Origin: Kaistia terrae
Lineage (GTDB): Bacteria > Pseudomonadota > Alphaproteobacteria > Rhizobiales > Kaistiaceae
Direction: 5' to 3'
Assembly (NCBI RefSeq): GCF_026344005.1
Contig: NZ_JAPKNH010000007.1
Span: forward strand, 1 to 64,000
DNA: 64,000 nucleotides
Shown piece after piece: positions 1 through 64,000 of this stretch. How positions within the stretch are numbered: the first letter of the stretch is position 1; each line of letters opens with the position of its first letter. The position numbers and the translations under genes are program-made. The notes beneath the pieces were generated by a model. That model saw only the letters and a list, made by a program, of their open reading frames with translations. It had not been told where the DNA came from and did not search any database.

Positions 1-309
1 GTGATGGATCCGCGGAACCGGCCAACCCGGACTTTCTGGCGCTGGCTCAGGGATCTCAGCCAGGCGAGGATGCACAAGGCATGGATGGCCGGTCATTTTC
101 ATGACCGCGCATGCCCAGTATGCACCACTTGGTACGGCGATAGCCTGAGTTGGGACGCTCGCGTTTCAACAGGCGCCCTGACCGAGCGCATCACGTGCAC
201 CCGCTGTCACAGCACCACCGAATGGATGCACGACGCCATGCTCCCACGATCCACCAAGGTCTGGCTACCGAGCGGCGTGGCCCAGCTATTGGAGCACCCC
301 CATGAATAG
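1..309 (+). CDS. small phage-type protein with paired CxxC motifs
   Basis: I do not recognise a family. The frame opens with GTG at the window edge followed at once by ATG (position 4), so the true start may lie outside. The protein is about 102 residues, Trp- and Arg-rich, with two CxxC pairs (CPVC near residue 38 and CTRC near residue 65) that look like a zinc ribbon. It overlaps the next gene by 8 bases and belongs to a tightly packed, same-strand series (1-2773) ending in an integrase, which is typical of a prophage or integrative element end. Function is unknown. Confidence 0.5.
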   Translation: MMDPRNRPTRTFWRWLRDLSQARMHKAWMAGHFHDRACPVCTTWYGDSLSWDARVSTGALTERITCTRCHSTTEWMHDAMLPRSTKVWLPSGVAQLLEHPHE

Positions 310-577
310 CGCGAAAGAACGAGCCGTAGAGGCTGGGGCGCGGGCGATTGCGCGCTACGATCAGGGCAACGACATACACTGGCAGCTCTACACATTTCAG
401 GCCGAGGCAGTTCTCCGCGCCGGCATAGCGATCGAGTTGGAGGAGTTGGCGCAAAAGGTGGAGCAGATGTATCGGCCGCATATTGGCCGTCATGAGATGG
501 AAGAGCGCGCCGCCAAGGTCATCGCGGCGGCCCTCCGCGCCCGTATCCAGCAGATGGCGGAGGCGGAGCATGAGTGA
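302..577 (+). CDS. hypothetical protein, helical, element-borne
   Basis: This 91-residue protein is rich in Ala and Glu and looks mostly helical, with no recognisable motif. The ATG overlaps the end of the upstream gene by 8 bases, and its own end overlaps the next start by 8 bases, so translation is probably coupled. It lies in the small-gene cluster of the tRNA-Phe-linked element. Base composition matches its neighbours. Function is unknown. Confidence 0.5.
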   Translation: MNSAKERAVEAGARAIARYDQGNDIHWQLYTFQAEAVLRAGIAIELEELAQKVEQMYRPHIGRHEMEERAAKVIAAALRARIQQMAEAEHE

Positions 578-860
578 GCAGACGAGTGACGTGAGCCACC
601 TGATCCAGCCTCTCGACTGGACCATGGACCGTGACGGCGACGCCAGCGCGTACACCCCGTTCGGCTCATACCGGGTGACCTTCGTCGAAGGTCTCGGCTG
701 GCGATGGGGCTATTGTTTCAGCGAATACTATGACGATGACGACTTCGGATGCAGTTGCCGCAAGGCGGGCATGGACGCCGCATGGGCGAACTGGGTCAAG
801 CGCGTTTCACCGATCCTCACCCTCCCCGTCCCGCCGGCTGTGGCAAAGGAGGGGACATGA
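570..860 (+). CDS. hypothetical protein, acidic, element-borne
   Basis: The predicted protein has 96 residues from the ATG at 570. It contains aromatic-rich stretches (WRWGYCF near residue 50) followed by a run of four Asp and a CSC motif. The start was chosen because it overlaps the preceding gene by 8 bases and has purine-rich sequence (GGCGGAG) upstream. It ends in a 4-base overlap with the next ATG. No family is recognised. It resembles the small accessory proteins found near prophage integrases. Confidence 0.5.
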   Translation: MSEQTSDVSHLIQPLDWTMDRDGDASAYTPFGSYRVTFVEGLGWRWGYCFSEYYDDDDFGCSCRKAGMDAAWANWVKRVSPILTLPVPPAVAKEGT

Positions 861-1453
861 GCATGGATCTCGCAATCAAGCCGCTGAAATGGCGGGATAT
901 CGAGGACGACGAGTCAACCTGCTACGTCGCGCACACTCTGCTGGGCGAATTCGTGTACGGCACGGATGAGCTGGGGCAGCCATACTTCCAAGGCCCTCTC
1001 CTTGAACGAGATTGCGAGACGGAGGCCGAGGCTAAGGAAGCGGCCGAGGCATATTACCGCGACATGGCGAACGAGTTCTTGGTGGATGCATTTGGCGTCA
1101 GCCTCACGTCGAGGTGGCAATCCACCGAAACGCCGCTCCCGCCGACGGACACGAAACTGCTTCTCGCCGCCGAGTTTGCTCCCGGCGATTGGCGCGTCAA
1201 GATTGGCGAGTTTAGCGTCGAGGCGAAGTGTTGGCTGGTGGAGGGGGCAAGTTGGGAACCGACACTTTGGGCGCCAATCCCGGCCTTCCCCGCCAAAGCT
1301 GGAAAGGCCGGGGGTTTTGCTGGCCTCGCGGACGATCTAGTCCGCCTGATCGAACAGCGCCCCGGGCCCATACCCGACCGCCAAGAGGTTGTTGCTGAGA
1401 TGCGCGCCCTGATCGCCAAATCGGCCGGCATTCCGGTCAAGGAGGCGGGGTGA
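857..1453 (+). CDS. DUF551-like phage protein
   Basis: This 198-residue protein has a central segment, about residues 90-140, resembling the DUF551 fold of phage and prophage proteins: it begins WQSTETPLPP, passes through a conserved Trp-rich strand and ends WAPIP. An N-terminal part with acidic helices precedes it. A strong ribosome site, GGAGGGG, stands just before the ATG at 857; a second ATG at 863 has better spacing and could be the real start. It overlaps the genes on both sides (ATGA upstream, TGATG downstream), so the cluster is probably one transcript. DUF551 function is unknown; it is a phage accessory domain. Confidence 0.6.
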   Translation: MSMDLAIKPLKWRDIEDDESTCYVAHTLLGEFVYGTDELGQPYFQGPLLERDCETEAEAKEAAEAYYRDMANEFLVDAFGVSLTSRWQSTETPLPPTDTKLLLAAEFAPGDWRVKIGEFSVEAKCWLVEGASWEPTLWAPIPAFPAKAGKAGGFAGLADDLVRLIEQRPGPIPDRQEVVAEMRALIAKSAGIPVKEAG

Positions 1454-1725
1454 TGGGCACTTCGCTTCGGAAGACGCTCGACAGGCCCGCACGCCGCTTG
1501 CTGACAGCCATGGAGGCCGCCGCTTACTGCGGTGCGCCGTCCATCGTCAAATGGCGCGTGTCGTGCCCTGTGCGACCAATCTCGCTGTACGCTGGGCGGG
1601 ACGGGTATCGGTATGACGTGACCGACCTTGACCACTGGATCGAGCGCATGAAAGGCTCGCTCCCCATGGCGGAGGACTGGCTGGCGGGGTTAGGCAATGG
1701 TGGTGATAAGAATGCGAGGCGTTAA
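1453..1725 (+). CDS. small helix-turn-helix / excisionase-like protein
   Basis: The 90-residue product has a segment LLTAMEAAAYCG (about 17-28) followed by a predicted recognition segment and a D-L-D-x-W-I ending, the layout of winged-helix excisionase (MerR/Xis-like) proteins encoded beside integrases. The start overlaps the upstream stop as TGATG. Its 3' end overlaps the integrase start by 29 bases. By family and position it would bind DNA near the attachment site and direct excision. This is inference from fold pattern and neighbourhood, since no single motif is diagnostic. Confidence 0.55.
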   Translation: MGTSLRKTLDRPARRLLTAMEAAAYCGAPSIVKWRVSCPVRPISLYAGRDGYRYDVTDLDHWIERMKGSLPMAEDWLAGLGNGGDKNARR

Positions 1726-2773
1726 GAAGTACACGCACCCTATCAGCCAAATCACGTACTACTACCATCGCAAGACCGGTGTGCGGCTGCTTTCAGAGCC
1801 TGGCACCACTGCGTTCAAGGATGAGTTGGACCGCGCCGAGGCGACACTACAGCCCGAGCCGTCGCCACAAAAAGGCACCCTCGGCCACCTAATGACTGCC
1901 TACCGAGGCAGCCACTACTTCCGAGAAAACAAGCCTCGTACTCGCAACGACTACAATGGGGTTCTCAACTACCTGTCGGTGATCGGTAAAACCCCGTTGA
2001 GTGCGATAGATGGGCCTTTTGTCGTCCGGCTCCGCGACAAGGTCTATGCCGACCGGAAGCGGCGTTTCGCCAACTATTGCCTATCCGTGCTGTCTGTCGT
2101 CCTGGAATACGGGATCGAACTCGGTGTCGTGAAGGTGAACGCCGTGAAGGGCATCAAACGCATTCGCCGCCGGACCGACGCGCCGAAGGTCAACCGACCG
2201 TGGACGCGCGCCGAGCGGGACACGGTGATGAACATTGCCCCACCGCAGTTGCTTCTTCCGATCGCCATCGCCCGGTGGACGGGGATGCGGCAGGGCGATA
2301 TCCTGAAGATGCCGCCGACAGCTTTTGACGGCTATTCGATCCGCCTCATCACCAGCAAAGCCAGCGTGCAGATCGGCATCCCCGTAGCCGGGCCGCTCAA
2401 GGCGGTCATTGATGCAGCCATAGCGGCGGCTGGCGAACCGACACCAATCACGCTGTGCGCCAACTCGCGCGGCAAGCCGTGGACGGAATCGGGCTTTCGC
2501 GCGAGCTTCTTCAAGATGATCGGGGCGCTCGAGGTGGCCGGCAAAGTTGGCGAGGGCCTGACCTTCCATGGGCTCCGCCATTCGGTGGCGACGGAGCTTA
2601 GGGAAGCCGGTTTCGACTCGCGCACAATCGCTGACATGCTGGGCCAAAAGACAGCGTCAATGGCCGACCACTATTCGAGCGAGGCGGACCTGTCGTCGAA
2701 GCTAAAGGGCGTCGTCCGGAAGATGGAAAAGCGGAACAGCGCGCGAACAAAAACGTCTACAAATCACGGATGA
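1697..2773 (+). CDS. tyrosine recombinase (integrase) of the tRNA-Phe-linked element
   Basis: A 358-residue phage-type integrase. A core-binding region spans about residues 60-160, and the catalytic domain follows: Arg198 in TGMRQGD, Lys221, the HGLRH box (His291, Arg294) and the nucleophile Tyr326 in ADHYSS. The usual second His (LGH) is Gln317 here, a tolerated variant. The gene ends 65 bases before the 3' end of tRNA-Phe, which lies on the other strand, so the element to its left most likely used that tRNA end as its attachment site. The start at 1697 overlaps the excisionase-like gene; an alternative ATG is at 1712. Confidence 0.9.
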   Translation: MVVIRMRGVKKYTHPISQITYYYHRKTGVRLLSEPGTTAFKDELDRAEATLQPEPSPQKGTLGHLMTAYRGSHYFRENKPRTRNDYNGVLNYLSVIGKTPLSAIDGPFVVRLRDKVYADRKRRFANYCLSVLSVVLEYGIELGVVKVNAVKGIKRIRRRTDAPKVNRPWTRAERDTVMNIAPPQLLLPIAIARWTGMRQGDILKMPPTAFDGYSIRLITSKASVQIGIPVAGPLKAVIDAAIAAAGEPTPITLCANSRGKPWTESGFRASFFKMIGALEVAGKVGEGLTFHGLRHSVATELREAGFDSRTIADMLGQKTASMADHYSSEADLSSKLKGVVRKMEKRNSARTKTSTNHG

Positions 2774-2838
2774 AAGTGTCTACACGGCATCAGGCCATTT
2801 TGGCCGTCGTAAATCTCTCTGCAATTTCAAAGAGATGG

Positions 2839-2914
2839 TGGTGCCCAGACGCGGATTCGAACCACGGACACGCGGATTTTCAATCCGCTGCTCTACCAAC
2901 TGAGCTATCTGGGC
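2839..2914 (-). tRNA. tRNA-Phe (GAA), CCA encoded
   Basis: Reading the minus strand, the 7-bp acceptor stem GCCCAGA/TCTGGGC, D-arm, anticodon arm with GAA in the loop TTGAAAA, T-arm with TTCGAAT and an encoded CCA make a complete 76-base tRNA. It lies downstream of yacG, as in many Hyphomicrobiales. The neighbouring integrase ends just beyond its 3' end, so the tRNA 3' end is the probable attachment site of the element occupying 1-2838. Confidence 0.97.
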
Positions 2915-3091
2915 CCAGCGATTGGCGCCGAAGAGGTGGCTCAATCGCGAAGACAGCTGCCTTATAGGCGACGGTCCCAAACGTGTCCAGAGGCCGAATA
3001 CGGAAGAATGCAGCCTGTGAACAACTCGACGCGGCGAAGCGCGAGGGGCTACCGGGAGACGGAGCCAAGCCGGCGCGAAACCGACGCCGGC

Positions 3092-3328
3092 TCAGTCGTC
3101 TTCGCTGCTGCCAGCGTCGCGCTCGATGACCGGAATGGCATAAGCCCCAGACAGCCAGCGATGCAGGTCGACATCCTTGCAGCGCTTCGAACAGAACGGA
3201 TAGAAGGCGCGAACCGTATCCTTGCTGCAATTGGCGCAAGGACGTGGCGCGCGCAGCGGCAGAATTTCGGCAACCGCCGGCGTGTCGGCCACGAGCTTCC
3301 GCCCGGCGGGCTTTTTGGGTGCAGTCAT
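3092..3328 (-). CDS. yacG: DNA gyrase inhibitor YacG (zinc-binding)
   Basis: A 78-residue protein with the YacG/DUF329 zinc-finger signature: CANC near residue 31, about 15 residues, then CSKRC, then the conserved DLHRWLSG segment. Members bind one zinc ion and, in Escherichia coli, inhibit DNA gyrase by binding GyrB. The tail is acidic. It follows maf by 13 bases in the same direction and precedes tRNA-Phe, the gene order usual in Hyphomicrobiales, so it is probably the last protein gene of the maf transcript. Confidence 0.93.
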   Translation of the reverse strand: MTAPKKPAGRKLVADTPAVAEILPLRAPRPCANCSKDTVRAFYPFCSKRCKDVDLHRWLSGAYAIPVIERDAGSSEDD

Positions 3329-3341
3329 CGTCTATCCCTCC

Positions 3342-3965
3342 TCAGGCCGGCCCGAGCCAGCCCTTGCGGACGGGGAAACCCTCTCCGTCCAGCATCGCGA
3401 TCGTCTCGTAGAGCGGCAGGCCGACGACCGAGCTGTAGGAACCGACCAGCTTGACGACAAAGGTGCCGGCAAGACCCTGGATCGCATAGCCGCCGGCCTT
3501 GTCGCGCCATTCGCCTGAACCGAGATAGGTCTCGATTTCCTGCCGGCCAAGGCGTTTGAAGCGCACCTTGCTCTCGACAAGGCGCTGGCGGACCGCGCCA
3601 TTCGGCGTCAGCAGGCAGACGGCCGTGTAGACCCGGTGCGAGCGACCGGAAAGCATGCGGATGCATTCCGCCGCCTGGTCGTGGAACTCGGCCTTGGGCA
3701 GGACGCGCCGCCCCACCGCGACGACCGTGTCGGCGGCGAGGATGTAGGCATCGGCGAATTCGGGCGTACGCGCCGCCATGGCGCGCGCCGCGTCCGCCTT
3801 GCTGCGGGCGAGCCGCTTGGCGAGACTGCGCGGCAACTCGTTCTTCAGCGGGCTCTCATCGACGGAGGTTGGCAGGAGACTGTCCGGCTCCAGGCCTGCC
3901 TGGGCAAGAAGCTGCAGCCGTCGCGGGCTGCCCGAGGCCAGCAGGAGTTTGGGAGTGCCTGTCAT
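3342..3965 (-). CDS. maf: Maf-family nucleotide pyrophosphatase
   Basis: The 207-residue protein begins with the Maf signature [14 protein letters not shown] (residues 7-20), has the conserved Asp in AADTVV and the KAGGYAIQG loop near residue 155. Maf proteins hydrolyse non-canonical or methylated nucleoside triphosphates to monophosphates and limit their incorporation into nucleic acid. The open frame extends upstream through non-coding sequence; the ATG at 3965 gives the normal family length. It lies between the LMW phosphatase gene and yacG. Confidence 0.93.
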
Positions 3966-4120
3966 TCTTCCGTCCGGTCGATGGGTCTGAGGACGCCGCG
4001 AGGCGGCATGGCTGAAGCCGCGCGGCTTGCGGCGGAGCGGCGGAACGTAGCCGAATTGGCCGTTCAAGGAAACAGTGCGCGAGCGCCCTGCCCGGTCGTC
4101 GCGACGCTGCCCGGCCTCCC

Positions 4121-4600
4121 CTACCCGCCCGGAAGCGGGACCCAGCCGAAACGATCCTTGATGTGCCGGCGCAATTGGTCGCGCACGTCGCGATAGGCAT
4201 CGAGGATCTGCTCGCGCGTGCCTTCGACCAGCGTCGGATCGGGGGTCGGCCAGTACTCGACCGTCACGGCCATGGTGCGCGTCAGCTCCAGCGCGCGGTG
4301 ATGCGCCTGCGGCGACAGTGTCACCACCAGATCGAAATTCGTATCTTCGAGTTCCTCGATCGCGTGAGGCCGATGCCGCGCCAGATCGAGGCCGCTTTCC
4401 TCCATCACCACGGTGACGAACGAATCGCGCTCGCCTTTGCGCACGCCGGCCGAGGCGACATAGAGACGGGGAAACAGCTGCGCCGTGATCGCCGCCGCCA
4501 TCGGCGAGCGGATCGCATTCATGCCGCAAACGAACAGAACCGAGGCCGGGGGCCGCGCATCGCGGGGCTGGAACACGCCCGGAGCATCGGCTTCGACCAA
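4121..4600 (-). CDS. low molecular weight protein tyrosine phosphatase-like (ArsC/LMWPc fold)
   Basis: A 159-residue protein with the phosphate-binding loop C-x5-R-S ([10 protein letters not shown], Cys25 and Arg31) and the general-acid DP pair (PTPDP), so the catalytic set of low-Mr tyrosine phosphatases is complete. The substrate is unknown; rhizobial relatives sit in this same cluster and are often named low Mr phosphotyrosine phosphatase or arsenate reductase-like. The likely start is TTG at 4600, preceded by GGAAAGG within the end of the UPF0262 gene, 3 bases after that gene's stop, which points to translational coupling. Confidence 0.88.
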
Positions 4601-4603
4601 GGC

Positions 4604-5113
4604 TCAGCCTTTCCAGTGCAGCGCGCAGACCAGCGTAAACAGCCGTCGCGCCGTCTCGAAATCGACGAGGATCTTGCCGGCCAGCCGATGCATCAACAGA
4701 TGCGAGCCGTCGTCATGCACGCCGCGCCGGCCCATGTCGATTGTCTCGATCTGGCTCGGCGTCGCCGTGCGGATCGCCGCGTAATAGCTGTCGCAGATGA
4801 GAAAATAATCGCGAACGATCTTGCGCAGCGGTGTCAGCGACAGCGCATGCAGGATCAGCGGCGCGTCGTTCTGGTCCCGTACATCGAAGACCAGCCGGTT
4901 TTCCAGAATGGCCAGATGCAGCCGATAGCCGCCGGAAGGATGATCCGGCAGCGTGAAGCGATTGTCCTCGACCAGATCGTAGATGGCGATCTGGCGCTCG
5001 TGATCGACATCGGCGGAAGCACGACCGAGCGTCGCGCCGTCGAGATCAACGGCAACGAGCTTGCCGACAATCTCGGGCTCGGGCGATTGGGCCATGTCGG
5101 GTTCCGCGTTCAT
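4604..5113 (-). CDS. UPF0262 family protein
   Basis: A 169-residue member of the UPF0262 family, found almost only in Alphaproteobacteria. Recognisable blocks are the N-terminal KLVAVDLDG-type strand, [13 protein letters not shown] in the middle and [12 protein letters not shown] near residue 130. No biochemical role is established. It lies 20 bases after hisD and 3 bases before the LMW phosphatase, always with the same partners in relatives, so it is probably co-transcribed with hisD. Confidence 0.93.
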
Positions 5114-5133
5114 CGATCAGCGGCTCGATCCTG

Positions 5134-6426
5134 CTACAGATTGAGCCGGATCGCCACCGAGCGCGCATGCGCGCCAAGCCCCTCGGCTTCGGCCAGCGCG
5201 ATCGCCGCCGGACCGAGCACGCGAAGCTGCTCCGGCCCGGTACGCAGGATCGACGTGCGCTTCATGAAATCGAGCACCGACAGCCCCGACGAGAAGCGGG
5301 CCGAACGTGCCGTCGGCAGCACATGGTTGGAGCCGCCGACATAGTCGCCGATCACTTCCGGCGTCGTGCGGCCGACAAAGATGGCGCCGGCATTGCGGAC
5401 CTTCTGAACCAGCGGCTCGGGATCGGCCACAGCGATTTCGAGATGCTCCGGCGCCATGCGGTCGGACAGCGGCACGGCATCATCGAGCGAGGCAACGACG
5501 ATGATGGCGCCGAAATCGCGCCAGCTCGCCGCGGCAGTTTCTCCGCGCGGCAAGGTCTTCAATTGCCGCTCAACCGCCAGTTCGACCGCATCGGCCAGCT
5601 TCGGATCGTCGGTCATCAGGATCGACTGCGCGGCGGTATCATGCTCGGCCTGGGCCAGCAGATCCGCGGCGATCCAATCCGGATCATTGTCGCCATCGGC
5701 GATGACGAGCACTTCCGACGGACCCGCGATCATGTCGATGCCGACCGTGCCGAACACCTGGCGCTTCGCCGCCGCGACATAGGCGTTTCCGGGGCCAACG
5801 ATCTTGTAGACAGCCCGGATCGTGTCCGTGCCATAGGCGAGCGCCGCGACAGCCTGCGCGCCGCCGATGCGGTAAAGCTCGTCGACGCCGGCAAGGCGGG
5901 CCGCGACCAGCACCAGCGGATTGATGACGCCGTCCGGCGTCGGCACGACCATGACCAGCCGATCGACACCGGCGACCTTGGCCGGCACGGCGTTCATCAG
6001 CACGGAGCTTGGATAGGAAGCGGTGCCGCCCGGAACATACAGCCCGACCGCCTCGATCGCCGTCCAGCGCGAACCGAGCTCGACGCCGAGCGCATCGGTG
6101 TAGCGATCATCGACCGGCTTCTGGCGGGCGTGGTGCGACTGGATCCGATCGCGCGCCAGGACGAGGGCGGCGCGTGTGCGGTCGTCGACGAGCTTGTCGG
6201 CCGCCTCGAACTCAGCGTCCGAGATGCGCATCGCGCCGGCGGTCAGCTCCAGACGATCGAAGCGCGCCGTATAGTCGAGCACGGCCGCATCGCCGCGCGC
6301 CCGCACATCGGCGAGAATACCGCGCACGGTGGCGTCGACGTCTTCCGACACCTCGCGCTTGGCGGCGAGCAGCGCCCGGAAGCGCGCTTCGAAATCGAGA
6401 TCGGTTTGGGACAGGCGAATGGCCAA
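5134..6426 (-). CDS. hisD: histidinol dehydrogenase
   Basis: A 430-residue enzyme of full family length. It oxidises L-histidinol to histidine in two NAD-dependent steps, the last of histidine synthesis. Zinc and catalytic positions are visible: Gln and His in LLAQAEHDT (near 255), the Glu-His pair in MAPEHLEI (near 325), Asp in IGDYVGGSNH and His in GLGAHARSV. The start is TTG at 6426, backed by a strong GAGGAG site eight bases upstream; no ATG fits as well. UPF0262 and the phosphatase gene follow closely. Confidence 0.96.
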   Translation of the reverse strand: MAIRLSQTDLDFEARFRALLAAKREVSEDVDATVRGILADVRARGDAAVLDYTARFDRLELTAGAMRISDAEFEAADKLVDDRTRAALVLARDRIQSHHARQKPVDDRYTDALGVELGSRWTAIEAVGLYVPGGTASYPSSVLMNAVPAKVAGVDRLVMVVPTPDGVINPLVLVAARLAGVDELYRIGGAQAVAALAYGTDTIRAVYKIVGPGNAYVAAAKRQVFGTVGIDMIAGPSEVLVIADGDNDPDWIAADLLAQAEHDTAAQSILMTDDPKLADAVELAVERQLKTLPRGETAAASWRDFGAIIVVASLDDAVPLSDRMAPEHLEIAVADPEPLVQKVRNAGAIFVGRTTPEVIGDYVGGSNHVLPTARSARFSSGLSVLDFMKRTSILRTGPEQLRVLGPAAIALAEAEGLGAHARSVAIRLNL

Positions 6427-6535
6427 GACGTCGGCTCCTCAAATGCGAGCGACGTCTCTAGCGCGGTTCGGGCGGGCAGGAAAGGCCGCAGGCGCGATCC
6501 GGGTCTTGCGCAGCCTTTTGGGCCGCGCAATCCAC

Positions 6536-6991
6536 TCAGGCGATCTTCTCGTCCAGGCTATGCTCGGGGCAGCACTGGGTAGCCCAGGCCGGACCGAGAT
6601 CGCGGACCGCCGCCTCGATGCATTCGACATCGAGCGCGATGGCGCCGCCGCCAGCGAAGATCAGCGTGATGGTGCCGGCCGGTTCATCGCTCGCCTCAAA
6701 GCCGATGGCGAGAAGGTCGAGCACGGCGTCGGGTCGGCTGCGATCTATGCCGGTCGAACGAACAGCGAGTACGCGGTCAAAATGGAACCCGGAACGACGA
6801 CGCTCCCAGTTCTTCTTGCGCGCATTGCCTTCCGGCTGCTTTTCCCAGACGAAACGATTGATGACGCCGGCAAAACGTTTCTCCTTCGGAATGAAGGCGA
6901 TGTCGCCAACCTTCAGTACCGCATCCTGAACATGAGCGGATACGACGGCGAGGTCTTCTGCGTCGAACGCGGCGAGTTTAAGCTGATCCAT
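6536..6991 (-). CDS. DUF2948 family protein
   Basis: A 151-residue protein of the DUF2948 family, typical of Alphaproteobacteria and usually encoded between murA and hisD, as here. The conserved opening LKLAAFDAEDLAVVSAH and the ending with ALDVECIEA can be seen. The function is unknown. It starts at ATG 6991 and lies 108 bases downstream of murA and 109 bases upstream of hisD on the same strand. Confidence 0.92.
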   Translation of the reverse strand: MDQLKLAAFDAEDLAVVSAHVQDAVLKVGDIAFIPKEKRFAGVINRFVWEKQPEGNARKKNWERRRSGFHFDRVLAVRSTGIDRSRPDAVLDLLAIGFEASDEPAGTITLIFAGGGAIALDVECIEAAVRDLGPAWATQCCPEHSLDEKIA

Positions 6992-7099
6992 GAGAACACC
7001 TGTCGGCCTGTTTACTTGAACCGACAGGTAGGGAGTGTGTGGCCCCAGCGCAACAGGTCAATTGCACCACGCCACTCCCAATCGCGATTCGCGCCGGGC

Positions 7100-8389
7100 T
7101 CAGCCGGTAATCCGCTCGATCGTCGCGCCGCAGCGCGACAGCTTGTCCTCAAGCCGCTCGAAGCCGCGATCCAGATGATAGACGCGGTTGACGATCGTCT
7201 CGCCTTCGGCAACGAGGCCGGCGATCACCAGCGACACCGAGGCGCGCAGATCGGTCGCCATCACCGGCGCCCCCTTCAGCCGCGGCACGCCGACGACGGT
7301 CGCCTTCTGGCCATCGAGATGGATCTCGGCGCCGAAGCGGGCGAGTTCCTGGACGTGCATGAAGCGGTTCTCGAAGATCGTCTCGCGAATCACCGAGGTG
7401 CCCTCGGCCCGCGTCACCAGCGCCATCAGCTGCGCCTGCAGGTCGGTCGGGAAGCCCGGGAACGGCTCGGTCGAAATATTGACCGGCTGCAGATCGGCGC
7501 CATTGCGATAGACGCGCAGACCTTCATTGGTCTCGGTGATCTCGGCGCCGACTTCGCGCAGGATCTCGATCGGCCGGAGCAGGCTGTCGGCACGCGCACC
7601 TTCCAGCAGAACATTGCCACCAGTCATGGTGACGGCCATGGCATAGGTGCCGGCTTCGATACGGTCCGGCATGACCGAATGGCGCGCGCCATTCAGGCGA
7701 CTGACGCCCTCGATGCGGATCGTCGAAGTGCCGGCGCCCGAAATCTTGGCGCCCATCTTGATCAGGCACTCGGCCAGGTCGACCACTTCCGGCTCGCGCG
7801 CGGCGTTCTCGATGATCGTCTCACCCTTGGCGAGCGTCGCCGCCATCAGCGTCACATGCGTCGCGCCGACCGTCACCTTCGGGAAGACGACGCGGGCGCC
7901 CTTCAAGCCGTTTGGTGCCCGGGCAATCACATAGCCGCCCTCGATATCGATCTCGGCTCCCATGGTCTGCAGCGCCTCGAGGAAGAGGTCGACGGGACGC
8001 GTGCCAATGGCGCAACCGCCCGGCAGCGACACTTTTGCAAAACCTTCGCGCGCCAGCAGCGGGCCGATGACCCAGAAGCTCGCGCGCATGGCGGAGACCA
8101 GCTCATAGGGCGCGGTGGTGTCGACGATGGTGCGGGCGGTCAGATGCACCGTCTCGCCGGAAAGCTCGGCTTCGCCGAGGCGCTTGCCGGACACCGTCAT
8201 GTCGACGCCGTGATTGCCTAGGATGCGCTTCAGCTGCGCGACGTCGGCGAGGCGCGGCAGGTTGGCCAGCGTCAGCGTCTCGTCGGTCAGCAGGCTGGCG
8301 ATCATCAACGGCAGCGCGGCGTTCTTGGCGCCGGAGATCGGAATTGTGCCGTTCAGACGAGCGCCACCGACGATGCGGATTCTGTCCAT
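7100..8389 (-). CDS. murA: UDP-N-acetylglucosamine 1-carboxyvinyltransferase
   Basis: A 429-residue MurA, which transfers enolpyruvate from PEP to UDP-GlcNAc in the first committed step of peptidoglycan synthesis in the cytoplasm. The substrate loop SGAKNAALP (near 18-26) carries the invariant Lys-Asn, and the flexible loop [12 protein letters not shown] keeps the catalytic Cys that fosfomycin alkylates, so the enzyme should be fosfomycin-sensitive. The frame extends upstream to 8497, but the ATG at 8389 matches the family start (MDRIRIVGG). Confidence 0.96.
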
Positions 8390-8561
8390 GAGCAGCCAAG
8401 CCTTTCCGAAGCGAAGGGAGCGAGCGGCGGCGATCCGTGAAGATGTGCCCCACCCCGAATGGTCTGTCGCTCTAATGCAGGAATGAGGCCGATACAAGGA
8501 AAAGCCGGAGGCGGGGCGGTGTGATTTGGCGGGATCGCGCTATTCACCCTTGTGCGAGGCG

Positions 8562-8825
8562 CTATTCGCCCTCGCGAGAGGCCTTGGCGGCGGCCTTGCG
8601 GCGGGAAAGATTGGTGCGCAGCGCCGCCGCAAGCCGATCCTCGCGCGCCTTTGCGGCGCGGGCGACAGAGGCCTTGTGAGCCGCGTTCGGCTCGGCCGCT
8701 TCCAGACCTTCCGCCCTTTGGGTCGCGCTGTCAGGCTCTGGGGCCAAGGTCGGCACAGATGCTGTTTCGACCGCCACGCTGGCGTTCGTCGGAAGTGGCG
8801 TCTTGTTGGCAGGGTCACGGGTCAT
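8562..8825 (-). CDS. small basic-tailed conserved hypothetical protein
   Basis: An 87-residue protein with a low-complexity, Ala/Thr/Glu-rich first half and a basic helical tail (REDRLAAALRTNLSRRKAAA). The tail matches small proteins encoded near murA in other Alphaproteobacteria, of unknown function. The ATG at 8825 is used; the frame continues upstream to 8858. It is transcribed in the same direction as murA, 172 bases ahead of it. Confidence 0.6.
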   Translation of the reverse strand: MTRDPANKTPLPTNASVAVETASVPTLAPEPDSATQRAEGLEAAEPNAAHKASVARAAKAREDRLAAALRTNLSRRKAAAKASREGE

Positions 8826-9356
8826 GGCAGCTCGGACTTGGATCTGGTCGCAATGCAAACGACATCAAAAGAGAGGTCTAGCGTTCATATAGGCCGCGAC
8901 ACCCGCTTCGTTCAAAGCCATTTCCGCCTAGTCTGTTTTTGAGACGCAATCGGCTCGTTTCGATCGCGTTTCGTGGCTGGTTGCCAGCATATCGAAGCCT
9001 GAGGCGGGGCTCGCAACGATGTGGAACTTCGCGAGATCCCGGCATACGAACGATAATCAAGGATCGAGCGTCGCCAATGTCGGCAGAAGTCGGGGGCGGC
9101 CAGCCCGAAACCACGTGCGGCCGGCACGCCCCAAGGACACACTCCAATACGAAAACTCAAATCGGTGTTTCGACGGCTTTGGGCTCGAAGCGGCGCGTGT
9201 GCCTGTGGATGACTTTGGTCCGGCGGGCCGTTTTTGGCACTTATTTGGTCGAATTCGCGTTTCCAGCACGAAAGGCTGGGAAGTGGAGCGCGAGGCGCTT
9301 GATCCCACCGCCCCACTGTGGCAGTAAACCGCCGTCCGGGAAATTCACCCGCCGGC
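8826..9356. other. intergenic region before tRNA-Thr, no gene recognised
   Basis: About 530 bases separate the small hypothetical gene from tRNA-Thr. Several frames are open because of GC bias, but none gives a protein with recognisable features or a clear ribosome site. It should hold the divergent promoters of the tRNA and of the small gene; I could not assign them. Confidence 0.4.
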
Positions 9357-9431
9357 GCTGCAGTAGCTCAGTGGTAGAGCACACCATTGGTAATGGTGAG
9401 GTCGAGAGTTCAATCCTCTCTTGCAGCACCA
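9357..9431 (+). tRNA. tRNA-Thr (GGT), CCA encoded; insertion target
   Basis: A complete 75-base tRNA with acceptor stem GCTGCAG paired to TTGCAGC (one G-T pair), a D-arm, the anticodon loop TTGGTAA giving GGT, a T-arm with TTCAATC and an encoded CCA. Its last 26 bases recur at 21138 and, for 23 bases, at 32310. The gene was therefore the target of two integrative elements, which restored the tRNA on insertion. Confidence 0.97.
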
Positions 9432-9432
9432 C
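9406..9432 (+). repeat. attachment core (attL) of tandem elements in tRNA-Thr
   Basis: A 27-base sequence inside the tRNA 3' end, starting GAGTTCAATCC and ending in GCACCAC, is repeated exactly at 21138-21164; its last 23 bases recur at 32310-32332. An integrase gene starts 78 bases after it. This is the left border of element 1. Confidence 0.88.
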
Positions 9433-9509
9433 TCATCCCCTTGATTTTACATAAGTTATTGCCCCACAAGGGGTTCGGCCGTTCCACTTGGACACAGGAA
9501 CGGTACACT

Positions 9510-11165
9510 ATGGTGCTTCAGATGGCCCGCCCGTGGCGTGATCCCGACTCCGGAATTTTCTATCTCCGCAAGCGTGTCCCGCGCGCCCTACTGCCGCAGG
9601 TGAAGGGCACGACCGCGATGCTGCCGGTCGGCGATGAGCATGTCGCCGTGCGGGTTGGAGACATCACCAAGGCATCGCTGCGCACCCGCGAACCGAGCGA
9701 AGCGAAGACACGCTACACAGCCGCTTCCGCTGCCCTGTCAGCCCATCTCCAAGCCGTTGTGGCCGGTCCGATGCGACTCAGTCGGCGGCAGGTCGTGGCT
9801 ATCGCGGGCACGGTCTACAACGACAATCTGGAAGAGCTCAGTAACGAGCCGGGAGAAGTCGGCATCTGGAGGCATGCCCTCAGATTGCACGCCGAAGCCC
9901 GCGCCAAGGGCAAGCTGGAGCAGTGGGTCGGCCCGCAAGTCGATCTCGAGTTGGCGAAGCTCCACATCGTGGCGCATCCCGAGTCCAGGACTGCCCTGAT
10001 CGAGGAGATCGACCGCGCTCTCGTTCAACGCGGCGAACTCATGAAGCGGTTCAGCGAGGGGGACTTCCGGCCTGACCCGGAGGCAGCGCGTTTCCCGGAC
10101 CCAGGTGCTGCACTTGCACCCTTGCGGTCCCCAGCGCCTACACCGCCCGGAAGCGCTTCTGCAAATCCTGCCAGCCTCGGCCTCAACATCCTCGATGTCT
10201 GGGCGAAGTTCAAAGCAACTATCACTCCTGCTTCGTCCACGGTCCGGCGCTGGGAGCCAGCCATCAAGGCCTTCGACGCCTTCATCGAAAGCCGTGGCAT
10301 GGAGACGGTCACTCCCGGCGATGCAACGCTGTTTGCGGACCATCGCGTTGCAGCGGGTATCTCAGCGACATCCGCGAGCAAGGTTGATCTTGCAGCCGTG
10401 AAGCGCATGTTTACCTTCGCTCACAAGCGCAGCTGGTTGAAAGCAAACCCACTGGCGGGCCTGCGACGCGAGCGGAGGGGCACTGAGGAGGACCGGGACC
10501 GTGAGGGCCGAGACTTCCATCCGCCCGAGTGTCGGACGATCCTCAACACCACGAGGACCATCTACGCTGAGCCGGGAGGCCGGGGGGATGCTCTCCTGAA
10601 CACTATTCGCTGGGTGCCATGGATCTGTGCCTACTCTGGCGTAAGGCCCGGCGAGGCGATCCAGTTGCGAAAAGAGGACTTCAGCAGCGAAGACGGCATC
10701 CCCTTTTTCCATGTCCGTGGCAGTGCAGGCACTGTGAAGACGGGCAAGGGTCGCAGAACTCCCATCCATCGCTGCCTCGTCGCTGAGGGCCTGCTTGACT
10801 TCGTCCGGAACGCAAAAGCGGGTCACCTCTTCGTCAATGTCACGGGCAACGACGCTGACGCTATAAGGCGAGGTATCGATACATCGCGCGGGCGATTGGG
10901 AGAGTGGGTGCGCGCAATCGGCGTGAATGACCCTGAGATCTCGCCATCGCACTCATGGCGACACACATTCAAAGCCATCGCCCTCGACGGCGGGATGACG
11001 GAGAAGGTTGCGGACGCCATCTGTGGGCACGCTCAAGCCACCCAAGGCCGCAAGTACGGCACCGTCTCGCTGGCAACGAAGGCGGCAGCGCTTGAGGCGT
11101 TCCCAGAATACGCGCTGGAAGCCCCCACCGCCGCCGCTCCAAAGGATGCACCCGGTCGCCTGTAA
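9510..11165 (+). CDS. tyrosine recombinase, integrase of element 1
   Basis: A 551-residue integrase with an N-terminal Arm-type region (MARPWRDPDSG..), a core-binding domain about 220-320 and a catalytic domain with Arg379 (YSGVRPGE), Lys near 410, His481-x-x-Arg484 (HSWRH), His507 (CGHAQ) and Tyr516 (KYGTV). All active-site residues are present, so it should be functional. The ATG at 9510 follows AGGAACGG. It is related to the element 2 integrase at 21245, sharing the MARP start and LRTR-PxEAK segment. Its place next to tRNA-Thr implies it recognises the tRNA 3' end. Confidence 0.93.
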   Translation: MVLQMARPWRDPDSGIFYLRKRVPRALLPQVKGTTAMLPVGDEHVAVRVGDITKASLRTREPSEAKTRYTAASAALSAHLQAVVAGPMRLSRRQVVAIAGTVYNDNLEELSNEPGEVGIWRHALRLHAEARAKGKLEQWVGPQVDLELAKLHIVAHPESRTALIEEIDRALVQRGELMKRFSEGDFRPDPEAARFPDPGAALAPLRSPAPTPPGSASANPASLGLNILDVWAKFKATITPASSTVRRWEPAIKAFDAFIESRGMETVTPGDATLFADHRVAAGISATSASKVDLAAVKRMFTFAHKRSWLKANPLAGLRRERRGTEEDRDREGRDFHPPECRTILNTTRTIYAEPGGRGDALLNTIRWVPWICAYSGVRPGEAIQLRKEDFSSEDGIPFFHVRGSAGTVKTGKGRRTPIHRCLVAEGLLDFVRNAKAGHLFVNVTGNDADAIRRGIDTSRGRLGEWVRAIGVNDPEISPSHSWRHTFKAIALDGGMTEKVADAICGHAQATQGRKYGTVSLATKAAALEAFPEYALEAPTAAAPKDAPGRL

Positions 11166-11527
11166 GTGGGATGAACCACCCTCAAGGGCTGCCCGGCCTG
11201 CCCATCATCAGCGTTAGCGTCTGGGAGGCGTCAGGAGACACCTTAGGACTCGTTAGCTGCGGGGCGTGGGTGCGCACCAGAAAAGCCCGCCATACCACTC
11301 TGCGAGCTCCTCTGAGCCCCGAGGCGCATGCCCGCAACCCTTGCCCGAGCGCGCTGATCACCGGGCGGGAGTCGGCGGGATCATTGCATCAGCATGAAGC
11401 GATGATCCCTGCGATGGACTAGTGCATGCCCACCTGCCCGATTCGTGAGCTTTCCCCGGCGTGTGCGCAGCTGTCAGGGAGTCGGGATCTTACGGGTCTT
11501 ATAGGTGGTAGGAGGGGGCGGAGAGGG
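11166..11527. other. intergenic region between convergent genes, no gene recognised
   Basis: This stretch separates the integrase from the convergent polymerase-like gene. Open frames are present, but none has a convincing start or a familiar product. No clear terminator hairpin with a T-tract was seen. Confidence 0.35.
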
Positions 11528-12823
11528 TCACGCCTGCACGGTGACCGGGATGCCCGTGGACGTGACCTCGCGAGATGCCACCTCCATCATCAGCCTCGCT
11601 TCATGAGCCCGTGAGCGGGCAACGAGAAGGCCGTCATGGAGGCCAAGAGCAACCAGCTTCTTCGCCTTCATCTCCTCCAGCACACGAACGAGGATCTGGC
11701 TCTCGGTGTGCATGAGCGTCAGGCCGAGGCCTACGCCGAAGCATGGACGAAGCGCCGGGTGTTTATGGAGGATGGCGTCCTTGGTCCGCTTGACGGTCCA
11801 GCCGGGCGGTAGGATGGCCGTTGCATCACCATCATCTGTGCTCGTCACCAGTTCCGAGGGCCATGTGGAGCGGTGAAAGTCGTCCATGAGAAGGCAGTTC
11901 ACCGCCATCTTCACAGCCCTGCGGTGCCCCTCCAGGCCGGACATGGAATAGAGGTCGCCATCCGGCGCGGTCGCCCCGGCAGACGCATAGGCCAGCCGAG
12001 GGAACATGGAGGAGAAGTCGAGATTGGTGACCGACTCCCCCTCGATCCGTATCCCCTGCCTCCGGTCCGTCCTGAGGTTCTGCCAGAAGCCGCCGAAGAG
12101 CCGCCCATTACGGTCGAACCGGGGCTCTCCGTCACCGTCCACCAGCGTGAAGTAACGGGCCATGGCGCGGCTATGCGAGTCGACAGGACCATTGCCATCG
12201 TCGACGAAGGTGATGTCGGCCTCTCCAAGGAAGGCGTTCAGGCCGCGCACGGTATCCCGGATGGCGATGGACTCGGCCGTATCGTCGTAATCTACCAGCG
12301 TCCGGGCAGTCACCACTCCGTCGCTGACGCGTTGACGAGTCTTGCGGGACAAGATGACCAACTCCTCCTCAGCCTGACGACAGAAGTCAGCCAGATCAAT
12401 CCCCGCTGCCCGCACCGTCCGCGAGAACGACTCTGTGGGGGCCAGAGAAGACGCCTCACGGCGTTGCGGAGAGTTCACCCACCGCACCACCCCAAGGTCA
12501 CCAAGGCGGCTCAGGAGTCCCCGGAAGGGCTTGCCGAGGGCGGGGTTATCATAGCGCGTTCCGCCCTTCCTGCCGTTACCGGTGAGGATGGCCACACGGC
12601 CGGTGTCCGGGGGCATGACCACGGCATAGGCAAGGTTCGCGACAGTTGTTTCCACGGCGGCGAGGTGGTGCCGCAGATCGCTCTCGCGGCGTTGACGCGT
12701 GCGGCTTCCCGCTAATCGCTCGTGCTGATCGACAGTTGCCGTGATCTCGGCAACAAGCTGGCGCAGCGTGGGGCCTTGTGCGCCGAGCCAATTATCAAAC
12801 CAGCGGTGTCGTTCAGGCGTCAT
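11528..12823 (-). CDS. compact DNA polymerase family A-like palm protein (hypothetical)
   Basis: A 431-residue protein with no annotated relative that I can name. The C-terminal half shows three blocks in the order of family A polymerase motifs. Block A is LDFSSMFPRLAY, with Asp269 and Ser271, like the DYSxIELR motif. Block B is RRAVKMAVN (Arg302, Lys305), like the RxxxK of the fingers helix. Block C is LGLHDGLLV (His396, Asp397), like the HDE motif. A conserved-looking GRLFGGFWQNL precedes block A. No 3'-5' exonuclease domain is visible. The ATG at 12823 has AGGA five bases upstream; the longer frame to 13045 looks non-coding. Polymerase activity is inference; it could be a catalytically altered derivative (HDG instead of HDE). 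Confidence 0.65.
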   Translation of the reverse strand: MTPERHRWFDNWLGAQGPTLRQLVAEITATVDQHERLAGSRTRQRRESDLRHHLAAVETTVANLAYAVVMPPDTGRVAILTGNGRKGGTRYDNPALGKPFRGLLSRLGDLGVVRWVNSPQRREASSLAPTESFSRTVRAAGIDLADFCRQAEEELVILSRKTRQRVSDGVVTARTLVDYDDTAESIAIRDTVRGLNAFLGEADITFVDDGNGPVDSHSRAMARYFTLVDGDGEPRFDRNGRLFGGFWQNLRTDRRQGIRIEGESVTNLDFSSMFPRLAYASAGATAPDGDLYSMSGLEGHRRAVKMAVNCLLMDDFHRSTWPSELVTSTDDGDATAILPPGWTVKRTKDAILHKHPALRPCFGVGLGLTLMHTESQILVRVLEEMKAKKLVALGLHDGLLVARSRAHEARLMMEVASREVTSTGIPVTVQA

Positions 12824-13046
12824 GAGGTTCCTGCGGTGGCCGCATCGGAAACGGACCCTCGGAGTGCTGCCGGAAGGTCCTAGCGGGTGCATATGACGTG
12901 TGTCCTGGGGGCTGTCGAGGGCGTGCCCGATACGCCATGAGCAAAAGAACAGCGACAGGGGGACGAGCGCAGCCGCGGACGACGAATGCTCATCCGTGGG
13001 GACCATCGGTGGATGAATGTCGGCGGCGTTCCCTCTCGGTGTCACT

Positions 13047-13326
13047 GATAGTCAATGGGAGAGGTCCACTTGAGGTCCATCTATCGGGCATAGTCCACCA
13101 TCATTCCCTCCTCTCCTCCCCCTATCTTCCCTCTCCTAGGGTGGGGGGTATTCAGTGGTCTATTGGTGGTGGGTAATCGGAGGTCTCCTCTTTAATGTAT
13201 CTCGGATAGTCCATCGGAGGGGAAGCTCATGGAGAAGACCACCTCCATCAATCCCCCTCCTCTCATCTATCGTGCCCCCTCCTAGAGTGGTCCCTATTCA
13301 AGGGTCCATAGGTGGTCCCCAATCGC
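13047..13326. repeat. two degenerate copies of a polypyrimidine/GGTGG repeat upstream of the polymerase-like gene
   Basis: Two stretches, about 13047-13180 and 13205-13326, share the same order of motifs: GATAGTC at the left, a CT-rich block (TCCCTCCTCTCC type), CTCCTAG followed by GGTGG or AGTGG, TATTCA, a second GGTCTAT/GGTCCAT block and a final AATCG. They differ by substitutions and small gaps, so the duplication is old. They lie between the decayed phage regulatory modules and the polymerase-like gene, where leader or operator sequence would be expected. Confidence 0.5.
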
Positions 13327-13548
13327 CTCAGGCATCCGCAGCGCGGTCCGCATATCGGCGTGAGCCGTCTCCCGAGCGGCCCCGTTCAGGGGATAGCCGC
13401 TTGGGTCCGCGATGGTCGGGACAACACCACCCGCCAGCCACGCGCGGAACTCCTCGGCCTGCGGCTTCGTCGAGGCCATGAGCAGCAGTTTCACGCCCTT
13501 GCGGGTCAGGAAGACTGCGGCCGAAGGCGACGCGGCTGCCGGGACCAC
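13294..13548 (-). pseudogene. fragment of a Bro-N-type phage antirepressor
   Basis: The 84-residue frame contains FLTRKGVKLLLMASTKPQAE followed by F-R-A-W-L and V-V-P-T-I, which is the C-terminal half of the Bro-N domain of phage antirepressor proteins. The N-terminal half is missing in this frame, and sequence upstream is frame-broken, so this is probably a remnant of a longer gene. Bro-N proteins bind DNA or repressors and regulate phage development. The fragment ends just before the degenerate repeats ahead of the polymerase-like gene. Confidence 0.5.
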
Positions 13549-13559
13549 TCAAACAATTT

Positions 13560-14117
13560 GTTAGAGAGCTCCCTTGAACGCGATGATATCAGCCAAGGGC
13601 CACCATCTCCCCGGATCAAACGGCCAATGCCGGGCACCGTGAGGTAACGGTTATTCGACAGGCCATACTTCGTGAAGAAACGGCGGGGGCGCCCACCACG
13701 CAGCATCGCCGCGCTCGCCCATGTCTCCCCAAAACTGGGGACACATGCGACCAAGCCTCAGAATACTGGACAACCCAAAATTGGATGATGCCTCGGGTGC
13801 GTCCGAGACCATCAAGTCGATGTCGTGGAGTAAGTACGCATGAGCTTCCCGAAGTACTCTGCCACGTCACGGCACTTGGTGAACACCTCGCCATGGCGGG
13901 AGAAGACGACCTGCCGCGCATAGCGGGCTGGGAGTGCAACGGGGGCGGTGGTCGTGTCGAGTTGGGGCACGCTTGGCCATGTCTCCTCAAGATTGAGGGC
14001 ACGTGAGGAAGTGGTCGATGTCAGCGCGCCAATGTCCCGAAGGACGGCGCCGCTGGAAATAGCGGCCACGTCGCGGCTGTCGGCGAACACCTCACCATCA
14101 CGGGTGAAGACGACCAT
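13560..14117 (-). pseudogene. decayed tandem Rha/Bro-type regulatory modules
   Basis: Two copies of the same peptide pattern occur in the frame starting at 14117: VVFTRDGEVFADSRDVA and, about 70 residues on, VVFSRHGEVFTKCRDVAEYF. The first is followed by VLRDIGAL, the pattern of phage Rha regulators. In the second, a one-base loss after YFGK breaks the frame; restoring it gives K-A-H-A-Y-L-L-H-D-I, the matching Rha segment. Each copy ends with an Asn-Leu/Phe-Gly-type stretch whose DNA forms a short palindrome. It is best read as a degenerating tandem array of phage regulatory domains; whether any part is still translated is unknown. Confidence 0.5.
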
Positions 14118-14370
14118 CCGCGCTCAGGGCGCTGGGAGGGCAAGGGTATCTCCAAAATTGGAGACATCCGCTGTGCGGACGTAGAGGGCTTGCTCAAATT
14201 TGAGCACCCCCATCCCTCAGATCTGAGGAGCGGCCCGCTCGCGCTGATAAGGGAGAGGCCACGGACCTTAAGTGGGGAGTGACCCCACTTCATCCGCCAG
14301 CGCTCGACGTCGCGCGGGTACCTCTGGCCGTCCTGCGGGTAAACGTAGGGAGTCTGCGCAAAGATGCGCA
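13727..14370. repeat. array of short palindromes with varied but self-complementary arms
   Basis: Eight short inverted repeats lie in 640 bases: CCCCAAAACTGGGG (13727), CCAAAATTGG (13775), CCTCAAGATTGAGG (13985), CTCCAAAATTGGAG (14150), GCTCAAATTTGAGC (14192), CCTCAGATCTGAGG (14215), AAGTGGGG with its complement across a 5-base loop (14270-14290), and TGCGCA-AAGA-TGCGCA (14355). The arms differ between copies, yet both sides change together. Flanks such as GTCT on the left and ACAC on the right recur in several copies. This suggests hairpins or dyad binding sites kept by selection. Confidence 0.6.
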
Positions 14371-14390
14371 CACCCCCGCGACTACGGCCA

Positions 14391-14792
14391 CGCCGTCACA
14401 TTCAACACGCTACGGGCCGTCCCGCGTCCCCCGCGAGCTGTCGCGATGTAGGCTTCGTTGAGGGCCTTTGCGAGCCCGTTGGCTCTGGCCACGCCGCGTT
14501 CCCGCAGCGCTGCTATCGTCCCTGCCAGCCCGTCCGCGCGGTCCTGTGCGCCCTCCCTGAGCGCAGCAGCGGCAGCGTGATTGCCGAGGCCCGGAGATGG
14601 ATCGCGCCGTTCGGATTGCCGAGCTTCACGCCTCGCGCCTTGGCCGCTGCAAGGGCCTCCTTCGTGCGCTGAGAGATGGCCTCGCGCTCCTTCTGAGCGA
14701 CCATAGCCATGATACCCACGGCGAACTCCACGCCCGAGGCGACGGGCTCCGCGTGTTGCCGAAGACGCGATGCCTGCCTCGGCCTGTGGCAA
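14391..14792 (-). pseudogene. serine recombinase remnant, copy 1
   Basis: Two frames together encode the C-terminal part of a serine recombinase of the resolvase/invertase family: [20 protein letters not shown] in one frame, and [20 protein letters not shown] with a following TARGG in another. A frameshift separates them, and the N-terminal catalytic Ser region is absent. A closely similar remnant lies in the same orientation at 16556-16931. The pair brackets the lipoprotein and AraC genes. Confidence 0.75.
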
Positions 14793-15022
14793 CTCCGGTG
14801 CTCACGCCAATACAAGCGGCAATATCTCGGGATCAAGCAGGGCAGTGCTAGCTGATAGGTTGCGTGAGGATCATGCGCACGCAGCACGAGCACTCGACGG
14901 AAGGAAGCTGGGCACTTTCCCCGACGTAGCGTTGCTACCTGGCGTTGCCACTTGCCACCTAAAGCTGCCTATGATTAGGAATTCACTGTTTAAACGCTCT
15001 CATGAAAGCTGGGCCAGTTCAG

Positions 15023-15271
15023 ATGTTGAAAGTCATTGTCGCCATCGTAGCTATCGGTGCACTGAGCGGGTGCACGACTACAGAACGGGATCTGGCCGTT
15101 GGCACAGGCGCTGGTGCAGTGATCGGTGGCATCGCGGGCGGCGGCCGAGGCGCGGTGATCGGTGCGGGTGCCGGCGCGCTTGGTGGCGTCCTGGTACGCA
15201 ACCTGCGGAACGGAGATTGCCAGTATCGTGATCGAAACGGCAACATCTACACTGCTCGCTGCCGCCGGTAA
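15023..15271 (+). CDS. glycine-zipper outer-membrane lipoprotein
   Basis: An 82-residue lipoprotein. A short hydrophobic signal ends in the lipobox LSGC, followed by TTTERD and a glycine-zipper stretch (GAGAVIGGIAGG), then a C-terminal Cys/Tyr/Arg segment. Such 17-kDa-antigen/SlyB-like small lipoproteins are common in rhizobia and associate with the outer membrane; the role is unclear. An in-frame ATG at 15002 is possible, but the signal peptide reads best from 15023. It sits between two serine recombinase remnants, in accessory DNA. Confidence 0.7.
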   Translation: MLKVIVAIVAIGALSGCTTTERDLAVGTGAGAVIGGIAGGGRGAVIGAGAGALGGVLVRNLRNGDCQYRDRNGNIYTARCRR

Positions 15272-15443
15272 GCTGGCTTTCGTAGCCGCACGTCTTAGCC
15301 GGTGGCAACCTAGCGGCGCTCTTGGCCTAGCCGAGAGCGTCGACTTCATTGTATGCGAGAAGGTGCCGACTTGGTGAAGACGGGCCTGACTCAAAGGCTC
15401 GCCTAGCACGCGCCTGCGACGAGTGGGGCGGGGAGACTAGCAA

Positions 15444-16520
15444 GTGCCGCATAATGCCAGCCGTCCAGGCCCACGGTCAAAGCCTGATAGCCCCCCCCAA
15501 GCCCAGATCGAGTCATTCCGCTTTTCAACTGGCGCCGAGCCTATCGGGCTTCAGTTTGATGCGTGGCACGGCGCGATGGAGCAGACCATCGATGTTTCTC
15601 GACCGCGAGATGAAGGCGAGAAGCCAGGCTTTGCCGCCACCTTGCAAGCATGGGACGTGGGCGGCATCAGCATCGCTTCGATGACTATGCCTGGCCAAGG
15701 ACATACCCGGACCTGGAGTAATGTCCAGCGACCCGCTGCGGACCATTGGTCTCTCATGATGCCTATTCGTGACGCCATCGGGAATGCCTATCAATCGCGC
15801 CAGATGGCGGTCTCATCACTGGGGCGGTCGTTCATGGGCTCCGGTGCGGATACGCATGTCGTCAGCATGTTCGTCCCGCGCGACATCTTCCGTGAGACCC
15901 CTGGGGTTTTGGATGCCGTTAAGGCACCGATTGAGGGTCATGGCGTCCAAGGACTGTTGATTGATTTCGTCCTCACACTCCAGACCCGGCTCCAAGAGGG
16001 GCTCCATGCGGATCCGGTCGCGCTACGGGATGCGTTGAAGGCAATGATGCTTCTCGGCCTGTCGCCCTCCCGCGAACGACTTGAACTGGCACGTCCCACT
16101 GTGGATGCGATACTGCTCGCGCGGATCCAAGAGTACATAGCGGCGAACGTCACATCTCCCGCCTTGAGCACGTCGGACCTGTGTCGCGCGTTCCACATTT
16201 CCCGATCCAGTCTCTATCGCCTGTTTGATGGACTAGGGGGCGTGGACGCGTACCTCCGGGGACAGCGGGTGGAAGCCGTTCGTCACGCTCTGGAAGCCGG
16301 AGATCCAAGACCTATCAGTGTGATTGCATCGGGCTTCGGCTTTCACGACGCATCAACGTTTTCTCGAACCTTCAAGTTTCATTTCGGCTGCACCCCCTCG
16401 GATGTTCGGGGCGCAGAAGGAAGCGGTGGACCCTCTCTTGTGGCCTTGCGTAGGCTGGGGCGGTTTGATGCATTCCTTGGAACCCTTGGAACTGATGAGC
16501 GCCTCAAGTCTAGCCTTTGA
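15444..16520 (+). CDS. AraC-family transcriptional regulator (element-borne)
   Basis: A 358-residue regulator. The N-terminal half (about 25-200) is an AraC-binding-like ligand domain containing QAWDVGGISI, and the C-terminal half has the two helix-turn-helix units: LCRAFHISRSSLYRLF (about 250-265) and IASGFGFHDASTFSRTFK near residue 310. Its closest relative in this window is the chromosomal regulator at 52301-53365, with the same domain plan and matching phrases (WDVGG, DHW, SRSxLYRxF). No partner gene beyond the small lipoprotein lies nearby, so the target is unknown. The start is uncertain. Confidence 0.85.
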   Translation: MPHNASRPGPRSKPDSPPQAQIESFRFSTGAEPIGLQFDAWHGAMEQTIDVSRPRDEGEKPGFAATLQAWDVGGISIASMTMPGQGHTRTWSNVQRPAADHWSLMMPIRDAIGNAYQSRQMAVSSLGRSFMGSGADTHVVSMFVPRDIFRETPGVLDAVKAPIEGHGVQGLLIDFVLTLQTRLQEGLHADPVALRDALKAMMLLGLSPSRERLELARPTVDAILLARIQEYIAANVTSPALSTSDLCRAFHISRSSLYRLFDGLGGVDAYLRGQRVEAVRHALEAGDPRPISVIASGFGFHDASTFSRTFKFHFGCTPSDVRGAEGSGGPSLVALRRLGRFDAFLGTLGTDERLKSSL

Positions 16521-16555
16521 TACGGATAGGCGTGTCGCACGTTGCACTACAGCCG

Positions 16556-16931
16556 CGCCATCACGTTCAGCACGCTACGGGCCGTCCAGCGCCCCCTCGA
16601 GGTGTCGCGATATGGGCATCGTTGAGGGCCTTTGCGAGGCCGTTAGCGCTGGTCACGCTGCGTTCCCGCAGCGCCGCTATCGTCCTGCCAGCGCGTCCGC
16701 ATGGGCCTCTGTGCGCCCTCCCTAAGCGCCGCAACGACCTCATTGCCTGGGCAAAGGAGATGGCTCGCACCATTCGGGTTGTCGAGCTTCACGCCTCGCG
16801 GCTTCACCGCTCCGAGGGCCTCCTTGTGCGCTGGGAGATGGCCTCACGCTCCTTGTGAGCGACAATGGCCATGATGCCCACCGTGAACTTGTCGGCATGC
16901 GACATGTCACGAGCTGTGAACTCCACGCCAA
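16556..16931 (-). pseudogene. serine recombinase remnant, copy 2
   Basis: This is a diverged direct repeat of 14391-14730, carrying the same C-terminal recombinase sequence in broken frames: [20 protein letters not shown] in one and EREAISQR-type sequence in another. The two copies, in the same orientation, flank the lipoprotein and AraC genes. The complete recombinase at 17029-17661 is a different, only distantly similar member. Confidence 0.7.
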
Positions 16932-17028
16932 GTTCTGGATCCCGAGGACGAAGCGGCACCGAAAGCGAGATGCCTCCCCGCGACCTGTCGCGCCTCCAGT
17001 GGATGGTGGATCTGATCTGCCGGCAAAA

Positions 17029-17661
17029 TCATGGGGCCGAAGCCGCCTCTCTCACGATCCTATCGACCGTGCTGACACCGATACGGAATTCCTTGGCGAT
17101 CTTCACCTTGCCCTTGCCGGCTGCTCTCGCCTCTAGCACGGCGGCATGAACGCTGGCCCATTCGGCCGCCTTCTTCCGGTCCTTCTCCGTTCCCTTGGCG
17201 GGGCGGCCCAGCTTGGCGCCGTTGGCCTTGGCGCGGGAGAGGCCAGCGTTGACCCGCTCGCGGATCATCTCGCGCTCGAACTCGGCGAACACGCCCATCA
17301 TCTGGAACATCGCCTTGCCCGCTGGCGTCGACGTGTCGAGGCCCTGCTGGTGCAGGTAGAGGTCGACACTCTTGGCATGAAGCTCGCCCAGGAAGGTAAG
17401 AAGGTCGGTCAACGAGCGGCCGAGGCGGTCCACGCTCCAAGCGGCGATGATGTCGATCTCGCGGCGAGCCACTGCCTTCATCATGGCATCAAGTCCTGGG
17501 CGCTTGTCCCGCCCCTTGGCTCCCGAGATGCCGGCATCCTCGAAGGTAGCGCCCACCTGCCAGCCATGGCGCTGGGCGACAGCCTCAAGCTCGCGGCGCT
17601 GGTTCTCGACCGTCTGGCCGGAGGTCGAGACGCGGAGGTAGAGGGCGACACGCTTGGTCAT
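17029..17661 (-). CDS. serine recombinase (resolvase/invertase family)
   Basis: A complete 210-residue small serine recombinase. YLRVSTSGQTVENQ places the catalytic Ser near residue 12; the conserved WSVDRLGRSLTDLL and FAEFEREMIRERVNAGL blocks follow, and the C-terminal helix-turn-helix of Hin/resolvase type (KIAKEFRIGVSTVDRIV) ends it. It should catalyse resolution or inversion through a Ser-DNA intermediate at a nearby site. The ATG has AGGAACC upstream. It lies within element 1, next to an older recombinase remnant. Confidence 0.93.
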   Translation of the reverse strand: MTKRVALYLRVSTSGQTVENQRRELEAVAQRHGWQVGATFEDAGISGAKGRDKRPGLDAMMKAVARREIDIIAAWSVDRLGRSLTDLLTFLGELHAKSVDLYLHQQGLDTSTPAGKAMFQMMGVFAEFEREMIRERVNAGLSRAKANGAKLGRPAKGTEKDRKKAAEWASVHAAVLEARAAGKGKVKIAKEFRIGVSTVDRIVREAASAP

Positions 17662-18191
17662 GCTAGGTTCCTTGCCGGGGCACGGTGGCGTCCGTGCTGT
17701 GACCAGAACCTAGACGGCAACTCATACCAAAATCAAGTGTTTTACGTACGTGATGATTGATGCCTCGGAGGGACGGGATTGCCTAGGCTTTGCGACGGGT
17801 ATTTCAGAGGGGTTTTCCGTATGCCCCTCGCATGACGTGGTTCGGCGACCTCGGGAGAAGACGTTCGGGCTGCTACTTGGGGTGTCGATCTGCGGCCGAT
17901 GCGCGCTCGTCGGCCAGCGCCGCATCATCGCCATGGGTGCGCCCGACGACCCATGAAGAGCTCATACAACCACCGAGCCAATCGTGCCCCGCTGTATGGG
18001 GCCCGAGGGGCGGCATGGGGGGAGATACGTTTCGACGCGCGTCGAGGTGCAGGCTCACATTTCTCTGGGAAAAACAAAACCGAACTCATGCCGGCCTCTG
18101 GCGACGAGGCCACGACAGTTTGTGATGGGACGCGTTCAGCGGATCGCCGCCCCTTGGCGGTGACCTGGGTTACCTGCCCGGTTCCGGCACG
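17662..18191. other. 530-base region without a recognised gene
   Basis: Upstream of the serine recombinase start there is lower-GC sequence with ACGTACGT and nearby ATCA/TGAT inverted bases (about 17735-17760), which could be part of a recombination site. The remaining open frames give no recognisable proteins. Confidence 0.35.
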
Positions 18192-19283
18192 CTAGCATCC
18201 ACCGGCAGTCCTGCGACTATCCATGTTCCACACATCAGGAGGAATACCTGCTGCCGTAGCGACTGCCCGCCAATGTCTTGAGAAGGTAAAACGGTCGAAC
18301 GGGCGACCGTCGCCTCTTACGACGAAAGGGCCTCTTCGTTCGGCTATCGCCAGAAGACAGAGCTCCACGAGCGGACACTCCCTTAAGTCACCAATCAGTT
18401 CCGCCTCGTCACTCCCTCGGACTAAGCGCTGCCCGTCGAGCATTTCGAAAGTGAGCCCGCCCCCCCAACGCTGGCGCTGAAAAATGATATCGCCCGGGCC
18501 AACCTCGCTCGCATTCCCAATAGGGGTCCACTCCCCGATAACTTCGGCCTGACGGAGGCCAAGCTCCGACTGACAAGCTTGGGCCAAGGCTATCCGCGCC
18601 TCTCCGACAGATAACGCGTAGTCAATAAAGCGTGACGCCAGCTCATAAGTCATCGGCTCGCGCCGTGCGACTTTCATGTCGAACTCGCGATCCATCGCCA
18701 GCTCGAAGAGGTGCACACATGGATCAACATTGGCCCCGGCACCAAACCGAAACAGTAACCTGAGTATTTGGATCCCCGAACTCGCGCGACGGTCACGCGG
18801 GGAAGCATCCGCAGCGACCGGGGTGCCCAGTTCCGTGAACCATTCCATGAGCAGGACACGATCAATCTCGGCAAGAGGGGTTGCGACAAACGGTGAGAGC
18901 AGCTTCAGCCAGCGCCTATAGGTCGCTTCGGTGCTTGCCTTGACCTGACGAAGGGGCGAGTCATTCGCCGTCTGGTAGAGATCGACCAGCGCACCCAAGG
19001 AACCTGGGATTGGCACTGTGGCATGGACTTCGCCGCCAGTAAGCCACGTCAATGCCTTTTGCTGCATGTCCCGACAAGCCGCGGCAATACGTTCAAAATC
19101 GCTCGGGTCGTTCCAGTTGGGATGCAGGCGGACCGACTTAGGGAGAAAACCCGCCGCGAGAGCGAGGGGAGGCGCATTCCAGATAACATAGGGCTCGCGA
19201 CCTACCTTCCGATGGATCTTGAGGCCTGGCGCGTCCAGTTCAAGCTTCTGACCAGCCACAGTTACCGTTGCGAACTTCTTCAT
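18192..19283 (-). pseudogene. C-terminally truncated tyrosine recombinase
   Basis: The 363-residue frame matches rhizobial site-specific integrases: a core-binding domain about 95-190, then the catalytic domain with the box I Arg244 (ELGLRQAEVIG) and the late segment HWRAVATAAGIPPDVWNMD. It ends within ten residues after that, exactly where relatives continue to the HxxR box and the Tyr nucleophile. Both are absent, so recombination activity is not expected. It may be a leftover of a third integration event at the porin end of element 1. The ATG at 19283 is preferred because the longer frame would begin inside the porin terminator. Confidence 0.7.
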
Positions 19284-19298
19284 CTTCACTGCCGCAAA

Positions 19299-19330
19299 CA
19301 AAAAAAGCCCGACGGATTTCTCCGCCGGGC
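19299..19330 (-). terminator. rho-independent terminator of the porin gene
   Basis: On the minus strand GCCCGGCGGA, a 4-base loop and TCCGTCGGGC form a stem with one mismatch, followed by seven T residues. It starts 27 bases after the porin stop. Confidence 0.85.
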
Positions 19331-19356
19331 CTTCGATAACTGACCCTTAGGTCAGA

Positions 19357-20625
19357 TTACCAGGAGCGCTTCAGGAACAGGTTGAAGTTCCAGCCGCTAC
19401 CATCGGTGTTGGCTACGTTGAGGTCATCGTCAACATTGACGTCGGTGTAAAACACGTCGCCGACGAGGTCGAGACCCTTGACCGGCGTGTAGACGGTCGT
19501 GAAGCCAACGCGCCAAGCGTCAAAGCTGATGTTGTCCAGGTAGTCGGAACCATCGTAGCTGGCGTAACCGCCCGAGAGCGACGACCAGACAGCCGGGGTC
19601 CAAACGTGCTTGTACGAAGCAAGCGCGCTCCAGCTGGTGCCGGGAGCTGCAGCGACCGTGTCGTTCAGGACGGGGCCGATGAAGCCAGCCACCGACGTGC
19701 CGCCGGCGATGCCGGTGAACGAGTTGGCGTTGTCGCCGTAAGCAGCCGACACGAAGAAGCGGTCGCCAGCGGAGACGTTGTCAAGAGCGAGCTCGAGACC
19801 ACCACCGACAGCCCAACCCGACTGGCCATCATAGATGTCATCAGCCGGGACAACGCCGGTGAAGGAACGCTCAACTGCCTGGTTCGTGTAGGCAGCGGCA
19901 ACCTTGGCGCTGAAGATACCCGAAGCGTAGGTGACGGCACCAACGACGTCAGGCGTATTCTGGGTCTCAACCGTACCCTCGAAGCCGAGGCCCGGAGCGA
20001 GCTGGCCACGGTCGCGCTGGTCTTCAACCGAGATCGCCAGACCGAAGCCGTTGACGGCATAGGTCAGCTGGATGTGATCGACGGTCGAGTCCGAACCGAA
20101 CATGCCGGTGTCGTTGTAGCCGCGGCCGAAGTCGAACAGCGACGTGAAGTAACCAGCCTTGAGCGGTCCGAGCTCGAGGTAGGCGCTATCGACGTAAGCC
20201 GACTTCGTCGTGTTGTTGATGTACTGGTCGAGCGTCGCGCCCTGGCTGTTGCCCGGCGAGTTGCTGGTGGCAGCGCGCAGGTCGATGAAGCCGGTCAGGT
20301 TACCGTATTCGGTGACCGACGAAGCAGTTGCCTGCATGGAGACTTCCGTGAAGAAGTTGCCCCAGTTGCTGTCCGGATAGGCGCCGTTGAAGTTGCCTAC
20401 CAGATTGAGGTCGCCCGAACGGTCGCCGAACGACGTACCGAACTTGACGTAGCCGCCGATCTTGATGCAGGTGTCCGTGCCCGGCGAGTAGAAGAAGCCA
20501 GCACCGAAAGCGTCGCAGACCTTCACGTAGTCAACCGGCTCGGCGACCGTGAGATCCGCCGCCTGAGCGCCGCCAGCCATCAGCATAGCTGCAGCAGAGC
20601 CGAGGAGAAGGGTCTTAAAGTTCAT
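19357..20625 (-). CDS. alphaproteobacterial outer-membrane porin (Porin_2 family)
   Basis: A 422-residue porin with a cleavable signal ending AQAADL and the family start: V-C-D-A-F-G-A-G-F-F-Y then DTCIKIGGYVKFG. Two Cys near the N-terminus, alternating aromatic beta-strand pattern, many Asp/Asn/Gly loops and a terminal aromatic (KRSW) fit a 16-strand trimeric porin. It should allow diffusion of small hydrophilic solutes. GGAGG lies seven bases before the ATG at 20625, and a strong terminator follows, so it is likely well expressed. Oddly it lies inside a mobile element, between a broken integrase and the internal attachment core. Confidence 0.93.
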   Translation of the reverse strand: MNFKTLLLGSAAAMLMAGGAQAADLTVAEPVDYVKVCDAFGAGFFYSPGTDTCIKIGGYVKFGTSFGDRSGDLNLVGNFNGAYPDSNWGNFFTEVSMQATASSVTEYGNLTGFIDLRAATSNSPGNSQGATLDQYINNTTKSAYVDSAYLELGPLKAGYFTSLFDFGRGYNDTGMFGSDSTVDHIQLTYAVNGFGLAISVEDQRDRGQLAPGLGFEGTVETQNTPDVVGAVTYASGIFSAKVAAAYTNQAVERSFTGVVPADDIYDGQSGWAVGGGLELALDNVSAGDRFFVSAAYGDNANSFTGIAGGTSVAGFIGPVLNDTVAAAPGTSWSALASYKHVWTPAVWSSLSGGYASYDGSDYLDNISFDAWRVGFTTVYTPVKGLDLVGDVFYTDVNVDDDLNVANTDGSGWNFNLFLKRSW

Positions 20626-21137
20626 GTTCTGACCTCCAAAAAGGTAATACAAAGAGATTTAGCCATTCTTCTCGTCGCTACCGAGTAGACCCCGCAGGAT
20701 CACCCCTTCTCGTCAGCCCGTACGAAGTCAGTCCTAAAGCCCGCTCAGCTACATCCGTTTTTTATTGGCGCCCACCCCAGGGCCGCCAGCAGAAGCAGCG
20801 GGAACCTCATCTCGCGATTCCTGTACTCACTATTACCGAAGGCAGGATCATGCGCTATGACAGAAATGCAACACCGTCGCGCAAGGTGACTCTGTCATTG
20901 TTAACGCCTTGTTAAGAGTTGGCTGCCGCTGCTGGCCTCGTAGAGGTTACCCCTAGATCAGCGCACTGGCCGCCACGCCTGAGCGGTGAGCCGCATCATC
21001 ATGGATGAGGATACCAATCTTCACCCAACAGTCAGGACTGCAAAGGGCCTTGCCATACGGCCACCCTGCCAGTACACACGGCGTCGACTACGGCCGAAAT
21101 AATGCTGTAAATTCAATGGGTAACGGCAACAATCGGG
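20626..21137. other. porin upstream region, no gene recognised
   Basis: About 510 bases of lower-GC DNA lie between the porin start and the internal attachment core. It should hold the porin promoter and leader. A TTGTTAACGCCTTGTTAAG stretch near 20895 contains two TTGTTAA direct repeats that could be a regulator site. No open frame looks coding. Confidence 0.4.
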
Positions 21138-21164
21138 GAGTTCAATCCTCTCTTGCAGCACCAC
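21138..21164 (+). repeat. internal attachment core between elements 1 and 2
   Basis: The 27 bases are identical to the tRNA-Thr 3' end at 9406-9432, including CCA, but the rest of the tRNA is absent. An integrase gene starts 81 bases later, the same layout as after tRNA-Thr. It marks the right end of element 1 and the left end of element 2. Confidence 0.88.
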
Positions 21165-21244
21165 CTTTTCTTGATTAATTTCAAGAACATGAGATAGACC
21201 AGCCACTTACCAACTCCTCGCCTTCACACAGAAGGCTCACACAC

Positions 21245-22972
21245 TTGGCTTTGGCAATGGCTCGTCCACTCCGACATTCCGCATCCGGCATCCTCCGTTT
21301 CAAGGTGCGAGTTCCTGCCGATGTCCTGCCCAAGGTGAAGGGCCGGAAGATCGATCTTCCTATAGGTCTGGACATGATCTCCACCACGGTCGGGGAATTC
21401 GTCGAGGCAAGCCTGCGAACCCGCGACCCCGCAGAAGCGAAGGCGCGGCACAGCGCAGCCTTGGCGACCGTCCTGCGGTACTGGTCAGCCGTTCGCGAAG
21501 GGCCGCAGCCCCTCACCCACAGACGGGCGGAGGCGTTGGCAGGCATCGTCTATCGCGACATTGTCGCCGGGAATACGGATGAGAAGCTCACGGAGCTTGT
21601 CGGCGAAACGGAACGCATGCAAAGCACGATCACGGCCGCCGATGGCTCCCCGGATAAGATCAAGACCGCGCTGCGCCACTTCGTCGATCAGGCAGGACTT
21701 GGCATTGTCCCGCTGCTCTACACCAAGGCGGAGTTCGCCAAGCTCGCCCCGAGCTTCGCCAACCTCACGCCTCCCGTCGACTGGTACGCCTTGCTTGAAG
21801 CGGTCTTTGGGAAGATGGCGGACAGCGTCCTGACGCGCGAAGGCATGATCGTTGACGACGACGGGCGTCGCCTCCTCCTGGACAGCGTGCGCGCTGCAGT
21901 GGTCGACGCCAACAAGGCCGCAGTTCGAAATGTCTACGGCGACTACTCCCCCGACCCCAAAGCCGGGCGCTTCCCGCCCAGCGAGGAGGCCAAGCCCAAA
22001 GCCCACGCAAAGCTCTCGGTAACAGACCTGATCGATGGGCATCTGGCGATACTCAAGGCAGGCGGACAGGGCGCTGCTGCCGAGAAGCGTTGGCGACCCA
22101 TCGTGGCAAAGTTCGTCGCCTTCCTGAAACATGACGATGCGACCCGCGTGACCAAGTCCGACCTGATCGCTTGGAAAGACTACCGCCTCCTCGTGGAAGG
22201 GAGGTCACCCAAGACCGTGCGAGACAGCGACCTCGCCGCGCTGCGGGCCTGCTTCCAGTGGGCCGTCGATAACGTGAAGCTGCCGTTCAATCCCGTTGAA
22301 GGCGTGAAGGTCAAGCTGGCCAAGGGCGTCAGGACGCGAGGGAAAGGCTTCACGGATGAGGAGGCGCTGAACATCCTAAAGGCGGCGAACGAGTACCGAA
22401 GGCCCGATCAGGAATACGAAGAGACCGCTGCTGCAAAGCGCTGGGCACCGTGGCTCTGCGCCTTCACCGGGGCTCGCATTGCTGAGATATGCCAGTTGCG
22501 GCAGGAAGACTTCTCCGAACGCGATGGCGTCCCAGTGATACGCATCAACCCGGAGGCAGGCAGCGTCAAGAGCGGTCACTACCGCGACATCCCGCTCCAC
22601 CCGCAACTCGTTGAGCTTGGCCTTTTGGCCTTCGTCGCGGCTTCCAAAGCCGGTCCATTGTTCCACCGGACGAAGCCCCGCAGCGCCCCCCGCAAAGGCC
22701 TTCCGCCATCACCCAAAGTCAACCCCGCCAATGCCGTGGCGGCTTCGGTGGGAGAATGGGTCAACGGCCTCGGGGTGATCGCAGGCAAGGTCGCGCCAAA
22801 CCATGGCTGGCGGCACCGCTTCAAGACCGTGTGCATTGAGGTCGGCATCCAACCTCGCATCGCAGATGCCATCCAAGACCACGCGGCCCGCACCGCAGGC
22901 GAGGCTTATGGCGACGTGACGTTGAAGGCGAAATACGAGGCCATCAAGACGCTGCCGAAGTACGCGGCCTAG
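21245..22972 (+). CDS. tyrosine recombinase, integrase of element 2
   Basis: A 575-residue integrase related to the one at 9510. Catalytic residues are complete: Arg411 (FTGARIAE), Lys442, His520-x-x-Arg523 (HGWRH), His546 (DHAAR) and Tyr555 (AYGDV). The N-terminal domain begins MARPLRHS. TTG at 21245 is taken as start because AGAAGG lies nine bases before it; the ATG at 21257 lacks such a site. The 3' end of the gene and its downstream DNA recur, diverged, at 27512-27730. It should act on the tRNA-Thr attachment cores. Confidence 0.92.
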   Translation: MALAMARPLRHSASGILRFKVRVPADVLPKVKGRKIDLPIGLDMISTTVGEFVEASLRTRDPAEAKARHSAALATVLRYWSAVREGPQPLTHRRAEALAGIVYRDIVAGNTDEKLTELVGETERMQSTITAADGSPDKIKTALRHFVDQAGLGIVPLLYTKAEFAKLAPSFANLTPPVDWYALLEAVFGKMADSVLTREGMIVDDDGRRLLLDSVRAAVVDANKAAVRNVYGDYSPDPKAGRFPPSEEAKPKAHAKLSVTDLIDGHLAILKAGGQGAAAEKRWRPIVAKFVAFLKHDDATRVTKSDLIAWKDYRLLVEGRSPKTVRDSDLAALRACFQWAVDNVKLPFNPVEGVKVKLAKGVRTRGKGFTDEEALNILKAANEYRRPDQEYEETAAAKRWAPWLCAFTGARIAEICQLRQEDFSERDGVPVIRINPEAGSVKSGHYRDIPLHPQLVELGLLAFVAASKAGPLFHRTKPRSAPRKGLPPSPKVNPANAVAASVGEWVNGLGVIAGKVAPNHGWRHRFKTVCIEVGIQPRIADAIQDHAARTAGEAYGDVTLKAKYEAIKTLPKYAA

Positions 22973-23114
22973 AGCCACCTCCAGAGGAGTCGTTGCGGGC
23001 GCAGGGAGAGTCACTGGCGGGCATGAACAGACTGCCAGCTACCCACTACCGATGCAGCACAAACCCCGCCTACAGCGATCCCAGAGTCTGCGCGCTGAAC
23101 CAGCCAAAGCACTG
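22922..23114 (+). repeat. direct repeat A: integrase 3' end plus downstream sequence
   Basis: The last 17 codons of the element 2 integrase and about 140 bases beyond match 27512-27730 in the same orientation, with substitutions and small gaps. Shared blocks include GGGCATGAA, GCTACC, GCACAAAC, CCGCCTAC and AGAGTCTG in the same order. The two copies bracket the SDR/SnoaL/MFS/SDR/TetR module. Confidence 0.7.
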
Positions 23115-23280
23115 AAAGAGGGTGCCGGGCGACCTCGCACTTTCGCGACGGTCAAGAGCGTCGGGCTCAAAGAAGCCGAGGGCTCATGGTCGCCCACAAG
23201 CCCCCAAACTTCGTCAGTGCCTTAACGCACGCATGAGCAAGCGACACGGCGACTGGTGCCGCTTGACCTGTTCCCTTGGA

Positions 23281-24009
23281 TCACCAGGGCTGTCTGCCGT
23301 GACCTCCAAAGAAGCCACCAGTAGGCCCATCCTGACCAATCAACGCCATTTTGATAGCCGTGGCAGCACCCTCCTCAGGCGTGAGGACGCCCGTATTGTC
23401 GTTGAGGTCCGTCTGCACGTGCCCTGGCTCGACCGCATTCACCTTTATGCCGAACGCCGCAAGCTCCTTAGCAAACGACACGGTCACCGCGTTAAGGGCA
23501 ACCTTCGAAGCGGTGTAAGCGAGCAGATTTACGCTCGAGTATATGGAAGTGGGGTCGGCAATGAGCGTGAGCGAACCGACGCCGCTGCCCATCATCACGA
23601 CTCGCGCTCCCTCCGCCGCAGTCAGCAGCGGGATGAACGCCTGGGTGACCCGGATAGGTCCGAACAGGTTGACTTCAAAGGTCGCCTTGGCGTCCTCCAT
23701 CCGGACTTTGCTAGGCGGTGCCGTTGGGTCAAGGATGATGCCAGCGTTGTTTACGAGAACATGCAGCGCGCCGGTCTCCCTACTAACTGCCTCCGCCGCC
23801 CGCTGGACGCTGACTTCATTCACCACGTCGATCTCTAGCAAGCGGACATCCAATCCCTCATCCAGAAGGTTTTGAATGGCAGCTTGGCCGCGAGAGCGAT
23901 CACGTGTCCCTAACCACACTGACATGCCGGACTGCGCAAGCCCCTTGGTAATCGCCAGACCGATACCCTTGTTGGCACCGGTGACCAGTGCCTGTCGCTT
24001 GTTGGTCAT
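23281..24009 (-). CDS. short-chain dehydrogenase/reductase
   Basis: A 242-residue classical SDR: the NAD(P)-binding TGANKGIG motif near residue 10, NNAG (VNNAGII) near 90, the catalytic Ser then Tyr-x3-Lys (YTASK) near 160, and the N-E-P-G-type EPGHVQTD loop. It should oxidise or reduce a carbonyl or alcohol with NAD(P)H. It resembles the carbonyl reductase-like SDRs that bacterial antibiotic or quinone detoxification clusters carry, but the substrate is not readable. It is the last gene of a four-gene minus-strand operon. ATG 24009 is used; GTG 24018 is also possible. Confidence 0.9.
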   Translation of the reverse strand: MTNKRQALVTGANKGIGLAITKGLAQSGMSVWLGTRDRSRGQAAIQNLLDEGLDVRLLEIDVVNEVSVQRAAEAVSRETGALHVLVNNAGIILDPTAPPSKVRMEDAKATFEVNLFGPIRVTQAFIPLLTAAEGARVVMMGSGVGSLTLIADPTSIYSSVNLLAYTASKVALNAVTVSFAKELAAFGIKVNAVEPGHVQTDLNDNTGVLTPEEGAATAIKMALIGQDGPTGGFFGGHGRQPW

Positions 24010-24017
24010 AGCTGTCA

Positions 24018-24503
24018 CTAGCTCGTGATGTTTTCAGCTGTCGTCGCCACATGGCGACTGATATCGCCGAACAGCCGAGGATCGACCTCGCGCGACGCAA
24101 AACGCCATGCCCCTTCATGCAACTCGAAGGTATCGAGATATCGCCCGGTCACGATCGGCTGCAACGGCAGGCCCGACAACTCTTGGTGGACAGTAAAATA
24201 ACTGACAGACCGCGCAGTGGTGACGGTGTCGATCTCGATGAGAACATTCGACACCGAATGCCAAGTCCGAGGCGTGTCGTCGTCATGGTATTGAAGGTTG
24301 GTCTTCAGGAAGTGCGCCACGTCATCGCGGCCGCTGACGAAGGTATCGATGACTTTGAGCTTGGCATGCGCCAGCAGGTCGGCGTTTGCGTCGATTTTCC
24401 CAAAGTCGAGGTTGTGGACGTACGTGGCGAGAAGGCGGCGGATTTCGCTTTCGATCACGAGGCGTTCGAGGGCGGTTGGCTGTAGGGTGGCGTTGGTAGA
24501 CAT
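24018..24503 (-). CDS. SnoaL-like / NTF2-fold protein
   Basis: A 161-residue protein of the SnoaL-like (nuclear transport factor 2 fold) group: an N-terminal helix with IESEIRRLLATYVHNLDFG, the HSVSNVLIEI strand and the VTGRYLDTFELHEGAWRFA ending typical of the family. Members act as small cyclases, isomerases, hydratases or dehalogenase-like enzymes; the residues here do not decide which. AAAGGA precedes the ATG. It overlaps or abuts the SDR gene downstream and follows the MFS gene by 39 bases, so it is probably co-expressed. Confidence 0.82.
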   Translation of the reverse strand: MSTNATLQPTALERLVIESEIRRLLATYVHNLDFGKIDANADLLAHAKLKVIDTFVSGRDDVAHFLKTNLQYHDDDTPRTWHSVSNVLIEIDTVTTARSVSYFTVHQELSGLPLQPIVTGRYLDTFELHEGAWRFASREVDPRLFGDISRHVATTAENITS

Positions 24504-24542
24504 GACGATCCTTTCTGAGATGATGCGTCGGCTTGGGCTGCT

Positions 24543-25964
24543 TCAGCTTGCCGGGTGAATGCCAGCAGTGCTGTTCTGGGCTTGGAGACGTCGGCTGACA
24601 GTGCGCATTGCCAGGATCGCGGCGAAAAGCGCGATCACGGCAGCTCCGATGAAGGCGGCGGGCAAGCCCGAGCCAAACTGCCCGGGTACTGCGCCGAATG
24701 CGTAGATTGAGGTGATGACCGCGATGCCGAGCGCGCCACCAATCTGCTGATCCATTTGCAGCAAGCCGGATGCGGTGCCGGCATGCTCCTCTGGGACGCC
24801 ATGCATTATCGCGACAGTCCCAGGCGCAAATACGAGTCCAATGCCGGCTGCATGGATGAGCAGAGGCACCAGAACTGCTGGAAAGTAGTCGCTGCGGTCA
24901 CCGAGCAGCGCAAACCCGACGAGGCTTGTAGCGACCAGAAGGCTACCCGTTACGAGAAGCGCTTGCGCGCCGAAGACGTTCATAAGTCTCGGCACGAAGT
25001 GGCTGATGATGAAGACTGTCGCCGTGAGTGGCAGGTAAGCCAGTCCGGAGAACAGTGGCGTCCATCCCAGGACCTGCTGCAGGTACTGCACGAGCAGGAA
25101 CACGACAGAGAAATGCATACCGACGATTAGCGCCATGACGCCAAGCGCGCCGACACGGCCACGATCTCTTAGAAGGTCTAGGTGGAGTAGCGGGGCTGCA
25201 TGCTTCTTCTCCGTCCGGAAGAACAGGACGAACAGGGCCAACGCCAGCGCGAAAGCGGACAAGGTGGTGACATCTAGCCAGCCGCTCTCCGCCGCGCTGA
25301 TAAAGCCGTAGACCAGGGCGACGGACCCGAGGGTGGCGGTGATGGCACCGACAACATCAAGGCGTGAGCGACGCGGCCGCGTCTCGGTGACGAGTCGACC
25401 GATCATAAAGATCACAACCGCGCCAACAGGAACGTTGATCAGAAGCGACCAGCGCCACGACAGGAATTGAGTTAAGAGACCACCCAAGATCAGGCCGGCC
25501 GAAGCGCCGACTGACGAGACGGCGATGAACAACGACATGCCCTTGGCGCGCTCTGCGTCGTTGCGAGCCAGGACCATAACGAGCGCGAGCACACTGGGGC
25601 CGGCAAGCGCTGCACCTATTCCCTGCACAACCCGTGCTGCCACCAAGATCGTCGGCGTTTGGGCAAGGCCGCCTAGCAGAGATGCAAGAACGAAAATGAT
25701 AAGGCCGGTGCGAAACGCCCGGACCTGACCGAGTATGTCACCTAGTCGGCCCCCCAGGAGCAGGAGCCCGCCGAAAGCCAGTCCAAAGGCATTGGGCACC
25801 CAAGACAATGCCAATGGGTCAAAACCGAGGTCTTGCTGGATTTGTGGCAGGGCGACAATGACGATCAGGAAATCCATTTGCAGCATCAATTGCGCGGCAA
25901 GGATTGTCCAAAGGGCGAGCGTGCGCCGCCCCATGGGGGCGCCGTCGCTAGTGGAGCGTACCAT
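24543..25964 (-). CDS. MFS drug transporter, DHA2 (14-TMS) family
   Basis: A 473-residue permease with about 14 hydrophobic segments. The first loop has the GGRLGDILG motif of MFS proteins and the fifth segment carries the antiporter motif region (GASAGLILGGLL). It belongs to the DHA2 proton-drug antiporters of the EmrB/QacA type and should export hydrophobic compounds across the inner membrane. GGAG lies eight bases before the ATG. It is the second gene of the operon headed by the SDR at 26741 and controlled by the divergent TetR gene. Confidence 0.92.
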   Translation of the reverse strand: MVRSTSDGAPMGRRTLALWTILAAQLMLQMDFLIVIVALPQIQQDLGFDPLALSWVPNAFGLAFGGLLLLGGRLGDILGQVRAFRTGLIIFVLASLLGGLAQTPTILVAARVVQGIGAALAGPSVLALVMVLARNDAERAKGMSLFIAVSSVGASAGLILGGLLTQFLSWRWSLLINVPVGAVVIFMIGRLVTETRPRRSRLDVVGAITATLGSVALVYGFISAAESGWLDVTTLSAFALALALFVLFFRTEKKHAAPLLHLDLLRDRGRVGALGVMALIVGMHFSVVFLLVQYLQQVLGWTPLFSGLAYLPLTATVFIISHFVPRLMNVFGAQALLVTGSLLVATSLVGFALLGDRSDYFPAVLVPLLIHAAGIGLVFAPGTVAIMHGVPEEHAGTASGLLQMDQQIGGALGIAVITSIYAFGAVPGQFGSGLPAAFIGAAVIALFAAILAMRTVSRRLQAQNSTAGIHPAS

Positions 25965-26000
25965 TGCGAAGTCTCCGAAATCTCGTGATTAAGCGGCCGA

Positions 26001-26741
26001 TCAGACCTGCGAAGCGCCGCCGTCGACGAAGAGTTCGGTGCCGTTAATGTAGCTCGCAGCGTCACTGCCAAGAAACGCGACCGCCCGGGCGATTTCTTCC
26101 GGCTGGCCGATGCGTCCAATCGTGCTGCGACCGTTGAGATAGGCCAGCGCCTCCTCGGCATGGTCGCCGAAGAAAGAGTAGAGCGAGGCGGTCTCTGTCG
26201 GACCTGGGCTCACGATGTTGATGCGAACGCCCGACCCCTTGATATCAACGACCCAACCCCGGACCATCGCGCGCAGCGCGGCCTTGGTACCGCCATAGAC
26301 GCTTAGGCCGGGACCGGGCTGCAGGGAAGAAGTCGAACCGATATTGACGATCGCTCCGCCCTCACTCATCAGCGGGAGCGCCTTCTGGACCGAAAACGTC
26401 ACGCCTTTCACATTGCCATCAAAAGCACGATGAAAGTGATCTTCCGAGATCGATGCGAGGGGCACGATCTCGCCTGCGCCCGCATTGGCGACCAAGAGAT
26501 CAAGTCGACCAAGTTCAGCCTTCACATGGGCGTAGAGCCGATCGAGATCGACGAGGCTTGAGACCTCTGCAACCACGCCTTCGGCGCTGCCACCCAACGT
26601 TTTCAACGCCGCATCGAGCTTATTCTGGCTGCGACCGGTGATGATAACCTTTGCTCCCTGGGAAGCGAGTTCCAGCGCAATGGCGAGACCGATGCCCGAC
26701 GTACCGCCTGTTACGATGGCGACCTTCTGATCAAACGACAT
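26001..26741 (-). CDS. short-chain dehydrogenase/reductase
   Basis: A 246-residue classical SDR with TGGTSGIG (residues 11-18), NAGAG near 86, the catalytic Ser (IGSTSS) and YGGTK near 150, and the SPGPTET loop. It is a different subgroup from the SDR at 23281. It heads the operon transcribed away from TetR; the ATG follows AGGA. Several palindromic operators lie in its promoter region, so it should be repressed by the TetR protein. Substrate unknown. Confidence 0.92.
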   Translation of the reverse strand: MSFDQKVAIVTGGTSGIGLAIALELASQGAKVIITGRSQNKLDAALKTLGGSAEGVVAEVSSLVDLDRLYAHVKAELGRLDLLVANAGAGEIVPLASISEDHFHRAFDGNVKGVTFSVQKALPLMSEGGAIVNIGSTSSLQPGPGLSVYGGTKAALRAMVRGWVVDIKGSGVRINIVSPGPTETASLYSFFGDHAEEALAYLNGRSTIGRIGQPEEIARAVAFLGSDAASYINGTELFVDGGASQV

Positions 26742-26769
26742 ATGGGAATTCCTAACTCTCGTGGATTGA

Positions 26770-26865
26770 TGTAGCGATCACTATATAAAGGCCATCATCG
26801 GCGTGAGCAAGAAGTTTATAGCGATCGCTACATTAGTCGGGCTAGGCTTCTTGCGATCGCTGTAG
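26770..26865. promoter_or_regulatory. three palindromic operators for the divergent TetR regulator
   Basis: Three near-identical dyads share the core GCGATCGC: TGTAGCGATCACTATA at 26770-26785, TATAGCGATCGCTACA at 26817-26832, and CTTGCGATCGCTGTAG at 26850-26865. They lie in the 159-base divergent promoter region between the SDR at 26741 and the TetR gene at 26901, the classic place for autoregulation. Confidence 0.75.
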
Positions 26866-26900
26866 GAACCGCTATAAAAATCGCCAGAAAAGGAACCCTG

Positions 26901-27494
26901 ATGGTTACCAAAGCCCCCCGACAACGCCGGCCCGCTTTCGATCGAGAGCAAGGCATCGAGATCGCACGACGGCTTTTTCATGCGCGGGGTTATGATGCAG
27001 TCAGCATCGCCGATCTGACGCAGGCTCTCGAGATCAACCCGCCAAGCCTCTACGCCGCCTATGGCAGCAAGCTGGGACTATTTGAGCGTGTCCTGCAATC
27101 CTACTGCGTGACCGACTTTCTGCCGATTGGGAAGCATCTGAAAGCGGGCCGACCGCCAGCAGAGGCCCTCACCGAGTTGATGGTCGCGGCGGCTCGGCAT
27201 TATACGCGCGACCCAGAACAGCTTGGCTGCATGGTCACTGAAGCGATGCAAGCGGATGACATTCAGGCACGCGAATTGGCCGCTACCTTTGCTAAGCAGG
27301 GGAGCAGCGCCATTCGGAACTATGTCGCTCAGCATGCAGCCAAAAAGGACGTAGACAGGATCACAGATTATGTCCTGCTAAACCTGCGCGGGCTTTCTTC
27401 GTATGCGCGCCTTAACTACACTCAAAGGAAGCTGGTCGATTGCTCGCGAACGGCAGGTCGCGCGTTTGAAGGCGAGTTTGGCGAAAACGCATGA
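26901..27494 (+). CDS. TetR/AcrR-family transcriptional repressor
   Basis: A 197-residue TetR regulator. The N-terminal helix-turn-helix is clear (ARRLFHARGYDAVSIADLT, then PPSLYAAYGSKLGLF, about residues 20-62). The C-terminal ligand domain matches the TetR_C group that senses small hydrophobic molecules. It is divergent from the SDR/MFS operon with three shared operators between, so it should repress that operon and itself until an inducer binds. The start ATG follows AAAAGGAACC. Confidence 0.93.
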   Translation: MVTKAPRQRRPAFDREQGIEIARRLFHARGYDAVSIADLTQALEINPPSLYAAYGSKLGLFERVLQSYCVTDFLPIGKHLKAGRPPAEALTELMVAAARHYTRDPEQLGCMVTEAMQADDIQARELAATFAKQGSSAIRNYVAQHAAKKDVDRITDYVLLNLRGLSSYARLNYTQRKLVDCSRTAGRAFEGEFGENA

Positions 27495-27511
27495 CTTAGC
27501 GTCGCGCTCTG

Positions 27512-27730
27512 CTACGCGACAGTGTGGCACTGCCTTTTGAAGGCCAAGTCCGAGGCCATGAAGACACTGCCGAGGGGTGCCGCCTAGATCAGATTCAGAG
27601 GACGTCTAGAAGGCCCGGAGCGAGCCTCTGACGGGCATGAAGAGACCGCCGGCTACCTCTCTACCAACGCTGCACAAACTCCGCCTACGGCCACCCAAGA
27701 GTCTGCCGCATTGATCGAGAGAACGCACTG
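27512..27730 (+). repeat. direct repeat B: remnant of an integrase 3' end
   Basis: Directly after the TetR gene the sequence reads as a degraded version of the element 2 integrase end: a frame gives LKAKSEAMKTLPRGAA and stop, against LKAKYEAIKTLPKYAA in the intact gene. The downstream 140 bases also match repeat A. It is likely the end of a former second integrase copy or of a duplicated segment. Confidence 0.7.
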
Positions 27731-27927
27731 TAGAAAGTAACCGAAGCGGACGGGAGGCTGTTCGTGACGCGTGCCTTGTGATCTGCGTTTGGAATGGCGG
27801 AAGGCCTGAAGTGATGATCGTTCTCTTGGAAGACTGAAGCGATCTCGCGCTTTGGCGACGGTCAGCTTTACCCCCATCGCTGCCCTCCCGTACAGCGCAG
27901 ACGGCAGTCCGCCATGTCCCCCTTGCG

Positions 27928-28071
27928 ATGCGACAGGTCAAGCAGAACGCCGCCCCGCCCGTCCAGGAGGAGCTTCTAGACGCTGCTCTAGAGGCGATCA
28001 TGGACGGGACGGCAGCCGGAACTGAAGGCGCTCTGCGCCACCTGCATGGAATTGAGCAAAAAGCCAACTAG
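27928..28071 (+). CDS. possible 47-residue protein in the repeated region
   Basis: An ATG frame of 48 codons reads as a plausible small acidic helical protein (VQEELLDAALEAIMDG in the middle). A diverged copy of the same reading occurs before the second structured repeat (near 28673), where VQEELLGADLEAL can be read without a clear start. The frame also stays open upstream without an ATG, so this may be the surviving 3' end of a longer gene. There is no convincing ribosome site. Confidence 0.25.
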   Translation: MRQVKQNAAPPVQEELLDAALEAIMDGTAAGTEGALRHLHGIEQKAN

Positions 28072-28132
28072 ATGGGCGGGAATGGCGGGGCTCTGCCAAA
28101 GCCGCGACTAAACACCCTGCACTAGGTGCTAG

Positions 28133-28302
28133 CCCAGTTTATACCCCTATTCATTAGGTATGTAGGTAGGCTCTCTTAAGGCTCTGATACAGCATGTGCT
28201 GTAGGCTCTATCTCATCACTCCCTAGGTCTTGATGCAGGTATAGTGAGTGATGAGACCCTCCTCATGCAGGGCTGAGGGAAGAGAGGCCGAGATCAGGCC
28301 CC
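28133..28302. repeat. structured repeat, copy 1
   Basis: A 170-base block nearly identical to 28830-29000. It contains three AGGCTCT direct repeats, the perfect 16-base palindrome TACAGCATGTGCTGTA (28188-28203) and an inverted repeat TCTCATCACTC/GAGTGATGAGA (28211-28256) with a 24-base loop. Weaker similarity extends about 170 bases upstream and 100 bases downstream. No protein frame fits it. Confidence 0.75.
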
Positions 28303-28829
28303 ATGCCCGGAAGACCGTGGTCAAGATCGGGCCCCAACAGTCTCAGGGTCAGCGACCCAAAAGGTTTTCAGAATTTTGTCAGCCCGTATGATGATAAGAG
28401 CGCGCGAATTTTTCCCCATGCGCCACTAGTGCAGAGGCAACGCGGACGAGCAACGTTCATTCCCGTCTCCTTGCCGCCGCTGGTCTGGATGGAATGCAGC
28501 TCCTTCTCCACGCCGTCCTGCAGCTCCGCCTACGGCTGGCTTGCAGCTTGCCTCCTACCCTCTGGCTCCGCGCCCTGACCTCAGTCGACAGCATTGGGGA
28601 TTGGCAGGGGGGGGGAGCTTGTACCGAGCGATAGAAGGAGTGCAGAGGCCATGCGTGACCCCGCCCAGACGTCCAGGAGGAACTGCTAGGCGCTGATCTG
28701 GAGGCGCTCCAGTCGGACCAGAAGGCGATCTGCGCAACCTGCCCCGGGGGCAGGGCAAGAAGCCAGCTGGATGCTAGGAAATGGCGGAACTCTGCCAAAC
28801 ACGAACTAACTACCTCGACTAGATACTAA

Positions 28830-29000
28830 CCCAGTTTATACCCCTATTCATTAGGTATGTAGGTAGGCTCTCTTAAGGCTCTGATACAGCATGTGCTGTA
28901 GGCTCTATCTCATCACTCCTCAGGTCTTGATGCAGGCATAGTGAGTGATGAGACCCTCCTCATACAGGGCTGCGGGAAAGAGAGGCCGAGATCAGGCCCG
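28830..29000. repeat. structured repeat, copy 2
   Basis: This is the second copy, 697 bases from the first. The palindrome (28885-28900) and the inverted repeat (28908-28953) are unchanged, while most differences fall in the loop and the flanks. The flanking DNA is far more diverged than this core, so the core seems to be under constraint. Confidence 0.75.
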
Positions 29001-29256
29001 ATGCCCCGGAGGACCGTAGTCATCAACGTCGGGTCCCAAGAGGCCCGGGGTCAGCGACCCAAAAAGTTTCCAGAATTTGTCCGAGGGCATGAAGATAAGA
29101 GCGAGCGGTATCCCCCCCTGCGGCCCCGTGCCAGAGGGCAGCACGGGGCGAGCCGCGTGCATTCCGCCACCTTGCCGCTAGGAACCTGAATTGCATTCCG
29201 TCCAAGTGCAGCAAGTCGAAGCAGATATGGTTGGGCCTTGTAGGTATCGATTCGAC

Positions 29257-30186
29257 ATGACCAACCAGCCGAATAAGCATCACTTCCTGCCCGTATTCTA
29301 TCTCAAGCGGTGGGCGGGGAGCGATCAACGTGTATGCCAATTCAGCAAACCGCACCGTGACAACGTCGTACCCAAGCGACAGCACCCCGACGCCACCGGC
29401 TATATCAAGCGACTTTATGCCATCGAAGGTCTTCCTGAAGAAGAGGCGGTAGCCTTTGAGCGCACCTTCCTCTCTCCGGTCGATAGCAGAGCAGCCGAAG
29501 CCCTGGAAATCATGCGCGACCAACACGCCGCCAGCACTTTCACCGCTAAGCAGCGCGAGGCGTGGGCCGGCTTCCTTGCGAGTCTCATGTCGCGCATGCC
29601 TGAAGACATTCGGAAGGTGAAGGAACACGTAAAGGGGGATTGGCTGGCAGGCGTTCCCGAGCTTCAGGAAAAGTACACGGAGGCGAAAGCCGCTGGAGAC
29701 CCGGAATCGGTTCTTGAATACATCAGAAGCTCGGACGACCTTCTCTTTGAGAAGGGTGCCTTTACTGTTTTGCGACGGATCATGGATCACAAAACAGCCG
29801 CCCGTGCGATGGTATCGTTCCACTGGTCAGTGCTGAAAGTCGAGCACGCTCGGCTCTCGCTCCTGACTTCCGATCGCCCGCTGATATACACGCATCATAT
29901 GATGGGCTGGGATTCTTGTATTCTCCTCCCTATCGGCCCTTATGAGATTTTCCTGGCGGTCAAAGAACGGGGCTATGCCGACCACATCAAGAACCGCTCA
30001 CAAACCGAACTGGTTCGAAACATCAATCAGGCTGTGGTAGAGAATGCTGATCACTACATCTATGGCGTGGACGATCAGCAACTGCGATTCATACAGAATC
30101 GAATGGGGACCAACAAAGCCCCCACTCTCGTCGACCGTCTGAATGAAGTGCGCCGTAGGCGATCAGAAGCTCTAAGCTCGACTTAG
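29257..30186 (+). CDS. DUF4238 protein
   Basis: A protein of about 309 residues with the DUF4238 opening: NKHHFLPVFYLKRWAG, then Y-I-K-R-L-Y-A-I-E-G near residue 50, and a late SDRPLI segment with a hydrophobic strand. The function of DUF4238 is not established; such genes often occur in mobile or defence-type regions. The frame is open from 29191, with an ATG at 29227 and another at 29257; the latter places the His-His motif near the N-terminus as in relatives. It follows the second structured repeat by about 250 bases. Confidence 0.75.
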   Translation: MTNQPNKHHFLPVFYLKRWAGSDQRVCQFSKPHRDNVVPKRQHPDATGYIKRLYAIEGLPEEEAVAFERTFLSPVDSRAAEALEIMRDQHAASTFTAKQREAWAGFLASLMSRMPEDIRKVKEHVKGDWLAGVPELQEKYTEAKAAGDPESVLEYIRSSDDLLFEKGAFTVLRRIMDHKTAARAMVSFHWSVLKVEHARLSLLTSDRPLIYTHHMMGWDSCILLPIGPYEIFLAVKERGYADHIKNRSQTELVRNINQAVVENADHYIYGVDDQQLRFIQNRMGTNKAPTLVDRLNEVRRRRSEALSST

Positions 30187-30295
30187 CCAGCAGGCCTACC
30201 GCTGTCGCGCGGCACCGCTTGCCGTATGCACCACTCTGCTTTGAGTGCCCAATAGGTCCTGCCCCAGCGGACGTGTCCGCAAGCCCCCCAAAATT

Positions 30296-30327
30296 CGTCC
30301 AAATGAATGGGGTTGACATTTTGGACG
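30296..30327. promoter_or_regulatory. inverted repeat before the serine recombinase, possible res site
   Basis: CGTCCAAAT and ATTTTGGACG form an inverted repeat with one unpaired base and a 13-base spacer, 48 bases before the recombinase start. Small serine recombinases usually act at, and are controlled from, such dyads. A partial resemblance (CAAGCCCCCAAACTTCGTC) lies at about 23198-23214. Confidence 0.4.
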
Positions 30328-30374
30328 CAATCCGACTCAATGGTCTAGACCCTTCTGGACGATCGGAGACTACC

Positions 30375-30932
30375 ATGCTCGTCGGATATGCACGCACGTC
30401 GACCTCGGAACAGGAAGCTGGCCTACTGGCCCAGAAACGTGACCTTGAGGCGATTGGGTGTGAACGCCTGTTCGCTGAACACGTCTCCTCCGTCGCGCCC
30501 CGGGAGCAGCTCGGGCTCGCCCTGTCGTTCGCCCGAGAAGGCGACACCCTCGTGGTCACCAAGGTTGACCGCTTGGCCCGCTCCACAGTCGGCCTCTGGG
30601 AAATCGTGAAGGAACTCGAAGAGCGAGGCGTCGGGCTTCGCGTGCTGAACCTTGGAGGCGAGACGGTCGACACTCGCAACGCGACGGGCCGGCTGATCCT
30701 GAACATCTTCGCAGGCTTCGCCCAGTTCGAGCGGGAGATGATGTTGGAACGCCAGAAAGAAGGTATCGCCAAGGCAAAGGCCGAAGGGAAGTATCTCGGC
30801 AGAAAGCCTTCCGCCAAGCTCAAGGCGGACGATGTGCGGCGGATGCACGGCGAGGGGAAGACCCCGACCGAGATTGCAAAGACCCTTGGGATCGGTCGGG
30901 GGAGCGTGTACAGAGCACTGGAAGTCGCATAG
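30375..30932 (+). CDS. serine recombinase (resolvase/invertase family)
   Basis: A 185-residue Tn3/Hin-type recombinase: GYARTSTSEQEAG holds the catalytic Ser near residue 10, VDRLARSTVGLWEIV and FAQFEREMMLERQKEGI follow, and the C-terminal helix-turn-helix is TEIAKTLGIGRGSVYRAL. The ATG at 30375 is preceded by GGAG at proper spacing; the longer frame from 30219 lacks support. It is distinct from the recombinase at 17029. Its likely site is the inverted repeat just upstream. Confidence 0.93.
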   Translation: MLVGYARTSTSEQEAGLLAQKRDLEAIGCERLFAEHVSSVAPREQLGLALSFAREGDTLVVTKVDRLARSTVGLWEIVKELEERGVGLRVLNLGGETVDTRNATGRLILNIFAGFAQFEREMMLERQKEGIAKAKAEGKYLGRKPSAKLKADDVRRMHGEGKTPTEIAKTLGIGRGSVYRALEVA

Positions 30933-31311
30933 AGGCGCGTACGGAGTCCGTGGACGGGCAAGCGCGGGTCGCCGCCACATCCTTGCAGCGAGCTGCCAAT
31001 ACCCGCCTATGGAGTCCCGCAGACGCTTCCTGCCAGAAGGACCAGCGCTGGTTCTCCCACCCACGTTCGACCGTCTGTTTTCTTTTTGGCCAGCTCCAAG
31101 CCCAGCCTCGGACCTTGCTAACCCGCTCGGGCAAACGACGATTGCTCCCCCTGCGACATAAAGTATGCTGGCCAGCAGAAGACAAACTCCGCCGCTGGTC
31201 GATAGTCACCCAAGATAGCAGGGCATTTCAGCGGAGCAGCGCGTCACAGAGCATTTGGTTGACGGCCGAGAAGCGCGGCAAGCGTCATCTCCGATTTAGT
31301 GGGTACGGCAA
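30933..31311. other. intergenic region, no gene recognised
   Basis: Nothing convincing was found in these 379 bases between the recombinase and the DUF4145 gene. Open frames give no familiar product. Confidence 0.35.
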
Positions 31312-32061
31312 ATGAGACGCGATTTGTGGGATGCTGGGTTTACGGCTCTGCCTAAATGGACCTGTCCGCAATGTGAAAGCGGCTCACTACTGACGATGCC
31401 CGACTTTCCAAGGTGGGAAGAAACCGAATATTCCAAAGAAGAGCAAGACCATCAGGACTCCGAGCCTGACTGGACCGTTGAACGTTTTGTCGCGCTTATG
31501 AAGTGCGAGGTTGCCACATGCGGAGAAATTGTGGTGGTCGGCGGCGATCGCCAGGCGTGGATGCAAGATGACTACGAGCGGAACACTCAGTCTTGGGAGA
31601 GCATACTTGTCTGCGGGTACGTTCGCCCAGCGCCCAACATCATTCCCATTTCTCATAATCTTCCGTCTGAGTGTTCGAAGCAACTGAAAAAGGGTTTCGA
31701 GCTGTATTGGGTGGACAAGGCTGCTGCTGCGAACAGACTGCGCATTTTCGTGGAGCGCTTGATGGACCATTTCAAGGTGCCGACGAAGGGCAAAGGGAAG
31801 AAAGTCAAAGTTCACACCCTCGACTTGTCAGAACGAATTGACGAATTCGACACAATGAAGCCGGGGCACAAAGACGCCCTAGATGCCCTGCGACATGTGG
31901 GCGACTACGGAAGTCACCAGGGGGAGGCCGATGCGCAGGCGCTGCTAGATTGTTTCGAGCTGCTGGAAGATGCGCTGGCGGAACTAATCGATCAGAAAAA
32001 GGCAATGCTCGCGGCAAAGGCTCAGAAGCTCATCCAAAACAAGGGTAAAGATAATTGGTAA
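31312..32061 (+). CDS. DUF4145 protein with N-terminal zinc ribbon
   Basis: A 249-residue protein. A CPQC pair near residue 18 and a second Cys pair (C-E-V-A-T-C near 65) suggest a zinc ribbon. The C-terminal region, about 150-235, is a DUF4145 domain (LSERIDEFD, HKDALDALRHVGDYGSH). DUF4145 occurs alone or fused to nucleases and is frequent in phage-defence and mobile regions; a molecular role is not established. It is the last gene of element 2, ending 249 bases before the right attachment core. Confidence 0.75.
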   Translation: MRRDLWDAGFTALPKWTCPQCESGSLLTMPDFPRWEETEYSKEEQDHQDSEPDWTVERFVALMKCEVATCGEIVVVGGDRQAWMQDDYERNTQSWESILVCGYVRPAPNIIPISHNLPSECSKQLKKGFELYWVDKAAAANRLRIFVERLMDHFKVPTKGKGKKVKVHTLDLSERIDEFDTMKPGHKDALDALRHVGDYGSHQGEADAQALLDCFELLEDALAELIDQKKAMLAAKAQKLIQNKGKDNW

Positions 32062-32309
32062 GATGTCATCGGACGATGCCATCCTCTCAGACGCGTGAAA
32101 TGTTTTTTGGGTGCATTGCCGTCGAAACCCATCGACCAAGTGAAGGGCAGCTTTCCAAGCGTGGCCGGCCGAAACCTGCCAATCCGCTCCCCGCCTAAGC
32201 ACGGCCGTTCGCGGACCCTTGACACTCACACCCGATCTTCACACAAAGGATGTTCGCGAGGGAGAAAAAGCGCTGAGATATCAACGGGTGCTACACAAAA
32301 GAGGCCAGC

Positions 32310-32332
32310 TCAATCCTCTCTTGCAGCACCAC
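32310..32332 (+). repeat. right attachment core (attR) of element 2
   Basis: 23 bases from TCAATCC to CACCAC repeat the tRNA-Thr 3' end a third time; the base before is C here instead of T. It ends the accessory DNA. To its right lie ordinary chromosomal genes. Confidence 0.85.
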
Positions 32333-32585
32333 CACAACTCCTTGAAACTAAACGACTATGGCATGATAAACTCGCCAGACAGCTGATCGACAGACAGCTT
32401 TTGGTAGTCATTTTGCCGTAGAGGCTGGCCAGACCGTCGTCGAATAAGGCCGAACGCCGCTGCTGTTCGGCTACGGCCTCTTCATCGCGCTGTCGCTTCG
32501 AAGCGGCGTTGTTCTGAAGGAAAGTCATCGCCTGACGCCGGCGCGAATCCTTACAAGCTGGGACGTCGAGAGCGCCCCCAACCGC

Positions 32586-33521
32586 CTAGAACGGGTTGAC
32601 GTAGTTCAGGATTGCGCTCTGTCGGAGCACGACTTTGCGAATGACATGCGCCACCTGGACATGGTCGGTGTAGATGGCGGCCGTGCCCGTGCTTCCGGCG
32701 GGAAGGCTTAGGCCGATTGAAGGATCATCGAGCTTGAAGCGCACCACGAACGGAGCCGCTAGGATCTCCGATGGCGCCACGGCAAGCCCGCCGGGCTGCG
32801 ATTGCCCGGTTGCGATGGCCTGGATTACCGTCTCAACCTTCCCGGAGAAAATCCGGCCGGGAAACATCTTGAACGTGACCTCGACAGGCTGGCCAGCCTC
32901 GATGTAGCGCGCGTTGTTCTGCGAAATCTCGGCGCCGAGGAGGGTGTCGGCCGTGTCGATGAAGGCCATCACGGGCGACTGGCCATTGACGCGCGCGCCT
33001 TTGCGGAGGGCAAGGTTGGTGACATAGCCGTCGGTCGGCGCGCGAACAGTCGTCTTGTCGAGGTTCCATTTGGCAGCGTCGAGTTCTGCCTGGAGCTGAT
33101 CCCGCTGGGCCTCGCGCTGTTGCACATCAAAAGCCCGCCCGACGTCCTTGCTTTGGAGCTCGGAGAACTGGCTGAACCGCAACTCCGCCAGCTTGAGCTG
33201 AGCTTCGATGCCGCGAACCTGCGCCTCATAAACGGTGGGGTCGATGCGGAACAGAATATCCCCGGCCTTGAGCGGCGTGTTGGCGGTGACCGGAACGTCA
33301 ATGACTTCGCCAGCCACCGATGGGATGACCTGGACGGAATTGCGCTGCACCGCCGCCGGTCCAGACGGCGCGCCCCATCCCATCGGAATGAACAGGCCGA
33401 CCAGAAGCGCGAGCATCACGATGACCGGCGATACCTTCCAAAACAAGTTGAAAGGGATGAACTTGAGCCAGACGAAAAGGACAAGGAGAGCGATGTAGCC
33501 ATTGAGAAGGACGACGATCAC
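32586..33521 (-). CDS. HlyD-family membrane fusion protein
   Basis: A 311-residue periplasmic adaptor: one N-terminal membrane segment (about 3-22) and a second hydrophobic stretch (about 30-50), a lipoyl half-motif with IPSVAGEVIDVPV, a coiled-coil with many Gln/Leu about 100-160, and the return half-motif VRAPTDGYVTNL. The start is GTG at 33521, overlapping the DUF3302 stop, with GGAGG eight bases before. Pairing with a DUF3302 gene matches Escherichia coli yiaV/yiaW. The exported substrate is unknown and no outer-membrane partner lies nearby. Confidence 0.9.
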   Translation of the reverse strand: MIVVLLNGYIALLVLFVWLKFIPFNLFWKVSPVIVMLALLVGLFIPMGWGAPSGPAAVQRNSVQVIPSVAGEVIDVPVTANTPLKAGDILFRIDPTVYEAQVRGIEAQLKLAELRFSQFSELQSKDVGRAFDVQQREAQRDQLQAELDAAKWNLDKTTVRAPTDGYVTNLALRKGARVNGQSPVMAFIDTADTLLGAEISQNNARYIEAGQPVEVTFKMFPGRIFSGKVETVIQAIATGQSQPGGLAVAPSEILAAPFVVRFKLDDPSIGLSLPAGSTGTAAIYTDHVQVAHVIRKVVLRQSAILNYVNPF

Positions 33522-33757
33522 TTGGTCGCCTCCTTCTTTTCCGGGAAGTCGACATAGGCCCAGATCAACACCAGGGGCCAGAAGACAAATCCAAAGACCA
33601 AGCTCGCCCAGCTTCCGACGGCTACCGCCTGAGCCCATGGATGGCCGCGCCTTCGCGCTATACGACCTGGCATGAGCCCCAAGGTGACAATCACTGCCAC
33701 GAGAGTGGCGATCACGACGAGCAGAACGATCCAGGCGAAAATGTCTACGAAAGACAT
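33518..33757 (-). CDS. DUF3302 inner-membrane protein
   Basis: A 79-residue protein with two predicted membrane segments (about 5-27 and 45-70) of the DUF3302 (YiaW-like) family: SFVDIFAWIVLL at the start, then MPGRIARRRGHPWAQAV, and WPLVLIWAYV. It always accompanies a HlyD protein and probably forms a small membrane unit with it. The ATG at 33757 was chosen over the longer frame to 33805 because it matches the family start. It overlaps the HlyD gene by four bases. Confidence 0.9.
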   Translation of the reverse strand: MSFVDIFAWIVLLVVIATLVAVIVTLGLMPGRIARRRGHPWAQAVAVGSWASLVFGFVFWPLVLIWAYVDFPEKKEATK

Positions 33758-34018
33758 GCTGCCGCTCCAAGAGCTATTGCGTTCAAACCTTGTCACATTC
33801 TCCACGCTGTGACGTCAATGCTTGCGCCGGCGTCTAGCCGGCATACTCAGAGTTGAACCGCAGGATCAGACCGGGCCTGCTGCGCGAGCTGTGGGTGCCG
33901 GTACGCAGTACCGAAACGGCAGGTCGTCATAGCAGCGTTTGGCGCATGGCAACCGCCTGTGGCATGGTCCCGCCATCGAGGCGCCGTGGAAAGGATTCAC
34001 GGCCAATCGGGAGAGCCG

Positions 34019-34132
34019 ATGTTCAGGAACCGCCGCAACTCGTCCTGGCCGCCGACCGGATCGATCGTGCTCGCCGTGCTGATCGTCGTGCTGACCCTGT
34101 TGCAGGCGGCGAAATCGCAGGGCTGGCTCTAG
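34019..34132 (+). CDS. possible 37-residue single-span membrane protein
   Basis: ATG at 34019 opens a frame of 37 codons with a basic N-terminus (MFRNRRNSSW) and a membrane segment (SIVLAVLIVVLTLL). GGGAG stands five bases before the ATG. Such small proteins are easily missed. There is no family match that I know of, and it stands alone between divergent genes. Confidence 0.4.
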   Translation: MFRNRRNSSWPPTGSIVLAVLIVVLTLLQAAKSQGWL

Positions 34133-34636
34133 GCTCGGTCCTCGATCCGCAATGGGCCGCGATGGGCATGAACTGCGATAGGCATGGACCGTTGGCGCGC
34201 GTGCCCCTACACTGCGCGTCTCGGACGAACCGTCCACCCCTTGAGAGATCGCGCCAACCCATGTCCCGATTGCCGGATTCCGTCAGCTGATGCCATCCGA
34301 CGACCCCGATAGTACCACCGCCCCCTCCCCGTTCTGGGCCAGGGGGCCAGCCCGATCCAAGCCAAGCTCCCTCCGCAGCCGCGGCATAGGCCGATCCGGC
34401 CCGCCCTGCGGCAGCCTCGCGCACCGCATCACGCGCAATCCCTTGCGCGAACGACGCCGTGCGCGCCACGCCGCCCGGACCGAGCTTCCGCACCGATCGT
34501 CGCCACCCTCATTGCACCGGACCGGCGCTGTCGCACCGACGTCGTGGCCATATGCCAGACTGACCGCCACAGCGCCTGCCGCTTCGCCGTCTCAACAGGA
34601 GGACCGGTCCTACCGTCCGGTCACGGGAACCCCTCA
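34133..34636. other. intergenic region upstream of the TerC-type gene
   Basis: About 500 bases, with frames open only through GC bias. Near 34600-34620 GACCGG and CCGGTC form a short hairpin just before the TerC start. I do not see a yybP-ykoY manganese riboswitch, which often precedes terC genes elsewhere. Confidence 0.4.
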
Positions 34637-36181
34637 ATGATTTTCGAATGGATGTCCGATCCGGCTGCCTGGGCCGGACTTGCAACCCTGATCGTGCTCG
34701 AGATCGTGCTCGGCATCGACAATCTCGTCTTCATCGCGATCCTCGCCGACAAGTTGCCGCCGCACCAGCGCAACCGCGCGCGCGTCATCGGCCTGACGTT
34801 GGCTCTGGTGATGCGTCTGGGGCTGCTCGCCTCGATCTCCTGGATCGTCAAGCTGACCTACCCGCTGTTCACGGTGCTCGGCTCCGACATTTCCTGGCGC
34901 GACGTCATCCTGATCGTCGGCGGCGCCTTCCTGCTGTTCAAGGGCACGATGGAGCTGCATGAGCGGCTCGAAGGCGACCACGGCGCCAAGTCGAGCAATG
35001 GCGCGCATGCCGTGTTCTGGCATGTGATCGTGCAGATCGTCGTGCTCGATGCGGTGTTCTCGCTCGACAGCGTGATCACCGCCGTCGGCATGGCCTCGCA
35101 CCTGTCGATCATGATGATCGCCGTCATCGTCGCCATCGGCGTCATGATGCTGGCGAGCCGGCCGCTGATGGCCTTCGTCTCGCGCCACCCGACCGTGGTC
35201 ATCCTCTGCCTCGGCTTCCTGCTGATGATCGGCTTCAGCCTGATCGTCGAAGGCCTCGGCTTCCACATCCCGAAGGGCTATCTCTACGCGGCGATCGGCT
35301 TCTCGATCCTGATCGAGGCAGCCAACCAGCTCGGCCGGCGCAACGTCGTCAAGCGCGTCACCACGGCGGATCTGCGTGACCGAACCTCGATGGCGGTGCT
35401 GCGGATGCTGCGTGGCGGCCACTCGGCGCCGCAGGCTTCGGAAGAAGTTGCGGCGATCGTCTCGACCGGTGGCGGCGGAAGCGCCTTCACCGCCGAGGAA
35501 AGCCTGATGATCGAGCAGGTGCTGTCGCTGGCCGGCCGGCCGGTGCGCTCGATCATGGTGCCGCGCGTCGATGCCATCTGGCTCGATGTCGAGGATGACC
35601 CGAAAGCGATCCTGGCCGAGATGCGCGAAAGCGGCCGCTCGCGCTTCCCGGTCTGCCGGGGCGATGTCGACCAGATCCTCGGCATCGTCCACGCCAAGGA
35701 CCTCGTCGGCCGCGACGAGGACGACCTCGCGATCGAGACCGCCATCCGCGAACCGATCTATGTCACCGAGACGATGCCCGTGCTGACGCTGCTCGAGCGC
35801 TTCAAGGGCTCGACGGTGCACATGGCGATCGTGGTCGACGAGCACGGCACCTTTGAGGGCATCGTGACGCTGACCGACATCCTGGTCGCGATCGCCGGCG
35901 ACATGCCGGAACTCGCCGGCGACGAGGAGCCTTACGCCACCCAGAGCGAGGATGGCGGCTGGCTGATCGATGGGCGGATGCCGATCGACGACGTCGAACG
36001 GACTCTGCAGACGGGCGACATGCAGGCCGACGGCGACTACACGACGCTGGCCGGCTTCGCGCTCGAGCATCTCGGCCACCTGCCGGAGGTCGGCGAGAGC
36101 TTCGCCTGGGAAGGCTGGCGCTTCGAGGTGGTGGCGCTGGAAGGCCGCCGCATCGACCGGCTGCTGGCGACGCCGGCCTGA
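34637..36181 (+). CDS. TerC-family membrane protein fused to CBS pair and CorC/HlyC domain
   Basis: A 514-residue protein similar in plan to Escherichia coli YoaE/YegH. About residues 1-220 form the TerC domain with seven membrane segments and acidic membrane motifs ([11 protein letters not shown] and [14 protein letters not shown]). A CBS pair lies about 290-420 ([28 protein letters not shown]), and the CorC_HlyC transporter-associated domain ends it. TerC proteins are linked to metal ion, notably manganese, export during protein secretion. The ATG at 34637 gives the family start. Confidence 0.92.
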
Positions 36182-36189
36182 GCCCAAAC

Positions 36190-36225
36190 AAAAAGGCCGG
36201 CCGGCGGATCATCCGCCGGCCGGCC
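36190..36225 (-). terminator. terminator of the nucleoside transport/hydrolase operon
   Basis: A perfect 14-bp stem of GGCCGGCCGGCGGA and its complement with a 3-base loop, followed on the minus strand by a T-rich tail. It lies 50 bases beyond the last nucleoside hydrolase gene and also just after the TerC gene, so it may act on both strands. Confidence 0.8.
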
Positions 36226-36275
36226 CGATCAGGCTTGGCCGCTTCGCGCTAGCGGCGCCATGCGCGCCGTCGCGA

Positions 36276-37226
36276 TCAGTCGCGCAGCAGGCTGTAGAGC
36301 AGGTCGAAGAAACGGTCGGAATCGACCTCCTCGCAGACCTGGGCATTCGGCGGCAGGCCGCGCTCGTTCCAGTAATCGGCGACCGTCGCGCCGAAGGTGT
36401 AGGTGCCGGTCAGGTCGACGCCGATATGGGCCGGACGCGTCTTGACCAGCGTCGGGTCGATGATCAGCGCCAGCGCCAGCGGGTCGTGCAGCGCGCCGCC
36501 AACACCCATCGAGTCGCGGTGCAGCTTCTCGTAGAACTTCAGCCAGTCGAGCACGACGCGGCCGAGCTCGGTGTCGATCTTCTCGAACTCGCGATACTGG
36601 GCTTCCTCGACCAACACCTTCATGGTGACGTCGAGGCCGACCATGGTGATCGGCACGCCGCTGTCGAGCACGATCTTCAGCGCTTCCGGATCGCAGAAGG
36701 CATTGAACTCGGTCGGCGTGATGTATTCGCTCTTGCGCCAGAACACACCGCCCATCCAGACGATGTCCTTGATCTTCGAAAGAAGCTCCGGATACTTCAG
36801 GACGAACAGGCCGAGATTGCAGAGCGGGCCGGTCGCGACAATGCGCAGCGGCTCATCCTGCTCGCGCAGGGTCTTGGCGATGAAGTCGACCGCATGCATC
36901 GGCTCGACCTTCTTGGTCGCCTGCGGCAGGTAAGGCGAACCCTCCAGGCCGCTCGGACCGTCGGCGGTGCCGAGCACCAGCGGACGCGCCAGCGGGCGCA
37001 CGCAGCCAGCCGCGACCGGCACGTCCTGCGCGCCGATGAATTCCAGGATGCGCAGCGTGTTCGAGACGGTTTTTTCCGGCTCGGCATTGCCGCAGGTGAC
37101 GGTGACGCCGATGAGGTCGATCGCCTTCGAGCGATGCGCCATCACGAGCGCGATGGCGTCGTCATGGCCGGGATCGCAATCCAGCAGGATCGGCGTCGGG
37201 CGGATGCTGTTGATGTCGGTGGTCAT
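36276..37226 (-). CDS. nucleoside hydrolase (IU-NH family)
   Basis: A 316-residue inosine-uridine nucleoside hydrolase. The calcium-binding DCDPGHDD motif (residues 16-23) is intact, and the family blocks ATGPLCNLGL and MGGVFW follow, with a late His-Asp (LHDPLALA) calcium ligand. It should split ribonucleosides to base and ribose. It is the last gene of the BMP-ABC operon, 10 bases after a second hydrolase gene, so imported nucleosides are likely its substrate. Confidence 0.92.
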   Translation of the reverse strand: MTTDINSIRPTPILLDCDPGHDDAIALVMAHRSKAIDLIGVTVTCGNAEPEKTVSNTLRILEFIGAQDVPVAAGCVRPLARPLVLGTADGPSGLEGSPYLPQATKKVEPMHAVDFIAKTLREQDEPLRIVATGPLCNLGLFVLKYPELLSKIKDIVWMGGVFWRKSEYITPTEFNAFCDPEALKIVLDSGVPITMVGLDVTMKVLVEEAQYREFEKIDTELGRVVLDWLKFYEKLHRDSMGVGGALHDPLALALIIDPTLVKTRPAHIGVDLTGTYTFGATVADYWNERGLPPNAQVCEEVDSDRFFDLLYSLLRD

Positions 37227-37236
37227 GATCTTGCCC

Positions 37237-38250
37237 TTACGCCTTGGCCGTCTGGTAGCGGACGATCGTTTCCTTGAAGAGCTTCATGAAACGGCGACCG
37301 TCGATGTCGGTGCAGATACGGGTCGTCTTCGGACCGCCGCCGGGAAGCAGCTGGCGACCGCGATACGCGACCGTCTGGCCGCGCGCCACGCGACCGTCGA
37401 GCACGATGTCGCAGTACAGCGGCTCGGTCATGGTGCAGAGCGTCGGGTCGAAGGCGAGCGCGACGGTGATGATGTCGTCCATCGGGAAGCCGACGAGATC
37501 GAAGAACTCGCGCCAGATGTCGATATAGATCGGGAACGAATCCTGGATCATCTGGAGAACCGGATGATCGCCCTGATCCTTCAGATCATAGAGGTCGTCG
37601 CGGGTCAGCATGCTGGCGGCGGCGCGGTTGTCTTCGCAGACATCGAGCGGCACCAAGATGGTGTCGACGCCCTGGTTCAGCACGACGCGCGCTGCCTCGG
37701 GATCGGCCCAGATGTTGTATTCCGACAGCGGCGTGATGTTGCCGGGGGTGATGAAATTACCGCCGAGCAGAACCATGCGCTTCAGCGCCTTGGCGAGTGC
37801 CGGCTCCTGCAGGAAGGCCATGGCGGCATTGGTCATCGGGCCGGTGACGACCAGCGTGATCTCGCCGGGATTGGCCATCGCCGTGTCGATGATGAAGTCG
37901 ACCGCGTGCTTGTCGATGACCTTCAGCGTCGGCGTCGGTGCCGGCGGGTTGAACGTCTTCAGCCGGTCGCCGAAGCGCGCCACGAGACGCTTCTCGAAAT
38001 GCACCGGCGCCTGCATGTCTTCCTTGGAATTGCCGACGATCGGGCGCCAGGCGCCCTTGGCAACCGGCACGTCGCCCTTGCCGGCGAGCGCCAGCGTGTT
38101 GAGGACGACATTGGTCACCTGGTCGATCGGACCGGCGGCACCCGTGCAGGTGGTGATGCCTTCGAGCTTCATCGACGGCGAGATCGCCGCGAAGAGCACT
38201 GCAAGAATATCGTCGCCCGCGGAGTCGACGTCGAGAATGATACGTTCCAT
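37237..38250 (-). CDS. nucleoside hydrolase-like protein with altered calcium motif
   Basis: A 337-residue member of the same superfamily. Its N-terminal motif is DVDSAGDD in place of the usual DxDPGxDD, keeping all four Asp but losing Pro-Gly. VTGPMTNAAM and LLGGNF blocks are present, and the C-terminal part is longer and different from its neighbour. It probably has another nucleoside or base preference; catalysis should still be possible since the Asp ligands remain. It lies 12 bases after the permease gene. Confidence 0.88.
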   Translation of the reverse strand: MERIILDVDSAGDDILAVLFAAISPSMKLEGITTCTGAAGPIDQVTNVVLNTLALAGKGDVPVAKGAWRPIVGNSKEDMQAPVHFEKRLVARFGDRLKTFNPPAPTPTLKVIDKHAVDFIIDTAMANPGEITLVVTGPMTNAAMAFLQEPALAKALKRMVLLGGNFITPGNITPLSEYNIWADPEAARVVLNQGVDTILVPLDVCEDNRAAASMLTRDDLYDLKDQGDHPVLQMIQDSFPIYIDIWREFFDLVGFPMDDIITVALAFDPTLCTMTEPLYCDIVLDGRVARGQTVAYRGRQLLPGGGPKTTRICTDIDGRRFMKLFKETIVRYQTAKA

Positions 38251-38262
38251 TTTATCCCCTCG

Positions 38263-39258
38263 TCACGGCTTGGAAGCGTCCGTGGCGGTAGCTGGTTTGA
38301 TGGTGTTGGACTTGACGGAAAGAACGCGTCCCATGCTGGCGAGCGTCTCCTGGATCAGGCGGGGACGCGACCGGTAGGACAGCGCGAAGAGGCCGATCAG
38401 CGCGACCAGATAGGGCACGGCAAGCACGAGATAGGACGAGATGCCCAGCGTCTGCAGACGCAGCGACAGCGCATCGGAGAAGCCGAACAGCAGGCAACCG
38501 AGCAGGATCTTCAGCGGATCGCCGTTCGAGAAGATCAGGATCGCCACCGCCATGAAGCCGCGGCCGGAGGACATGTTTTCGGTGAACATCGTCGTGTAGC
38601 CGAGCGCCAGATGGGCGCCTGCGAGGCCTGCCAGCAGGCCGCAGAGCAGCGACGAGATATAGCGGATGCGGGTGATCGAGATGCCGAGCGCCTCGGCCGC
38701 TTCCGGCTTCTCGCCGACGACGCGGATATAGAGGCCGAGCCGCGAGCGGTTGTAGAAGAGGATCAGTACGGGCACGAGAATGAAGGCGGCATAGACCAGA
38801 GGCGTATAGCCGGAGATCATCTGCCCGAACCAGCCGAGATCCTTCACGTTTGGCAGCTTCAACGCCGGCAGGCCGACCAGGCCATGGCCGAAGATCGAGC
38901 CGCGCGTGCCAAAAATCGCCTTCATCAGCGACACGGTGAGACCGCCCGCCAGAATGTTGAGGGCCAGGCCGACGACAACCTCGTTCGCCTTGAAGCTGAC
39001 GACCAGCAGCGCGAAGATCAGCGCCAGCGTCAGCGCCGCCGCAACACCGCAGAGCACGCCGAGCCAGGGCGAGCCGGTGGCGATGGTGCCGATCACGGCG
39101 AAGAAGGCGCCGACCAGCATCTGGCCTTCGAGGCCGATGTTGAAGATGCCGGCCTTGGTGGTGAAGGATCCACCCAATGCGACGAGCAGAATCGGCGCCG
39201 TCGTGCGGATTGTCGCGATGACCAGCGAGATGTTGAGGAGACGTTCTAGAACTTCCAT
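38263..39258 (-). CDS. nucleoside ABC transporter permease (second)
   Basis: A 331-residue permease of the BPD_transp_2 group with 8-9 hydrophobic segments. The conserved GIFNIGLEGQMLVGA (about 37-51) and FKANEVVVGLALN motifs mark the nucleoside/BMP-type ABC permeases. It pairs with the permease encoded upstream (13-base overlap) to form the membrane channel. Translation is probably coupled. Confidence 0.92.
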   Translation of the reverse strand: MEVLERLLNISLVIATIRTTAPILLVALGGSFTTKAGIFNIGLEGQMLVGAFFAVIGTIATGSPWLGVLCGVAAALTLALIFALLVVSFKANEVVVGLALNILAGGLTVSLMKAIFGTRGSIFGHGLVGLPALKLPNVKDLGWFGQMISGYTPLVYAAFILVPVLILFYNRSRLGLYIRVVGEKPEAAEALGISITRIRYISSLLCGLLAGLAGAHLALGYTTMFTENMSSGRGFMAVAILIFSNGDPLKILLGCLLFGFSDALSLRLQTLGISSYLVLAVPYLVALIGLFALSYRSRPRLIQETLASMGRVLSVKSNTIKPATATDASKP

Positions 39259-40292
39259 CGACGCTCTCCCGCGGTCGAATCCGATGCCTTGCGGCGGATG
39301 GTGATCTGCGCCGAGACGGCCAGAATGATCAGCGCCTGGATGACGGTGATGATTTCGCGCGATGCGGTGGTGTCGACTTCCAGCAGGAGCGAGCCACTCC
39401 TGAGCGCACCGAAGAACAGCGCCGTGAAGATGGTGCCGATCGGGTTGCCATTGGCGAGCAGCGCCGCGATGACACCGTCAAAGCCGAAGCCAGGCGCAAA
39501 ACCTTCCATGAAGCGGTGATGCACGCCCAGCGCCTCGACGCCGCCGGCGAGTCCCCCGACCGCGCCGGAGGCGATCAGGACCAGGAAGACCTGCTTGCGG
39601 ATGTCGATGCCGCCATATTCGGCGAATTTCGGGTTGGCGCCCATCTCGGTGACGGCATAGCCGCGCGACGTGCGGGTGAAGAACAGATAGACGCCGATCG
39701 CCAGCGCGAGGCCGATGATAAGGCCCCAGTTCAGCCGCGAGAACGAAAACAGTTCTGGCAGATAGGCGCTCTCGAAGATCGGCGGCGTCTCGGACTGGCC
39801 GCCGGAGCGCTTGAAGATGTTGATGGTCAGATAGGAGGTGATCAGGACCGCGACATAGTTGGCGAGGATGGTCGAAACCACCTCGTTGGTCTTGTAGCGC
39901 GCCCGGAAGAAGGCGGGGATCGCGATCCACGCCATGCCGGCAATCACCGCCGCCGACATGGCGAGCAGCATGTGCAGGATCGGCGGCAGGTTGAACGAGA
40001 AACCGACCCAGGTGGCCCAGAAGCCGCCCATGAAGAGCTGGCCTTCAATGCCGATATTGAACAGGCCGCCGCGAAACGAGATGCAGGCGGCGATGCCGCA
40101 GATCAGGATCGGCGTCGTCTGCAGGAGCGTGCCGGCAATGCGCTCGGGGCTGCCGAACGCGCCATTGAGCAGCGTGACCAGCACCTTCATCGGGCTCTCA
40201 TCCACGGTGAGGATGACCAGAGCGCCGAGGCCGAGGGCAAACAGGATGGCCAGCCCCTGGCCGAGAAGACTGTCGAAGCGGTCCGACATCAT
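39246..40292 (-). CDS. nucleoside ABC transporter permease (first)
   Basis: A 348-residue permease with the matching motifs: GLFNIGIEGQLFMGG (about 75-89) and YKTNEVVSTILANY. About nine membrane segments. It overlaps the ATPase gene by four bases (ATGA) and the second permease by 13 bases. Together they form the heterodimeric channel of a BMP-dependent nucleoside importer, like those of the Rns/Nup type. Confidence 0.92.
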   Translation of the reverse strand: MMSDRFDSLLGQGLAILFALGLGALVILTVDESPMKVLVTLLNGAFGSPERIAGTLLQTTPILICGIAACISFRGGLFNIGIEGQLFMGGFWATWVGFSFNLPPILHMLLAMSAAVIAGMAWIAIPAFFRARYKTNEVVSTILANYVAVLITSYLTINIFKRSGGQSETPPIFESAYLPELFSFSRLNWGLIIGLALAIGVYLFFTRTSRGYAVTEMGANPKFAEYGGIDIRKQVFLVLIASGAVGGLAGGVEALGVHHRFMEGFAPGFGFDGVIAALLANGNPIGTIFTALFFGALRSGSLLLEVDTTASREIITVIQALIILAVSAQITIRRKASDSTAGERRWKF

Positions 40293-41845
40293 GCGGCCCC
40301 CACTTGGTTAGGACGAGGCTCAGGAACGACGCCGGCCATCAGCATGCCGATCTCTTCCTCGTCGACACGGTCGCCGGAGATTTCGCCCATGATGGTGCCG
40401 CCGAACATCACCAGGATGCGGTCGGCAAGCCGGATCAGTTCGTCGAGCTGCACGGAAATCAGCAAGATCGCCTTGCCGGCATCGCGCTGGCGCATGATCT
40501 CGCCATGGATCTGCTCCTGCGCGCCGATGTCGACGCCGCGCGTCGGCTGGTCGATCAGCAGGCAATCGGCGCTGCCGGTGAATTCACGGGCCAGCACGAT
40601 CTTCTGGATGTTGCCGCCCGACAGGCTCTTGGCCGGCGATTCAGGCCCCCGAGTGCGGATGTCGAAGCGCTTGATCAGCGCCTGCGTCTGCTCCAGCAGG
40701 TAGCGTCGATTGATGATGCCATGCGTCGACCAGGGGCTCTGATCCTGGCGGCCCATCAATAGGTTCATCGAGATCGAAGCGTTGCGATCGACGCCGCGCA
40801 CGAGCCGGTCGCCGGGAACGTGACCGACTCCGGCAGCGCGGATGTCGCGGGCGGAAAGGCCGGTGATCGTGCGGCCATTGAGCTTGAGCGAGCCATGGCT
40901 CGAGGGGCGCAGGCCGGAAAGCACTTCGGCAAGCTCGGTCTGGCCATTGCCAGCAACGCCCGCGATACCGACGATCTCGCCAGCCTTGACGCCGAAGGAG
41001 ACGCCGCGCAGCGCCTGCAACTGACGTTCGTCACGGCACCAGAGATCTTCCACTTCAAGCACGGTCTTGCCGATGGTCGGCGTCCGCGGCAGGCGGTCGA
41101 AGGAAACGAGGCGGCCGACCATCAGTTGGACGAGATCGGACTTGGTCAGCTCCGCCGTTGGGCGCGAGGCGACATTCTTGCCGAGACGCAGCACCGAAAC
41201 GGTATCGGAAACCTCCATCACCTCTTCCAGGTGATGCGAGATGAAAATGACGGTCATGCCCTGGGCGACGAAGCCGCGCAGCGTCTGGAACAGCTCGCGG
41301 CTTTCCTGCGGCGTCAGGACGGCGGTCGGCTCGTCGAGGATGATGATGCGGGCGCCGCGCACCAGCACCTTGAGGATCTCGATACGCTGCTCAATGCCGA
41401 CCGACAGCAGCCCGACGCGCTCGTTGGGATCTACCTGCAGGCCGAACTGCTTCGAAAGCTCGGCGGTCTTCTTGATCTGCGCGGCGTGGTCGATCAGGCC
41501 GCCCTTGCGGATTTCCATGCCGAGGAAGACGTTTTCCGCCACCGTCAGCGAGGGAACCAGCTTGAAATGCTGGTGGACCATGCCGATGCCGGCGGCGATC
41601 GCCGCGGCCGGGTTGGGAAGCGACTTCTTTTCCCCATCGATCCAGATTTCGCCCTCGTCCGGCTGCAAAAGCCCGAACAGAACGTTCATCAGGGTTGTCT
41701 TGCCGGCTCCGTTCTCACCGATGATCGCGTGGATCTTGCCGCTTTCGACGGCGAGGTTCACGTCCTCATTGGCAACAAAGGCGCCGAACCGCTTGGTGAT
41801 CGACTTCAGTTCGATCGCCAGGGGCGTGGCTGGGGTTACTGACAT
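40289..41845 (-). CDS. nucleoside ABC transporter ATPase (two nucleotide-binding domains)
   Basis: A 518-residue protein with two fused ATPase domains. The first has Walker A GENGAGKTT (about 43-51), LLSVGIEQRIEILKVL (the signature region) and Walker B IIILDEPTAVL. The second has a degenerate Walker A (GVAGNGQTE) and LSGGNIQKIVLAREF with LLIDQPTRG. This is the sugar/nucleoside importer type, where the second site often hydrolyses little ATP. It energises the two permeases encoded right after it. Confidence 0.94.
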   Translation of the reverse strand: MSVTPATPLAIELKSITKRFGAFVANEDVNLAVESGKIHAIIGENGAGKTTLMNVLFGLLQPDEGEIWIDGEKKSLPNPAAAIAAGIGMVHQHFKLVPSLTVAENVFLGMEIRKGGLIDHAAQIKKTAELSKQFGLQVDPNERVGLLSVGIEQRIEILKVLVRGARIIILDEPTAVLTPQESRELFQTLRGFVAQGMTVIFISHHLEEVMEVSDTVSVLRLGKNVASRPTAELTKSDLVQLMVGRLVSFDRLPRTPTIGKTVLEVEDLWCRDERQLQALRGVSFGVKAGEIVGIAGVAGNGQTELAEVLSGLRPSSHGSLKLNGRTITGLSARDIRAAGVGHVPGDRLVRGVDRNASISMNLLMGRQDQSPWSTHGIINRRYLLEQTQALIKRFDIRTRGPESPAKSLSGGNIQKIVLAREFTGSADCLLIDQPTRGVDIGAQEQIHGEIMRQRDAGKAILLISVQLDELIRLADRILVMFGGTIMGEISGDRVDEEEIGMLMAGVVPEPRPNQVGAA

Positions 41846-42018
41846 GGCAGATGTCCTTGGGACCGTTTCGCGCTGGTGCGCCCTTGGCGGAAGATCCGCG
41901 AGGCCGCACCACGGAGGCCGTTTCGGCGGACGGGCGGCAAGCGGGCGCGCGCACGCCGCTTATGGCATGCGTCCGTTCCGTCACCGCAACCCTCAAGCCG
42001 AAGCCAGTTTCGCCGGCA

Positions 42019-42048
42019 GCGGCCCTCCCCTCGAAAAGAGAGGGCCGC
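42019..42048 (-). promoter_or_regulatory. intercistronic hairpin after the binding-protein gene
   Basis: A perfect 9-bp stem GCGGCCCTC/GAGGGCCGC with a 12-base loop, 19 bases after the binding-protein stop and without a T-tract. In operons where the binding protein comes first, such hairpins usually protect its mRNA and lower the level of the downstream genes. Confidence 0.5.
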
Positions 42049-42066
42049 GTCCAGGCGGAACGCGCC

Positions 42067-43080
42067 TTACTGAGTGGTGGTCGCGACCTTGATCTTGCCG
42101 GAGGCGATGTCGGCCTTCAGCTCTTCCAGCTTCGCCTTGACGTCAGCCGGGATCTTGTCGGCGACATCGGGGCAGAGCAGCAGCTCGACGCCACCGGTCT
42201 TCAGGTTTGCCGTATGGACGCTGCCGGGCTCGAGCGTCTTGCCGTCGACGACGTCCTTGACGAGGTCGAATACGGCGACGTTGGCGTTCTTCAGCATCGA
42301 GGCCATGACATGGCCCGGGGCGACGTTGCACTGGTTGACGTCGACGCCGATCGAGTACTTGCCGGCGGCGGCACTTGCCTGCAACACGCCTTCGCCCGTC
42401 GGGCCGGCGACGTTGTAGACGATGTCCGAACCCTGGCCATAGAGCGCCATGGTCAGCTCGCTGCCCTTGGCCGGATCGTCGAACGTGCCGGCGAAGACGG
42501 CGTCGAGGCGAACGTCGGGAGCCGCGGTCTTGGCGCCCTGCTCATAGCCGACCATGAAATCGCGGATGACGGGGATGTCGCGGCCGCCGACGAAGCCGAT
42601 CGCCTTGCCGTCGCCGAGACCGTCGATGTCGCTGCCCTTTTCGGCCATCAGACCGGCGAGAGCGCCGGCGAGGAACGAGCCCTCGTTCTGGGCGAAGTTG
42701 GCATAGACGACATGCTTGGAATCGAGAACGCCATCGATGAACACAAACTTGGTGTTCGGATAAGCTTCAGCCGTCTTCTGCAGCGCGTCGACGAGCTCCC
42801 AGCCCATGACGAAGACGATGTCGTACTCGCCGCCCTTGGCGAGATTGTTGAACTGCTCTTCATAGTCGAGAGCGCGGTTGCCGGTGTCGACCAGCTTGAC
42901 CTTCACGCCGAGGTCCTTCTCGGCCTTCTTCAAGCCCTCGACGATGGCGACGCCAAAGCCCTGGGAGAAATAGCCGGAGATCGCCGCGACGTTGACGTCT
43001 TTGGCAAGCGCCGCCTGGCTGGCAAGCGCGATAACGGAGGCGCCGCACAACGCGACGAGACGACGAGACCAACTGGACAT
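42067..43080 (-). CDS. BMP-family periplasmic nucleoside-binding protein
   Basis: A 337-residue solute-binding protein with an N-terminal signal peptide ending AALA and no lipobox Cys, so probably soluble in the periplasm. Family blocks: the G-Y-F-S-Q-G-F loop near residue 36, FIDGVLDSKHVVYANFAQNE (about 112-131), VGGRDIPVIRDF and GVDVNQCN. BMP proteins (PnrA/BmpA type) bind purine and other nucleosides. It is the first gene of the six-gene operon ending with two hydrolases. The ATG at 43080 is chosen for the signal peptide; the longer frame is not coding. Confidence 0.93.
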   Translation of the reverse strand: MSSWSRRLVALCGASVIALASQAALAKDVNVAAISGYFSQGFGVAIVEGLKKAEKDLGVKVKLVDTGNRALDYEEQFNNLAKGGEYDIVFVMGWELVDALQKTAEAYPNTKFVFIDGVLDSKHVVYANFAQNEGSFLAGALAGLMAEKGSDIDGLGDGKAIGFVGGRDIPVIRDFMVGYEQGAKTAAPDVRLDAVFAGTFDDPAKGSELTMALYGQGSDIVYNVAGPTGEGVLQASAAAGKYSIGVDVNQCNVAPGHVMASMLKNANVAVFDLVKDVVDGKTLEPGSVHTANLKTGGVELLLCPDVADKIPADVKAKLEELKADIASGKIKVATTTQ

Positions 43081-43472
43081 GATGAAACCGACCCCTGGAG
43101 AGAGAGAAAACACGTGTTCGTTGTCGACGCCCATCCCCGAAGTTTCACCGAGCCGATAGCTTTCCCTGCACCGGCACGCGGATATCGTTGATGGCCTAAT
43201 GAGATTGCGGGGAACGCATGGCGCTGTCAATCCGCAAAGATGCCCCGTAATTGGCCAGCTATATCGGGAACGGCAGATCGAGGGCGCTCATCAACAGGAT
43301 TTGAACCAACACCTCCAACTTGGATGACCACCAACAAATTTTGGCAGCCGAACCGGACTGCATGACGAAACACGACGGATGCGTGACGCCATGGCCTCCG
43401 GCGGAAGCTCCTCCGCTCCGATGCGCTACGCCCTCGCCCCAATGCCGGCGGATCCAACGATTTCATTCCGCA
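43081..43472. other. region upstream of the nucleoside operon, no gene recognised
   Basis: About 390 bases between the binding protein and the DUF4239 gene. It should contain the operon promoter. The segment near 43290 carries CAGGATTTGAACC, which looks like a tRNA T-arm in reverse, but the rest of a tRNA cannot be folded. Confidence 0.4.
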
Positions 43473-44228
43473 TCAGGGGCGACCGAGTTCGGCGATGGCG
43501 GCGCGCATCGGCTCAAGCGAGGGCGTGACGACCCCCTCCGATGGCAACGCCAACTCGAGAATCATGAAAATTCCGCCGGCGACGGCGACAGAACAGAGGA
43601 AAAGCGCCAGAATTGCCGTGACATTGCGCGGCGCGAACAGGCCGAAGCTGGCAAACAGGATGGACAGCCAGAAGATCAGAAGAACCAGAAACGGCCCCGG
43701 CACGGCGCTCGTGTCCCGCTCGATCAGCAGCCAACGCGCATCCTGAATTTCGTTGACGAGCTGCACGGCCTGCGCCTGGATCTGGCGTTCCCGGTCGGTC
43801 GTCGGACGAAGGTCAAATATCTGATCGCTGACCCTTTCCAGCATTTCCAACGTCTGCATTCCCATCTCGTGCCGATCGACACCGGCCGACAATTCGCCAA
43901 CCTTGGCCTGCGCATAGGTGCGAATCGTGTCTCGTATGCCGCTGGCGTCCGGCCCATAGCGGACCAGCGAGCGGTTCAGGCGAACGATATCGACGGACAG
44001 ATTGCCGATGGCATTGGTGCGGGCGGAAAAGGACGTGCTGGCGGTCGATATGAGGAGACCGATCACCAGCGCGGACATGGTTCCCACAACCGCCATGGAA
44101 ACGCCGACGGCGTTGCGCGTTTCGGCGCCGAGATGGTGCTCCGGCAACAACCGCGAAGCTGTGAGACCACACAAGACACCACCGAAGATCGCCACGAAGG
44201 CAACGAGACTAACCGCGATCGAATTCAT
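43473..44228 (-). CDS. DUF4239 family membrane protein
   Basis: A 251-residue protein with two N-terminal membrane segments (about 5-25 and 45-62), a cytoplasmic or periplasmic helical region with SARTNAIGNLSVDIVRLNRSL, and two C-terminal segments (about 175-225). This fits the DUF4239 family (bestrophin-like in name in some databases), whose function is not known. It stands as a single gene; its ATG is at 44228. Confidence 0.8.
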   Translation of the reverse strand: MNSIAVSLVAFVAIFGGVLCGLTASRLLPEHHLGAETRNAVGVSMAVVGTMSALVIGLLISTASTSFSARTNAIGNLSVDIVRLNRSLVRYGPDASGIRDTIRTYAQAKVGELSAGVDRHEMGMQTLEMLERVSDQIFDLRPTTDRERQIQAQAVQLVNEIQDARWLLIERDTSAVPGPFLVLLIFWLSILFASFGLFAPRNVTAILALFLCSVAVAGGIFMILELALPSEGVVTPSLEPMRAAIAELGRP

Positions 44229-44632
44229 CCATGCCCCCGGCAGAGCCTCATAGAGCGGCCCGCGCCGCGCCCCTGCTCGCGGCCCTTCGTCGTGACGCCC
44301 TCTAGACCTCGTCGACCAGGCTGCACGTGGCGCACTCCCGCAGCAGCCTTCGACGGACCAAGGCTCGCCATCCCGCGAAATGTTGTCTTCCCTGCAACGC
44401 TAACATGAAATCCGACCGTCTTCATCGGCCTTTCCGAAACGGCAATCGATGCCGTCTTCACAAGGTAAACCTGTGTTAATAAGAATAGTCGCGTCGTTTG
44501 AATTCAGGAGTGATTCTGACTGGATCGATGCTGTGGGGTTAGCGAAACAGGCATGATTGGATCCTTCGAGCGAAGTCTCGGGCGACCAAAGATGTTGCGC
44601 CTGTTTCCGTAGAGAACGAAGACGAGGGGAAA
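44229..44632. other. divergent intergenic region, no gene recognised
   Basis: These 404 bases separate the DUF4239 gene from the outer-membrane protein gene. The AT-richer stretch around 44470-44520 is a likely promoter region for the rightward gene. No coding frame or RNA gene is recognisable. Confidence 0.35.
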
Positions 44633-45415
44633 ATGAGAGCATCCTGCCTGTATGTCCCGCTGGTGCTGGCAGCGATAGCCACTCCGGCCCTTGCTGCGGA
44701 TCTGGCGCCGGTGCCAGTCGAGCCCGTGGCTCCGACGCAGGATTGGCGCTTCCAGGCCACCATTTATGGCTGGGCCGCGGGCGTCAGCGGCGATGCCGGC
44801 GTCCTCGGCCTGCCGCCCCAGAACGTCAACGTCACGCCGTGGGAAGCGATCGAGGAACTCAAGGGCGCCGTGATGGGGTCGTTCATCGCCGAATATGGCG
44901 ACTGGATGATCGCCACCGACCTGATGTGGACCGAGGTCGGGCAGAATGACTCGGTCGGAGATCGGGGCGCTCATCTCGACTTCGTCCAGAAGCAACTGAC
45001 GGCCTCGGCAATCGTCGGCTACAAGATCCCGCTCAACATCCCCAATCTCGATGTGAGTGCGACGGCCGGTTTCCGCTATCAGCGCCTCAACGTGTCGCTC
45101 GATTTCGACGCCGCCGACCCGGCCTTCTCCTTCGACGAGGACCGGACCAAGCAGTGGATCGACCCGACCGTCGGCGTCACCATGCACTATGATTTCAACG
45201 AGCGCTGGTTCCTCAACGCGCTCGCCGATGTCGGCGGCTTCGACGTCGGTTCGAATCTCACGGCTCAGGGTTTTGCCGCCGTCGGCTACAACTGGACGAA
45301 GACGATCTCGACCGCGCTCGGATACCGGGTACTCTACACGGATTACGAGAAAGACGGCTTCGTCTACGACATGACCCAGCAAGGCGTATTCACCAGCCTC
45401 GGCGTCCATTTCTAG
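44633..45415 (+). CDS. outer-membrane beta-barrel protein
   Basis: A 260-residue protein with a signal peptide ending PALAADL and repeated amphipathic strands rich in aromatic residues, closing with Phe (LGVHF), the pattern of outer-membrane barrels recognised by BAM. Length and blocks (WRFQATIYGWAAGVSGD at the start) match a group of rhizobial outer-membrane proteins of unknown role. GAGGGG precedes the ATG. A DUF992 gene follows 43 bases later. Confidence 0.82.
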   Translation: MRASCLYVPLVLAAIATPALAADLAPVPVEPVAPTQDWRFQATIYGWAAGVSGDAGVLGLPPQNVNVTPWEAIEELKGAVMGSFIAEYGDWMIATDLMWTEVGQNDSVGDRGAHLDFVQKQLTASAIVGYKIPLNIPNLDVSATAGFRYQRLNVSLDFDAADPAFSFDEDRTKQWIDPTVGVTMHYDFNERWFLNALADVGGFDVGSNLTAQGFAAVGYNWTKTISTALGYRVLYTDYEKDGFVYDMTQQGVFTSLGVHF

Positions 45416-45458
45416 TCGCGGCTCTGCATTGACCCCATCGTTTAGCAAAGGCTTTTCC

Positions 45459-45959
45459 ATGTCGTTCCTTGCCTTCCGCACCATTTTGCCCGCCGGTGGC
45501 CTCGCCATTGCCGCGTCGCTGCTGTTTGCCCCCGCCACCATGGCGCAGTCCGAAACCAAAGTCGGCACGCTCACCTGCGATGTGTCCGGCGGCGTCGGCC
45601 TGATCCTGGTCGAAAAGCAGACCATGACCTGCCAGTTCAAGCCGGCACAGGATGCAGGACCGACCACCGGCTACACCGGCAAGATCGAAACCTTCGGCGT
45701 CGCGCTTGGCGGCATCGAGCAGGGTCATCTGATTTGGGGCGTTATCACCCAGACCAACAATGCGCCGCCGGTTGGCGCGCTTGCCGGCAAGTATGTCGGT
45801 GCCAGCGCTGACGCCGCCTTCGGCCCCGGCCTCGGCGCCAATGCGCTGGTCGGAGGCTCGGGCAATGCCTTTGCACTGCAGCCGGTTTCCGTCGAGGGCG
45901 AGATCGGCATCAATATCGCCGTCGGCGTGACGCAGCTGACCCTGGCCGCTGCGCCCTGA
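45459..45959 (+). CDS. DUF992 family exported protein
   Basis: A 166-residue protein with a signal peptide (cleavage about residue 27, after TMAQ) and the DUF992 pattern: KVGTLTCDVSGGVGLIL near residue 30, TMTCQF, then Y-x-G-x-I near 65, and GANALVGGSGNAFALQP. Found in Hyphomicrobiales, function unknown, periplasmic or outer-membrane associated. The frame is open from 45429 but the ATG at 45459 starts a clean signal peptide. A strong terminator follows. Confidence 0.9.
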   Translation: MSFLAFRTILPAGGLAIAASLLFAPATMAQSETKVGTLTCDVSGGVGLILVEKQTMTCQFKPAQDAGPTTGYTGKIETFGVALGGIEQGHLIWGVITQTNNAPPVGALAGKYVGASADAAFGPGLGANALVGGSGNAFALQPVSVEGEIGINIAVGVTQLTLAAAP

Positions 45960-45993
45960 TCGGGCAGACGCGAACCCTTCGGCAAAACTCTTC

Positions 45994-46024
45994 AGCGCGC
46001 GGCTCCAGGGCCGCGCGCTTTTTT
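45994..46024 (+). terminator. terminator after the DUF992 gene
   Basis: AGCGCGCGGC and GCCGCGCGCT pair across a short loop, followed by six T residues, 34 bases after the stop. Confidence 0.88.
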
Positions 46025-46229
46025 CGTCGCGATGGAACCGCCTCCCTCGCGCAATCCTCGATGGCAAATCCGCCACGAACCCCGGCAAAATTCGGTCATG
46101 CCCGCCGCAAGGCCGATCAATGGCCGCATGGTACCCGCGCCCGCTTCTCCCCACTCGACGCGCCGTGTAACAGTAACGTCGGAACGTCCAGCAAGGCGCT
46201 CTCTGATCAGACTGTGTTGCGGGGGTCGT

Positions 46230-47402
46230 GTGTCGTCAGTTGCCTGTCTTTTTTCCAGGGCCGTCCTGATCCTCGGATTGGCGCTTGGACTTTCCGCGTG
46301 CGCCTCGCGGCCGCAGGGCGTGCTGACGCCCGTCAAGGCGAATGCGGCTGTCGCGCAAAAGGTCGACCTGCTGGTCGCCACCACGCGCGCCCCGGCCGAG
46401 GCGCCAGGCGTCTATTTCAACGGCGAGCGCGGACCCGATCTGACACTGAGCAACATCGTCGTCTCTATCCCCGACAAGCGCGCGGTCGGCTCGATCCAGT
46501 GGCCGAGCCGAGTACCCGGCGACCCCGCCCGCGATTTCGTCACCACCCAGGTGACGCCAATGCAGGTCGGCGAGGCGAAGGACTGGTTCAAGCGAACCTC
46601 CGGCAAGAAGCGCCGGGTGCTGATCTTCGTGCATGGCTTTAACACGCAATTCGCCGACAGCGTCTTCCGCTTTGCTCAGATCGTCCATGACACCGACGCC
46701 AATGTGGCGCCGATCCTGTTCTCATGGCCGTCGCGTGGCAGCGTATTCGACTATAATTACGACCGCGAGAGCGCCAATTATTCGCGCAGCGAGCTGGCAG
46801 CCGTCATCCGCGCCGCCGCCAGCAGCCCTGCCGTCTCCGACGTCACCATCATGGCCCACTCGATGGGCGGCTGGCTCGCCGTCGAGGCGCTGCGCCAGAT
46901 CGCGCTGCAGGAAGGCCGCGTCCCGGCCAAGGTATCGAACCTCATCCTTGCCTCGCCCGATCTCGACATCGATGTCTTCCGCAAGCAGGTGCTGGAGATG
47001 GGGCCGAAGCGGCCGCACATCACCCTGTTCGTCTCGCAGAACGATCGGGCGCTTCGCCTGTCAAGGCTGCTTTCGGGCCGGATGACGCGTCTCGGCGCGG
47101 TCGACATCACCCGGGAGCCGTATCTGTCGCAGATGGAGACATCGACCGGTATCACCATCCTCGACCTGACGGCGCTGCAGAACGGCGACCGCCTCAATCA
47201 CAGCAAGTTCGCTACCAGCCCCGAGGTCGTGCAGCTGATGGGCGACCGGTTGATCCAGGGCCAGTCGGTTAGCGATTCAAGCCTCGGCGGCCCAACCACG
47301 TTGGGAACGACGACGCTGGGCGCCGGCCAGGTGCTCGGTTCGGCAGCGGGCGCGGTACTGTCGGCCCCTATCCTGATTTTTGAAAGCGCCGCCCGGAAAT
47401 AG
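46230..47402 (+). CDS. alpha/beta hydrolase lipoprotein (DUF900 type)
   Basis: A 390-residue protein from GTG 46230. A hydrophobic signal ends in LGLSAC, a lipobox, so it should be a lipoprotein. The DUF900 hydrolase region begins VDLLVATTRAP; HGFNTQFADSVFRFAQ carries the oxyanion segment, AHSMGG the nucleophile Ser and its elbow, and the Asp and His follow (near SPDLDID and LNHSKF). The substrate is unknown. The frame extends to 46032 with no good ribosome site, so the start is a judgement. Confidence 0.82.
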   Translation: MSSVACLFSRAVLILGLALGLSACASRPQGVLTPVKANAAVAQKVDLLVATTRAPAEAPGVYFNGERGPDLTLSNIVVSIPDKRAVGSIQWPSRVPGDPARDFVTTQVTPMQVGEAKDWFKRTSGKKRRVLIFVHGFNTQFADSVFRFAQIVHDTDANVAPILFSWPSRGSVFDYNYDRESANYSRSELAAVIRAAASSPAVSDVTIMAHSMGGWLAVEALRQIALQEGRVPAKVSNLILASPDLDIDVFRKQVLEMGPKRPHITLFVSQNDRALRLSRLLSGRMTRLGAVDITREPYLSQMETSTGITILDLTALQNGDRLNHSKFATSPEVVQLMGDRLIQGQSVSDSSLGGPTTLGTTTLGAGQVLGSAAGAVLSAPILIFESAARK

Positions 47403-47457
47403 CGGGCGTCGTTTTTGGCGCGGAACGCCGAAAGGCAGTTCTGCAGCACCCCATGTC

Positions 47458-47586
47458 CAACATCCTGAGGAGGCTTTCGAAGAAAGCCGTCTCGAAGGAC
47501 GCACGACGGAAGGGCAGGATCTGCTTGGGTTTGCGCGACGGCTCTGCGTCCTTCGAGACGGCCCTGAGGGCCTCCTCAGGATGTTG
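47458..47586. repeat. long imperfect inverted repeat (REP-like)
   Basis: CAACATCCTGAGGAGGC and its exact complement bound the element. Inside them GTCTCGAAGGACGCA and its exact complement form a second pair. This CATCCTGAGGA/TCTCGAAGGA pattern is a widespread palindromic repeat in rhizobial genomes. Confidence 0.7.
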
Positions 47587-47671
47587 AGGGCGGGGCTCTG
47601 CAAAGGTCTCCTCAGGGAGATCCACCGCCGCAGCCGAAGTTTTTCCCTAACCGCATCAACGCGCACAAAAC

Positions 47672-47706
47672 GAAAAAAGGCCGCGGAGAACCGCGGCCTT
47701 TTTCGT
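47672..47706. terminator. bidirectional terminator between convergent genes
   Basis: GGCCGCGG and its complement with the loop AGAA are flanked by A-rich sequence on the left and T-rich sequence on the right, so it can stop transcription of the hydrolase gene and, from the other side, of the RND pump. A second GC hairpin lies at 47749-47773, directly after the RND stop. Confidence 0.8.
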
Positions 47707-47777
47707 TCAGCAAGCTTCCGACAGATAGCCGGCGCCAGCAAACAGAACTGCCGGCGCCCGAAGGCGCCGGCAGGAAC

Positions 47778-50700
47778 TCAGGCCTTCGCTGCAGCCAGCG
47801 GAGCGGCGGGAGCAGTTGGAGCCGGCGCGCCCTCCTTGCCGCGATAGAAGGTCACGTAAAGCGTCGGCAGGAACACCAGCGTCAGGATCGTCGCGACGAG
47901 CAGGCCGCCCATGATGGCAAACGCCATCGGGCCCCAGAAGATCGTCGCCGCGATCGGGATCATGCCGAGAACGGTCGAAATCGCCGTCAGCATGATCGGC
48001 CGGAAACGCGACACCGTCGCCTCGACCACGGCATCCCAGATCGGCAGACCGCGCTTCCGCTCCGCCTCGATCTGCTCGATCAGGATCACGGCATTCTTCG
48101 CGATCAGGCCGAGCAGGGAGAGGATGCCGAGAATGGCGACGAAGCCAAGCGGCCGGTTGAACAGGAACAACGCGCCCACCACACCGATCAGGCCCATCGG
48201 CACGACGCAGAGCACGATCAGGAGCCTGCCGAAGCTTTGCAGCTGCGCCATAAGGAACGACACCATCAGGAACAGCATAATCGGCACGACCGCCATCACG
48301 GATTGCAGCGACTGGGCGCTTTCCTCGACGACGCCGCCGACGGCAATGTTGTAGCCCGCCGGCAAAGTGGCCCGCAGCGCTTCGACCGAATCCGTCAGCT
48401 CGGCCACCACCGCCTCCGGCGAACCGCCGGCGCGAACGTCGGACTGTACCGTGAGAGTCGGCACGCGGTCGCGACGCCAGATCAGCGGATACTCCTGGCC
48501 GAAGTCGAAGGTCGCGAACTGGCTCAGCGGTACGGTGCGGCCATTGGGCAGCGGCACCTGCAGCGTCTGCAGGTTGGCGAGCGACACACGCTGTTCGTCG
48601 GTTGCCCGCGCGATGACATCGACCAGATAGATATCGTCGCGAACCTGCGTCACCGTGGTTCCGGTCACGACGGCGTTGAGCGCCGAGGCCAGCGCCTGCG
48701 AGCTAAGCCCGAGAAGGCGCGCCTGGTCCTGGTCGATCTTGACGCGCACCATGCGCGCCGGCTCCATCCAGTCGAAGTTGACGCGCTTGGTGTCCGGGTT
48801 GGCGGAGACGATCTGGGCCAGGCGCATGGAGATTTCCCGCACCTGATCGACATCCGGACCGCTGACGCGATACTGCACCGGCCAGCCGACCGGCGGCCCA
48901 AGTTCAAGCGGTGCGACGCGCGATACCGAATCCGGGAACTGTTCCGCGAGCTTGGTCTCGAGACGCTTTTCCAGCCGAAGCCTGGCATCGACGTCCTTGG
49001 CGATCACGACCGCCTGGGCGAAGAACTCGTTCGGCAGCTCGACATTGAGCGGCAGGTAGAAGCGGATCGCGCCGCGACCGATATAGGTGCTCCAGCGCTC
49101 GACATCGGGGTCGTCGCGCATGATGTCGTCGAACCGGGCCGAGACGTCGCCGCTCTGATAGATCGACGCGTTCTGCGGCAGGCGCAGGTCGACCATCAAC
49201 TCGGTACGGTCCGAGGCCGGGAAGAACTGTCGCGGCACATGCGGCATCAGCAGCAGCGCGCCGACAAAGGCCGCGATCGTCAAACCGATCGTGATCCAGC
49301 GCATCCGCATCGCGGTAAGCAGGATCGTGCGGAAAACCCGCACGATGATGCTGACCTTGTTCGGATCGGGCTTGTCCTTCGGCGCCTTGAGCAGCACGGC
49401 GCCGATCAGCGGCGAGAAGATCACCGCGCCGAGCCAGGACACGACCAGCGCGATGCCGACGACGGCGAAGATCGAGAAGGTGTATTCGCCGGCAGAGCTC
49501 TGGGCGAAACCGATCGGCACGAAGCCGGCCGCCGTGACGAGCGTACCCGTCAGCATGGCGAGCGCCAGCGTCTTGAACGTATTGGCCGCCGCGTCTTCCT
49601 TGCTCTCTCCTGCGGCCAGTCTCGATGTCATCGAGTCGACGGTCGTCATCGCGTCATCGACCAGAAGGCTGAGCGCGATGATCAGCGCGCCGAGCGAGAT
49701 GCGCTGCAGGTCGATGCCGACGATGTTCATGACGGCGAACACCATCGCCAGCGAAATCGGGATCGCCAGCGCCACCACCGTGCCGGCGCGAATGCCGAGG
49801 CTGACGAAGCTCACCACCGCGATGATGGCGATCGCCTGCCAGAGCGAGGTGGTGAAATCGCCGATAGCCTCGTCGACGACGACGGCCTGATCGGCCACCA
49901 GCGTCGGCTGGACGCCGAGCGGAAGGTTGGCGGTGATCTCCGCCATCGCGCTTCGGAGGTTGTTGCCGAGGGCGAGGATGTCGCCGCCTTCGCGCATGGC
50001 GATGCCGAGACCGATCGCCGGCTTGCCGTCGACACGGAATTGCGGCTGCGGCGGGCTCGAATAGCCGCGACGGATTTCGGCGATGTCGCGCAGGCGGATC
50101 AACCGTCCATTGGCGACGACGTTGAGGCCAAGCAGGTCCTGCTCGCTCTCGAACGCGCCGGAAACCCGCATCGAGATGCGTTCTTCACCCGTCTCGAGCA
50201 CGCCTGCCGGACTGACAACGTTCTGCGCCCGGAGCGCATTCAGCAGCGCCGTGCGGTCGATGCCCATCCCTGCGAGCTGCTTGGTCGAGAACTCGACATA
50301 GATCTTCTCGTCCTGCGCGCCGATGATCTCGATCTGCGAGACATCCGGCACCTGCAGCAGCCGCGAACGGGCGGCCTCGACATAATCGCGCAGTTCGCGA
50401 TGGGTGAAACCGTCGGCGGTGAAGCCGTAAATGGTACCGAACGTATCGCCGAACGAGTCATTGAAGAACGGGCCGAGCACGCCGCTGGGCAGCGTCTGGC
50501 GGATGTCGCCCATGCCCTTGCGAACCTCGTACCAGACATCGGGAACCTCGGCCGACGTCACTTCCTGGCGCAGGTTGACGAACAGCGTCGTGCTGCCGGC
50601 GCTGGTCGACGAGCGAACGTCATCGACCTCGGGAATTTCCTGGATCTTGCGTTCGAGCCGCTCGGTGACCTGGTTGAGCGTGTCGTCGATCGTCGCGCCG

Positions 50701-50864
50701 GGCCAGACGGCATGCACGATCATCGTCTTGATGGTGATCGGCGGATCTTCGTTGCGGCCAAGGCTTATGAAGGATGCGATGCCCGCAACCATCACCGCGA
50801 TCATCCAGTAGACGATGAACGAGCGATGGTTGAGAGACCAGGCAGAGAGGTTGAGGCCGCTCAT
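47778..50864 (-). CDS. RND-family efflux permease
   Basis: A 1028-residue HAE1-type pump of full length. Membrane segment 1 (about 12-33) is followed by the LGRNEDPPI block; LVDDAMTTVDSM in the fourth segment holds the acidic pair that carries protons. Two large periplasmic regions alternate with 12 membrane segments. It should export hydrophobic compounds or metals by proton exchange. The ATG overlaps the adaptor gene by four bases. No outer-membrane channel gene lies next to it, so a shared TolC-like protein must serve. Confidence 0.94.
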   Translation of the reverse strand: MSGLNLSAWSLNHRSFIVYWMIAVMVAGIASFISLGRNEDPPITIKTMIVHAVWPGATIDDTLNQVTERLERKIQEIPEVDDVRSSTSAGSTTLFVNLRQEVTSAEVPDVWYEVRKGMGDIRQTLPSGVLGPFFNDSFGDTFGTIYGFTADGFTHRELRDYVEAARSRLLQVPDVSQIEIIGAQDEKIYVEFSTKQLAGMGIDRTALLNALRAQNVVSPAGVLETGEERISMRVSGAFESEQDLLGLNVVANGRLIRLRDIAEIRRGYSSPPQPQFRVDGKPAIGLGIAMREGGDILALGNNLRSAMAEITANLPLGVQPTLVADQAVVVDEAIGDFTTSLWQAIAIIAVVSFVSLGIRAGTVVALAIPISLAMVFAVMNIVGIDLQRISLGALIIALSLLVDDAMTTVDSMTSRLAAGESKEDAAANTFKTLALAMLTGTLVTAAGFVPIGFAQSSAGEYTFSIFAVVGIALVVSWLGAVIFSPLIGAVLLKAPKDKPDPNKVSIIVRVFRTILLTAMRMRWITIGLTIAAFVGALLLMPHVPRQFFPASDRTELMVDLRLPQNASIYQSGDVSARFDDIMRDDPDVERWSTYIGRGAIRFYLPLNVELPNEFFAQAVVIAKDVDARLRLEKRLETKLAEQFPDSVSRVAPLELGPPVGWPVQYRVSGPDVDQVREISMRLAQIVSANPDTKRVNFDWMEPARMVRVKIDQDQARLLGLSSQALASALNAVVTGTTVTQVRDDIYLVDVIARATDEQRVSLANLQTLQVPLPNGRTVPLSQFATFDFGQEYPLIWRRDRVPTLTVQSDVRAGGSPEAVVAELTDSVEALRATLPAGYNIAVGGVVEESAQSLQSVMAVVPIMLFLMVSFLMAQLQSFGRLLIVLCVVPMGLIGVVGALFLFNRPLGFVAILGILSLLGLIAKNAVILIEQIEAERKRGLPIWDAVVEATVSRFRPIMLTAISTVLGMIPIAATIFWGPMAFAIMGGLLVATILTLVFLPTLYVTFYRGKEGAPAPTAPAAPLAAAKA

Positions 50865-51973
50865 TTGGCGGCCCCGAGCAGACGGACCTTCTGGCCCGGA
50901 TGAAGCGCCTGAACACCGGCGGTGACGACGATGTCACCTGTCTCCAGGCCGGTGGATACGACAACCGTCGCCGGGTCGTGGCGGACGATCTCGATATTGC
51001 GCAGCGAGACGGTCGAGGCGACCGGATCGACGATCCAGACGGCCGGGTTCTGCTCGGAGGTCGTCAGCGCGGTCGCCGGAATGGCGATCACCGGAACCGA
51101 GTCCATGACCATCGTGCCGGTGACCGTCGAGCCGAGGCGGAGACCGGCCGGCGGGTTGTCCAGACCGACGCGGACGGGGAAGTTCCGGGTCTGCGCATCG
51201 GCCTGCGGCGCGATTTCGCGGACGCGGCCCACGGCGGTGACCGACGGATCGTCGGTCAGGCGAACGCTGACCACCGGATCGCTGGGGGCGGTGCGCAGCA
51301 ACTGCGCCGGCACGTCGAAGACGGCGTCGCGGCCATCCTGGCGAGCGAGCTGGACGATCATCTGCCCGGCCTGAACCACTTCGCCGGGCTCGGCGCCGCG
51401 GGCGGTGATCGTGCCCGAGACGTCGGCCTTCAATTCCGTGAAGGCGACGCGATCGGTCGCGATCTCAAGCTGGGCCTCGGTATTGTCGACCTGCGCCTGC
51501 GCGGTCTGCAGCGCCTGCTGAGCCTGATCGTAATTGGCGCGGGTGGTAAAGCCGTTGCGCAGCAGATGTTCCTGCCGGCCATAGGCGTTGCGCGCCTGGA
51601 CCAACTGGCCCTCGGCAGCGACATTCGCGGCCTGCGCCGAACGCAGCGCGTTCAACTCGTTGACGGGATCCAGCCTGGCGAGAAGCTGGCCGGCCTCGAC
51701 ACGGTCGCCGACATTGACCGGCCGCTCGATCATGCGGCCGCCGATGCGGAACGCCATGGCCGCTTCGTTCTGGGCCTCGATCTGACCGGTGAGAACAACC
51801 TTCTCGCCGGTCTTTTCGCGCGTGGCGAGGACGGTTCGGACGGGGCGCACTTCCGGCGCCTCCGCTTCGGTCTCTCTCTGGCAGGCAGCCAGGATCGGCG
51901 CCGCGGCAAGGAGAAGAGCCGCGACGCGCACCAGACCGCGCGTGCTCTTCCGACTATCGGCCGGTTTCGTCAC
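50861..51973 (-). CDS. RND efflux adaptor (MFP) lipoprotein
   Basis: A 370-residue adaptor with a signal peptide ending in LAAC (lipobox), the lipoyl half-motif with FRIGGRMIERPVNVGDRV near 75-92, an alpha-hairpin with Ala/Gln repeats about 105-165, and the second half-motif ADVSGTITARGAEPGEVV. It links the RND pump to the outer-membrane channel. It precedes the pump gene with a four-base overlap. The AraC gene 327 bases upstream in the same direction may regulate it. Confidence 0.92.
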   Translation of the reverse strand: MTKPADSRKSTRGLVRVAALLLAAAPILAACQRETEAEAPEVRPVRTVLATREKTGEKVVLTGQIEAQNEAAMAFRIGGRMIERPVNVGDRVEAGQLLARLDPVNELNALRSAQAANVAAEGQLVQARNAYGRQEHLLRNGFTTRANYDQAQQALQTAQAQVDNTEAQLEIATDRVAFTELKADVSGTITARGAEPGEVVQAGQMIVQLARQDGRDAVFDVPAQLLRTAPSDPVVSVRLTDDPSVTAVGRVREIAPQADAQTRNFPVRVGLDNPPAGLRLGSTVTGTMVMDSVPVIAIPATALTTSEQNPAVWIVDPVASTVSLRNIEIVRHDPATVVVSTGLETGDIVVTAGVQALHPGQKVRLLGAAK

Positions 51974-52300
51974 GAAATACCCCTAAGAAAAAATGCGCGA
52001 GGAAAGGCGTCCCAATCGACAACCAGTCCCCCCGCGACCAACACGCCATCTGGCGCAGAACTAACGCTTGTCTGAGGCCGGACCCGCAGGCAGTCAAGGT
52101 TGAACTGACCCTTGTCGGCACAACCGGCCCTTGAGAACTCGCGCCCGTCGCCCGGTGCAGACCAGGCATTTCGGGAAATCTAGCGGCTTGCCAATTCGAA
52201 GGGATGAGCGAGGCATCCCAACCCTGTACGTCGCATCCCAAACGCCCCGTGCGGCCGCGTCGTCGCGCCGCGCCGACGACTGGCGAAACGCGGCGCGCCA
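51974..52300. other. upstream region of the efflux pair
   Basis: These 327 bases hold the presumed promoter of the MFP-RND operon. A stretch with GTCAGTTCAACCTTGACTG near 52092-52110 contains a short inverted repeat (GTCA/TGAC) that could be a regulator site. No gene is visible. Confidence 0.4.
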
Positions 52301-53365
52301 TCATGCGCAGAGCCGCCGGAGAACATCCCCGAAATCCGAGGCAGCGGGACTGAAAATAGGCACGATTCTGGATGGGATCGGCCGGCCCACCGCGGCGGCA
52401 AGGCGCGCTTCGCTCGGGCTATGTCCGAATTCCTGCTTGAAGGAACGGCTGAAGCCGGAGGCATCGCTGAAACCGAAGCCCTCGGCGATCTGGATGATTG
52501 GGCGCTTGTCGGTCACGTCGGAGAGCGCCGCATGCGCCGCGAGCAGCCGTTGGCGATGCACATAACGGGCAACGCCGCCGAAAGGCTCGAACATGCGGTA
52601 CAGTCGCGAGCGGGAAACGCCGAGCGTCTGGCCGAGCTTGTCCGGGCCAAACGTGACCGAGCGCAGGTTCTGCCGGATGATGGTGCGGGCCCGCTCCATC
52701 AGCGTCGCGGCGATCGCGTCCTGGGCGACTTCCAAACGTTCGGCGTTCGGTCGGATGCAAGCGGCGATCATCGAGCGCGTTGCCTCGACGACCTTGGGCA
52801 AATCCGCAACGGCAATCCCGGGCAGTCTCGCCTCGAGACTGGTGAAGTAGTCACCCAACAGCGCGCCGATGCCGTTGTTGGAGACGGAGTCGGACACCCC
52901 GTCAATGCTGCTGAGTCCGTCGCCGAACATCTCGCGCGGCGCATAGAGACTGAGCACGCTTGTATCGTTGGCCGAGCCCTCGAATCTCTGGCCAAGCGAG
53001 CGAAAAAACAGCTGGCGGGAGCTCGGACCGCCTATCGGCGTTCCCGTGCTGTCATTCACCAACACGAAACACCAGTGATCGAGCGGATCCTTCTTGATGT
53101 GCTGCCAGAACCGCATTTGGCCATCGCCAGGCATTTTCGCGCGGGTCAGCGCGAATCCGCCGACGTCCCAGACGGTCTGCTCCGCGGCAAAGCCCTTTTC
53201 GCGGCCGCCTGGAATATCGAAGTCGATCGCCGGCGACATCAGGTGGCGCCACGCCTCGAACTGGTGGCGAATGGGCAGAGTTTTCGTGCTGAATTCAGAG
53301 GGCTTGATCAACGCGGCAGATGTCCCGGTATGCGCTTCCGTCGTCGATTGCAGAGCACGAATCAT
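52301..53365 (-). CDS. AraC-family transcriptional regulator
   Basis: A 354-residue regulator with an AraC-binding-like N-terminal domain (about 20-200, containing VWDVGGFALT and DHWCFVLV) and two C-terminal helix-turn-helix units (LGQTLGVSRSRLYRMF and IAEGFGFSDASGFSRSFK). It is a paralogue of the element-borne regulator at 15444. AAGGGGGA precedes ATG 53365. It is encoded just ahead of the MFP-RND efflux genes, which are likely targets; the divergent gltS is another candidate. Confidence 0.9.
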   Translation of the reverse strand: MIRALQSTTEAHTGTSAALIKPSEFSTKTLPIRHQFEAWRHLMSPAIDFDIPGGREKGFAAEQTVWDVGGFALTRAKMPGDGQMRFWQHIKKDPLDHWCFVLVNDSTGTPIGGPSSRQLFFRSLGQRFEGSANDTSVLSLYAPREMFGDGLSSIDGVSDSVSNNGIGALLGDYFTSLEARLPGIAVADLPKVVEATRSMIAACIRPNAERLEVAQDAIAATLMERARTIIRQNLRSVTFGPDKLGQTLGVSRSRLYRMFEPFGGVARYVHRQRLLAAHAALSDVTDKRPIIQIAEGFGFSDASGFSRSFKQEFGHSPSEARLAAAVGRPIPSRIVPIFSPAASDFGDVLRRLCA

Positions 53366-53728
53366 GCGTCCCCCTTGGCAGGTGCCGACGAGACAGTGCG
53401 GCCGGCGAATTGTACCCTCCCCGCTTGTAGGTGACAAATGATGCAGATCAATAACGCCGCGTAGCCTTCCGCGATGGAACGTTCGGCCCTGCCGTCGCGG
53501 CTCCTTCGCGAAAGGACGCGCATCCGCCGGAGGGGGGCGAGCGAGGATAGACGCCGGCCAGCGTGCCGCATGGCAGGCATACTATTTCCATCGCGTCATG
53601 GTTGCTATCGTGGGCGCGGCGGTCGCGCCGGCAATTATGATTCTGGCCGGCTTCCGCCGCGATCGTCCCGGCGCTCGCCAGCGAACGATCCTAAGCCCGC
53701 ATGACGCAGTAAAAAGGTACCGGCCACA
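53366..53728. other. divergent promoter region between the AraC and GltS genes
   Basis: 363 bases between two divergent starts. Apart from the two ribosome sites I see no conserved element or gene. Confidence 0.35.
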
Positions 53729-54934
53729 GTGACGACCGTTTCCGTTCCCGGATTTCTCAGCCTGACGATCGCCATCGTCGTTTTCTTCGTCGGTACCGGT
53801 CTCAACCGCTGGATCGCGCCGCTGCGGCGCTGGAATATCCCGGAAGCGGTGACGGGCGGCCTGTTGGCGGCTCTCGTCACGCTGATCGCCTACCGCGTCT
53901 TCGATATGAGCATCTCTTTCGACCTCGCGGCCCGCGACATGCTGCTGCTCTATTTCTTCACCGGCATCGGCCTCAATGCCAAGCTGGATGACCTGCTCTC
54001 CGGCGGCAAGCCGCTGCTGGTGCTGCTGTCGCTGACGCTGGTCTTCCTGGTCATCCAGAACCTGATCGCCGCCGGCAGCGTCGCCGTCCTCGGATTGCCG
54101 GAAGGCATCACCGTCCTGCTCGGCTCGGCGTCGCTGATCGGCGGCCATGGCACGACGATCGCCTGGGCGCCGATCATCGCCAACCAGTTCGACCTGCAGA
54201 GCGCCATGGAAGTCGGCATCGCCTCGGCGACGCTTGGCCTCGTTGTCGCCAGCCTCGTCGGCGGCCCCGTGGCGAAGCTACTGATCGCCCGCTACAATTT
54301 GAGCGGCCCGACCGGTAGCAAGCCGATGGTCGGCCTGCCGAAGAGCACCGAAGGATCCGACGCCGACGACCTCAGCCATATCAGCCTGCTGCGCACCATC
54401 CTGGTGTTGAACGTGGCCGTGCTGATCGGCTTCACGCTCGACGAGATCTTCGAAAAACTGGGCATTCGCCTGCCGCTGTTCGTCGCCTGCCTGCTGGTGG
54501 CGATCGTCTTGACCAACACCATCCCGCGCGTACTGCCCCAGCTCAACTGGCCGACCCGCACCCGCTCCCTGGCGGTGATTTCCGACCTTTCGCTGAATGT
54601 CTTCCTCGCCATGTCGCTGATGAGCATGCAGCTCTGGACGCTTGGCGACCTCGGCCCGTCGCTGGTCCTGGTTCTCGGCATCCAGACGATTGCCGCCGTG
54701 CTCTACATGCTGTTCGTCGTCTTCCCGGCGATGGGGCGCAACTATGAGGCGGCGGTGATCTCGGCCGGCTTCAGCGGCATCAGCCTCGGCGCGACGCCAA
54801 CGGCAATCGCCAACATGACGGCCGTCACCAAGGTGCATGGCGCGGCGCCGATGGCGTTCATTATCCTGCCGCTGGTATCAGCCTTCTTCATCGACATCGC
54901 CAACGCCTTCGTCATCGGCTTCTTCCTCCGCTGA
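53729..54934 (+). CDS. gltS: sodium/glutamate symporter
   Basis: A 401-residue GltS with about ten membrane segments. Two family motifs can be seen: GSASLIGGHGTTIAWAP (about 131-147), the first re-entrant loop, and its symmetric counterpart ISLGATPTAIANM (about 350-362). It should import L-glutamate with sodium ions through the inner membrane. The likely start is GTG at 53729. No partner gene is next to it. Confidence 0.93.
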   Translation: MTTVSVPGFLSLTIAIVVFFVGTGLNRWIAPLRRWNIPEAVTGGLLAALVTLIAYRVFDMSISFDLAARDMLLLYFFTGIGLNAKLDDLLSGGKPLLVLLSLTLVFLVIQNLIAAGSVAVLGLPEGITVLLGSASLIGGHGTTIAWAPIIANQFDLQSAMEVGIASATLGLVVASLVGGPVAKLLIARYNLSGPTGSKPMVGLPKSTEGSDADDLSHISLLRTILVLNVAVLIGFTLDEIFEKLGIRLPLFVACLLVAIVLTNTIPRVLPQLNWPTRTRSLAVISDLSLNVFLAMSLMSMQLWTLGDLGPSLVLVLGIQTIAAVLYMLFVVFPAMGRNYEAAVISAGFSGISLGATPTAIANMTAVTKVHGAAPMAFIILPLVSAFFIDIANAFVIGFFLR

Positions 54935-55180
54935 CGAGGGTCGATACCTACGGATAAGGCCGGGCGGCGCCCCGAAGCGCCATCGCCGGCCGACCAACCG
55001 CGCGAATTCGGGACGTGAAGCCTCGCTTTGGGACTTTTGGCCCCTCGCCTGCCTGTATCGGCTCGCTATCTTGGCCTGACGTGTTAACGAGGCGGTTGAG
55101 TCGCACGGCGTGCGGCCGACCTCTATCCCACGGCACGGCCCCCACGACGTGAACCACCAAAGCAAAAAGGATCCATAAAA

Positions 55181-55558
55181 ATGCTGTCTCGACGCTCCCT
55201 GCTCCGCAGCCTGCTGGCCGCAAGCGTCCTGATCCCGGTTGCCGCCGTGGTCGCGCCCGTCGATGCCGAAGCGCAAGGGCGCCCGGACAATCGTCCAGGC
55301 AACAACAACCACCGCCCCAACAATAACAACAACCGCCCGAACCGCGCCCCGCCGCGCTCGCGCCATGAGCGCCGGCCGCCGCCGCGCCGTGGCTATGTCT
55401 GGGTTCCCGGCCATTGGGTCTGGAGCCATCAGCGCCGGAATTACGTCTGGGTCGGCGGCCGCTGGGAGCGCAACCGCCCGGGCTGGCACTTCCGTCAGCC
55501 GGGCTGGGTCGTCCGTGGAAACGGTTGGGAATTCCATTCCGGCGGCTGGCACCGCTAG
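55181..55558 (+). CDS. YXWGXW repeat-containing exported protein
   Basis: A 125-residue protein with a twin-arginine-like signal (SRRSLLRSLLAAS, cleavage about residue 31), an Asn/Pro/Arg-rich linker with a run of Asn, then tandem Trp-Gly repeats: YVWVPGHWVW, YVWVGGRWER and GNGWEFHSGGW. YXWGXW repeats occur in small periplasmic or surface proteins of unknown function. The ATG at 55181 is followed at once by the signal peptide. Stands alone. Confidence 0.85.
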   Translation: MLSRRSLLRSLLAASVLIPVAAVVAPVDAEAQGRPDNRPGNNNHRPNNNNNRPNRAPPRSRHERRPPPRRGYVWVPGHWVWSHQRRNYVWVGGRWERNRPGWHFRQPGWVVRGNGWEFHSGGWHR

Positions 55559-55796
55559 AACGAAACGATCCATTTAGTCTCAGCATGACGGGTGGATTGA
55601 GCCGTTTTCAATCCACCCCGCAATCTAGCTCTGCGTCGTCGGCAGCCCACCGGCGACGGCGCAGAGTCGTCCCATGCTTGGCCCCGCCGGCTAGCCCAGG
55701 GGCGCAGTCGTTGGGATTTGGGCTCAAACTCTGCCCCAACCGGTTCCCCAGAACGTCGAGACAAGTTTGAACAACCGTTTTTCAGCCAATCGGACG

Positions 55797-56234
55797 ATGG
55801 TGCAAATCCGTCGATTTGAGGAAGCGGACCGTCCATCCCTGCGGGCCCTATTCCTGGCGACGCGTCGAGCAAACTGGCTTTGGCTGGACGATCGGGAATG
55901 GCGGCTCGAGGACTTTGACGTCGTGACGGAGGATGAGGAAATACTGGTTGCCGAGGAAAACGGGCGGCTTCTCGGCTTTGCGGCGATCTACCTCGCCGAT
56001 GATTTCCTGCATAGCCTGTTCGTTGAACCGGAGGCCCAGGGCCACAGAATAGGCCAGGCCTTGCTCAAAGCTGCCCAAGGTACCTTTCGGGGAACAGGCT
56101 CCCTGAAATGCCTGGAGAGGAACGAGCAGGCTGTCTCATTCTATCATCGCAATGGTTGGCAAATAGCAGGCCGCGGAGATAGCCCAGACGGCGACTATCT
56201 GCTGATGCGGTATGAGCCGCAGCGCGGACATTGA
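55797..56234 (+). CDS. GNAT-family N-acetyltransferase
   Basis: A protein of about 145 residues from ATG 55797. The GNAT fold is indicated by the N-terminal IRRFEEADRPSLRALF, the strand LHSLFVEPEAQGHRIGQAL with the acetyl-CoA loop (here Q-G-H-R-I-G), and NEQAVSFYHRNGWQ near residue 115. The substrate is unknown. TTG at 55767 is an alternative start. Confidence 0.88.
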   Translation: MVQIRRFEEADRPSLRALFLATRRANWLWLDDREWRLEDFDVVTEDEEILVAEENGRLLGFAAIYLADDFLHSLFVEPEAQGHRIGQALLKAAQGTFRGTGSLKCLERNEQAVSFYHRNGWQIAGRGDSPDGDYLLMRYEPQRGH

Positions 56235-56606
56235 TCGACTGGCCGCAGCTTTCTGCAAAGCACACGCCGACGGGCTACCTACAAAGCGTGGCGACAGGAT
56301 TGACGCCGGCCTGAATAGCTACCGGCCATTGCGAGGGCGTAACACGCCCCGCTGCCTCATCCTCGCCCTTGTGAGCAACACACTCTTCGCGGCTCTCAGC
56401 TTTTACCGCCAGCGTCGCCCCGGCATGCCCTAGCGGAATGTCAGGTGGCTGAACACGACTTTATGATCAAAATAATCTCGTCGAGTGGTAATATCCCACG
56501 CCGCAAGAAAAGCGACACCATCACATTCATCAATATTGCGCTGAGTTTCACATTTCTTCAAATGCGCAGGAATCGTGCACACTCAAACGTTTCTGGAGAT
56601 GAAAAT
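56235..56606. other. intergenic region upstream of the sulfatase
   Basis: A 372-base stretch with AT-richer sequence from about 56455 to 56600, probably the sulfatase promoter. Short open frames give no recognisable protein. Confidence 0.35.
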
Positions 56607-58286
56607 ATGAGTGCCTTGCGAAAAATTTGCATCGGATTGCTAGCGTCTACTGTCTATGCTGCTTTACATGGGCCCGCGCTGGCGCAGGAAGCAAAGCCGA
56701 ATATCGTCGTCATCATGGGCGACGACGTCGGCTGGTTCAACATTGGCGCCTACCACCGCGGGATCATGTCCGGGAAGACGCCGAACCTCGACCGGCTGGC
56801 GTCGGAAGGCATGATGTTCACCGACTATTATGCCGAGGCGAGTTGCACGGCCGGTCGCGCCGCGTTCATCACGGGCGAGATTCCGCTCCGCACGGGCCTG
56901 ACGACGGTCGGCCAGGCGGGCGCCGATGTCGGCATGCCGGACAAGGCCGCGACGATTGCCTCCGCGCTCAAGGCGCAGGGCTATGCGACCGGGCAGTTTG
57001 GAAAGAACCACCTCGGCGACCTCAACAAATTCCTGCCCACCTTGCATGGCTTCGATGAATTCTTCGGATATCTGTACCACCTCGACGCCATGTCGGATCC
57101 CTACTGGTACTCGTTCCCGAATGACCAGTCGTACCGCGACAAGGTCGGGCCCCGAAATCTGGTCCATAGCTTCGCGACAGAGACCGACGACACCACTGAA
57201 ATGCCGCGTTGGGGCAAGATCGGCAAGCAACGGATCGTCGACGAGGGGCCACTGGCGCCGTATCCCGACATGACCAACGTGCCAAACATGCACGACATCA
57301 TGCCGAAGGCGAAATACGAGATGGGTACCTTCGATGAGGTGCTGGTGAAAGCGTCATGCGACTTCATGGACAAGGCGAAGACAGAGGAGAAACCTTTCTT
57401 CGTCTGGCACAATACGACCCGCATGCATGTATGGACCTTCCTGTCGCCGAAATATCAGGCCCTCATGAACGCAGACACCAATTATGGCCTTGAAGAAGCC
57501 GGCATGGCGCAACTCGACGACAGCGTCGGTTCAATCCTGAAATGCATCGACGCAGCCGGAGAGACCGACAACACCATCGTCGTTTTCACCACGGACAACG
57601 GCGCCGAGGTGTTCACCTGGCCTGATGGCGGCATGACCCCGTTCAAGGGCACCAAGGGCACCGTCATGGAAGGTGGCTTCCGGGCTCCGGCTATCATTCG
57701 CTGGCCGGGGAAAGTGAAGCCAGGCACCGTCGAAAACGGCATCTTCTCGGCGCTCGACTGGTTCCCGACGCTGCTGGCGTCGGCTGGCAATACCGACATC
57801 ACCAACCAGTTGCTGAAGGGCGTACAGCTCGGCGACCGGACCTATAAGAACCATCTCGACGGATATAACCAGACGGATCTCCTCCTTGGGAACGGGCCGT
57901 CCGCGCGGCACGAGTTCTTCTATTTTGGCGGGCCGCAACTCGGTGCCGTTCGCATCGACAACTTCAAATACCAGTTCTACCAGCAGCCGGGCGGTTGGCC
58001 GGGAGCCAAGGTGACGACGGATATGCCGATCATGGTCAATATTCGCCAGGACCCGTTCGAACGCACGCCGTCGATTGGCGGACAGAGCCTCAACGACCTG
58101 GGGGGCGGCTACATGAACGACTTCTACGCGCGCGAGTTCTGGCGTTTCGTGAGCGTACAGGACGTGGTGGCCAAGCTTGCGATGACAGCCATCGACTATC
58201 CGCCCATGCAGGATCCGGCGTCCTTCAATCTTGATGCCGTGAAAAAGCAGATCGACGCCGCCATTCGTAACAAGCCTGGCAACTGA
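56607..58286 (+). CDS. exported sulfatase (type I, formylglycine class)
   Basis: A 559-residue sulfatase with a signal peptide ending ALAQ. Calcium-site residues Asp39 and Asp40 lie in VIMGDDVGW; the activation motif is SCTAGRAAF with Cys80 and Arg84. Here the third motif position is Ala instead of Pro (CxAxR). The Cys must be converted to formylglycine for activity. A late TTDNGAEV gives the other Asp-Asn pair. It should release sulfate from aryl or alkyl sulfate esters in the periplasm. GGAG precedes ATG 56607. Confidence 0.92.
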   Translation: MSALRKICIGLLASTVYAALHGPALAQEAKPNIVVIMGDDVGWFNIGAYHRGIMSGKTPNLDRLASEGMMFTDYYAEASCTAGRAAFITGEIPLRTGLTTVGQAGADVGMPDKAATIASALKAQGYATGQFGKNHLGDLNKFLPTLHGFDEFFGYLYHLDAMSDPYWYSFPNDQSYRDKVGPRNLVHSFATETDDTTEMPRWGKIGKQRIVDEGPLAPYPDMTNVPNMHDIMPKAKYEMGTFDEVLVKASCDFMDKAKTEEKPFFVWHNTTRMHVWTFLSPKYQALMNADTNYGLEEAGMAQLDDSVGSILKCIDAAGETDNTIVVFTTDNGAEVFTWPDGGMTPFKGTKGTVMEGGFRAPAIIRWPGKVKPGTVENGIFSALDWFPTLLASAGNTDITNQLLKGVQLGDRTYKNHLDGYNQTDLLLGNGPSARHEFFYFGGPQLGAVRIDNFKYQFYQQPGGWPGAKVTTDMPIMVNIRQDPFERTPSIGGQSLNDLGGGYMNDFYAREFWRFVSVQDVVAKLAMTAIDYPPMQDPASFNLDAVKKQIDAAIRNKPGN

Positions 58287-58348
58287 AAGGATCAGCGAGG
58301 CGGCTGACCATCGGCCATCCGCCTCCTGACGGTGTCCATGCGCCGACG

Positions 58349-59830
58349 CTACGGTGTCGGCGCGGTTTGCGAAGTCGACACGGGCGCCATCAGGCCTTCG
58401 ATCCGCTCGATCAGGTAGGGGTAGAACGGGTTCGACGATATCCGCATCAGCGTATCGAGGCTGACGATCAGCGCCCCCCGCTCGCCACGCAAGGCAATCG
58501 CTCCCAGATTGATACCGAAATCGTCTTTCGGGTCTGGATTTGTGCCGTAAAGGCCGTCGCTGGTTGGAAACGGCAATGCCACATGCGAAAGCGAATAGAC
58601 GTCCGTTGGATAGTACAGCCCGAGGCTTCGCTTCTGTTCGACGGTCTGGCCGGGCTCGACGGTCCTTGCCTCGACCTCGCCGGCGGCCGGCGAAATATTG
58701 GCGATCACCGTCGTCCGAAAGCGCCGCTCCGCCGGCGGCAGGATGCGCGCCAGCACCGTATCCGTGGACGCACTCAGCAACGGGCCAAGCTTGGCATTGC
58801 GATTGATGTCAAACAGAACCAGTTCGCTGCCGTTCGCCGGCAGGTGATCGTAGAGCGCGGTGATGACGGCTCGCGTGCTCACCGTGAAATCAATCACCGA
58901 CTGGAAGGTCAGAATGGGTGCCAGCGTAGCGAGACGGCCTTCGCGGGCGAAGGTGGAGATGCGCCGCTGCAGGACATCCGTCAGCTCATAGGACTGGCGC
59001 GCGCCATTGACCGGGAATGAGTTGTACTTGAACGGATTGAATTCCGGCACGATCCCAAGCCAGGCCGACTTGGCGAAGGCGGGGAAGATTGCCGGCAGGC
59101 CGGCCAGACCGGCGAAGCGGGCAAAGCGCGTGACCCCGACCATCGGAGAGATCAGCACCAGCTTGTCCGGCCGCGCCAACGATTTATCCTCGATGGCGTC
59201 GAGGGCATACATCAGCGCCAGCGCGCCGCCATTCGAGAAGCCGATCATGTGCAGCGGCGTTGCCGGCCCGGCGAGGCGCCGCGCCTCGCGGGCAGCCAGT
59301 CGCGTCGCCGCCATCCAGTCTTCCCAATGGACATCGGTCAGGCCCGCCGGCACGGTGCCATGGCCCGGCAGGCGGATGACCACCGAAACGAACCCCCGTT
59401 CGCGATAGCGCTCGGCGATATGGCGCAGGCTGTAGGGCGAATCCGTCAGGCCATGCAGGAACACAGCGGCCCCGACCGGCACGCCGTCCGGCTGCAAGAT
59501 GTAGGAACGGTTCCAGTCCTGCTTGAAATGGCCGGGATAGACCGGGCTGCCTTCGAAATAGCGATTGAAGGGCACCTGCTCGTCCGGGGCGAGCTTCTCC
59601 GAGACCTGGCTGCGGACGTCGTCAAAGATTGCCCCCTCGGCCTTCATGGAATCGGCCCAACTCGCCCGATCGAACTGCTTGACCGTCAGTTCGTGGGGAA
59701 CGTGGGTGTGCCAAGGTTCCAGCGGCGGGCCACCCACCGTATTGTAGATGCGCGCGGCCAGCAGCGTCAGGGCGATGACGGCGACGAGGACGACCGCCCG
59801 TTTCAAATTCCGCAGAAACCAGCGTCCCAT
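58349..59830 (-). CDS. membrane-anchored alpha/beta hydrolase
   Basis: A 493-residue protein with one N-terminal membrane anchor (about 11-27) and a periplasmic hydrolase domain. VFLHGLTDSPYSLR holds the oxyanion segment, and MIGFSNGGALAL the nucleophile Ser; a serine aminopeptidase/lysophospholipase-like fold is likely. The Asp and His of the triad are expected near FDINRNAK and SLSHVALPF. The substrate is unknown. It converges with the sulfatase gene, separated by 62 bases with a GC-rich hairpin (GAGGCGG/CCGCCTC). Confidence 0.85.
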   Translation of the reverse strand: MGRWFLRNLKRAVVLVAVIALTLLAARIYNTVGGPPLEPWHTHVPHELTVKQFDRASWADSMKAEGAIFDDVRSQVSEKLAPDEQVPFNRYFEGSPVYPGHFKQDWNRSYILQPDGVPVGAAVFLHGLTDSPYSLRHIAERYRERGFVSVVIRLPGHGTVPAGLTDVHWEDWMAATRLAAREARRLAGPATPLHMIGFSNGGALALMYALDAIEDKSLARPDKLVLISPMVGVTRFARFAGLAGLPAIFPAFAKSAWLGIVPEFNPFKYNSFPVNGARQSYELTDVLQRRISTFAREGRLATLAPILTFQSVIDFTVSTRAVITALYDHLPANGSELVLFDINRNAKLGPLLSASTDTVLARILPPAERRFRTTVIANISPAAGEVEARTVEPGQTVEQKRSLGLYYPTDVYSLSHVALPFPTSDGLYGTNPDPKDDFGINLGAIALRGERGALIVSLDTLMRISSNPFYPYLIERIEGLMAPVSTSQTAPTP

Positions 59831-59976
59831 CGTTTCGATATCTTCCGTTTTTCAAGCGTGATTTTCATGCCCGACGCGCAGCGTCTGTTCCGCGCGGATC
59901 GCCCAAATCACCCGCCACCATCCATGCGCGACAACTGCATTTGGCGCAACCGCGAGCGGCATTTCGTCCCGGCCAC

Positions 59977-60004
59977 AAAAAACCCGCCCCCGCATGGGGA
60001 CGGG
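59977..60004 (-). terminator. terminator of arcD-arcA
   Basis: On the minus strand CCCGTCCCC pairs with GGGGCGGG across a short loop, then six T residues follow. It starts 43 bases after the arcA stop. Confidence 0.85.
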
Positions 60005-60047
60005 CATAGCATCGGAACATCCGAATGCGGGGCGACTTTGGGTTCGT

Positions 60048-61292
60048 CTAGTAATCGACCGCGTCGCGCGAGATCGGGCAGGTCATGCAGTGACCGCCGC
60101 CACGGCCACGGCCGAGCTCGGCGCCGGTGATGGTGATGACCTCGATGCCTTCCTTGCGCAGCAGCGTGTTGGTGTAGGTGTTGCGGTCATAGGCGTAGAC
60201 GACGCCGGGCGAGGCGCAGACGAGGTTCGCGCCCGAATCCCATTGCGTGCGCTCGCGCATGTAGGCGTTGCCGCCGGTCTCCACGACGCGCATCTTCTTG
60301 AGGCCGAGCGCATCGCGCACGGTCTCGACGAAGGTGCCCTTGTCCTTGTGCAGTTCGACGCCGCCCTTGCCGTCCGGACGATACGAGAAGGCCTCGATGC
60401 CGTTGACGATATCGGGATAGAGCAGCACGCAATCGCGATCGGCGAAGGTGAACACCGTGTCGAGATGCATGGCGGCGCGCAGCTTCGGCATGGCGGCCAC
60501 GATGACACGCTCGGCGGCTCCCTTGTCGAAGAGGGCCTGCGCGACCTGGCTGATCGCCTGGCGCGAGGTGCGCTCGCTCATGCCGATCAGGACGTTGCCC
60601 TTGCCGATCGGCATGACGTCGCCGCCTTCGAGCGTCGCAAGGCCATGATCCTTCGTGGGATCGCCGTACCAGACATTGACCTTGCCGGCGAAGTCCGGAT
60701 GGAACTTGTAGATCGCGGTGGTGAGGATCGTCTCCTCATGCCGTGCCGGCCAATAGAGCGGGTTCAGCGTGACGCCGCCATAGATCCAGCAGGTGGTGTC
60801 GCGGGTATAGAGCGTGTTCGGCAGCGGCGGCAGCAGATATTCGTTGACGCCGGCCGCGTCGCGCACGAGCGCCAGCATCTCGCCGCCCAGCGTCTCGGGA
60901 AACTCCTCGGTGGAAAGGCCGCCGATCAGCGTTTCGGCCAGCGCGCGCGGCGCCAGCCCGTCGAGATAGGAGCGCACTTCGTTGACCAGTCCGAGGCCGA
61001 CCTGGTTCGGAATGATCTGGTGGTCGAGAATCCACGCCTTCGCCTCGGGGATCGCGACCGTCTCGGCGAGCGCATTGTGCATTTCGATCACTTCGATGCC
61101 GCGATCGCGCATCTTGGTCATGAAGTCGAAATGGTCGCGCTTGGCGTTCTCGACCCAGAGCACGTCGTCGAACAGCAGATCGTCGCAATTGCTCGGCGTC
61201 AGGCGCTGATGCGCGCGGCCAGGAGCGCAGACCAGGACCTTGCGGAGCTGGCCGACTTCGGAGTGGACGCCGAACGGGATGTCAGTTGCCAT
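60048..61292 (-). CDS. arcA: arginine deiminase
   Basis: A 414-residue enzyme that hydrolyses arginine to citrulline and ammonia. The fold and active site are clear: LEGGDV near residue 220, MHLDTVF with the catalytic His and Asp near 277, and the nucleophile Cys in GGGHCMTCP near the C-terminus. It gives ammonia for acid resistance or feeds anaerobic ATP generation. It follows arcD by 19 bases. The later pathway genes (arcB, arcC) are not next to it in this window. Confidence 0.95.
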
Positions 61293-61311
61293 GATGTGAC
61301 TGCCTTTTCGT

Positions 61312-62745
61312 TCAAGGTGTAATGGCGCCGCTCAGCAGGCCGTAGGCTCCGATGAGGCCAGCGACCAGCGTGACGGCGAAAACGATGAGTTCGGTGGACG
61401 TGAACAGCTGGGCCTTCTGCTCGCGGCGGGCCCAGACGTAGAGAATAGTGCCCGGCACGAAGAGGACGGCAACGAGGAGCACATATTTGAGGCCAGCGGC
61501 CACGAACATGACCAGCGTGTAGAACACGGCGATCCAGGCGAAGATCTGGTCGCGACGGCGCTCGTTGGGGGTCGCCTCGTAGCCCTCGCCGCGACGGGCG
61601 AGCAGCACGCCATAGCCCGCAACCAGCAGATAGGGCAGCAGCGCCGTGACGCTGGTCATGTCGAGCATGAAGTTGAAGGCATCGCGCGACCAGTAGGTCG
61701 AGATGACGAACAGCGACACGACGATGTTGGTCAGCCACAGCGCGTTGGCAGGAACGCGGTTGCCGTTCTGGGCCGCGAACAGTTTCGGCATGTCCTTCGA
61801 CTTGGCGGCGGCGAACAGTACTTCGGCGCAGATCAGCGACCAGGCGAGATAGGCGCCGAGCACAGAGATCAGCACGCCGATCGAGATGAACACCGCGCCC
61901 CAATGGCCGACCACCAGTTCGAGCACACCGGCCAGCGACGGGTTGGTGACGCCGGCGATCGCCGCGCGCGGCGCAGTCGCGTAGGGCAACAGCGTGATGG
62001 CGACCATCAGGCCGGTCACGCCGACAAAGCCCAGGATCGTCGCGGTGCCGACATCGGCGCGGGTCTTGGCGAAGCGCGAATAGACGCTCGCGCCTTCGAT
62101 GCCGAGGAAGACGAACACCGTGATCAGCATCGTGTCGCGCACCTGCGCGACCAGCGTCTTCTCCGGCATGCCGACACCGCCGAAGAAGTTCTCGGAGAAC
62201 TGGTGATAGTTGAAGGCGAAGATGAAGAGGAGGATCGCGACGAGGATCGGCACGATCTTCGCGATGGTCACGATCGTGTTGATGAAGGCTGCCTGCTCGA
62301 CGCCGCGCAGGATCATGAAGTGGAACAGCCAGATGCCGGCGAGCGAAACGATGATCGCAGTCGGCGAGCTGCCGTCACCGAAGATCTCCGGGAAGAAGCG
62401 GCCGAGCGTCGAGCCGATCAGCACCCAGTAGAAGACGTTACCGAGGCAGCTGCCGAGCCAGTAACCGAAGGCGGACAGGAAGCCCATGTAATCGCCGAAA
62501 CCGGCCTTGGCATAGGCGAACACACCGGAGTCGATATCGGGCCGCTTCTCGGCCAGCGCCTGGAACACGCGGGCCAGCATGTACATGCCGGTACCGGCGA
62601 TCAGCCAGGCGATGATGGCGCCGAACGGCCCCGTGGCCGTTCCGAACCTTCCGGGCAGGTTGAAGATGCCCGCTCCAACCATCGAGCCGACGACCATCGC
62701 GGTCAACGCCCCGAGAGACAACTTGCCAGTCGTCGACGACGCCAT
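61312..62745 (-). CDS. arcD: arginine/ornithine-type antiporter (APC family)
   Basis: A 477-residue APC permease with about 12-13 membrane segments. The first carries [12 protein letters not shown] (about 20-31), the substrate-contact motif of APC transporters. With arcA directly downstream, it should exchange arginine for ornithine or citrulline. ATG 62745 follows GAGGGG; the frame begins earlier with GTG 62760, which lacks such a site. Confidence 0.9.
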
Positions 62746-62973
62746 CGCATCCCCCTCCACAAAATCCCGATAGCCCGAGATTCCTTATGCCTGCTTCCCG
62801 AAGGTGAGACATGAGCGAGGAATCCCAAGTCTAGTCTGATGGTACCATTGTAACGCCGCTTTACGTCTACGTCATATTGAATTCGCGCCATGGACGCTGC
62901 GCCGCGCAGAGCAACCTTGGATAGTGGTTGGCGGGCTGTCGCCCTTCGGTCCGTCCGGAGGCGCCTGCGCCGC

Positions 62974-63642
62974 TCAGAGAACGCGCAGATCTCGAAGCGT
63001 GGCGACGACCAGTTGCGTGCCACCCGTGGCAAGCAGGGTCACGGCAATCGCCGTCAACAGGATGCCGGCGACACGCGACAAGATCATCCGCATCCGCGGC
63101 GAAACACGACGATGCAGATGCCCGGCCATGTAAAGCGTGACGCCGGTCACGACGGCATAGGCCAGGCCGGCAAGCGTGAACCGCAATTCGTCGGCAAGGC
63201 CGTTCGAACGCGAGGCGAAGGCGACGATGAGGCCAAAGGTCGTTCCGCCGACCGTCAGCGGAAAGGTCAAAGGCGTAAACAGGACCGAGCGCCAGCTCTC
63301 CGACACCTCGGCCACATCCGGCGTTTCGGCCGCGACCTGCTCCAGCACGACTTCGTCCACACCGCGCATCATCGGAACGCCAGCATAGAGAAGCGCGATG
63401 CCACCCGTTACCGACAGCGCCGCCGTCGTGATGCCGAGCAGGCGCAGCAGGGGTTCGCCGATCCAGATGGCCGCGAGCACGAAGATCGCGACATTGACGG
63501 TCAGCCCCACAGCCAGGCGGAGCTGATCCTTGGGGCCGAAGGGGCCAACGACCGGCAGATAGGACGAAAGCGCCGCGAGCGGACTGTAAAGCGCCATGAG
63601 CGCCAGAAACATCAGCGCCGGATCATAAGCGAAGATCTGCAT
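62974..63642 (-). CDS. MarC family integral membrane protein
   Basis: A 222-residue protein with six predicted membrane segments and the MarC pattern: LMALYSPLAALSSYLPVVG near residue 15, TFPLTVGGTTFG near 120, and the final segment with ILSRVAGILLTAIAV. The family was once linked to multiple antibiotic resistance but its role is not established. GGGAGG precedes ATG 63642; the frame upstream to 63780 is not MarC-like. Confidence 0.88.
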   Translation of the reverse strand: MQIFAYDPALMFLALMALYSPLAALSSYLPVVGPFGPKDQLRLAVGLTVNVAIFVLAAIWIGEPLLRLLGITTAALSVTGGIALLYAGVPMMRGVDEVVLEQVAAETPDVAEVSESWRSVLFTPLTFPLTVGGTTFGLIVAFASRSNGLADELRFTLAGLAYAVVTGVTLYMAGHLHRRVSPRMRMILSRVAGILLTAIAVTLLATGGTQLVVATLRDLRVL

Positions 63643-63870
63643 GTCGCCTCCCTGCGCTGACCGAATCGGCCGCTGGTTCAACGCATAGTCTGTCGCGGCA
63701 GCACCGCCTACAACCTCACCTTGCCCGGGAGAGCCGCCGCAACCGCCTGCCGCGACACCACCCGCAGCTTGCTTCGTCATGGCGTGGGACTTGCTTGGAA
63801 AGACCCGGCCGCGACGCGTGAAATCCCGCCACGCGTTCGGCTGCGTCGCATCCCAAGCCCCGGAATCCGC

Positions 63871-64000
63871 ATGATTTTCGATCTCGTCCTGCGCAACGCC
63901 AGCCTGCCCGAATACGGGCCGGCCCTGGTCGATATCGGCGTGATCGAAGGCAGCATCGCCGCTATCGGCGCCAATCTCGGCCCCGCCGCGCGGAACGTGG
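63871..64000 (+). CDS. amidohydrolase, N-terminal part (runs off the window)
   Basis: From ATG 63871 the first 43 codons read MIFDLVLRNASLP, then VDIGVIEGSIAAIGANL. This is the opening beta-sandwich of amidohydrolases such as cytosine deaminase and related deaminases. The catalytic part lies beyond the window. Divergent from the MarC gene. Confidence 0.7.
   Translation, partial: MIFDLVLRNASLPEYGPALVDIGVIEGSIAAIGANLGPAARNV

Follow-up and report, generated by a model that had tools for sequence, protein, structure and literature searches.

Between positions 13720 and 14377 of the DNA analysed here, a stretch of 64,000 nucleotides at the start of Kaistia terrae contig NZ_JAPKNH010000007.1 (the window), short palindromes differ in their arms from copy to copy, yet each left arm pairs with its own right arm. 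What keeps the arms paired while their sequence varies? A sequence-only reading had counted eight such dyads, placed them in decayed Rha/Bro-type regulatory modules, and proposed selection either for hairpins or for dyads bound by related proteins of differing specificity. Phages commonly encode Rha and Bro-N proteins, most of which have, to our knowledge, no established mode of action. Our analysis indicates that the dyads are very probably relics of Rha self-operators, that is, palindromes within the regulator's own gene whose half-sites would be read by three residues (x, a, and b) of the predicted recognition helix.

Direct reading, a repeat search, and a palindrome scan gave seven clear short dyads plus a weak one (Table 1), and bore out the claim that the arms are unlike between copies but self-paired. 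The count of eight held only in part, as operator 2 is weak and the perfect repeat between operators 6 and 8 has a different core. Operator 2 was seen by direct reading and the repeat search, fell under the threshold of the palindrome scan, and was missed by the scan for the Rha-type core, which returned five window sites (13731, 13989, 14154, 14196, and 14360). The core of operator 6, which lies 24 nt from operator 5, is too diverged for that scan. Two unrelated weak palindromes (13889-13898 and 14301-14316) also came from the palindrome scan. Six palindromes scoring at least 6 were found in 660 nt, whereas 300 first-order Markov resamples averaged 1.0 and never exceeded 5. Density by itself is nevertheless modest evidence, since six also occur in each of two other 660-nt bins of the window. 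The case for the window dyads rests on homology: the sites lie in or beside rha remnants, where intact rha genes have them.

Table 1. Dyads and gene remnants in the window, with the residues that the recognition code described in the text would predict for each putative operator
Feature	Positions	Strand	Sequence	Encoded peptide or match	Predicted x, a, b
Putative relic Rha operator 1	13720..13747	-	CATGTCTCCCCA-aaac-TGGGGACACATG; arms CCCC/GGGG, minus-strand core AGTTTT	ACVPSFGETWA (rha piece)	D, H, R (class DHR)
Putative relic Rha operator 2, weak	13769..13790	-	ACAACCCAAAATTGGATGAT; ATCC-AATTTT-GGGT; assigned by reading	SSNFGL	fits A-H-R type
Putative relic Rha operator 3	13978..14005	-	13985-13998 CCTCAA-ga-TTGAGG; arms CCTC/GAGG	ALNLEET	D, N, R (class DNR)
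Putative relic Rha operator 4	14144..14169	-	14149-14164 TCTCCAAAATTGGAGA; arms CTCC/GGAG	DVSNFGDTLA (by reading)	class G/A-HR
Putative relic Rha operator 5	14186..14211	-	14191-14206 TGCTCAAATTTGAGCA; arms GCTC/GAGC	VLKFEQALYV (by reading)	K/R, N, R
Putative relic Rha operator 6	14210..14235	-	14215-14228 CCTCAGATCTGAGG; arms CCTC/GAGG, core AGATCT; assigned by reading		class DNR
Inverted repeat, perfect 8-bp	14270..14290	.	AAGTGGGG-AGTGA-CCCCACTT; without Rha-type core		
Putative relic Rha operator 8	14348..14377	-	14349-14376, with TGCGCA-aaga-TGCGCA; arms GCGC/GCGC	VRIFAQTPYV	K/R, D, R
rha remnant A	13935..14111	-	VFTRDGEVFADSRDVAAI (gap) SSGAVLRDIGAL...ALNLEETW	tblastn E 2.8e-11	
rha remnant B	13732..13907	-	VFSRHGEVFTKCRDVAEYFGK, frameshift after FGK, then HAYLLHDIDLMVSDAPEASSNFGLSS	tblastn E 3e-9, two halves joined (13771-13842 + 13845-13907)	
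rha remnant C	13674..13748	-	piece around operator 1, ACVPSFGETWASAAMLRGG; overlaps end of remnant B	tblastn E 1.4e-8, joined with remnant B piece	
rha remnant D	14312..14362	-	FAQTPYVYPQDGQRYPR, starting at operator 8	tblastn E 2.3e-6	
Bro-N domain remnant	13294..13548	-	downstream of rha pieces	Pfam PF02498 E 1e-6, 29.7 bits vs cut-off 25.6	

Six to seven of the dyads fall inside broken rha pieces on the minus strand. Using 217 representative intact Rha segments as tblastn queries, we detected at least four such pieces, and together with the Bro-N remnant they confirm the association with decayed Rha/Bro-type modules. Judged from their sequence, the rha pieces are relics and not family members; the Pfam Rha profile (PF09669), applied at its gathering score, matched none of the six window ORFs scanned. 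The recognition helix of remnant A is harmed by a deletion, and the broken helix upstream of operator 2 reads H-A-Y-L-L-H-D-I, in which A still stands at x and agrees with the A at arm 4. A DNA search with the window region gave three matches in rha genes, namely the genome's own rha on contig C37 (E 8e-9), an rha of the same genus (G023, E 0.001), and one on a Shinella plasmid (E 4e-4). The remaining matches look like chance, and the same search of the phage collection gave none.

Several neighbouring features were noted by eye. A tRNA-Thr followed by a 592-aa ORF resembling a tyrosine integrase occupies 9357-11165, and a minus-strand ORF of 505 aa (11528-13045), with no Pfam match over the cut-off, contains DFSSMFPRLAYA, which suggests a polymerase-like protein. 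An ORF of 210 aa that resembles a serine recombinase lies with apparently decayed pieces at 14382-14893, 16567-16931, and 17029-17661; a close relative adjoins the rha of locus L001, elsewhere in the same genome.

The intact counterparts carry the dyad at the same place. On a Shinella zoogloeoides plasmid, an intact rha frame contains a perfect 24-bp palindrome, GGTCTCTCCAAATTTGGAGAGACC, that encodes GLSKFGET and shares its CTCC/GGAG arms with operator 4. Rha loci were gathered from viral and genome contigs by tblastn or Pfam, from taxa including Alpha- and Betaproteobacteria, Bacillota, and Bacteroidota. The 471 loci scanned (L061-L535 without L296-L299) yielded 405 usable loci, 409 records, and 217 representatives after 90% dereplication; L001-L060 lay outside this set, and 14 records of L001-L030 were tested later. 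Across the first 145 distinct segments, the strongest palindrome usually sat at one place, after the predicted recognition helix and ahead of the strand that precedes RDGF, with varying arms. A dyad of the form X4X3X2X1-AATTTT/AAAATT-X1'..X4' was present in 190 of the 217 dereplicated genes at a score of at least 4, and in 42 of 651 synonymous shuffles; at a score of at least 6, the counts were 88 of 217 and 7 of 651. No site reached threshold in 27 of the 217 representatives. The dyad is about 20-26 bp long. Counted from the first recognition-helix codon, it usually lies 40-66 nt downstream (range 36-114), and arm pairing is above expectation out to arm 9 (144/190 vs 53). Among the representatives, 25 distinct perfect 4-bp arms were found. 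The dyad in the rha of phage F10 is the strongest palindrome in the 22.9 kb examined. At locus L231, a reading as two good tandem units was rejected: the first unit lacks a palindrome, and the match to the L231 helix is confined to the second.

We then compared site bases with regulator residues. In intact relatives, three residues of the predicted recognition helix (pattern K-r-H-x-a-V-L-b) appear to predict the site bases almost one for one. Residue a corresponds to arm 2 (H with C, N with T, D/E with G, and S with A), b to arm 1 (R/K with C, D/E/Q with G), and x to arm 4 (R/K/Q/N with G, D with C). An information scan of 124 of the 145 first-set segments, with values expressed as a share of base entropy, ranked these three pairs on top of 306 residue-arm pairs: H+2 with arm 2 (0.85), H+1 with arm 4 (0.77), and H+5 with arm 1 (0.73), followed by the next pair at 0.47. 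None of 2000 shuffles in the control reproduced the residue-base code.

The two-residue rule was written down before the held-out data were seen, and the third pairing (x with arm 4) came from the first-set information scan. Only the palindrome and its core, and not the residues, were used to locate sites, which reached a score of at least 4 in 127 of the 145 first-set and 63 of the 72 held-out representatives; one of the latter (L300, of the phage F10 type) was known before the rules were written. In the 63 held-out operators, averaged over half-sites, the code was correct in 54/56 for a, 54/60 for b, and 56.5/57 for x, while guessing the commonest base would score 0.40, 0.75, and 0.56, respectively; scoring skipped residues that the rule tables do not list (7 of 63 at a, 3 at b, and 6 at x). 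All three positions were correct in both arms in 39 of the 48 held-out representatives whose residues were all in the tables. Arm 1 was the least exact position. Pooling all 190 representatives gave His-C 72/74, Asn-T 50.5/53, Asp-G 42/43, and Ser-A 5/7 for a; Arg-C 122/126, Lys-C 9/10, Glu-G 15.5/17, Asp-G 12/13, and Gln-G 9.5/14 for b; and Lys/Arg-G 100/100 and Asp-C 48.5/50 for x.

Shared ancestry was addressed in two ways. When pairs were matched at a similarity of 0.7 or more outside the traits, both arms shifted as predicted in 21/24 cases for a, 10/14 for b, and 11/12 for x. With the trait residues masked, tree reconstruction required at least 41 changes of the Asn state and 42 of the T state. 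Among independent pairs from well-supported branches, agreement with the code was 7/7, 8/8, 5/5, a mean of 3.7/5, and 5/5, and none was opposite; such pairs are few (5-8 per test), so that 0.05 is within reach of the His and Asn tests alone, both of which attain it. Ten of the 190 representatives, with discordant arm 2, were omitted from the tree tests; 168 representatives entered the b test and 162 the x test. At L322:1159-1184, where the Rha is 85% identical to that of phage F10 and has Ser at a, one arm is CAC as predicted and the other is still CGC, a half-changed site.

The fit is poorer farther from these genes. Ten of the 14 records from L001-L030 are less than 0.9 similar to the representatives (0.49-0.66); four of the ten have a site at threshold, with 3/4 correct for a, 3/4 for b, and 0/1 for x. 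Below threshold, L017 and L018 fit by eye, and no dyad was found in L009. Two records count against the claim: L002, from the same genus as the window, has a site scoring 3.8 whose arms disagree with its helix, and the site in L001 is poor, scoring just 2.6. Among named phages, the rha of phi80, the founding member (KRHKDVLR), contains cacccaGCGC-AATTTT-GCGCccattg, its core near position 43946 of NC_021190, with GCGC arms as the code predicts, and that of 3-SAC12 (KQHKHVLE) has a low-scoring site, GCCG-AAAACT-CGGC, that also agrees. The low-scoring site of mEp460 (KRHDDVLK) departs from the code at a single arm base, that of phiFL2A involves one residue outside the rules, and the core scan found no such site in P22 rha. 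In intact rha genes, then, a site lies in the regulator's own gene and matches its specificity residues, with site-less and distant members as exceptions.

The palindromes could instead follow from conserved x-N-F-y codons at a protein turn, and in Proteobacteria the core does usually encode Asn-Phe or something similar. We consider this explanation close to negligible in probability. Synonymous shuffling destroys the dyad, which contradicts the possibility, raised in the sequence-only reading, that the palindromes reflect only a codon pattern. At the protein level, the residues flanking Asn-Phe look as though they are encoded by reverse-complementary codons, and the flanking pairs R/A, H/M, L/K, and P/R make no chemical sense, yet fit such codons. 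Moreover, many Bacillota genes (e.g. L178 and L184) keep the dyad in another reading frame. The same code is followed in every frame: 150 representatives have the dyad in frame 0 (a 134.5/141, b 133.5/143, x 129/130), 33 in frame 1 (31/32, 27.5/30, 31.5/32), and 7 in frame 2 (7/7, 7/7, 5/5).

Paired arms around a conserved A/U-rich centre would also be expected of a stem in rha mRNA, selected for its structure and bound at the loop by Rha or another factor. Such a stem would favour G-U, whereas G-T and A-C mismatches were equally frequent at arms 1-4 (11 each). At the more loosely paired arms 5-10, their numbers were almost the same (76 and 71). The core also occurs in both orientations relative to the rha gene, and the arm bases track helix residues. 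An RNA hairpin is thus very improbable, and that half of the earlier proposal is disfavoured. As the code holds in all frames and in the tree pairs, and as the inner arms show no more G-T than A-C mismatches, both being rare, selection acts on the dyad as DNA and not on a peptide or an RNA hairpin. The other half of the proposal, binding by related proteins of differing specificity, is strongly supported by the held-out set, the three frames, and the tree pairs.

Pairing could also arise without selection. Template switching, a known mutational process, corrects quasi-palindromes by rewriting one arm from the sequence of the other. It leaves the match to helix residues and the constant position unexplained, and as the whole explanation it is hardly credible; template switching may still help the arms to change together.

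Another question is which protein would read the site. Phage immunity repressors diverge in specificity, and the dyad might be an operator or stoperator of a CI-like repressor, with rha only its host. Against this, there was no clear excess of further copies within 10 kb of 58 rha genes (975 kb); the scan was confined to the 58 of 80 long loci with a recognised operator. At no more than one arm mismatch, a gene's own arms recurred 15 times for 58 operators, and the arms of other phages 43 times for 205. The two exact recurrences have G/C centres. Relaxing the search to as many as two mismatches, with a loose match to the core, left five places, none of them close. Since the arms also follow Rha's own helix, another repressor is a slight prospect, if marginally less so than an RNA stem or template switching. 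In addition, the code agrees with familiar base contacts when the paired strand is counted (Arg/His with G, Asn with A, Asp/Glu with C), and direct reading by Rha is therefore far likelier than reading by a third party.

Structure prediction is consistent with direct reading by Rha. An AlphaFold model of the F10-type Rha, based on an alignment of 69 Rha sequences, contains helices at 26-33 and 37-45 and a strand pair at 58-65/74-82, with mean pLDDT above 90 in each block within residues 21-90. The modelled N-terminal domain thus has a helix-turn-helix and a strand pair (wing). Residues H37 D38 N39 V40 L41 R42 open the second helix of the predicted helix-turn-helix, and the code residues are 38, 39, and 42, positions 2, 3, and 6 of that helix. 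The wing strand begins within the part of the protein that the operator DNA encodes. A PDB sequence search gave one match (E 0.47), and Foldseek found none at E<=0.001 among solved structures. The VIA rows, which include RacA-DNA (5i44, Z 4.3) and MarR/MerR proteins, are weak and within the noise range. That neither Foldseek nor VIA gave a clear relative is due in part to the long C-terminal helix, which fills the match list.

From sequence and these models, we infer Rha binding, dimerisation, and function as follows. The rha gene would encode a helix-turn-helix and wing protein whose dimer binds the palindrome in the gene, each half-site being read by three residues (x at arm 4, a at arm 2, b at arm 1), with the A/T core as a nearly constant spacer. 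Arms would vary between genes because Rha specificity varies, and would stay paired because one dimer reads both. Since helix and target usually lie within ~70 nt, recombination would move both together. What binding achieves is less certain. Negative autoregulation by Rha bound in the path of transcription is the likeliest function, and we favour it slightly. Alternatively, and overlapping with this, Rha may bind the in-gene site to control replication, segregation, or packaging. The annotation of the phi80 gene reads 'DNA synthesis inhibition in IHF- hosts', and a single site near the gene recalls a centromere-like or origin-like layout; against this, no link between the site and an origin was found, and the site keeps its in-gene location across several phyla, in phages and prophages alike. 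We regard such a role as rather unlikely, though a serious contender.

In the window, the proteins are broken, and the sites would therefore be fossils. The arms predict about six specificities among seven sites, so the region has probably gathered pieces of several rha genes of differing specificity, which would explain why the arms are unlike between copies yet paired. The copies are likely worn relics of Rha DNA-binding sites and not a working array. The perfect 8-bp repeat among the rha pieces is not of the Rha type, and self-operator relics leave it unexplained.

A similar arrangement was found in Bro-N antirepressor genes, which have a palindrome just after the DDDEK motif in 22 of 35 representatives at a score of at least 8, compared with 2 of 175 synonymous shuffles. 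These palindromes occupy a place analogous to that in rha (L616-L695; L298:8604-8626 in F10; about 12576-12600 in L576). By eye, the half-site often varies with the last helix residue before a conserved Ala (D/TCG, N/TCC, E/TCA), with L650 and L661 as exceptions, and the half-sites seem to follow the putative recognition helix. As in rha, the palindrome lies just past the codons of that helix; unlike in rha, the core and half-sites are different, and the Bro-N (PF02498) code is only glimpsed. In phage mEp460, a gene annotated as KilA-N-like contains a palindrome, CAACACCCAgaatttGGGTGTTG, at L299:23634-23656, ~173 nt from the gene start. A scan with the mEp460 KilA-N protein gave near-identical copies only (80 loci at 99-100%), and we treat this palindrome as a lead. 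There is perhaps an even chance that phage antirepressor genes are self-addressed more generally, with helix codons and DNA address, usually within ~70 nt, forming a recombinable lock-and-key cassette that diversifies unsplit, in Bro-N genes as well and perhaps in KilA-N genes.

For the LacI family, a two-residue, two-base code was derived from local or autoregulatory sites and supported by convergence (Camas, Alm and Poyatos 2010, PMC2978694). The Rha code is likewise a helix-turn-helix family code inferred from local sites. In that study, binding sites were sought in intergenic regions, whereas the Rha site lies within the coding sequence of its own DNA-binding domain; Rha also uses three residues and belongs to a little-studied phage regulator family. 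At the lac O3 operator, LacI bound in its own transcription path limits its own synthesis (PMC3711431). This is one site in one system, while the Rha position is kept family-wide as specificity diversifies, and a roadblock by Rha would be an analogy. The phi80/P22 rha family (PF09669) is associated with an IHF-dependent growth phenotype (PMC4936722), and phi80 rha itself has the site that the code predicts. In ICP1, rha and Bro-N genes adjoin CRISPR-Cas and nuclease genes (PMC8263062). Our literature search, which may have missed older, subscription-only work, found no in-rha operator or Rha recognition code.

These results offer a readable code for the poorly known Rha family, in which each gene's own predicted site is a built-in positive control. 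The code turns many unannotated genes into testable protein-operator pairs and offers candidate orthogonal regulators. In Rha, protein-site coevolution can be followed stepwise, including half-changed sites such as that of L322. If the proposal is true, self-addressed genes would supply protein-operator pairs as a natural collection, in which 25 distinct 4-bp arms have been observed so far.
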